Source of the DNA: Nitrospira sp. bin75
GTDB lineage: Bacteria; Nitrospirota; Nitrospiria; Nitrospirales; UBA8639
Assembly (NCBI GenBank): GCA_002238765.1
Contig: MPMZ01000036.1
Span: 1 to 32,180, forward strand
Reading direction: 5' to 3'
Length of the DNA: 32,180 nt
Both the position numbers and the translations under genes were made by a program. Positions 1 through 32,180 of this stretch are shown here, one piece after another. Each line of letters starts with the position of its first letter. The stretch's first letter is position 1. The notes beneath the pieces are model-generated. The model saw only the letters and a list, made by a program, of their open reading frames with translations. It made no database searches and was not told the DNA's origin.

Positions 1-112
1 TGCGCTGTTCCCGCCACATCTTCTACCTCCCCTTGCCCCTCCTTACAAAGGAGGGGAACTGAGGCACAGAAGGAGACAGCGGAAAGTGTCAATGAATGAC
101 TGAACATCTACA
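1..112 (-). repeat. MITE-like element, truncated by window edge
   Basis: This stretch is nearly identical, in reverse complement, to 17270-17382. It carries the 26-nt terminal sequence at 87-112 (TGTCAATGAATGAC then TGAACATCTACA) and a perfect palindrome at 36-56 (CCCCTCCTT, ACA, AAGGAGGGG). It is therefore the right-hand end of an element whose remainder lies outside the window. No coding capacity is visible. Function is unknown; its size and terminal inverted repeats suggest a non-autonomous mobile repeat. Confidence 0.75.
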
Positions 113-146
113 ATCCCCGACTTGATCGGGGATCCAGTGTCTTTGC
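113..146. repeat. Palindromic intergenic repeat (ATCCCCGA family)
   Basis: ATCCCCGA (113-120) and TCGGGGAT (126-133) form an 8-bp stem around a 5-nt loop, followed by CCAGTGTCTTTG. Related copies lie near 3291-3343, 6524-6645, 17205-17225 and, degraded, near 21093. This is a dispersed intergenic family with no visible gene. Confidence 0.7.
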
Positions 147-206
147 TTTGCCTTTTGTATTTCCCACTCTCCCCAGCCCGACGCTCCCACCCCGGGCCAT
201 GCCGCC

Positions 207-887
207 TCACCGCAAGCTCAACACCGTATAGTCGCCGTCAACAATCAGACGAATCGACACATACAGGCCGAGCAGCGGGAACAATAACCAGGTGGCATTG
301 GATCCCCAAATATACATAGCCACGTCGGCCCGGCTGATCAGCTTGTGCCGTCCTGCGACATAAAAGCTGACCATGTACACGGAGGTGGCATACTCCCATT
401 GCCAAAACAGCATGACCCCGAGAATCCCGGCGACATATGCCGGCAAGAACGCGACGGTGAAAGCCGCATACAGGACCAGTGTCGGCACCAATGTGAAAAA
501 GCCATTGGCGATATCGATATTGAACCCGTACGTGCGCCGGTCGGTGTACGACCCGTCGTAGAGGGTGTAGTACGCCCACATATCAGCCCCTGCCTGGGGG
601 GACAGAATCTTGGTCAACGGAATCTCGGTTGTCAGAAATTTCACGACCGGGGACCGGCCGGTTTCCTCCCGCCGCGCATGCCAATACTCGGCGCGTTGCC
701 GGATGAGGTCCAAGTGAAGGATCAGACAGGTTTCCCAATAGCAGATCAGCAGGTTGGTCGAAAAAAACAGGCTCAACAGACAAAAGGATGCATTCAGGTG
801 CCCATGCACCCAATACCTGCCACCAATACCAGCAGCCGTCAGCACCACAATTACACCGATCGCCAACGCACCCAGCCGTATCGTCAT
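207..887 (-). CDS. Unrecognised integral membrane protein
   Basis: I do not recognise the family. From the ATG at 887 the protein is about 226 aa. Hydrophobic segments are visible near residues 4-22 (LGALAIGVIVVLTAAG), 33-55 (a Leu/Phe-rich stretch with two Cys), 125-180 (several helices including LVLYAAFTVAFLPAYVAGI) and 200-218. A hydrophilic loop in the middle contains many Tyr, Asp and Arg residues. It is probably an inner-membrane protein with five or six spans. Upstream in-frame starts exist (TTG at 911, ATG at 902), but the ATG at 887 has a GAGG-containing purine tract before it. The gene stands alone, bracketed by copies of the MITE terminal sequence at 87-112 and 932-957. Confidence 0.6.
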   Translation of the reverse strand: MTIRLGALAIGVIVVLTAAGIGGRYWVHGHLNASFCLLSLFFSTNLLICYWETCLILHLDLIRQRAEYWHARREETGRSPVVKFLTTEIPLTKILSPQAGADMWAYYTLYDGSYTDRRTYGFNIDIANGFFTLVPTLVLYAAFTVAFLPAYVAGILGVMLFWQWEYATSVYMVSFYVAGRHKLISRADVAMYIWGSNATWLLFPLLGLYVSIRLIVDGDYTVLSLR

Positions 888-931
888 GCCCCCTAACCTC
901 ATCGAGATCAAGAAACGGAACCCCGACAGAG

Positions 932-957
932 TGTAGGTGTTCAGTCACTCGTTGACA
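932..957 (+). repeat. Solo MITE terminal sequence
   Basis: TGTAGGTGTTCAG followed by TCACTCGTTGACA matches the terminal repeats at 87-112, 17270-17295 and 17511-17536 over 26 nt with few mismatches. It faces right, but no matching right end is seen before the next gene, so it looks like a decayed or truncated element. The surrounding gap 888-1145 contains only this end and the 1001-1025 repeat; I see no gene in it. Confidence 0.65.
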
Positions 958-1000
958 AGGCGCGTTGATGTGATTGGCGGGAGCAGCCGGCGAGGTGCTG

Positions 1001-1025
1001 TCATCCTGAGCCTAGCGAAGGGTCT
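1001..1025 (+). repeat. Dispersed repeat, TCATCCTGAGC...CGAAGGG type
   Basis: TCATCCTGAGCCTAGCGAAG with flanking GGTCT belongs to a short dispersed repeat seen again at 6471-6493, 17565-17608 (inverted) and inside glyS at 20364-20388 (inverted). It is intergenic here, and the Arg-rich peptide it could encode is a repeat by-product, not a gene. Confidence 0.6.
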
Positions 1026-1145
1026 CGCTGTTTCTGCAGTGTTGTTGTCTTTGGTCTTTCCGTGTCCCCTCCTTTGATGTAGGGACAGGCCTGCGTGCCT
1101 GTCTGAGGGGAGGTAGATGCCCGGCAGTATTCGCAAGTTCTGATT

Positions 1146-1820
1146 TCAGTGTTTCAAATTTTCCAAATCAGTTATCCATTGGTCGAAGATAGGACAGGAC
1201 TCTCGCATTTTATCGATCCCAATTTCTTGAGCGATATTGATGCCAGTCGTGGTCTTCTTGAATCGATCAGATAGGGCTTCCAGCCGCTTCGAAGGGGCAG
1301 TTTGGGACTTGTCGTTAATTTTCTCCGGCTCGCCACATTTCGAAAGAATCTTCTCCACATCTTTTTGCCGGACATTCAGCTTTTGCGCCAGGATCTTGGC
1401 ATCGCTGAATAGCAATGCCTCAAACTCGAACATCGAAACGTAAGGTATGAACCGCCGCTCTGAATCGTGATCCCCGAAGAGTTCATTGACCTGCTTCCGG
1501 GTCGCTTCGTTCATCACGCGGGCCTTCGACACTGGTTGGGTTTCGCGTTTTGACTTTTGGTACCCTGGCCAATCACTCTTAATACCATAGTAATCAACAA
1601 GCAACGTCAACCAGGTTTCTTTTCTTTGCTTGAGATGACGCTCAATGTCGTTTTGGGCACGCGAAAAACGAACGTCACCGCCATTTTGACCTGGCTTCGT
1701 CAGGATAGTCGAAGTCATGCATATTCTTGCCCGTGCCAGATAAGGAGACAAAAGAGACTCGATGAAGATCTTCTCGGTTGGGCCTTCTACCAGCGCCACC
1801 ACTTCAATGGGCCTACCCAT
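1146..1820 (-). CDS. DUF4276 family protein (TOPRIM-like), partner of the AAA ATPase
   Basis: This 224 aa protein shows the DUF4276 pattern: VALVEGPTEK at residues 8-17, an acidic strand LLVDYYG at 73-79, and FEFEALLFSD at 131-140. The acidic residues E12, D76 and E132/E134 are the likely metal-binding set of a TOPRIM-like fold. By family analogy it would be a nuclease effector controlled by the ATPase encoded immediately upstream; that role is inferred. I place the start at the ATG at 1820, because the ATPase stop lies within TATGGGTAG, giving an 8-nt overlap and likely translational coupling, with a GGGATGG purine stretch upstream. A longer in-frame start at 1880 would lie deep inside the ATPase gene and is less likely. 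Confidence 0.85.
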   Translation of the reverse strand: MGRPIEVVALVEGPTEKIFIESLLSPYLARARICMTSTILTKPGQNGGDVRFSRAQNDIERHLKQRKETWLTLLVDYYGIKSDWPGYQKSKRETQPVSKARVMNEATRKQVNELFGDHDSERRFIPYVSMFEFEALLFSDAKILAQKLNVRQKDVEKILSKCGEPEKINDKSQTAPSKRLEALSDRFKKTTTGINIAQEIGIDKMRESCPIFDQWITDLENLKH

Positions 1821-2922
1821 AAACAGGCCATCCCGAGATGACGTTTTTGTGCCAGAGTTCACCCACGGAATAGCTTTCAAGCCATACTCGATAATCTTTT
1901 TCGTTCAGACGTTCAAACGTGGATGCGCCATCTTTCCGGCTGACCACAATGACGTCTTTGACCGAGAAGTTGTCGATCAGTGCCGGTGACTGTGTCGCCA
2001 CGATGATCTGTGTGCGCTTGGAGGCGTTTTGAATGAGCTCTGCCAAAATGCTGATTGCCGCAGGATGGAGTCCCAATTCCGGTTCGTCGATAATCAGGGA
2101 AGAGGGGGGATCGGGTTGCAACAAGGCGGTTGCCAGGCAGATAAACCGGATACTCCCGTCTGAGAAATGATACGGCTGCATCGGGTAATCCGACCCCTTG
2201 GCTTTCCACGAAAGCTCAACTGTCTTTTTCCGCCCCAAGCGTTCCACGTCAAGAAGGAAATCATTCAAATAGGGGATCACCAATTTACAGGACTGGAGGA
2301 TTTCTTCATATGTTTCTTCGTCTTCGTTTTTTAGTTTCAGCAGGAACGGTGCAATATTCGAGGCATTGAAACGTAGCGTCTTGTTGTCCTGGACGATCTC
2401 CTCGTTCCGCATCGGGGCCTCTTCGCTGGTGTCATGAAAATGATAGATCTTCCATGAAGATATGGCGTCATAGACAGGCTTACTGTATTGGGCGTCGTGG
2501 TCCTTCCCTGATGCCTCTTTCACAAGCAAGGATTGTCCGTCAGAGTTGTCACCAGGAATGTTCCACCAGCCCGATCTTCCATGTTCATAATAGCGCTGTT
2601 CGTCTGTCAGCGCCCAGTCTCGCAATCGTCCGGGTTTAATCTTGAAACGGTACCCGCGCGGGCCGAAGCGAGTTTCAAACTCAAGACGCCGCGTGGTCTT
2701 TCGTCCATTAAACAGTAGGTCACTGATACCCCCGCTGCCTCGAATGTAGCTATCCAGGTTTCCGTTGATGATCGCTTGCAGCATGCGGAAAAATGAAATG
2801 AGATTGCTTTTTCCTCCGCCATTGGCGCCAATCAACACGTTCAGGCTTTTGAATTCGAAATCTTCCAGTTGGCGGATAGATTTGAATCCTCGTATCGTCA
2901 GTCTGTTTAAATGTTCTCCCAT
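1813..2922 (-). CDS. AAA family (ABC/SMC-like) ATPase
   Basis: This 369 aa cytoplasmic ATPase of the AAA_21/OLD-like group begins with a typical RecF/SMC-type N-terminus (LNRLTIRGFKSIRQLEDFEF). Walker A is GANGGGKS at residues 32-39. A degenerate signature region HFSDGSIRFICLATALL precedes Walker B SSLIIDEPELGLHP near 274-287, and the switch region is IIVATQSP near 306-313. I chose the ATG at 2922: it lies 1 nt after the stop of the upstream small gene and has GGAG about 9 nt before it. The gene overlaps the DUF4276 gene. ATPase plus TOPRIM-type nuclease pairs such as AriA-AriB of PARIS act as anti-phage abortive systems. By analogy this is probably a defence module, although the DUF4276 version differs from the DUF4435 protein of PARIS. 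Confidence 0.85.
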   Translation of the reverse strand: MGEHLNRLTIRGFKSIRQLEDFEFKSLNVLIGANGGGKSNLISFFRMLQAIINGNLDSYIRGSGGISDLLFNGRKTTRRLEFETRFGPRGYRFKIKPGRLRDWALTDEQRYYEHGRSGWWNIPGDNSDGQSLLVKEASGKDHDAQYSKPVYDAISSWKIYHFHDTSEEAPMRNEEIVQDNKTLRFNASNIAPFLLKLKNEDEETYEEILQSCKLVIPYLNDFLLDVERLGRKKTVELSWKAKGSDYPMQPYHFSDGSIRFICLATALLQPDPPSSLIIDEPELGLHPAAISILAELIQNASKRTQIIVATQSPALIDNFSVKDVIVVSRKDGASTFERLNEKDYRVWLESYSVGELWHKNVISGWPVYG

Positions 2923-2923
2923 T

Positions 2924-3145
2924 TTAACGCTCTCCGTCGTACGCAATTGTCATAGAACGTCTCGATGCCGGCGATGCGTCAGATCCCATGGGCTCGTGCT
3001 TGGTTTCGTACAACTCGACGAGGTCGGCCAGCACGTCGAGTTCATCATCTTCCCTGCTACCGGGCTTGGCATCCATCAACTCATCAATGCGGGCCAATGC
3101 GGCTTGATAGTCCGCTTCGGTACGGACAGGTTTGATCCTCTGCAT
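2924..3145 (-). CDS. HigA-like antitoxin N-terminal domain, lacking the HTH
   Basis: The 73 aa product starts MQRIKPVRTEADYQAALARI and continues DELMDAKPGSREDDELDVLA. This is the N-terminal module of the HigA-type antitoxins (COG5499). Those proteins normally run to about 120-140 aa with a helix-turn-helix at the C-terminus. Here the reading frame ends after a short unrelated tail (SPASRRSMTIAYDGER), and no HTH is found downstream because the ATPase gene begins 1 nt later. A good ribosome site (AGAGGTG) precedes the ATG. It could be a remnant, or a short regulatory partner of the ATPase unit. No HigB toxin is visible next to it. Confidence 0.65.
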   Translation of the reverse strand: MQRIKPVRTEADYQAALARIDELMDAKPGSREDDELDVLADLVELYETKHEPMGSDASPASRRSMTIAYDGER

Positions 3146-3163
3146 GGTACACCTCTTTTGAAA

Positions 3164-3192
3164 AGAATAAAGTTCCTTTGTGCTCTAGGCAA
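3164..3192 (-). promoter_or_regulatory. Candidate sigma70 promoter for the HigA-ATPase-DUF4276 unit
   Basis: On the minus strand TTGCCT (3192-3187) and TATTCT (3169-3164) are separated by 17 nt. Transcription would begin only about 12 nt before the ATG at 3145, so the leader would be very short. This is a motif match only. Confidence 0.35.
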
Positions 3193-3243
3193 GCCCCGGC
3201 GATTCAAACGCACCATGAACTGGCGCAGCTACAACCGCTCTGC

Positions 3244-3358
3244 CTCCCCTTGCCCCTCCTTACAAAAGAAGGGGAAAACAACGACCCTGGATCCTCGATT
3301 AAAAATAGCCTGTCCTTGACGTTAGTAATCAAGGATCGAGGATGACAAGAGAGGGAGT
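3244..3358. repeat. Composite intergenic repeat
   Basis: An imperfect copy of the CCCCTCCTTACAAAGGAGGGG palindrome lies at 3253-3274, followed by CTGGATCCTCGATT and its inverted partner ATCGAGGATGAC (3291-3299 pairing with 3335-3343). These are members of the repeat families seen at 1-146, 6524-6645 and 17205-17536. The rest of 3146-3410 holds no gene that I can support. Confidence 0.6.
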
Positions 3359-3410
3359 CTGTGCTGACGGCGCTTTTCCTTTTCGAGCCAGTTTGCTAAC
3401 ATCTTGTCCG

Positions 3411-3439
3411 TTGAGTCGCGTGTACGTAATAATTATGAT
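3411..3439 (+). promoter_or_regulatory. Candidate sigma70 promoter of the TonB-dependent receptor
   Basis: TTGAGT (3411-3416) and TATGAT (3434-3439) are 17 nt apart, in an AT-rich patch just upstream of the receptor gene. The predicted transcript start is roughly 50 nt before the chosen GTG. No Fur box or other operator is convincing here. Confidence 0.55.
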
Positions 3440-3501
3440 ATAGTCCTGCCAGGTTTTGGAAAGGGGAGTGCGTGCGGGTTGTTATTCGGGAGGGAGTGAA
3501 C

Positions 3502-6447
3502 GTGTCGATAAAGATTGTTTTGTGGAGAGGGATCGCGGTGGGAACGGCATTGCTGCTGGCTGGCGTCGTCGCGCCGGTCTTTGCCGCGGATGAGGAACCG
3601 CCGGGGGGTGAAGCCGGCGACGCGCCGGTGCGATTGGAAGAGGTGGTGGTGACCGGGTCCCGCATCCATATGCCCAATTTGTCCAGCGCCAGCCCGATCT
3701 ACCACATCGATGCGGAGGCCTTGTCGTTCCAGGGCAATGTCCGGGTGGAGGATACGTTGCGCCTCCTGCCGCAGGTGTTCTCCACGCAAAACGCCGGCAT
3801 CTCCAACGGCGCCACCGGCACGGCCACCTTGAACCTGCGCAACCTGGGCACGCAGCGGACGTTGGTGCTGGTCAACGGCCGTCGCCTTCCGGCCGGCTCG
3901 CCGATCCAGGGCGGGATTGGCGCCGACATCAACCAAATCCCCGGCGCGTTGATCAAGAGCGTCGAGGTGCTGACCGGCGGTTCCTCGGCGACCTACGGGG
4001 CTGACGCCGTGGCCGGGGTGGTCAATTTCCTGATGGTGGACGACTTCGAGGGCGTCAAGTTCGATTACCAGTTCAGCCAGTATCAGCACAACAACGACAA
4101 CAACAGGGTGCAGGGGATTGTCCGGGACGCCGGGTATTCAGCGCCCGCCGGCTCGACGTGGGACGGCGGGATCTCGAATGCCTCCCTGGTCATGGGGAAA
4201 AACCTGGGGAGGCGCGCCAACGTGACGGTCTATGGGACCTATCGCAACATCGAAGCGGTGTTCCACGGGGACCGTGATTTCAGCTCATGTGACTTGGAAC
4301 AGGGCCTGGCGACGTGCGGCGGTTCGGGCACGACACCGCAGGGGACCTTCTCCGACTTCGGCGCGCTGGGCGCCCGGGGGCTGGAGAGTTTTGATTACAA
4401 AGTGGAGGGCGACCGGTTCGTACCCCGGGAAGGCACGCTGTTCAATTATGCGCCGACGAACTATTTCCAGCGTCCCGACCGGCGCTGGACTGCCGGCCTG
4501 CTCGCGCACTATGACGTGCACGACAAGGTTCAGGCTTTCACCGAATTCATGTTCATGGACGACCGGTCGGTGGCTCAGATCGCCCCATCCGGGGCGTTCT
4601 TCGTCACCGACACGCTGAACTGCGGCAATCCTTTACTGTCCCCACAACAGTTCGAGGCGTTATGCGGTTCCTACGGCTTGACGCAGGATGACATGCAAGA
4701 AGTGTACATCGGCCGGCGCAACGTCGAGGGCGGTAGCCGGCAAAACGATCTGCGCCACACCTCCTATCGGAGCGTATTCGGGTTGCGCGGCGATCTGAAT
4801 GATCGCTGGCGCTACGAAATGCACTATCAGTACTCCAAGGTGAACATGAAGAACACCTACCTGAACGACCTGTCGACCACCCGGATCAGGCGTTCGCTGG
4901 ACGCGGTGGAACACCCGGGGACAGGTCAAGCCGTGTGCCGGTCCGTGCTGGATGGCTCAGACCCGGGCTGTGTACCGTGGAACATTTTTCGGGAGGGCGG
5001 GGTGACGCCGGACATGGTGAACTACCTGACGTTGCCGTTGACCGCCCAAGGATCGACGGACCAGACGGTGGTGTCCGGTTACCTCACCGGTCATCTCGGC
5101 CAATACGGCATCACCTCGCCCTTCGCCGATAGCAGCGTGGACGTGGTGCTGGGTGGCGAATATCGCAAGGAGACCCTCGCGTTCAATCCTGACGAGGCCT
5201 ATCGCAGTGGCGAAGGTGCCGGCCAGGGCGGCGCCACCCCTCCGGTCAGCGGCGGATTCGACGTGACGGAGTTCTTTTTCGAAGCCGGCATCCCGCTGGT
5301 CGAAGGCGCCCCGTTTGCGGAAGAACTGGGGCTCGACGTGGGCTATCGCTATTCCGACTACGATTACGATTTGCAAACCAATACCTTTGGCGTCCGCTCG
5401 GGTTGGCACGTCAATTCCGGCATCAAGCTGCGGGCCAGTTTTCAGCGGTCGATCCGTGGACCGAACGTGCGGGAACGGTTCCGGCCGCCGGGTTTCAGCC
5501 TGTTCGAAATGCCCGCCGATCCCTGTGGCGGTGCCGTGACCGATGGTCAAACGGCCGCGGGCCGCACCCTTCAAGATTGCGCGCGAAGCGGGGTCACGGC
5601 CGCCCAGTTCGGCAATATCGCCCACTCTCCGGCCAAACAGTACAACGTGCTGCAAGGAGGGAACCCGGACCTGGTGGCGGAGGACGCCGACACCTACTCC
5701 TTCGGTCTGGTGTGGACGCCTAGCTTCATCAATGGGTTCAACTTCAGCGTGGACTACTATTCGATGAGAATCAGCAAAGGGATCAGCAGTTTGAACCCGC
5801 AGCTCATCCTGGATCTATGCCTGGACGGCGATGCTGTCCAATGCGCCAAGGTCCGGCGCGGGCAGGGTGGTGATCTGTGGATCGGGTCCGACGTCGACCG
5901 CAGCGGCCGCATCGTGTCCCGGTTGGACAACTTGGCCATCGAGAAGGTGCAAGGATACGACATCAGCGCCCTCTATGCCCTTGACGTGGGAGAGTGGGGA
6001 CGGGTGAACTTCAATGATATCCTCTCGATCACCTCAACGTGGGACCAGCAGGAACTGGAAGGCGCGCCCACGACCGACTGCCTCGGCAAATGGGGGCTCA
6101 CATGCGGCTCGCCGACTCCGGAAATGCGCAACAATCTGCGTGCCACCTGGATCACGCCCTGGGGGTTGCGGCCCAGCCTCATGTGGCGGTACGTCAGTGG
6201 TGTCGAAGCCCTGAGCGATGGCGGGGCGGATCTCGCGGAACGGCATTACATCGATCTGGCTGCGATGTGGGATTTCAGGGACAACGCCAGCCTCCGGATC
6301 GGCATCAACAACCTGTTCGATCGGGAGCCCCCGATCGCCGGTCAGGAGGCCGGGCCCAGCCTCTCCGGCAATGGTGGCACTTTCCCCGGCCTCTACGACG
6401 TCCTGGGCCGGTACCTGTTCATCGGTGTGACTGCCAATTTTCTTTAG
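3502..6447 (+). CDS. TonB-dependent outer-membrane receptor
   Basis: This is an outer-membrane beta-barrel transporter of about 981 aa that would import a ligand with TonB-ExbBD energy. A signal peptide (positive SIKIVLWR, hydrophobic GIAVGTALLLAGVV, cleavage after VFA) is followed by the TonB-box-like LEEVVVTGSRI. A plug domain comes next, with SNGATGTATLNLRNLGTQRT, LVLVNGRRLPAG and LTGGSSATYGADAVAGVVNF. The barrel ends in an aromatic strand (RYLFIGVTANFL), as usual for barrel assembly. I chose the GTG at 3502 because GGAGGGAG lies 5 nt before it and it gives a compact signal peptide; a GTG at 3472 is the alternative. Plug and barrel style resemble the large receptors common in sphingomonads and Shewanella. 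The substrate cannot be told, and no ligand-specific genes sit beside it. Confidence 0.93.
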   Translation: MSIKIVLWRGIAVGTALLLAGVVAPVFAADEEPPGGEAGDAPVRLEEVVVTGSRIHMPNLSSASPIYHIDAEALSFQGNVRVEDTLRLLPQVFSTQNAGISNGATGTATLNLRNLGTQRTLVLVNGRRLPAGSPIQGGIGADINQIPGALIKSVEVLTGGSSATYGADAVAGVVNFLMVDDFEGVKFDYQFSQYQHNNDNNRVQGIVRDAGYSAPAGSTWDGGISNASLVMGKNLGRRANVTVYGTYRNIEAVFHGDRDFSSCDLEQGLATCGGSGTTPQGTFSDFGALGARGLESFDYKVEGDRFVPREGTLFNYAPTNYFQRPDRRWTAGLLAHYDVHDKVQAFTEFMFMDDRSVAQIAPSGAFFVTDTLNCGNPLLSPQQFEALCGSYGLTQDDMQEVYIGRRNVEGGSRQNDLRHTSYRSVFGLRGDLNDRWRYEMHYQYSKVNMKNTYLNDLSTTRIRRSLDAVEHPGTGQAVCRSVLDGSDPGCVPWNIFREGGVTPDMVNYLTLPLTAQGSTDQTVVSGYLTGHLGQYGITSPFADSSVDVVLGGEYRKETLAFNPDEAYRSGEGAGQGGATPPVSGGFDVTEFFFEAGIPLVEGAPFAEELGLDVGYRYSDYDYDLQTNTFGVRSGWHVNSGIKLRASFQRSIRGPNVRERFRPPGFSLFEMPADPCGGAVTDGQTAAGRTLQDCARSGVTAAQFGNIAHSPAKQYNVLQGGNPDLVAEDADTYSFGLVWTPSFINGFNFSVDYYSMRISKGISSLNPQLILDLCLDGDAVQCAKVRRGQGGDLWIGSDVDRSGRIVSRLDNLAIEKVQGYDISALYALDVGEWGRVNFNDILSITSTWDQQELEGAPTTDCLGKWGLTCGSPTPEMRNNLRATWITPWGLRPSLMWRYVSGVEALSDGGADLAERHYIDLAAMWDFRDNASLRIGINNLFDREPPIAGQEAGPSLSGNGGTFPGLYDVLGRYLFIGVTANFL

Positions 6448-6463
6448 CCTTTGTGTCGGATTA

Positions 6464-6645
6464 CGCTATGTCTGTCCTGAGCGTAGTCGAAGGGCGTACC
6501 CCGACCTCAGCAGCCCTTATCTGTCATCCCCGACCCCGATCGAGGATCCAGTGTCTTTCTCCTCACAAATGAAAAAAGAAAAACCCTGGATTCCCGATTA
6601 GAGCCTGTCTTCGGCTCGATCTCGGATCGGGGACGATAAGAAAAA
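6464..6645. repeat. Cluster of dispersed intergenic repeats
   Basis: In order: GTCCTGAGCGTAGTCGAAGG (6474-6493), then two inverted-repeat units of the ATCCCCGA family (6526-6550 and about 6582-6640) with the shared CCAGTGTCTTTC and CCCTGGATTCCCGATTA motifs. They can form nested hairpins and might end transcription of the receptor gene, but no clear U-tract terminator is present. Confidence 0.6.
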
Positions 6646-6948
6646 AGCCTAGTCGTTCAGGAGACTGACAGAGCAAAGGGCTTGGATTAAATACCCTCAC
6701 TCAGGTTATCATTGAGTTTTATAAAAAGGGCAATATGTGGTAGACCCTACCCTTTCTATATGTACTTGGGCTTACTTGCTGCCATTAGCAGGAAGGCATA
6801 GATGTCGCTGGAATCTGGCAGCCAAGTGTTATCGGGTCTACTTAAATCGTGATATGTATGGGCGTTTTGACTTGGAACCGGGAACGGTAGACAGTATTTG
6901 ACTTTGAATTGTAATGAGTTTTCGTGGCTGCGAGGCAAGAACTGACGA
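6646..6948. other. Intergenic region upstream of hsdM, no supported gene
   Basis: This AT-richer stretch separates the repeat cluster from hsdM. Two TTGACT hexamers (6867-6872, 6898-6903) could be -35 elements, but neither has a convincing -10 at proper spacing. A 60-codon minus-strand frame (6756-6938) has no recognisable protein features and I do not call it. The promoter of the restriction operon probably lies here. Confidence 0.4.
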
Positions 6949-9390
6949 ATGGCTCTAAAGAAATCCCAACTCTACTCCTCTCTCTGGAAAAGCTGCGACG
7001 AGTTGCGAGGCGGCATGGACGCCTCGCAGTACAAGGACTACGTTCTAACGCTGCTGTTCATGAAGTACGTCTCGGACAAGCACGCTGGCAAGCCTGGCGC
7101 GCTCATCGAAGTGCCAGTAGGCGGCGGCTTCGCCGACATGGTGAAGCTGAAGGGCGACAAGGAGATCGGCGACAAGATCAACAAGATCATCGCCCGGCTT
7201 GCCGAGGCTAATGAGCTCAAGGGGGTCATCGATCAAGCCGACTTCAACGACGAGGGCAAGCTCGGTTCCGGCAAGGAGTTGCAGGACCGGCTCTCCAAGC
7301 TGGTCGCCATATTCGAGAGTCTCGACTTCCACGCCAACCGGGCCGAGGGCGACGACTTGCTCGGTGATGCCTACGAATATCTGATGCGGCACTTTGCGAC
7401 CGAGTCGGGCAAGAGCAAGGGGCAGTTCTACACGCCGGCCGAAGTCTCGCGCATCATGGCGAAGGTGGTCGGTATCGGCTCTGATACCCGACAGGATCAG
7501 ACTATCTACGACCCGACCTGTGGCTCCGGTTCGCTTTTGCTGAAGGCTGCGGACGAGGCACCGAATGGCATTACCGTTTATGGCCAGGAGATGGACAACG
7601 CCACCTATTCGCTGGCGCGGATGAACATGATCCTGCACAACCATCCGACCGCGGACTTATGGCACGGAAATACGTTGGCCGCTCCGTACTTCAAGAATCA
7701 GAATGGCAGCCTCAAGACCTTCGACTTTGCCGTCGCCAATCCGCCCTTCTCCGCCAAGGCCTAGTCCAGCGGTCTCAATCCGGCTCACGACGAGTACCGG
7801 CGCTTCGAATACGGCGTCCCCCCGGCCAAGAACGGCGACTACGCCTTCCTCCTGCATCTCATTACGTCGCTCAAGAGCAAAGGCAAGGGCGCGATCATTC
7901 TGCCGCACGGCGTACTGTTCCGTGGCAACAAGGAAGCCGACATCCGAAAGAATCTTATCCGGCGTGGCTTCATCAAGGGGATCATCGGCCTGCCAGCCAA
8001 TCTGTTCTACGGCACCGGCATCCCCGCCTGCATCCTGGTCATCGACAAGGAGAACGCCCACGCCCGCACCGGTATCTTCATGATTGATGCGAGCAAGGGC
8101 TTCCTCAAGGACGGCAACAAGAACCGCCTGCGCGCCCAGGACCTCCACCGGATCGTCGACGTGTTCAACCGACAGACCGAGGTGCCGCGCTATTCCCGCA
8201 TGGTGCCGGTGGCCGAGATCGCCAACCCCGCCAACGACTACAACCTCAACATCCCGCGCTACATCGATTCCAGCGAGCCGGAAGATCTACACGACCTCGA
8301 CGCACATTTGAACGGCGGCATCCCCGACCGCGACATCGATGCGCTCGACAATTACTGGACGGTCTTTCCCTCGCTGCGCCAGGCGTTGTTTGCCGGCAAC
8401 GGTCGTGCGGGCTACAGCGAGGCTCGAGTCGAGACGCCGCAAGTGAAGGCCGCCATCCTCAGTCATGGGGAATTCCAGTCGTACGAGGAGCGGGTCGCAA
8501 CAGTTCTCGACGGTTGGTGCCAGGCGCACGCGCCGGTTCTCAAGGGACTGGAGATAGACACCAATCCCAAGGGCATCATTCGCGCTCTGGCGGAAGATTT
8601 GCTCACGCGCTTCGCCGACCTGCCACTGTTAGACCCGTATGACGTGTATCAGCGGCTGATGGACTATTGGGATGAGGTGATGCAGGACGACGTGTATCTC
8701 ATCGTTACGGATGGTTGGGGCGAGGCCGCCAAGCCGCGCGGGATCGTCGAAGACAAAGACAAGAAGTTCAAGGAGACGCCAGACCTCACTATCAAGCGCA
8801 GGAAGTACAAGATGGACTTGATCCCTCCGGGGCTGATCGTCGCGCGCTACTTTGCCGATGAACAGGTCGCTATCGAGGAGCTACAGGCCAAGCAAGAGGA
8901 CGCGACCCGTGAGTTGGAGGAATTCATCGAAGAGTACACTGGCGAGGAGGGCTTACTGGAGGACGCGGTCAATGATAAGGGCAAGGTCACCAAGGGCGGC
9001 GTGATGGAGCGGCTCAAGGCCATCCGGTACGAGAAGGAAAGCGACGAAGAACACGACGCCCTCAAGCATTGTCGGACCCTGATTGAGACCGAGGCCGAAG
9101 CAGCCAAGGTCGTCAAGGAGGCCCAAGCCCGTTTGGATGAGCAGGTGCTGGCCCGCTATGGCGCACTCACCGAAACCGAGATCAAGACGCTGGCGGTCGA
9201 GGACAAGTGGTTTGCCAGCATCCAAGCCGTCATTAAGGGCGAAGTCCATCGGCTGACCCAGCAACTCGCCGGGCGCGTGAAGGAGCTGGAAGAGCGCTAT
9301 GTCCGCCCGTTGCCGGAGTTGGGACGGGAGGTGGAGGCGTTCGGCGCAAAGGTCGAGGGGCACTTGAAACGGATGGGGTTCTCGCTATGA
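6949..9390 (+). pseudogene. hsdM: Type I restriction-modification methyltransferase subunit, interrupted by an amber codon
   Basis: HsdM methylates adenine in the HsdS-defined site using S-adenosylmethionine. The N-terminal helical domain (KKSQLYSSLWKSCDELRGGM) is followed by GQFYTPAEVSRIM, the AdoMet motif DPTCGSGSLLLKA from residue 188, and the catalytic NPPF motif (ANPPFSAKA). Codon 272 (7762-7764) is TAG, and the same frame then continues uninterrupted to 9390 with perfect family sequence (SSGLNPAHDEYRRFEYGVPP, ILPHGVLFRGN, GLPANLFYGTGIPACI). Relatives have Trp at this place, so TGG to TAG is the simplest lesion. The full product would be about 813 aa, with a long coiled-coil-rich C-terminus. 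Stop and next start overlap as ATGA. It may be a recent nonsense mutation, a suppressible codon or a base-call error; the intact downstream frame argues against old decay. An internal ATG at 8080 could give a C-terminal fragment. Confidence 0.92.
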
Positions 9391-10553
9391 GTCAAACGTT
9401 CGATTTTGAGAATCTCGTCGAGTTGTGTCGGCGAACCCACGAGGAAACACGACGCTCGGCGTCGCACGCTGTTGACCGCTCACTTGTGGTGCGAAACTAC
9501 CTGTTCGGCTGGTATATCGTCGAGTATGAACAGCATGGCGCGGATAGGGCGAAATACGGAGCGCAGACCTTGAGAACCTTGTCGTCGGTGCTCAAGGCCA
9601 GGATTGGCCGCGGGTTCTCTGTGGATGCTCTGGAGCGGATGCGACGGTTCTATTTGCTCTACGGTCACATTCTCTCTGAGAATCCGGCGCGAGAGAAATC
9701 CGCGACACTGTTGCGGATTTCGGGTGGCCGGGTAATTTCTGAGACAGCGTCGCGGAAATTGCCCGACCCAGTGATGGAACTGCCGGAGATTCTGCAGGCT
9801 CTATCTGCACAATTAGTGAAGCGATTCACTCTCGGCTGGTCCCACTACGTCACCCTTCTGACCATCGACAGCGCAGAAGAACGCCGTTTCTACGAGCTTG
9901 AAGCAGTGGACAACGGTTGGAGTGTGCGCGAACTGGAGCGGCAGATAGCCAGCTCCCTGTACGAGCGGCTCGCGCTCAGCCGTGACAAGAAGGAAATTCG
10001 TCGACTTGCCAGCGAGGGGCAGTTGATCGAAAAAGCATCAGACTTGATCAAGAACCCCTTGGTGCTGGAGTTTCTCGGGTTGGAGGAAAAGCCCGTCTAT
10101 TCCGAGAACGAACTGGAAACGGCGATCATCGACCGGCTCCAACAGTTCCTGCTGGAGTTGGGCAAGGGATTCCTGTTCGAGGCGCGGCTGAAGCGTTTTA
10201 CTTTCGACAACAGTCATTTCCGCGTGGACCTCGTTTTCTACAACCGGCTGCTGCGCTGCTACGTGCTGATCGACCTTAAACGCGGTGAATTGACCCATCA
10301 GGACTTGGGACAGATGCAGATGTACGTCAACTACTTCGATCGTTACGTAAAGACTGAAGACGAACTTCCGACCGTCGGCATCGTACTCTGTGGCCGCAAG
10401 AACGACGCCGTGGTCGAACTGACCTTGCCGGAAGAAGCCAACATCTACGCATCAAAATACCAACTCTATCTGCCCTCGAAACAAGAACTTGCAGCCCAAC
10501 TGGAGAGCATCCAGAGAGAACTCGGAACCCAGGAAAGCGAAGACGATGAATAG
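9387..10553 (+). CDS. DUF1016 (YhcG-type) PD-(D/E)XK nuclease family protein
   Basis: This 388 aa protein has the two-part DUF1016 layout. A helical N-terminal domain (residues about 10-180, with FGWYIVEYEQHG, GRGFSVDALERMRRFY and GWSHYVTLL) is followed by a C-terminal PD-(D/E)XK nuclease-like domain. The active-site pattern is FRVDLVFYNRLLRCYVLIDL then KRG, with D281, D296 and K298. The family is often encoded within or beside type I RM loci, but its exact role is unsettled. Here it sits between hsdM and hsdS, overlapping both (4 nt upstream, 8 nt downstream), so it must be co-expressed with the methylase. A second, diverged member of the family lies at 30865-31880. Confidence 0.9.
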   Translation: MSQTFDFENLVELCRRTHEETRRSASHAVDRSLVVRNYLFGWYIVEYEQHGADRAKYGAQTLRTLSSVLKARIGRGFSVDALERMRRFYLLYGHILSENPAREKSATLLRISGGRVISETASRKLPDPVMELPEILQALSAQLVKRFTLGWSHYVTLLTIDSAEERRFYELEAVDNGWSVRELERQIASSLYERLALSRDKKEIRRLASEGQLIEKASDLIKNPLVLEFLGLEEKPVYSENELETAIIDRLQQFLLELGKGFLFEARLKRFTFDNSHFRVDLVFYNRLLRCYVLIDLKRGELTHQDLGQMQMYVNYFDRYVKTEDELPTVGIVLCGRKNDAVVELTLPEEANIYASKYQLYLPSKQELAAQLESIQRELGTQESEDDE

Positions 10554-11877
10554 CGGGCAAGGGACAATGGGTAGCGTCCTTGGAAATGGACGCCGTGCGC
10601 TAGCGGAAGAGGTGCCAGTGGGTTACAAGCGGACTGAGGTGGGGATTATTCCTGAGGACTGGATGGCACGGCATCTCGGTTCATGCCTGCGTTATGCTCC
10701 CGGATACGGAATCAATGCGGCCGCCGTTCCGTATGACGACAGATTACCGACTTACTTACGAATTACAGACATCAGCGACGATTGTCGGTTTCGGCCTTCT
10801 CCACGGGTCTCTGTCAGGAATTCAAGTGTGCCGAGGTTCTTCCTCAGTGAGGGTGATTTGGTTTTCGCCCGTACAGGAGCAAGCGTAGGCAAATCGTATC
10901 GCTATGACAAAAAAGATGGCCCATTGGTTTTTGCAGGATTCCTCATCCGTATAAGTCCAGATCCTGAGAAGCTTGAGCCAGCCTTTTTGGCATACTGCGT
11001 TCAGTCAAGACGTTATTGGGAATGGGTCGCAACTATGTCGATCCGAAGCGGTCAGCCGGGAATCAATGGACAAGAATACGCTATGTTCCAGATCCCGCTC
11101 CCACCCCCCTCCGAGCAACGTGCCATTGCCGAGGCGTTGTCGGATGTGGATGGGTTGCTCGCGGCGTTGGAGGCGCTGATCGCCAAGAAGAGGGCCATCA
11201 AGCAGGCCACCATGCAGCAACTCCTCACCAGCAAGACCCGCCTGCCGGGGTTCAGCGGGGAGTGGGAGACGACAACGGTCGGAGAAGTTGCGGATATAAG
11301 AAACGGTGCAACGCCAAGTACTCAGATCGGTGCCTACTGGAACGGGCCGATTCCGTGGTGTACGCCGACCGATATCACGGCTACGCCGGGGAAGTACCTC
11401 TGCGCAACAGAGCGGAGTATCACTGCGATGGGATTGGCGAATTGCGCGGCAAGCCTGCTTCCTGTTGGTGCTCTTCTCTTGTGCAGCCGCGCAACTATCG
11501 GGGAGATCAAGATTGCGGTTTCTTCGGTATGCACAAACCAAGGCTTCAAGTCGCTCGTCTGTAAAGACGGTGTATCCAATGAGTTTCTGTATTACCTGCT
11601 TTTGACACTCAAGCCGCAAATGATAGAGCGGGCCATAGGGTCAACTTTTTTGGAAATCGGCAAGCGTGATGTGACGTCAATCGAACTTTGTATCCCCACC
11701 TATGCAGAACAATGTGCCATTGCCACCGTCCTCTCTGATATGGACGCTGAGATCGCCGTGCTGGAACGACGTCGGGATAAGACCCGCGCCGTCAAGCAGG
11801 GCATGATGCAGCAACTCCTCACCGGCCGGGTACGGCTGGTTCAACTTTCTCGCTCCACGGAAGAGGCAGCATGCTGA
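10546..11877 (+). CDS. hsdS: Type I restriction-modification specificity subunit
   Basis: HsdS recognises the bipartite DNA target for the HsdM/HsdR complex. The protein of about 443 aa has two target-recognition domains. TRD1 (about residues 20-185) starts at GYKRTEVGIIPEDW. TRD2 (about 230-400) starts at LPGFSGEWETTTVGEVADIR. Each is followed by a conserved coiled-coil spacer: SEQRAIAEALSDVDGLLAAL and EQCAIATVLSDMDAEIAVL. The spacers share an exact 18-nt direct repeat, ATGCAGCAACTCCTCACC, at 11212-11229 and 11806-11823, the kind of repeat through which TRDs can be exchanged. I chose the ATG at 10546, overlapping the DUF1016 stop by 8 nt (ATGAATAG), with AGGAAAG upstream. Recognition sequence cannot be read from the protein alone. 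Confidence 0.93.
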   Translation: MNSGQGTMGSVLGNGRRALAEEVPVGYKRTEVGIIPEDWMARHLGSCLRYAPGYGINAAAVPYDDRLPTYLRITDISDDCRFRPSPRVSVRNSSVPRFFLSEGDLVFARTGASVGKSYRYDKKDGPLVFAGFLIRISPDPEKLEPAFLAYCVQSRRYWEWVATMSIRSGQPGINGQEYAMFQIPLPPPSEQRAIAEALSDVDGLLAALEALIAKKRAIKQATMQQLLTSKTRLPGFSGEWETTTVGEVADIRNGATPSTQIGAYWNGPIPWCTPTDITATPGKYLCATERSITAMGLANCAASLLPVGALLLCSRATIGEIKIAVSSVCTNQGFKSLVCKDGVSNEFLYYLLLTLKPQMIERAIGSTFLEIGKRDVTSIELCIPTYAEQCAIATVLSDMDAEIAVLERRRDKTRAVKQGMMQQLLTGRVRLVQLSRSTEEAAC

Positions 11878-12407
11878 ACATCTTCGCAAAATGTCTTTTG
11901 GTAGCGACATCCTTATCTCCTGTGCTGGGGGCCGTGGCCGTGAATCAATTCGAGCGTGGCAAGCCATGCACGAACTGGATCTGGTGGCTGGGGGGAGCTT
12001 TGTTTCTAGTGCTCTTGTGTGATGCCTTGTTAAGGTATGCGAAAGAGCACGCACAGAAGCAATTATTCTATATTAAGGAATTTGAACGCAAAGATCAGGA
12101 GATGCTCACATACCTGTTTATCTATCTGCTGCCGTTTATCCGATCAGAGAACTCGACGTTTGCCAATGAATGGATCACGAGTGTGTACATTCTAGCAATC
12201 ATTATCTTAGCCATTGCGTATGCCGATGCCTTCCATTTCAATCCGGTAATGCGTTTTCTAGGTTATCGTTTCTACGCTGTAAGAGACCGTGATGGAGTGT
12301 CCAATCTACTGATCAGCAAGACAGACTTGCGGAGACCCGACAAGGAGGTCCAAACGGTGGGACTCGCTCGGAACGTTTATTTACACATAGGAGAGCAGGA
12401 TGCTTGA
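11871..12407 (+). CDS. kwaA: KwaA-like membrane protein of a Kiwa-type defence system
   Basis: This 178 aa inner-membrane protein has four likely spans: residues about 4-25 (FAKCLLVATSLSPVLGAVAV), 36-55 (WIWWLGGALFLVLLCDALL), 80-93 (LTYLFIYLLPFI) and 103-121 (ITSVYILAIIILAIAYADAF), with a short cytoplasmic C-terminus. Size, four-helix layout and the gene immediately following (KwaB-like) match KwaA of the Kiwa anti-phage system, in which a membrane protein senses infection and works with a DNA-binding DUF4868 partner. The start overlaps the hsdS stop by 7 nt and the end overlaps kwaB by 8 nt. The identification rests on architecture and neighbourhood more than sequence motifs; it could be another small four-helix defence protein. 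Confidence 0.6.
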   Translation: MLNIFAKCLLVATSLSPVLGAVAVNQFERGKPCTNWIWWLGGALFLVLLCDALLRYAKEHAQKQLFYIKEFERKDQEMLTYLFIYLLPFIRSENSTFANEWITSVYILAIIILAIAYADAFHFNPVMRFLGYRFYAVRDRDGVSNLLISKTDLRRPDKEVQTVGLARNVYLHIGEQDA

Positions 12408-13284
12408 GAACTTCCATCTTGCGGCGATCATCAAACAAGGTGCCCAAACACGCATGCTACAGATCCCTTTGCATCAAGCGTTGCAGGACAGCCTCACAGC
12501 AGACTGGCAAAGCCAGTACGAGGCTTTTGTTGACCAGATAGATGAGATTGATTTCAACGTCGGGTACCAACCAGAGGAGCATGAGCGTTTTTGTCTGGCT
12601 GACTACGAACTGCCTGACTGGCTAGCCAAGGAAAATAGCCAGACCATCGCGAATCTTGATACGATCAACGAGAATGAGGCGTCGCTCGATTCCATTAGGG
12701 GCACGGTGGCATTTGCGCGAAATGACCAGGGCGCAGAATTGGTGCTGTTCCAAAACTTCACCCCTTCTCAGGTAATCCGACCGAGCAAATCTCTCTTCCT
12801 AGAGGCCGGCACCTATAAGAGTATAAAACGTCCGGGACTGACGCTGGGCGACAGATTAAGCGCTGTATATCAACGTGCCGAGTGTAAGCTGCTGTTCCAT
12901 AAGTTTCGTGCTGTCAACACTTTCCTTCCGCTATCTGATTTTTATAAGGAGGCATCGGAACAAGAGATTCGAGAAATATTGAATCACAAACTGCTCGAAG
13001 CTGAAGACGCAAATGCACTGGCGACCAGTGCCAACCAGTGGTTCCGTAAGCGATTCACTATGCTCAAAGATTCAGGCGTTCTTGATCGCTTCTCCGCCAA
13101 AGATATTCAATCGCGTTCCAAAGGATATGACGTCTCGATTCAAATCTTGAAGGGCAAGATAGTCTTTCCGTCTGACAAACTCGTGGCAAAGAAACTCTTG
13201 CAGTTTCTCAATGAGGAACTTTTCCGGGGAGCTATCACCAAAACGCTCTACGAGACCAATTCTAAAAGGCAAACCGATAAATGA
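12400..13284 (+). CDS. kwaB: KwaB-like DUF4868 protein of a Kiwa-type defence system
   Basis: This 294 aa cytoplasmic protein looks like a DUF4868 member. An alpha/beta N-terminal half contains AELVLFQNFTPSQVI and KSLFLEAGTYKSI. A segment AECKLLFHKFRAVNTFLPLS resembles the family's region where a nuclear/core strand precedes a helical repeat. The C-terminus LLQFLNEELFRGAITKTLYE and TNSKR fits the typical ending of the family. KwaB binds DNA and acts with the membrane protein KwaA. GGAGAGCAGG precedes the ATG, the gene overlaps kwaA by 8 nt, and its stop overlaps the hsdR start as ATGA. Codon use is visibly less GC-rich than in hsdM and hsdR, suggesting the pair entered as a unit. Family assignment is from recalled patterns, not a profile search. 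Confidence 0.65.
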   Translation: MLENFHLAAIIKQGAQTRMLQIPLHQALQDSLTADWQSQYEAFVDQIDEIDFNVGYQPEEHERFCLADYELPDWLAKENSQTIANLDTINENEASLDSIRGTVAFARNDQGAELVLFQNFTPSQVIRPSKSLFLEAGTYKSIKRPGLTLGDRLSAVYQRAECKLLFHKFRAVNTFLPLSDFYKEASEQEIREILNHKLLEAEDANALATSANQWFRKRFTMLKDSGVLDRFSAKDIQSRSKGYDVSIQILKGKIVFPSDKLVAKKLLQFLNEELFRGAITKTLYETNSKRQTDK

Positions 13285-16200
13285 CCACGGTCGGCCAGCG
13301 GGAGACCCTCACGCAGCGGTGCGTGGTCGGGTTCTTCAAGGACGCGCTCGGCTACGCTTATCTTGGCCATTGGCAGGATCGCGCCGACACCGGCAACGTT
13401 GAAAACGCGCTGCTCACCGATTGGCTGAAGCGCCAGGGACATGACGATAAGATCATTCCCAAGGTGTTGCGTGAGTTGGGCAATGCGGCCGCGCTCGGTG
13501 GCAGCAAGACTCTTTACGATGCCAACCGCGAGGTTTACGACCGGCTCCGCTACGGCGTGAAGGTCCAGCCGGGCGCGGGCGAGCAGTACAGCACTATCTG
13601 GCCGATCGATTGGACAAACCCTGGCAACAATGATTTCGCCATCGCCGAGGAAGTGACGGTTGCCGGAGAGAACACCAAGCGGCCGGACCTTGTGCTCTAC
13701 GTCAACGGCATCGCCTTTGGGGTGCTGGAACTGAAGCGTTCGACGGTGTCGGTGACCGAGGGCATCCGCCAGAACCTTGACAGCCAGAAAAAGGAATTTA
13801 TCGAACCGTTTTTCGCCACCGTGCAACTCGTGATGGCGGGCAACGACACCGAAGGACTGCGCTACGGCATGATCGAAACGCCGGAGAAATACTGGCTGCG
13901 CTGGAAGGAAGCCGAGGTCCACCCGGATGCCGCCGGCAACCCGCTGCTCCGGGAACTGAGCCAGCTCTGCGGCAAGGAGCGGTTGCTCGAGATCGTGCAT
14001 GACTTCATCGTCTTTGACGCCGGCGTCAAGAAGATCTGCCGCCACAACCAATACTTCGGCGTGCGAGCGGCGCAAGAGCGCGTCCAGCGCCGCGAGGGCG
14101 GTATCATCTGGCACACCCAGGGCAGTGGCAAGAGCCTGACCATGGTCTGGCTGGCGAAGTGGATTCGCGAGCACGTGACTGAAGGACGCGTGCTGATCAT
14201 CACCGACCGCACCGAGTTGGACGAACAGATCGAGAAGGTTTTCAAGGGCGTCAGCGAGAACATCTACCGTACGACGAGCGGTGCCGATCTGGTGCGCGTG
14301 CTCAACACGGGCGACGAGTGGTTGATAGGCTCGTTAATCCACAAGTTCGGCGTGTCGGAGGAAGGCGACATCGATGCTTTCCTCAAGGATATCCAAAGCC
14401 ATCTCCCGAAAGATTTCTATGCCAAGGGCGAGATCTTCGTATTCGTGGACGAATGCCATCGCACCCAGTCCGGCAAGCTCCATGAAGCGATGAAGGCGTT
14501 GCTCCCTGGCGCGATGCTGATCGGCTTTACGGGCACACCGCTGCTTAAGGCGGACAAAAAGCGGAGCATCGAAACCTTCGGGCCGTACATTCACACTTAC
14601 AAGTACGACGAAGCAGTGGACGACGGCGTGGTGCTGGACCTCCGCTATGAAGCGCGCGACATCGACCAGAATATCACCTCGCAGGCCAAGATCGATCAGT
14701 GGTTCGACCTCAAGACCAGTGGGCTGACCGACGTGGCAAAGGCCCAACTCAAGCAGCGCTGGGGCACGATGCAGAAGGTGCTAAGTTCGCGGGACAGGCT
14801 GGAGAAGATTGAAGCCGACATCTTGCTCGACATGGAGACGCGTGATCGTTTGAAGAGCGGTCATGGCAACGCGATACTCGTCTCGGACAGCATCTACTCC
14901 GCTTGCCGCTACTTTGATATGTTTCAGCGGACCAATCTGGCTGGCAAATGCGCCATTGTCACCTCGTACAGGCCGGCCCCGGCGGACATCAAAGGCGAGG
15001 AGACCGGCGAGGGGCTTACCGAGAAGCTGCTCCAGTACGACGCCTACCGAAAGATGCTGGCGGCGCACTTCAACGAGCCGGAAGACTCGGCGGTTCGCAA
15101 GGTCGAGCAGTTCGAGAAGGAAGTGAAAAAGCGCTTCATCAAAGAACCGGGGCAAATGAAGCTGCTGATCGTGGTGGATAAGCTGCTGACCGGCTTTGAC
15201 GCGCCATCGGCGACCTATCTCTACATCGACAAGCAAATGCAGGACCATGGCCTATTCCAGGCGATCTGCCGGGTCAACCGACTTGACGGCGAAGACAAGG
15301 AATACGGCTACATTATTGACTACAAGGACCTGTTCCGGTCACTCAAACAGTCCATTAAGGATTACACCGGCGAAGCTTTTGGCGGCTATGACAAGGCCGA
15401 TGTTGAGGGCCTCCTGAAGGACCGGCTACAGCAAGGTCGGGAGCTGTTGGAGGAGAGGCGCGAGGCAATCAAGGCGCTGTGCGAGCCAGTCGATCCGCCG
15501 TGTGACACTGCGGCATATCGGCGCTTCTTCTGCGCCGCAGAGAGTGGCAACGCCGGACAGCTCAAAGACAACGAACCGAAGCGCATAGCCCTCTACAAGC
15601 TGTGCGCGGCGTTCCTCCGGGCCTACTCCAACCTGGCCAACGAAATGCGGGAGGCAGGCTACTCCGACGCGGAGGCTCAGGAGATCAAAGCCGAGGTGGA
15701 CCACTACGAAAAGGTGCGCCAAGAAGTCAAGCTTGCCAGCGGCGATTACATCGATATGAAGATGTACGAGCCTGCCATGCGGCACTTGCTCGATACGTAC
15801 ATCCGCGCTGAGGAGAGCGAGAAGGTCTCGACCTTTGATGACATGACGCTGGTCCAACTGATTGTCAGGCGTGGTGAAGCCGCGGTCGAGGCGTTGCCTG
15901 AAGGCACCCGCAAGAATCGCAAGGCGGTAGCCGAGACCATCGAGAACAACGTGCGGCGTCTCATCATCGATGAGATGGTCGTCAACCCAAAGTATTATGA
16001 GAAGATGTCAGCATTGCTCGACGATCTGATCCTGCAACGCAAGCAGGAGGCTATGAACTACAAGGCCTACCTGACCCAGATCGTCGAGTTGACCAGGAGG
16101 ATTAGCGGTCAGGAGACTCAGGGAACCTACCCTTCGAAAATCAACAGCGCCGCGCTAAGTGCACTTTACGACAACCTCACGGAACCGGAAGCTTTGGCAG

Positions 16201-16424
16201 TCCAGGAACCGCTGGCGCGATATGGCAGTACATCGACCTTCGATCCCAGGGAAGAACAGGCCCTTGCTCTTGACCGAGCTATCCGCAATGTAAAAAAGGC
16301 GGATTGGCGGGGAAACAGATTCAAGGAACGCGAGGTCAGAAACGCCATCAAGTCAGAACTCGGCGATGACGAGGATCTCGTAAACTTGCTGTTCGAGATT
16401 GTGAAGGCACAGCGTGACTACTAA
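13281..16424 (+). CDS. hsdR: Type I restriction enzyme endonuclease/translocase subunit
   Basis: HsdR translocates DNA using ATP and cuts it when the complex meets an unmethylated site. The 1047 aa protein has an N-terminal PD-(D/E)XK nuclease (D136 in RPDLVLYVNG; E150 and K152 in GVLELKRS). The SF2 helicase motor follows: Walker A HTQGSGKS with K284, DECH box at 390-393 (FVDECHRTQ), motif III IGFTGTPLL, and motif VI FQAICRVNRLDGEDKEYGYI. A helical C-terminal domain probably docks on HsdM/HsdS. All key residues are present, so HsdR should be active. With hsdM interrupted, unmodified restriction would be dangerous, which hints that the hsdM stop is bypassed or is a base-call error. Length is normal for the family. 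Confidence 0.96.
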   Translation: MTTVGQRETLTQRCVVGFFKDALGYAYLGHWQDRADTGNVENALLTDWLKRQGHDDKIIPKVLRELGNAAALGGSKTLYDANREVYDRLRYGVKVQPGAGEQYSTIWPIDWTNPGNNDFAIAEEVTVAGENTKRPDLVLYVNGIAFGVLELKRSTVSVTEGIRQNLDSQKKEFIEPFFATVQLVMAGNDTEGLRYGMIETPEKYWLRWKEAEVHPDAAGNPLLRELSQLCGKERLLEIVHDFIVFDAGVKKICRHNQYFGVRAAQERVQRREGGIIWHTQGSGKSLTMVWLAKWIREHVTEGRVLIITDRTELDEQIEKVFKGVSENIYRTTSGADLVRVLNTGDEWLIGSLIHKFGVSEEGDIDAFLKDIQSHLPKDFYAKGEIFVFVDECHRTQSGKLHEAMKALLPGAMLIGFTGTPLLKADKKRSIETFGPYIHTYKYDEAVDDGVVLDLRYEARDIDQNITSQAKIDQWFDLKTSGLTDVAKAQLKQRWGTMQKVLSSRDRLEKIEADILLDMETRDRLKSGHGNAILVSDSIYSACRYFDMFQRTNLAGKCAIVTSYRPAPADIKGEETGEGLTEKLLQYDAYRKMLAAHFNEPEDSAVRKVEQFEKEVKKRFIKEPGQMKLLIVVDKLLTGFDAPSATYLYIDKQMQDHGLFQAICRVNRLDGEDKEYGYIIDYKDLFRSLKQSIKDYTGEAFGGYDKADVEGLLKDRLQQGRELLEERREAIKALCEPVDPPCDTAAYRRFFCAAESGNAGQLKDNEPKRIALYKLCAAFLRAYSNLANEMREAGYSDAEAQEIKAEVDHYEKVRQEVKLASGDYIDMKMYEPAMRHLLDTYIRAEESEKVSTFDDMTLVQLIVRRGEAAVEALPEGTRKNRKAVAETIENNVRRLIIDEMVVNPKYYEKMSALLDDLILQRKQEAMNYKAYLTQIVELTRRISGQETQGTYPSKINSAALSALYDNLTEPEALAVQEPLARYGSTSTFDPREEQALALDRAIRNVKKADWRGNRFKEREVRNAIKSELGDDEDLVNLLFEIVKAQRDY

Positions 16425-16440
16425 TGTTAGAGGCCGCCGT

Positions 16441-17148
16441 ATGGACGTGCGAGGGGTACCGGTGGAGGTGATCCGCAAGGACATCAAGAACCTCCACGTG
16501 GGAGTCTACCCGCCGAGTGGCCGTGTGCGGGTGGCGGCCCCGTTGTGGCTTGATGACAACGCCGTGCGGCTGGCCGTCATTTCACGCCTGGGATGGATTC
16601 GACGACAGCAGATTGGCTTCGAACAGCAGGATCGCCAATCTCAGCGGGAGTTCGTCACTGGTGAGAGCCATTATTTTGAAGGGCGACGCTACCGGCTCGA
16701 TGTACTTGAGCGCGCTGGTCGACCGACTATTCGCCTACTTAACAACACAACGATGGAACTGTGTGTTGCCCCGGGTGCTGACCGGGCCGCACGGGAGGCT
16801 GTGCTGCATCAATGGTATCGCCGCCAACTCTGTGACCAGTTGCCGGTGCTTCTCGCCAGTTGGGAACGGAAAGTTGGCGTGACTGTCGATGATGTGCGGA
16901 TCAAGAAGATGAAGACTCTCTGGGGCTCTTGCACCGTTGAAGCCAAACGCATCTGGATAAACCTCGAACTGGCCAAAAAACCAACTTCGTGCTTGGAGTA
17001 CATCCTTGTGCACGAAATGGTTCACTTGATCGAGCGTAGTCACAACGATCGTTTTCGGGATCTGATGGACAGGCTCATGCCTCAGTGGCGCGTGCATAGG
17101 GATGAACTCAACCGTGCGCCGCTTGCACACATGGACTGGCGTTACTGA
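16441..17148 (+). CDS. YgjP-like (DUF45) zinc metallopeptidase-domain protein
   Basis: This protein of about 235 aa has the YgjP/DUF45 layout. The N-terminus VRGVPVEVIRKDIKNLHVGV is followed by YPPSGRVRVAAPLWL, then KKMKTLWGSCT and the zinc-binding HEMVHLIERSHNDRF. The metal ligands are probably H191, H195 and H201, with E192 as the catalytic residue. Such proteins very often close type I RM operons, and their role there is not established. The ATG at 16441 has AGAGG 7 nt before it and gives the usual N-terminus. A GTG at 16414, overlapping hsdR by 11 nt with GAAGG upstream, is an alternative that would add nine residues. It is the last gene of the operon. Confidence 0.9.
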   Translation: MDVRGVPVEVIRKDIKNLHVGVYPPSGRVRVAAPLWLDDNAVRLAVISRLGWIRRQQIGFEQQDRQSQREFVTGESHYFEGRRYRLDVLERAGRPTIRLLNNTTMELCVAPGADRAAREAVLHQWYRRQLCDQLPVLLASWERKVGVTVDDVRIKKMKTLWGSCTVEAKRIWINLELAKKPTSCLEYILVHEMVHLIERSHNDRFRDLMDRLMPQWRVHRDELNRAPLAHMDWRY

Positions 17149-17155
17149 ATGGCAA

Positions 17156-17172
17156 GCGCGATGAGATCGCGC
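17156..17172 (+). terminator. Hairpin just after the restriction operon
   Basis: GCGCGAT (17156-17162) and ATCGCGC (17166-17172) form a perfect 7-bp stem with a 3-nt loop, 7 nt after the metallopeptidase stop. There is no U-tract, so it is at best a weak intrinsic terminator or an RNA 3'-end stabiliser. Confidence 0.3.
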
Positions 17173-17204
17173 GGCTACGACTGCAAAAACCCCAAAGATC
17201 CTGG

Positions 17205-17225
17205 ATCCCCGATCCAGTCGGGGAT
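17205..17225. repeat. Palindromic intergenic repeat (ATCCCCGA family)
   Basis: ATCCCCGA (17205-17212) and TCGGGGAT (17218-17225) flank TCCAG, followed by GACAGGAGGGGA. It is the same family as the copies at 113-133 and 6526-6645. Confidence 0.65.
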
Positions 17226-17269
17226 GACAGGAGGGGAGTCAAGGGTGATAGAAGGAGAGACTGAGGGAT

Positions 17270-17536
17270 TGTAAATGTTCAGTCATTCATTGACACTTTC
17301 CGCTGTCTCCTTCTGTGCCTCAGTGCCCCTCCTTTGTAAGGAGGGGCAAGGGGAGGTAGAAGATGTGGCAGGAACAGCGCAACCCTATGCCCCATGGACG
17401 CGTGGCTCTACCCCACCCGCATTCCCTCTCCGGAAATGCGCCCACTTACAAAGGGGAGGGAAAAGAAAGCCCTTCTTTCTGGTTCCCACTTTGTGGGCAG
17501 TTCCTCATTCTGTCAACGAATGACTGAACACCTACA
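17270..17536 (+). mobile_element. Complete MITE-like element, 267 bp, with 26-bp terminal inverted repeats
   Basis: The ends are TGTAAATGTTCAG/TCATTCATTGACA at 17270-17295 and TGTCAACGAATGA/CTGAACACCTACA at 17511-17536. They are inverted copies of each other with three mismatches in 26. Inside lie the CCCCTCCTT-TGT-AAGGAGGGG palindrome (17326-17346) and a segment (about 17377-17460) whose reverse complement recurs at 25998-26090. No transposase is encoded, and I see no clear target-site duplication. Its left half matches 1-112 in inverted orientation. It is probably a non-autonomous transposon. Confidence 0.65.
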
Positions 17537-17564
17537 GCGATGACAGCGGGGAAAAGCAGATAGT

Positions 17565-17608
17565 TCCTTCGCTTCGCTCAGGACAAGCAGGACAAGCTCG
17601 GAATGACA
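17565..17608 (-). repeat. Dispersed CTTCGCTCAGGAC repeat
   Basis: CCTTCGCTTCGCTCAGGACA, followed by AGCAGGACAAGCTCGGAATG, is the inverted form of the TCCTGAGCG...GAAGG repeat found at 1001 and 6474, and inside glyS at 20364. Confidence 0.55.
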
Positions 17609-17641
17609 CTGTGGTGTTGAGTGTCGCCCGGAGCCCCGTGC

Positions 17642-17670
17642 TTGACACTCTCAGGGTTTGTTGCTAACTT
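17642..17670 (+). promoter_or_regulatory. Candidate promoter of glyQ
   Basis: A perfect TTGACA (17642-17647) is followed after 17 nt by TAACTT (17665-17670), a weak -10. It lies about 68 nt before the chosen glyQ start and inside the longer possible reading frame beginning at 17621, which supports the later start. Confidence 0.4.
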
Positions 17671-17737
17671 CTGTTATTTAGACATTTTTTTGCCGGTCGG
17701 GTCGAAACGGCTACGGGGCCCGGCGGCAACGACCCCC

Positions 17738-18646
17738 GTGACCGTTCAGAATCTTATCCTCTCGCTTCATCAGTTTTGGTCAAAACACGACTGCATCATT
17801 TGCCAGCCGTATGATTTGGAAAAGGGCGCCGGGACGTTCAATCCGGCCACTTTTCTGCGTGCCTTGGGGCCGGAGCCCTGGCGTGCGGCGTACGTCGAGC
17901 CCTGCCGCCGTCCCACCGACGGCCGGTATGGCGAGAACCCCAACCGATTGCAGCATTATTATCAGTACCAGGTGGTGATCAAGCCGTGCGTGGATACGAT
18001 CCAGTCGTTGTATCTCGAGAGTCTCTCGACGCTGGGGATCGATCCCCACAAACATGACATCCAGTTCAGGCAGGATGATTGGGAATCGCCGACGTTGGGC
18101 GCGTGGGGGCTGGGCTGGGAAGTGCGGCTTGACGGTATGGAGATCACCCAGTTTACCTATTTCCAGGAGGCCGGCGGGCATACGCTCGATCCGGTGACCG
18201 TGGAACTGACCTATGGGACGGAGCGGATTGCCATGTATTTGAATGGGGTCGATAACGTGTACGATCTCGAGTGGTCGGAGGGCGTCAGTTACGGCGATTT
18301 ATTCCATGATTCGGAGGTCCAGTTCTCTCAATACCACTTCGAGGTCGCGGATATTGACATGATCCGGACGATGTTTGCGTCTTGTGAGAACGAATGTCGC
18401 ACGTTGTTGCAACAGGGGCTCGCGTTGCCCGCCTATGATTATTGTATGAAGACCTCGCACTTGTTCAACGTCCTGGATGCGCGGGGCGCGTTGAGCGTGG
18501 CCGAACGAACGGGTTTTATCGGGCGCGTGCGCGGGCTCGCGCGGGGCTGCGCGGATGCGTACGTCGAACGGCGAAAGAGCCTGGGTTTCCCGTTGTTGGC
18601 CGGAGCAGGGGCGGAGCCTGCCGTATCTTCCAAAGAGAGGCCATGA
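17738..18646 (+). CDS. glyQ: Glycyl-tRNA synthetase alpha subunit
   Basis: GlyQ is the catalytic subunit of the alpha2beta2 class II glycyl-tRNA synthetase, charging tRNA-Gly with GlyS. The 302 aa product opens with [20 protein letters not shown] and [20 protein letters not shown]. It contains class II motif regions ([65 protein letters not shown]). The GTG at 17738 gives the normal family N-terminus and length (about 290-300 aa). The frame stays open back to an ATG at 17621, but that would add a 39-residue unrelated leader upstream of the candidate promoter. No strong ribosome site is seen. glyS follows after a repeat-filled gap of 92 nt, so the two may share a transcript. Confidence 0.96.
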
Positions 18647-18654
18647 CCGGATGG

Positions 18655-18722
18655 CGCAACTCTGTGCTCCATGGGCGAATTCCTCTACCCCACCTGACCT
18701 CCCCTTACAAAGGGGAGGAAAC
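18655..18722 (+). repeat. Dispersed repeat between glyQ and glyS
   Basis: GCGCAACTCTGTGCTCCATG...CTCTACCCCACC matches the MITE interior (about 17377-17425). It ends in the palindrome CCTCCCCTT-ACA-AAGGGGAGG (18698-18718), immediately before the glyS start. In RNA the palindrome would form a 9-bp hairpin in the glyQ-glyS leader and could affect the GlyQ:GlyS ratio; that effect is speculation. Confidence 0.6.
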
Positions 18723-18738
18723 CCGACGGTAAACTTCA

Positions 18739-20919
18739 GTGTCTACGAAACATCCTAAACGAGACCGTCTCCCCACGACCTCTTTTCTCCTGGAAATCGG
18801 GTCCGAAGAGTTGCCCTGGCAAATGGTTCAACCGGCCATGACGCAACTCGGCGAATTGATCGACGGGTTCTTGGCGGATCACCGTCTTTCCCATGACCAG
18901 ATCCGGACGTTCGGGACTCCGCGCCGTGTCGCGGTCCTCGTCACGGGTTTGGCCGCGAAGCAAACACCGGCTGTACAGGAAGCGCTGGGTCCGTCCAAAT
19001 CCGTGGCGTTTGACGCCCAGGGCCATCCGACGAAGGCCGCTCAGGGGTTTGCAAAATCTCAAGGTGTGGATGTCGGCGAATTGGAGACCCGGGAAACACC
19101 CAAAGGAGTGTACCTCTGCGCGGTCAAACGGGAGAAGGGGTTACCCGCATCCCAGGTCTTGACCGAGCATCTCCCCGGTCTCCTTCAGCAACTCACCTTT
19201 CCGAAAACCATGCGATGGAACGCGTCGGGGATCCGGTATCCACGGCCTATCCGTTGGTTGGCCGCCGTTGTGGGCAGCAGGCCCTTGTCGTTTGATTTCG
19301 CCGGGGTGCGGTCGGGCGGCCATTCCTGGGGGCACAGGTTTTTGTCAGGCGGAAAGGCCGGCGCGGCAAGCCGGGGAATCAGGATCCGCCGGCCGGAACT
19401 GTATGAAGCGGCATTGGCCCGCGGGGGCGTGACGGTTGATCCGGCCCGGCGGCGGGAGGCGCTTGCCGGACAGCTCAAGCAGCTTGCCCGTTCGGTCAAG
19501 GGACGGGTGTATCAGGCCAATCATGAAGAACTTCTCGACCAGGCCGTGTTTTCGTTGGAATGTCCCAATGTTGTCTGCGGATCGTTTGATCGGATGTACT
19601 TGGCCGTGCCGCAGGAAGTGCTGATTGCCTCCATGGAAGAGCATCAGGGGTTTTTCTCGGTCGTCAATCGGAAAGGGGAACTTTTTCCCCGGTTTTTCGC
19701 TCCCACCAACATGGAGTTGAGAAACATGGAATTGATCAGGGTCGGCAACGAACGGGTCCTGGCCGCGCGCTTGGCGGACGCCCGGTATTTTTTTGATGAG
19801 GATCGCAAGGTGAAACTGGCCGACCGCGTGCAGGAACTGCATGGGGTGGTGTTTCACAAGCGACTGGGCTCCTTGTATGAAAAAACCCAACGGACGATTG
19901 ACTTGGTGGGGGCCTTGGCTGATGCCGCCGGTATCCCGGAGGTCAAGGAATCGTGTCAGCGGGCGGCGTTTTTGAGTAAGGCCGATCTGGTGACGGGGAT
20001 GGTAGGGGAATTTCCCACGCTTCAGGGCGTGATGGGGGAACATTATGCGGCACATGACGGGGAGTCCGTCGAGGTGTGCCAGGCCATCGGGGAATACTAC
20101 CGGCCTCGCACGCCGGATGACGCCATTCCCGAAACCACGATAGGCCGATTGCTGGCGCTGGCTGACCGGCTGGAAACCCTGGCAGCGTTTTTCTACGCCG
20201 GGATGGTTCCGTCAGGCTCGGAAGATCCCTTCGGGCTTCGCCGCGGTGCGTTCGGCGTGATTCGGATCGTGATCGAAGCCGGGTTGAACATCAATCTGGC
20301 AGACATCCTGAGCAAGGCGGAACGTTTGATTGTAGAGCAGGGCGTCAAGGCGGGCGGACACCCTTCGGCTTCGCTCAGGGCAGGCTCCGGTCCGCCCCCA
20401 CGGAAATTCTTGGAGGAGCGCCTTCGCTATTATGGCCGGACCGTGGCGGGCTATCGTGAGGACGTGATGGACAGTGTGCTGGCCCGTGCCGATGGCGCCG
20501 ATTGCGATCTCCGTGATTTGTTTTTGCGCATGGACGCGCTGCAGGCGATCACGAGTCAGCAGGACTTCGAGTCGTTGATTGTCGGGTTCAAGCGGGCGCA
20601 CCGGATCGTGGAAAAGGAAGGCTGGACAGCAAGGACCGTCGAGGCCTCGCTGTTGACCCATCCGACGGAGCAGACGTTACATCAGGCCATGGACACGGCC
20701 ACACGTGGGGTCGGACACTCGCTTGACGTCCATGATTATCACGGCGCCCTGAAGTACCTCATTGGGCTGAAAAGCCCCATCGACGAATTTTTCGACGGGG
20801 TGCTGGTGAATGCCCCGGAACCCGAGGTGCGGGCAAACCGGTTGTCGCTCTTGCGTCAGGTCGATGACCTGTTTGCGACATTCGGGGATTTGTCGCAAAT
20901 CCAGGTGCAGGGCCAGTAG
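18739..20919 (+). CDS. glyS: Glycyl-tRNA synthetase beta subunit, with an in-frame repeat insertion
   Basis: GlyS is the tRNA-binding partner of GlyQ. The 726 aa product starts near SFLLEIGSEELPWQMVQPAM, the classic GlyS N-terminus. It has FGTPRRVAVLVTGLAAKQTP, RWNASGIRYPRPIRWLAAVV, the internal HD-like region (GEHYAAHDGESVEVCQAIGEYY), LALADRLETLAAFF, and a C-terminal DALR-type anticodon-binding end (PEPEVRANRLSLLRQVDDLF). The start is a GTG, placed only about 20 nt after a palindromic repeat. Residues about 537-556 (GHPSASLRAGSGPPP) are not family sequence; they come from the dispersed CCTTCGGCTTCGCTCAGGGC repeat inserted in frame between EQGVKAG and FLEERLRYYG. The enzyme is essential, so the insert must be tolerated. 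Confidence 0.96.
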   Translation: MSTKHPKRDRLPTTSFLLEIGSEELPWQMVQPAMTQLGELIDGFLADHRLSHDQIRTFGTPRRVAVLVTGLAAKQTPAVQEALGPSKSVAFDAQGHPTKAAQGFAKSQGVDVGELETRETPKGVYLCAVKREKGLPASQVLTEHLPGLLQQLTFPKTMRWNASGIRYPRPIRWLAAVVGSRPLSFDFAGVRSGGHSWGHRFLSGGKAGAASRGIRIRRPELYEAALARGGVTVDPARRREALAGQLKQLARSVKGRVYQANHEELLDQAVFSLECPNVVCGSFDRMYLAVPQEVLIASMEEHQGFFSVVNRKGELFPRFFAPTNMELRNMELIRVGNERVLAARLADARYFFDEDRKVKLADRVQELHGVVFHKRLGSLYEKTQRTIDLVGALADAAGIPEVKESCQRAAFLSKADLVTGMVGEFPTLQGVMGEHYAAHDGESVEVCQAIGEYYRPRTPDDAIPETTIGRLLALADRLETLAAFFYAGMVPSGSEDPFGLRRGAFGVIRIVIEAGLNINLADILSKAERLIVEQGVKAGGHPSASLRAGSGPPPRKFLEERLRYYGRTVAGYREDVMDSVLARADGADCDLRDLFLRMDALQAITSQQDFESLIVGFKRAHRIVEKEGWTARTVEASLLTHPTEQTLHQAMDTATRGVGHSLDVHDYHGALKYLIGLKSPIDEFFDGVLVNAPEPEVRANRLSLLRQVDDLFATFGDLSQIQVQGQ
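20361..20396 (-). repeat. Dispersed repeat inserted in frame inside glyS
   Basis: CCCTTCGGCTTCGCTCAGGG followed by CAGGCTCCGG belongs to the family at 1001, 6474 and 17565. It encodes PSASLRAGSG within GlyS and keeps the frame open. Flanking GC-rich residues (GGH and PPP) probably belong to the insertion. Confidence 0.75.
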
Positions 20920-20947
20920 GGGGTAGTCTGTGGTTTGTTGACATTCC

Positions 20948-21030
20948 CCCTCACCCCAGCCCTCTCCCGCCAAGGGAGAGGGAGTGAAGAGAATTTCCTC
21001 TCCCTTGATGGGAGAGGATGAAGGTGAGGG
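20948..21030. repeat. Nested inverted repeats downstream of glyS
   Basis: An outer pair, CCCTCACC (20948-20955) and GGTGAGGG (21023-21030), encloses two perfect hairpins. These are CCCTCTCCC/GGGAGAGGG (20960-20982, loop GCCAA) and CCTCTCCC/GGGAGAGG (20997-21017, loop TTGAT). The structure could stop transcription after glyS, but it looks like a genome-wide repeat rather than a dedicated terminator. Confidence 0.65.
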
Positions 21031-21092
21031 TGGTAAAAGCCTTTGTCTTTGTGCCGGAGGAAAAAGAAAAGACACTGGATGCCTATAGATCG

Positions 21093-21184
21093 TCTGGATC
21101 CCCGATCAGGTCGTGGACAAGCGTCGGGCATGACAGAAGGAGGCAGTACCCTACAGGTCGGGTTAGCTGAAGGCGTAACCCGAC
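21093..21184. repeat. Degraded ATCCCCGA repeat followed by a GTCGGGTTA hairpin
   Basis: CTGGATCCCCGATCAGGTCG and GTCGGGCATGAC form a worn copy of the ATCCCCGA family. Just after it, GTCGGGTTA (21157-21165) and TAACCCGAC (21176-21184) make a perfect 9-bp stem with a 10-nt loop, a second, unrelated palindromic repeat type. Confidence 0.6.
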
Positions 21185-21189
21185 AAACA

Positions 21190-21345
21190 ACTGAATGCAG
21201 AAAATGATAAGAGGCATAGCGTACACAAAAAAGAGCAAAAAATAACCAAAATGGAGCAGAAATGACTCTAAATTGATGTATTTTGTATGCCAAAATGCTC
21301 TATTTTGCATCAATTTGGAGACTTTGATGTTTCTCTGTTGAGCTG
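21190..21345. other. AT-rich leader with an inverted repeat
   Basis: This stretch is far more AT-rich than its surroundings and contains AAATTGATG (21270-21278) with its exact inverted partner CATCAATTT (21308-21316), 29 nt apart. It lies directly before the small membrane protein gene and could hold its promoter or an operator. I cannot assign a convincing -35/-10 pair. Confidence 0.4.
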
Positions 21346-21360
21346 GAGACGTGAGTCGCC

Positions 21361-21810
21361 ATGACTTTTTCCGAGTCCGGATTCCGATGGTTTCGCCGTG
21401 GGATTACGTTCAGTTTGATCGTCGTCTGTAACGTGATGCTGTTGGGGGCGTTGTGGGTCTCCGGCCTGGATCTGGATTTCGTCCTGACCGATTCCGAACT
21501 CTACCATCCGGAATCGGGGCATTGTGTGGGGGTAGCCTGGACCGAGGTGTCCGGGGTCGAAGGGCCGATCCGGGTGTGTTCGGAATGGTTGGATACGACT
21601 GACCCCACCGGGCGGGTCCATACCTTACGGGCGGGAGAGCCGTTGGCCATGAGCACCGAAGGAAACCTGTACTATGCAAACCTCAGAAGTGCCGACCATT
21701 GGGTGTTGGGGCTGTTGTTGTTTACCGTGGCGGTCGTCTACTTGGGCATGCGGACCAAGCGCGTGCTGTTGACCTGGTACGAGACGCGTCTTCGCAAACA
21801 GGAGTCGTGA
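21361..21810 (+). CDS. Unrecognised small two-span membrane protein
   Basis: I do not recognise this 149 aa protein. One hydrophobic helix lies near residues 14-34 (GITFSLIVVCNVMLLGALWV) and a second near 112-130 (HWVLGLLLFTVAVVYLGM), followed by a basic tail (MRTKRVLLTWYETRLRKQES). The 75-residue loop between them contains two Cys (C56, C73), many acidic residues and several short beta-like stretches, and is probably periplasmic. The ATG at 21361 is the first start after the AT-rich leader; GGAG lies about 12 nt upstream. It precedes ppdK by about 107 nt on the same strand. No functional inference is justified. Confidence 0.7.
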   Translation: MTFSESGFRWFRRGITFSLIVVCNVMLLGALWVSGLDLDFVLTDSELYHPESGHCVGVAWTEVSGVEGPIRVCSEWLDTTDPTGRVHTLRAGEPLAMSTEGNLYYANLRSADHWVLGLLLFTVAVVYLGMRTKRVLLTWYETRLRKQES

Positions 21811-21917
21811 ATAAATTTTTGAGGGGAATCCGATCATTGTGTTAAATTTTCATTTCAGAGGTTCACCGGCCGGATCGAAGCTGTCGCCTCGTGCCGGTCA
21901 AAGGGGAGAACTCATGC

Positions 21918-24761
21918 ATGCGTAACAAGAAGTACGTCTATTCCTTTGGGGACGGCAAAGCCGAAGGCACCGGCGCCATGAAGGCGTTGCTCGGCGGCAA
22001 AGGCGCCGGCCTCGCGGAAATGACCAACTTGAAGATTTCGGTCCCTCCGGGCTTTACCATCACGACCGACGCCTGCCTCGAATATTTCAAAGCCAAAAAA
22101 CACTACCCGGCCGGCATGTGGGACCAGACCCTGAAAGGGCTGAAGCGGGTGGAGCGGTTGATGAACGCGGGGTTTGGTGACCCCCGTAACCCGTTGTTGG
22201 TGTCCGTGCGGTCCGGCGCGCGCGCGTCCATGCCCGGGATGATGGATACGGTGTTGAACCTCGGCTTGAACTCGAAGACCGTCGCGGGCTTGGCCGACAG
22301 GACGAACAATGCCCGCTTTGCCATGGATTCGTATCGCCGGTTCATCACGATGTTCAGTTCCGTGGTGATGGACGTGCCTCGTGAAAAATTCGACGAGGTC
22401 CTGGAACTCACAAAGCGGGAGGTCGGGGCCGTGACGGATACCGACCTGTCCGCGAAAGCCCTCCGCGAGTTGGTCGCCGCGTATCAACGCCTCGTGCAGC
22501 AGGAAACCGGACGGGCGTTTCCCGAGGATCCAATCGAGCAGCTCGACATGGCCGTCCGGGCGGTTTTTGCGTCCTGGTTCGGTGAGCGGGCGGTGACCTA
22601 TCGAAGGATCTACGGCATTCCGAATGCTTGGGGGACCGCGGTCAACGTCGTGGCCATGGTGTTCGGCAACATGGGCGAGACCAGCGGGACCGGCGTCATG
22701 TTTTCCCGCAACCCTTCCACGGGCGAGCGCGCGATCTTCGGGGAATGCCTCTTGAATGCCCAGGGCGAAGACGTGGTGGCCGGGCTTCGCACGCCCCTTT
22801 CCGTGTCCGCTCTGAAGGATAAATTGCCCGCCGCCTATCAAACCCTCATGACGACCCAAAAGACTCTGGAGAAACATTATCGTGACATGCAGGACATGGA
22901 GTTCACGATTCAGGAAGGCAAGCTCTATATGCTGCAAACCCGGGCCGGCAAGCGAACGGGGATTGCCGCGGTGCGGGTTGCCGTGGATATGGTCAAAGAA
23001 CGGCTGATCGATAAACAGGAAGCCGTGCGCCGGGTCGAACCGGAACAGTTGTCGCAGTACCTGTATCCCATTTTTGAACAAGCCGAGGAAAAAAAGTTTC
23101 AACCGATCGGGAAGGGTCTGCCGGCCGGGCCGGGCGCCGCGTGCGGGAAGATTGCCCTGACCCCGGATCATGCCGTGGCCCTCAGGGCGCGGGGAGAAAA
23201 AGCCGTGCTGGTTCGCAAAGAAACCAGCCCGGATGACATTCACGGTATGCACGCCGCGGAAGGCTTCCTGACTGCCACGGGAGGGATGACTTCTCATGCG
23301 GCGGTGGTGGCCCGGCAGATGGGCAAGGTGTGTGTCGCCGGGTGTGAAGACGTGGAAGTCTTCGAGGAGGAGGCCAAGGTTCGCATCGGGCCCTCGGTCT
23401 TCAAGGAAGAGGATTATATTTCCATCAACGGCTTTTCCGGTTATGTCTACGGCGGGATGTTGTCCGTGGTGGATTCGGAAGTGATCCAGGTGCTCCAGGG
23501 CACTCGTGCGGCTGGGCAGTCTGACAAGATCCGTTATTTCTTCACCATCCTGAAGTGGGCGGATGAGATCCGGCGTCTCAACGTTCGGGCCAATGCCGAT
23601 GACCCGGGGCAGGCCAGAATCGCGCGCGGGTTCGGGGCGGAAGGCATCGGTCTCTGTCGAACGGAACACATGTTCTTTTCCGATGACCGTGCGCCGATCA
23701 TGCAGGCAATGATCCTGGCTTCGACCCGAAAGGACCGCGAACAGTATCTGGAGCAACTGCTTCCCCTGCAGAAGAAAGATTTCATCGGGCTCTACCGGGA
23801 AATGAAAGGGTACCCGGTCACCATCCGGCTGTTGGATCCGCCCTTGCACGAGTTTTTGCCGAAACGCGAACAACTCATGGTCGAAATCGCCAGGGCCGAA
23901 GCCGCGAACGCGAATTCGCCGGACATCGAGGAAAAGCGCAAAATGCTGGCACGGGTTGAAGAGTTGCATGAATTCAATCCCATGCTCGGACTCCGGGGCT
24001 GCCGCCTGGGCATTACCATGCCTGAAATCACGCGCATGCAGGTGCGGGCGATCATGGAAGCAGCTTGCGAGGTGGCCAGGGAAGGGAAGAAGATCGTGCC
24101 GGAAATCATGATCCCCCTGGTGGGCATGGCCTCGGAAATGAAGGCGCAAAAAGCCCTGATCAAAGAGGTTGCCGACGAAACCATGCAACGTTACGGGAAG
24201 CGCTTGACGTATCTGGTCGGCACCATGATCGAGTTGCCGCGGGCCGCAGTCACGGCCGGGCAGATCGCCGAAGACGCCGAGTTCTTTTCGTTCGGGACGA
24301 ATGATCTGACCCAGACCACGTATGGGTTTTCCAGGGACGATGCCTCCAAGTTTACGGGTTTTTACCGTGACCACGACCTGTTGGCGTTCGATCCGTTTGC
24401 CGTCCTCGACCGGGAAGGGGTGGGCGCGGTCATGCGGCTGGCTATGCGTGAAGGGCGGGCCACCCGTCCCGACATCAAGCTTGGGATTTGCGGGGAACAC
24501 GGCGGGGAACCCAGTTCCGTTGAGTTTTGCCATGACCTCGGTCTCGACTACGTGAGCTGTTCTCCGTATCGCGTGGCCATCGCCCGGTTGGCCGCGGCCC
24601 AGGCCGCGTTGAATGTCGAAGGTGAACAACCTGCGGCCAAGCCGAAACCCAAAGCGGTGAAGGCGCCGGCCAAGTCACGTTCCCGTCGCGTGAGTGCCGC
24701 CACGTCTCCATCCAAGTCGAAAACCCGAGGGCGGTCACGCACAACCCGATCCCGCCGGTGA
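21918..24761 (+). CDS. ppdK: Pyruvate, phosphate dikinase, with an extra basic C-terminal tail
   Basis: PPDK interconverts ATP + phosphate + pyruvate and AMP + PPi + phosphoenolpyruvate, supporting gluconeogenic flux or PPi-driven glycolysis. All three parts are present. The N-terminal nucleotide-binding domain has LLGGKGAGLAEMTNL, RSGARASMPGMMDTVLNLGL and GTGVMFSRNPSTGERAIFGE. The swivelling domain has phosphohistidine H460 in GGMTSHAAVVARQMGKVCVAG. The C-terminal pyruvate/PEP barrel has EGIGLCRTEHMFF, FFSFGTNDLTQTTYGFSRDD and C858 in GICGEHGGEPSSVEFC. The ATG at 21918 follows AAAGGGGAG; an upstream in-frame start at 21891 is less likely. After the normal end (near ARLAAAQAAL) about 45 additional residues rich in Lys, Arg, Ala, Pro and Ser follow, which is unusual for PPDK. 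The stop overlaps the ribD start (GTGA). Confidence 0.97.
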   Translation: MRNKKYVYSFGDGKAEGTGAMKALLGGKGAGLAEMTNLKISVPPGFTITTDACLEYFKAKKHYPAGMWDQTLKGLKRVERLMNAGFGDPRNPLLVSVRSGARASMPGMMDTVLNLGLNSKTVAGLADRTNNARFAMDSYRRFITMFSSVVMDVPREKFDEVLELTKREVGAVTDTDLSAKALRELVAAYQRLVQQETGRAFPEDPIEQLDMAVRAVFASWFGERAVTYRRIYGIPNAWGTAVNVVAMVFGNMGETSGTGVMFSRNPSTGERAIFGECLLNAQGEDVVAGLRTPLSVSALKDKLPAAYQTLMTTQKTLEKHYRDMQDMEFTIQEGKLYMLQTRAGKRTGIAAVRVAVDMVKERLIDKQEAVRRVEPEQLSQYLYPIFEQAEEKKFQPIGKGLPAGPGAACGKIALTPDHAVALRARGEKAVLVRKETSPDDIHGMHAAEGFLTATGGMTSHAAVVARQMGKVCVAGCEDVEVFEEEAKVRIGPSVFKEEDYISINGFSGYVYGGMLSVVDSEVIQVLQGTRAAGQSDKIRYFFTILKWADEIRRLNVRANADDPGQARIARGFGAEGIGLCRTEHMFFSDDRAPIMQAMILASTRKDREQYLEQLLPLQKKDFIGLYREMKGYPVTIRLLDPPLHEFLPKREQLMVEIARAEAANANSPDIEEKRKMLARVEELHEFNPMLGLRGCRLGITMPEITRMQVRAIMEAACEVAREGKKIVPEIMIPLVGMASEMKAQKALIKEVADETMQRYGKRLTYLVGTMIELPRAAVTAGQIAEDAEFFSFGTNDLTQTTYGFSRDDASKFTGFYRDHDLLAFDPFAVLDREGVGAVMRLAMREGRATRPDIKLGICGEHGGEPSSVEFCHDLGLDYVSCSPYRVAIARLAAAQAALNVEGEQPAAKPKPKAVKAPAKSRSRRVSAATSPSKSKTRGRSRTTRSRR

Positions 24762-26051
24762 ACGACGTCGAGCAAGACGTCCTTTTCATGAGACAGGCCC
24801 TCAGGCTTGCGGCTCGCGGCCGTAGGACGGTTCGACCGAACCCCATGGTCGGTGCCGTGATCGTGGCGGACGGCGCGGTCGTCGGGGCCGGTTATCACCG
24901 GCGGGCCGGTGGCCCCCACGCGGAAATCGTCGCGTTACGACAGGCCCGGACCCGGTCACGCGGCGCGACCCTCTATACCACCCTCGAACCCTGTTGCCAT
25001 ACGAATAAGCGTACCCCGCCCTGCGTGCCGGCGATTCTGGCGTCTGGCGTTCGTCGCATCGTTCTGGCGATGCGCGATCCCAATGTCCAAGTGGCGGGGC
25101 GCGGGATCCGGCAACTCCGGCGGGGGGGGGCGGCCCGGGGGGGCGGGGGGCCCCGGAAGGGAGCGGGTTCGTCGCATCGTTCTGGCGATGCGCGATCCCA
25201 ATGTCCAAGTGGCGGGTCGCGGTATCCGGCAACTCCGGCGGGCGGGGCTGTCCGTGGACGTCGGGTGCCTCGGTAAGGAAGCGGCTCAGCTCAATGAAGT
25301 CTATCTGCATTGGATGAAAACCAAACGGCCATTCGTCGTGCTCAAGGCAGCGATGACGCTGGACGGCAAGATTGCCACGGCGTCCGGTGAATCGCAGTGG
25401 ATCACGGGAGCAAAGGCGAGGGCGCACGTCCATCAATTGAGGAGCCAGGTCGATGTCATTGCCGTGGGAGTGGAGACGGTTCTGAAAGACGACCCGCAAT
25501 TGACGGTCAGGCTTTCCGGGGGGCAGCGGTCTGCAACCGGCGTCCGTCAACCGGTGCGGCTGATCGTCGACAGTCGTCTGCGGACTCCGTACAAGGCGCG
25601 CGTGCTTCAGGGCATCGAACAGGCCCCTACGGTCATTGCCACCACGAAACTGGCTGGTCCCCGGAAAGTTGAACGGTTACGAAAGATGGGTGTACAGGTT
25701 CTGGTGTTGCCTCGAAAAGGAAACCGTGTCTCTCTCGACAAGTGTCTGCAAGCCCTTGGGAACATGGGGATCGTCAGTATGCTTCTTGAAGGAGGGAGTG
25801 AGTTGAACGCCGCTTTTTTGCGTGCCGGTCTGGTGAACCGGGTGGCTCTATACGTGGCTCCGTCCTTGTTGGGTGGACAACTGACCAAAGGCCTGTTGGG
25901 AGGTCCTTCGCCCGGACGCTTGGCTGAAATCCTACCGGTGTCCAATCTTCAGGTTCAAACTTTGGGCGAGGATATGCTTGTCACGGGAAACGTTGTATCC
26001 CTCCCCTTTGTAAGTGGGCGCATTTCCGAAGAGGGAATGCGGGTGGGGTAG
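24758..26051 (+). pseudogene. ribD: Riboflavin biosynthesis deaminase/reductase RibD, frame broken by a 118-bp duplication
   Basis: RibD converts the GTP-cyclohydrolase product to the ribitylamino-uracil in two steps. The deaminase domain has RPNPMVGAVIVADG, GGPHAEIVAL and TTLEPCCHTNKRTPPC, with zinc ligands His and two Cys. The reductase domain has VVLKAAMTLDGKIATASGES, QWITGAKARAHVHQLRSQVD and LLEGGSELNAAFL. Between them 25049-25166 is duplicated at 25167-25284, and 118 nt shifts the frame. Removing one copy restores a continuous protein of about 391 aa. The first copy degrades into G/C runs, so this is probably an assembly fault and the gene intact. The GTG start at 24758 overlaps the ppdK stop. 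The last ~18 residues (VSLPFVSGRISEEGMRVG) come from a dispersed repeat beyond the usual end near MLVTGNV. Confidence 0.9.
25049..25284 (+). repeat. 118-bp perfect-length tandem duplication inside ribD, probable assembly artefact
   Basis: Copies occupy 25049-25166 and 25167-25284 and align without gaps. They are identical for about the first 50 nt. After that the first copy shows more and more substitutions, nearly all to G or C (for example CGGGTCGCGGTATCC becomes CGGGGCGCGGGATCC), ending in long G runs. Rising one-way substitution toward one end is what a low-quality read end would give, not what mutation would give. Confidence 0.85.
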
Positions 26052-26156
26052 ATTCGATCGGCCATGGGGCACGAAGTTGCGCCGTCCTATTCGCAGACTC
26101 TACCTCCCAACTTTTCCCTCTTCGGAAAAAGTTCCCGTCCTTACAAAGGAGGGGAA
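25998..26156 (-). repeat. Composite repeat overlapping the ribD 3' end
   Basis: 25998-26090 is the reverse complement of the MITE interior (about 17377-17460), with shared stretches CCCTCCCCTTTGTAAGTGGG and GAGGGAATGCGGGTGGGGTAG. A second half ends in TCCTTACAAAGGAGGGG (26138-26156). The ribD stop lies inside it. The repeat fills most of the ribD-elbB gap. Confidence 0.7.
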
Positions 26157-26172
26157 TCAAATCGATTGTCAG

Positions 26173-26201
26173 TTGAGACATTTCATCATTGTCTATGCAA
26201 T
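26173..26201 (+). promoter_or_regulatory. Candidate promoter of elbB
   Basis: TTGAGA (26173-26178) and TGCAAT (26196-26201) are 17 nt apart and end 19 nt before the elbB ATG. The position is good, the hexamers only moderate. Confidence 0.35.
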
Positions 26202-26220
26202 AGCATTCAGGGAGGGTGTC

Positions 26221-26874
26221 ATGAAGAAAGTTGCTGTCATTCTGTCGGGCTGCGGGTTTTTGGATGGAGCGGAGATCACCGAAGCGATCAGTACGCTGGT
26301 GGCGATCGGGCAACAGGGTGCGGACTATAAGTGTTTCGCGCCGAATAAGGACGCGTCTGAGACGAACCACCTGACGCAAGAGGCAACCGGTCAAACGAGA
26401 AACGTGATGCAGGAGGCGGCCCGGATCGCGCGTGGGGATATTCAGCCTCTGGAGGAACTCAAGGCGCAGGATTTCGATGCCCTGGCGTTTCCCGGCGGGT
26501 ATGGGGCTGCGCTTCATTTGTGCGATTTTGCGCAAAAGGGGAGCGGGGGACAGATTGATCCGCAAGTCCTGCGTATCGTGAAAGAATTTCACGAGAGCCG
26601 GAAACCCATTGCCGCGATTTGTATTGCCCCGGCCATCATGGCCCTGGCGTTTGGCGAGCAAGGGGTGAACGTCACGATCGGCGAGGATCAGGGCACGGCT
26701 TCGGAGGTTGAAAAGACCGGGGCCAAGCACACCAATTGCGCGGTCGAGAAGTTCGTGGTTGACTCTTCAAATAAGGTGATCACGACTCCGGCGTATATGT
26801 ACGGAACGGCCAAGCCGCACCAGATCTTCGAAGGCGTGAGCGGCGCCATCGCCGAATTGATGAAGATGGCGTAG
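26221..26874 (+). CDS. elbB: ElbB-type DJ-1/PfpI superfamily protein (glyoxalase-like)
   Basis: This 217 aa cytoplasmic protein belongs to the class I glutamine-amidotransferase-like superfamily. It starts KKVAVILSGCGFLDGAEITE, has FDALAFPGGYGAALHLCDFA and the nucleophile-elbow region PIAAICIAPAIMALAF with C134, and ends with TTPAYMYGTAKPHQIFEGVS. ElbB was named for a suggested isoprenoid-biosynthesis role in E. coli; glyoxalase activity has also been reported for the family. The exact role here is not determined. GGAGG lies 8 nt before the ATG. It is separated from ribD by repeat sequence and probably has its own promoter. The next gene is convergent. Confidence 0.93.
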   Translation: MKKVAVILSGCGFLDGAEITEAISTLVAIGQQGADYKCFAPNKDASETNHLTQEATGQTRNVMQEAARIARGDIQPLEELKAQDFDALAFPGGYGAALHLCDFAQKGSGGQIDPQVLRIVKEFHESRKPIAAICIAPAIMALAFGEQGVNVTIGEDQGTASEVEKTGAKHTNCAVEKFVVDSSNKVITTPAYMYGTAKPHQIFEGVSGAIAELMKMA

Positions 26875-26888
26875 GGGGTCGGTGCGTT

Positions 26889-27164
26889 CTACTTTGCCAA
26901 TGCCTTATGCTTCGGCGGAGGGGCCGGCACGCCGGTGAGCATACCGAGAGCACTGAGGTCCTCATCAATATCCGGCCAGTGGACCCCTTGTCCTGTTCCG
27001 ATAATTTCGAAGTGCTGACGTTGCGCCGGGGTCGCATTGGATAAACGCCACGACCACGCCAGCGGGACGCTGACAGTGCGGCCATCTGCGAGATGAGCAA
27101 TAATGAGGTCTTCAGTCACCTCCACCGTCATAATCCGTGGATCGTTACTCGCTACAATGCTCAT
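26889..27164 (-). CDS. DUF2442 domain protein, orphan
   Basis: This 91 aa protein has the compact DUF2442 sequence: MTVEVTEDLIIAHLADGRTV, SVPLAWSWRLSNATPAQRQH and EIIGTGQGVHWPDIDEDLS. The family is commonly encoded directly after a DUF4160 protein in a toxin-antitoxin-like pair. Here no DUF4160 gene is present; the upstream neighbour is the 3' end of the 984 aa gene, 35 nt away. I chose the ATG at 27164 because an excellent AAGGAGG lies 7 nt before it. Earlier starts (27203) would overlap the upstream gene. The gene ends 14 nt from the convergent elbB stop. A short Pro/Lys tail (PAPPPKHKALAK) follows the domain. Confidence 0.88.
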   Translation of the reverse strand: MSIVASNDPRIMTVEVTEDLIIAHLADGRTVSVPLAWSWRLSNATPAQRQHFEIIGTGQGVHWPDIDEDLSALGMLTGVPAPPPKHKALAK

Positions 27165-27199
27165 GCCACGCCTCCTTGATATATTCTTGTACATCGTTG

Positions 27200-30154
27200 T
27201 CAATCTTCCATATCCAAAAACTCAAATCGACCATCACGGAGCAGGTTCTCACGGGCGCGTTCGGCGTTCTGACGCACGCCCTCGTCGCTGCTTTCAAGAC
27301 CCGCTTTCAAGATAGTGCGCGCCCTGGCGGTTTCAACAATGTATATCTTGTGCTTTAGAGCACAATCGGTAAATTTGGCAAAGCATTCGACCACCTTTGC
27401 AGTGTGATCTACAAGCATTCTAACTAATGGATCTAATCCCCTATCGTTACCCGAGGGTGCTAAGTTTTTCGATATGCAGACATCCAAGACCTTGGAATAG
27501 GCTTTCAACCGCCATTCAGCATCCAGGCATTCGGCTTCCAACCAGAATGAAAAATTCTGTAGTTCCGTCGCCTCTCCAACTTCAAACCGCCAATCGAAGA
27601 ACTCTATAATCTTTTTATGCAAAGCATCATCAAGAGTTTCGCCGCTGTTCCGTAACCATTTGCCGACATCGTCGAACAAACTAGCCCAGTAGATTCGATT
27701 GTCATCTGTGTTCTGGTAATATCGGTCAAGCAGGCTTTTTTCTCCGTTGAGTGGGTACACTCCCGACAAATAATAGGTGAACAGGTGTCGTCCGAGAATC
27801 TCAATCGGCTTTTCGCCAAAGCTTTCTTGATCTTTGAATTTGCCCAGATGTTCCAACGCAAAATCGAAATCATCGCGAAGAATATTGAATATTTGCTTGA
27901 ACGGGCGGTTAGAGCAGACGAAGCCCTTGAATGCCTCTATCCATGCAGGCCATTTACCTTGTGGGAAAAAGTCTGATTTGTGCTCGGTTGCCCACGTCTC
28001 ATCAAGACTGAAAATGTCTCCGTAGTGCCTTCCCAGGATTGCGTGTTCAGGCAGTGATAAAGAATATTCCGTTTCGGAGGCGAAGCGTTTTTCAAGAATC
28101 GTCGTTACTATGGCAACGTCGGTCGTTTGGTCATATCTCCGCAACCAGAGACCGAAATTGACGAGACTACGTAGCGCGCGGCTTCTTGTATTGCTAAAAG
28201 TCTCTGTGAGTTGGTCGTCGTGGTGCGAAAGGACCGGCTTATTCCGATCCAGTCTCCAATCAAATTGTGTACATAGTATTTCCAAAAGCTTGGCTAGTTG
28301 CCTCTGCGCAGAACTTGGTACGTCTTTTTCTATACAGACGCCTACAAAGTCCCCCACTGCCCGCCGTGAGCTATGCCAATAGGGGTGCTCCCGGGACTCG
28401 TCGCTGAGTCCTGTGCCATCTTCCGGGTCTTGGTCCTGGTGCGAAAGTACCCATTCGCAAAACATTAGCCATTCGTTGAGTTTGTCGAAGTTTTTCGCCT
28501 GTACACGTTGTTTCATTTCATCGACCATAGCCCGGATGTAAATGGGCCGTTCGATCTGTTCTCGATTGTCTAGCCAAAATCTGAGTCTGTTCGCATCCGG
28601 GATGATTGATTTACTGAAAACGCTTTGGAACGCTTCTGCAAGGGCTGCGATATTGATCTCTGCCAACCAGTCATCTTTATCGTGATGTTCTTCCTGCCAT
28701 TCGTTGATGTAGGTGAGGAGTTCTTCGTCGATGAGGGTTGCCAGCTCCTCAGGAGATCTTGGACTATTTTGGGTCACGTATCCGCTTTGTGCTCTGATGA
28801 CTGAATAGTCGTTATCGGAAATTTGGTCGTTGGCTTCAATTTCCAATTCTTGGAAGTACGCCGAGAATTCGCCAAATAGTACAGAAACAAAGGGTTTGAA
28901 CTGTATCCTGTGGAAATACCGCTGACGTTGTATGAATAGCTCTTCGGTGAATTGATCGCCCATCGACTCACGGTAATTTGTCTTCGACGGGCCGCTACGG
29001 ATGGCATTGAAAATTCGTGTACGCTCTTCTCCCGTGAGCAACTCCGTGCCAAAGTGTTCACAAGCGATCCGTATCATTTGCTGAAATTCGTAAGGGTATT
29101 TCCATCGAGCGTAATCTTCATGTGCCAGGATCAACGCCCTGATCCAGGGCTTGGTTTGCTTGTTTGGGTGCAGGGCGTAAAGGTGCTGGCGAAGGCGTCT
29201 GAAAACCTTCCAACGCTGCTTGCATAGAACTTTATCCAACTGCGTGATAGATCCAGAGGATTTTTGGTAAACCTCCTCGCATGCAAAAATCAGGGTATGA
29301 ATAAGTGCTGTCTTGGCGTCATGGTAATCGCTATCTTGTTCATCGAGCCGAGGCCACCAAATTTCAGATGCGTCTTCGTCTTTGCCCTTGGCAAGTTCAT
29401 CCTGGTCCTTGTGCAAACGAATCATATCAGCCATAGCGTCAATAAGGATGCAGGCAACTTTGAGTGGTTCCTTTTCAATCAGCGGACGGACACCTTTCTC
29501 TAATACGTTCACATATTTCCATGCATCGAATCGTGGAACAGGTTTCAGCGGTCGAGGCAAATTGAACCCCTCTTTAAAATAGTCATCGCTTGTCTTCTGT
29601 GACGTTGTCAGGTCATCCGGGTTCACCTTCCGTCGCGCTTGTTTGTATTCTGACTGAGGGTCAGGCACAAACTTGACGAGTATCTGTAAAAGCTCCAAAG
29701 CAGCCTGTATTTGATTCTCTGCTGTCCAATGGGCTAACAAATCTGCGTATCTATCTGCGTACCACTGGTACTCTATGCCGGTATATTCAAGTATCTTGGG
29801 CTTAAGTTTCGTGGATTGTTTGCCGTGGAGTCTCAGTGCAATATCCAGAATGTCATCGTAGACCTTTGGGTTATCGACTTCTGGAAGCTGGGACACGATT
29901 TCAATGACTTCATCCGGCGCATGATCGGACATGTTCTTAAGGTATTGAAGTTCTGGCCAAACCGATAATTGTATATAACCGTCAGGCAAATGTCTGATTC
30001 CCGGCGGAGATTGAAAATAGCCCCGCCCAGCCAACGGCTGAATCCACAGGGGATTTTTCAGCCGAGAGAAGAAATACTGGCGGTCAGTTTCCTTCTTTAC
30101 TGACGCCAGGGCCTTCTCTATCATTTCATCCGTTGGTTTCTTCCAGGATTTCAT
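27200..30154 (-). CDS. Large unrecognised protein of a putative new defence-like cassette
   Basis: I do not recognise this 984 aa protein. It has no signal peptide or membrane span and no Walker, nuclease or HTH motif that I can find. It is rich in Trp, Asp, Glu and Arg and appears almost wholly helical, with amphipathic segments about 30-40 residues apart, as in an alpha-solenoid scaffold. Examples are ILEYTGIEYQWYADRYADLL, WIRALILAHEDYARWKYPYE and EHPYWHSSRRAVGDFVGVCI. AAAGGG precedes the ATG, and the first 29 nt overlap the 3' end of the upstream 222-237 aa gene, so the two are translationally linked. The base composition is clearly more AT-rich than in the neighbouring housekeeping genes, suggesting transfer. 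A large helical sensor or scaffold working with the small partner is an inference only. Confidence 0.85.
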   Translation of the reverse strand: MKSWKKPTDEMIEKALASVKKETDRQYFFSRLKNPLWIQPLAGRGYFQSPPGIRHLPDGYIQLSVWPELQYLKNMSDHAPDEVIEIVSQLPEVDNPKVYDDILDIALRLHGKQSTKLKPKILEYTGIEYQWYADRYADLLAHWTAENQIQAALELLQILVKFVPDPQSEYKQARRKVNPDDLTTSQKTSDDYFKEGFNLPRPLKPVPRFDAWKYVNVLEKGVRPLIEKEPLKVACILIDAMADMIRLHKDQDELAKGKDEDASEIWWPRLDEQDSDYHDAKTALIHTLIFACEEVYQKSSGSITQLDKVLCKQRWKVFRRLRQHLYALHPNKQTKPWIRALILAHEDYARWKYPYEFQQMIRIACEHFGTELLTGEERTRIFNAIRSGPSKTNYRESMGDQFTEELFIQRQRYFHRIQFKPFVSVLFGEFSAYFQELEIEANDQISDNDYSVIRAQSGYVTQNSPRSPEELATLIDEELLTYINEWQEEHHDKDDWLAEINIAALAEAFQSVFSKSIIPDANRLRFWLDNREQIERPIYIRAMVDEMKQRVQAKNFDKLNEWLMFCEWVLSHQDQDPEDGTGLSDESREHPYWHSSRRAVGDFVGVCIEKDVPSSAQRQLAKLLEILCTQFDWRLDRNKPVLSHHDDQLTETFSNTRSRALRSLVNFGLWLRRYDQTTDVAIVTTILEKRFASETEYSLSLPEHAILGRHYGDIFSLDETWATEHKSDFFPQGKWPAWIEAFKGFVCSNRPFKQIFNILRDDFDFALEHLGKFKDQESFGEKPIEILGRHLFTYYLSGVYPLNGEKSLLDRYYQNTDDNRIYWASLFDDVGKWLRNSGETLDDALHKKIIEFFDWRFEVGEATELQNFSFWLEAECLDAEWRLKAYSKVLDVCISKNLAPSGNDRGLDPLVRMLVDHTAKVVECFAKFTDCALKHKIYIVETARARTILKAGLESSDEGVRQNAERARENLLRDGRFEFLDMED

Positions 30155-30794
30155 GGATACCCTTTATTCGTCCAAATTCGCTGCTTGCAGCCACATATAG
30201 TAAACCATCCAGCATCTGAAAATGTTTTGTAACTTTAGATGGCGCATCCTCATCAAATGTTTTCTCTCGTAGATGGGCGTAGGCCAGGAACCATTTTTTC
30301 GCTGCCTTCCATTCCTTTAAAAAATTGTGGGGTATTCTTTCTTTGTCTTCGTAGGCTAAAAAGGTTGCAAAAAACAGATTGTCAGCCTCCGAGCTTCTGA
30401 GCCGGCCTCTATTGTGCTCTTCAATCAGGCTTTTTACCTTTTGGCAGGTTTCATAGGGGATTAAATGTCCGTTTTCAGCAGTGTCTATGCTATTAAAGCC
30501 TTCTGCTCCCCATTCTGTTTTCCACTCGTTTTGCAATTCATCCAGGAGTTGTGGATAGTGAACTCTGCCAGATTGAACGTTGGAAACCGTTGCAGCAAGG
30601 CGGTTCATTAAGTCTCTTCCCGCATGTGCTACAAATGTAATATAACCTGGCGGTTTTTCATTTAGTAGATGTAAGGCTCCCTTGTACATTTCAGCAAAGA
30701 TGGGAAGCTGAAGCTTGTCGTTTAGCCAATCAAAGACGTTTTGTTGTTCATTCGTGAGCATCATGCCGGTGTAAATGCCTTTTAAGAACGACAT
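30126..30794 (-). CDS. Unrecognised protein, partner of the 984 aa gene
   Basis: The product is about 222 aa from the ATG at 30794; a TTG at 30839 would give 237 aa, and an ATG pair at 30764/30761 a shorter form. No member of a named family is recognised. It is soluble and helical. The segment KPPGYITFVAHAGRDLMNRL resembles the loose hydrophobic-AH-xxRE/D pattern that recurs in helical proteins of defence loci, but the HEPN Rx4-6H motif is not clearly present. Other notable stretches are NLFFATFLAYEDKERIPHNF and WKAAKKWFLAYAHLREKTFD. Its end overlaps the 984 aa gene by 29 nt; the DUF1016 gene lies just upstream in the same direction. It is probably the first intact member of a two- or three-gene cassette. 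The start choice is uncertain. Confidence 0.75.
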   Translation of the reverse strand: MSFLKGIYTGMMLTNEQQNVFDWLNDKLQLPIFAEMYKGALHLLNEKPPGYITFVAHAGRDLMNRLAATVSNVQSGRVHYPQLLDELQNEWKTEWGAEGFNSIDTAENGHLIPYETCQKVKSLIEEHNRGRLRSSEADNLFFATFLAYEDKERIPHNFLKEWKAAKKWFLAYAHLREKTFDEDAPSKVTKHFQMLDGLLYVAASSEFGRIKGIHEILEETNG

Positions 30795-30864
30795 CTTTTT
30801 TACAGCCAAGTCAGATCTTACTGCCCCGAGTTCCTCCAACGTTGCGCCAGCAATTCGTCAGTCG

Positions 30865-31880
30865 TCACTCCTCTTCACGTATCTCGATCAGCCGCTTCTC
30901 CCGCTCAATTTCCGCAATAAGTTCTTCCTCACTTGGCAGAATCAGGCGGTATTTTGAGGCAAAAAGTTGTTCGCTACCTTTGAGTACCGAGAACTTGACG
31001 ATGGTTTCATCTTTGGAAGTGCAAAGAATCAGGCCGACGGTGGGGTTGTCGTCCTCGCCGCGTTTAAATTCGTCGAACATTCGTACATAGGTATCCATTT
31101 GCCCGATGTCCTGATGGGTCAGTTGATCGGTTTTGAGGTCAATCAACACAAAACACTTGAGCAGGTAGTTGTAGAACACCAGATCAATGTAAAAATGGTT
31201 GGTTTCCGTACTGATGCGGTATTGTCTGCCGACAAATGAAAATCCTTTGCCGGCTTCAAGCAAAAACTGGGAGAGGTTATTGATAATGGCGGTTTCCAGG
31301 TCTTTTTCTTTGGGAGCAGTGTGATCGGGGAGTTGCAGGAATTCCAGTACATACGGGTCTTTGATAAACGATCTCAACTCGCTTTTGGGGGCCTTACCGG
31401 GAGACATGATTGTTTCAGCCGGTTCCTGCGAAGAAAGCAGGCGTTCGTAATAGAGGGTGTTGAGTTGCGCTGAAGTTGTCGGACGCTCCACCCTTGCTGG
31501 ACGGCTTCTGCAAGGTAGTAGATTCTCGCTTTCGCGTTTTCTAGCCGCATGATCAACCGGTTATGACTCCAACTCAATTTGCTACACGGTGTGTAGCAAA
31601 TGTCTTTATTGGGGTAGGTAAGGTAAAATTGGCGGAAGTTGCGCAGGTTAGCATAGGAAAATCCTTTGCCGAATTCATGGGTTAAGTTTCTTGATAAATT
31701 TTCCAGCAGTTTCTTGCCATACTCTGCCTTTGTCTTGCCCCCCTGTTCCTCTTCCACAATTCGTTTGCCGATCATCCAGTAGGCTTCGACCATGGCACGG
31801 TTGATTTCAGAATAAGCCCGGTTGCGAGCATTTTGAAGAATCTGTCTGATATCTGAATAAAAAGTTGTCGGATCCTTCAT
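30865..31880 (-). pseudogene. Second DUF1016 (YhcG-type) nuclease gene, frameshifted
   Basis: The N-terminal part (31880 down to about 31466) encodes the DUF1016 helical domain: AYWMIGKRIVEEEQGGKTKA, FGKGFSYANLRNFRQFYL and AVQQGWSVRQLQRN. The C-terminal part (about 31461 to 30865) encodes the nuclease-like domain in another frame: NTLYYERLLSSQEPAET, YIDLVFYNYLLKCFVLIDLK and GQMDTYVRMFDEF. A single missing base around 31461-31466 would join them into a normal protein of about 338 aa. The active-site residues of the nuclease part are intact. The start overlaps the stop of the transposase remnant (ATGA) and sits after an AAAGGTG purine tract. It is a diverged paralogue of 9387-10553. The frameshift may be real or a base-call error. 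Confidence 0.85.
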
Positions 31881-32002
31881 CCTTTTAGCACCTTTCTAAT
31901 CTGCACCCAAGAACAGGCCAAAGCATCGTCCAGCAGCCAGTCACGTAAATCCGGCGGTAACAGGAAAGATTGGTTGCAATCGATTTGCACGAATTTGCTC
32001 AT
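31877..32002 (-). pseudogene. Truncated transposase N-terminus
   Basis: A 41-codon frame starts ATG at 32002 and reads SKFVQIDCNQSFLLPPDLRD followed by WLLDDALACS. This closely resembles the N-terminus of IS1182/IS5-type transposases, in which LLPPDLRDWLPEDH is typical. After about residue 26 the match ends, and the frame stops as ATGA overlapping the DUF1016 start. It is therefore only a remnant of an insertion sequence, at the upstream edge of the AT-rich cassette. No catalytic DDE region is left in the window. Confidence 0.65.
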
Positions 32003-32121
32003 GGGGTTAGCCTCAACAATGGTTGCTATTGGTGATCAGGTTAAAGAAATATTAGGGAATTATCCATTTAACTTGACAGGATAATCCGATTGTGATAGGC
32101 TTCTTTCATACCGTGGATCGC

Positions 32122-32180
32122 ATGGCGGCCTTGTTCGGCGGCATGCCTGGAAAGACGATGACCTACAAGGGGTTGGTCGC
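32122..32180 (+). CDS. Possible start of a gene running off the window
   Basis: From the ATG at 32122 the frame reads AALFGGMPGKTMTYKGLV to the window edge without a stop; in-frame GTGs at 32092 and 32113 are alternatives. Composition returns to GC-rich here. There is no clear ribosome site and too little sequence to name a family. The preceding AT-rich 32003-32090 may be the outer edge of the IS remnant; TTGACA occurs at 32073-32078. Confidence 0.25.
   Translation, partial: MAALFGGMPGKTMTYKGLV

Follow-up and report, generated by a model that had tools for sequence, protein, structure and literature searches.

Type I systems with a broken modification subunit

In type I restriction-modification systems, HsdM is required both for the binding of HsdS to DNA and for cleavage by HsdR (PMC8084154), and restriction and modification alike depend on it (PMC12707154). 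A single-base nonsense mutation in a type I HsdM of about 800 residues, the kind of lesion considered here, was described for Pseudomonas aeruginosa PAO1161, in which the 792-residue HsdM (PA2735) is cut short by Q209*; cells of this strain are viable and r- m-, and restriction was restored when hsdM was restored (PMC6945700). PAO1161 is a laboratory restriction-defective derivative with a proven phenotype and revertants, whereas the present hsdM is known from its sequence alone. Similarly, viable cells of group A Streptococcus strain 854 were reported to carry spontaneous hsdM lesions, namely a nonsense codon (codon 380 of 526), deletions and insertions, and normal growth was also seen in a separate strain with a constructed hsdM deletion (PMC8084154). 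These lesions, however, were found in laboratory-transformed strains and belong to a short HsdM family.

The locus analysed here lies on a contig of a draft Nitrospira genome (Nitrospira sp. bin75, contig MPMZ01000036.1), of which positions 1 to 32,180, the whole stretch of DNA that was analysed, are referred to as the window. It holds an hsdM gene interrupted by an in-frame amber codon and, in keeping with the preliminary description of this DNA, in which hsdR appeared fully intact, an intact hsdR with an open frame. The same description expected restriction in the absence of methylation to be lethal, a premise that is true for type II systems and fails for type I systems, in which HsdR needs the HsdM2-HsdS core and viable hsdM nonsense mutants have been published. 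Since HsdR cannot restrict without this core, truncation of HsdM would lead to a restriction-minus, modification-minus cell; a type I system that loses its methylase subunit loses the use of its nuclease too, and there is, contrary to a common assumption, no paradox in finding hsdR intact next to a broken hsdM.

The interrupted hsdM gene and its operon

The operon runs in the order hsdM, DUF1016/YhcG nuclease gene, hsdS, kwaA, kwaB, hsdR and YgjP-like peptidase gene, with the following features.

6949..9390, + strand: hsdM, type I modification subunit, 813 codons, interrupted at codon 272 (TIGR00497, PF02384, PF12161, PADLOC PDLC03027)
6949..7764, + strand: truncated hsdM product of 271 residues, with the N-terminal domain, DPTCGSG and NPPF kept (translation)
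8080..9390, + strand: 436-aa ORF from the first in-frame ATG, GTG or TTG past the hsdM stop (translation)
9387..10553, + strand: DUF1016/YhcG PDDEXK nuclease gene between hsdM and hsdS (PF06250, PF17761, PADLOC PDC-S02)
10549..11877, + strand: hsdS, specificity subunit, start approximate, frame open from 10489 (PF01420 in two stretches, PADLOC Specificity_I)
11871..12407, + strand: kwaA (Kiwa), in the interval between hsdS and hsdR (PADLOC KwaA PDLC00221, E 2e-40; NF041622, E 2e-14, under its curated cut-off)
12400..13284, + strand: kwaB (Kiwa, DUF4868), in the interval between hsdS and hsdR (PADLOC KwaB PDLC00222, E 4.5e-60; NF041623, E 2e-8, under its curated cut-off)
13281..16424, + strand: hsdR, restriction subunit, 1047 aa, intact (TIGR00348, 540 bits; PF04313, PF18766, PF22679)
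16414..17148, + strand: YgjP-like metallopeptidase gene at the operon end (PF01863)

The stop was confirmed as TAG at positions 7762-7764 of the window, where it forms codon 272 of the reading frame 6949-9390. On translation, this frame was found to have stops only at codon 272 and at its natural end (codon 814), with the 813 codons otherwise open, and both flanks of codon 272 aligned without a gap to close homologues, bearing out the earlier statement that the frame is perfect on both sides. The codon aligned to position 272 was TGG (Trp) in all 98 scored homologous loci, drawn from many phyla, and the Trp column was invariant in a 17-sequence alignment in which the window row was entered with TAG as W. 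The preliminary description had thus been correct in placing the amber codon on a conserved Trp and in the motif with which homologues continue. The nearest genes (93% protein identity) were those of G278 and G199, two genomes of the same genus, and both were intact, with TGG at the site. One G-to-A transition (TGG to TAG) suffices and would explain the stop, in support of the origin first proposed. As read from the sequence, the TAG is not a chance break of an open reading frame, since the frame around it is perfect over 813 codons and homology continues in full downstream. As expected of a pseudogene, the disabling change is absent from close homologues and the remaining frame is intact.

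When read through the TAG, the hsdM product matched TIGR00497 with 277.9 bits, above the cut-off of 242.75, and carried the N6_Mtase (PF02384) and HsdM_N (PF12161) domains of a type I HsdM; the PADLOC model MTase_I (PDLC03027) matched residues 1-812 with 1331 bits. The truncated product retains DPTCGSG and NPPF, which we take to be the AdoMet and catalytic motifs, respectively, of gamma-class N6-adenine methylases, and by its sequence it ends four residues past NPPF, with most of the methylase domain and the C-terminal region lost. Rescue by re-initiation as a split HsdM was considered unlikely, with no start codon soon after the TAG: the next one lies about 105 codons downstream, and a product re-initiated there would be without residues 273-377. 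Complementation by another hsdM of the genome was also considered, and exchange with this HsdS would be unlikely, the paralogues sharing no more than 46% identity over the main match.

The remainder of the operon appeared undamaged. The frames of hsdR, hsdS, kwaA, kwaB and the DUF1016 gene are open, the start of the latter overlapping the hsdM stop (ATGA). HsdS contains two target-recognition domains (the two PF01420 stretches), and HsdR combines the HSDR_N nuclease with a SWI2/SNF2 motor (PF04313, PF18766 and PF22679, with TIGR00348). The full set of full-length subunits that marks an active type I system is nevertheless incomplete, with hsdM, read by the standard code, ending at codon 272 of its 813.

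Read-through, base error or mutation

Read-through or recoding of the amber codon, whether by a suppressor tRNA, by pyrrolysine or through leaky decoding, would give full-length HsdM and a working system, at a perhaps reduced or regulated level. The perfect frame past the TAG, which is under purifying selection, and the intact hsdR, hsdS and Kiwa genes would fit such decoding. Nevertheless, a search of the genome for an amber suppressor tRNA, a check proposed in the preliminary description, found none with a CUA anticodon among the 47 tRNAs detected (genome 97.8% complete), and release factor 1 was present and intact. Pyrrolysyl-tRNA synthetase was absent, the best match (22 bits) being sub-threshold, and sub-threshold matches to the same model were obtained in 12 of 14 control genomes too. 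Additionally, TAG was found to be the normal terminator of 5 of the 15 genes checked in the window, glyS among them. Pyrrolysine or a change of code was ruled out by these three results on the release factor, the synthetase and the use of TAG as a stop. None of the 98 scored homologues has TAG at the position of codon 272, which leaves no conserved recoding signal and, with TGG in every one of them, rules out a conserved recoding site. Read-through is accordingly rated very unlikely, and even less credence is given to its weakest form, in which near-cognate tRNAs would decode the amber codon inefficiently, with no dedicated suppressor, and a trickle of HsdM would leave the system weakly on.

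The age of the change was addressed through selection on the codons after the stop. Over codons 273-812, 14 non-synonymous and 29 synonymous changes were assigned to the window lineage with two close relatives as references, giving an omega of about 0.15, which is no higher than in the relatives (Fisher p 0.59); relaxed selection was thus looked for in these codons and not found. Similarly, hsdR was found to be constrained (omega 0.145 against G199). Since selection past the stop is not relaxed, hsdR is constrained and hsdS, kwaA and kwaB are open, the hsdM change would be recent, or else the base is wrong; the missing downstream decay is equally expected in both cases.

The main rival to a real mutation, and a serious one, is therefore an error in the draft genome (115 contigs) through sequencing, assembly or a mixture of strains, with the true hsdM intact and carrying TGG, although we regard it as rather unlikely. 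The ordinary purifying selection on the codons past the TAG is what such an error would predict, and other genes of the contig point the same way. This same contig carries the only ribD of the genome, which a tandem duplication of 118 bp (25049-25284, + strand) interrupts; at 25117-25166 the first copy has degenerated towards G and C, whereas a single full-length ribD was found in all 13 other genomes of the genus. Because a real loss of riboflavin synthesis is unlikely, the ribD break is probably an assembly or sequencing artefact, and the contig would then hold at least one. A second DUF1016/YhcG-like gene (30865-31880, - strand) consists of two overlapping frames, which is consistent with the loss of one base near 31460. 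Together, the ribD artefact and this frame-broken gene raise the odds of a base error in hsdM. Nevertheless, an isolated G-to-A change differs in kind from the ribD artefact, which combines a duplication with changes towards G and C, the long genes of the contig are intact (hsdR, ppdK with 956 aa and a 984-aa gene), and the genome is 97.8% complete and 1.8% contaminated.

Lesions of type I and DUF1016 genes in relatives also weigh against an error. In G141 (L083), hsdM has an in-frame TGA (aligned to residue 288), hsdR is frame-broken and hsdS also looks frame-broken; the frame of hsdM is broken in G123 and has an internal stop in L167, and G187 retains a C-terminal remnant of hsdM only, with a frame-broken DUF1016 gene. 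Some of these lesions may themselves be assembly errors.

The reading that we favour, and consider probable, is a real and recent G-to-A nonsense mutation in hsdM that switched off the type I system, the recent date explaining why the downstream genes are undecayed. Following such a transition, translation of HsdM would end after residue 271, just past NPPF; without full-length HsdM, the HsdM2-HsdS core would neither form nor bind DNA, the intact HsdR would never be loaded onto DNA, and the cell would be restriction-minus and modification-minus without self-damage. This predicted r- m- state follows from established type I biochemistry and the published hsdM nonsense mutants. Two of the three options offered in the preliminary description, failure of the complex and a base-call error, are thus retained as readings, whereas the third, read-through, found no support; any explanation beyond a nonsense mutation, an error or read-through is given a negligible probability.

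Under either leading reading, mutation or error, the hsdM stop is an ordinary defect of a known kind, because an intact cutting subunit cannot act without the methylase. It is of little importance beyond annotation: the hsdM entry ought to carry a flag for disruption or a possible sequencing mistake, and this locus is no ground for attributing an active type I system to the genome.

As a special cause of the transition, we also considered that a methylated cytosine had been deaminated. The ancestral CCTGG at codon 272 provides a context of the Dcm type, and two C5-methylases, both with Vsr partners, are encoded in the genome; of the 43 sites at which a transition would give a stop, however, only 5 lie in such a context, and this special cause was set aside, ordinary deamination explaining the transition as well as methylated-cytosine deamination does. 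The C5-cytosine methylases and Vsr-type endonucleases are located at L181 and L182 (contigs C6 and C22 of the same genome), and on contig C6 one 525-aa ORF encodes the C5-methylase and the Vsr domain as a fusion.

Kiwa genes within the operon and other defence-like genes

The most useful by-product of the analysis, and more interesting than the hsdM stop, is the Kiwa pair kwaA-kwaB inside the hsd operon. The two genes stand next to each other, as in Kiwa, by the PADLOC models, and the NCBIfam matches fall under the curated cut-offs. An extra defence module within an hsd operon is known from EcoprrI with prrC (PMC3874165). The guests here are instead kwaA-kwaB and the DUF1016 nuclease, and the likeness is one of gene arrangement alone, with no regulatory link implied. 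No obvious report of Kiwa nested in a type I hsd operon was met in the literature searched for both, the coverage of which was partial, and this counts as weak evidence only.

Comparable intervals were observed in other genomes. In Salinisphaera orenii (L099), the order is hsdM, a 441-aa gene in the hsdS position, kwaA, kwaB, a 208-aa gene, a 1035-aa gene (hsdR) and a 242-aa gene. A kwaA fragment lies 3' of hsdS at a contig edge in G278 (L080), and the corresponding place in the operon of G199 (L081) is taken by a different, 536-aa gene; a YgjP-like gene follows hsdR at its 3' side in G199 as well. Further defence-like genes lie elsewhere on the contig of the window, at 1146-2946 (- strand) and 27200-30154 (- strand): PADLOC identified a pair of the HEC-01A/B type, and a protein of 984 aa matched Dsr1 over part of its length (E 2.5e-22).
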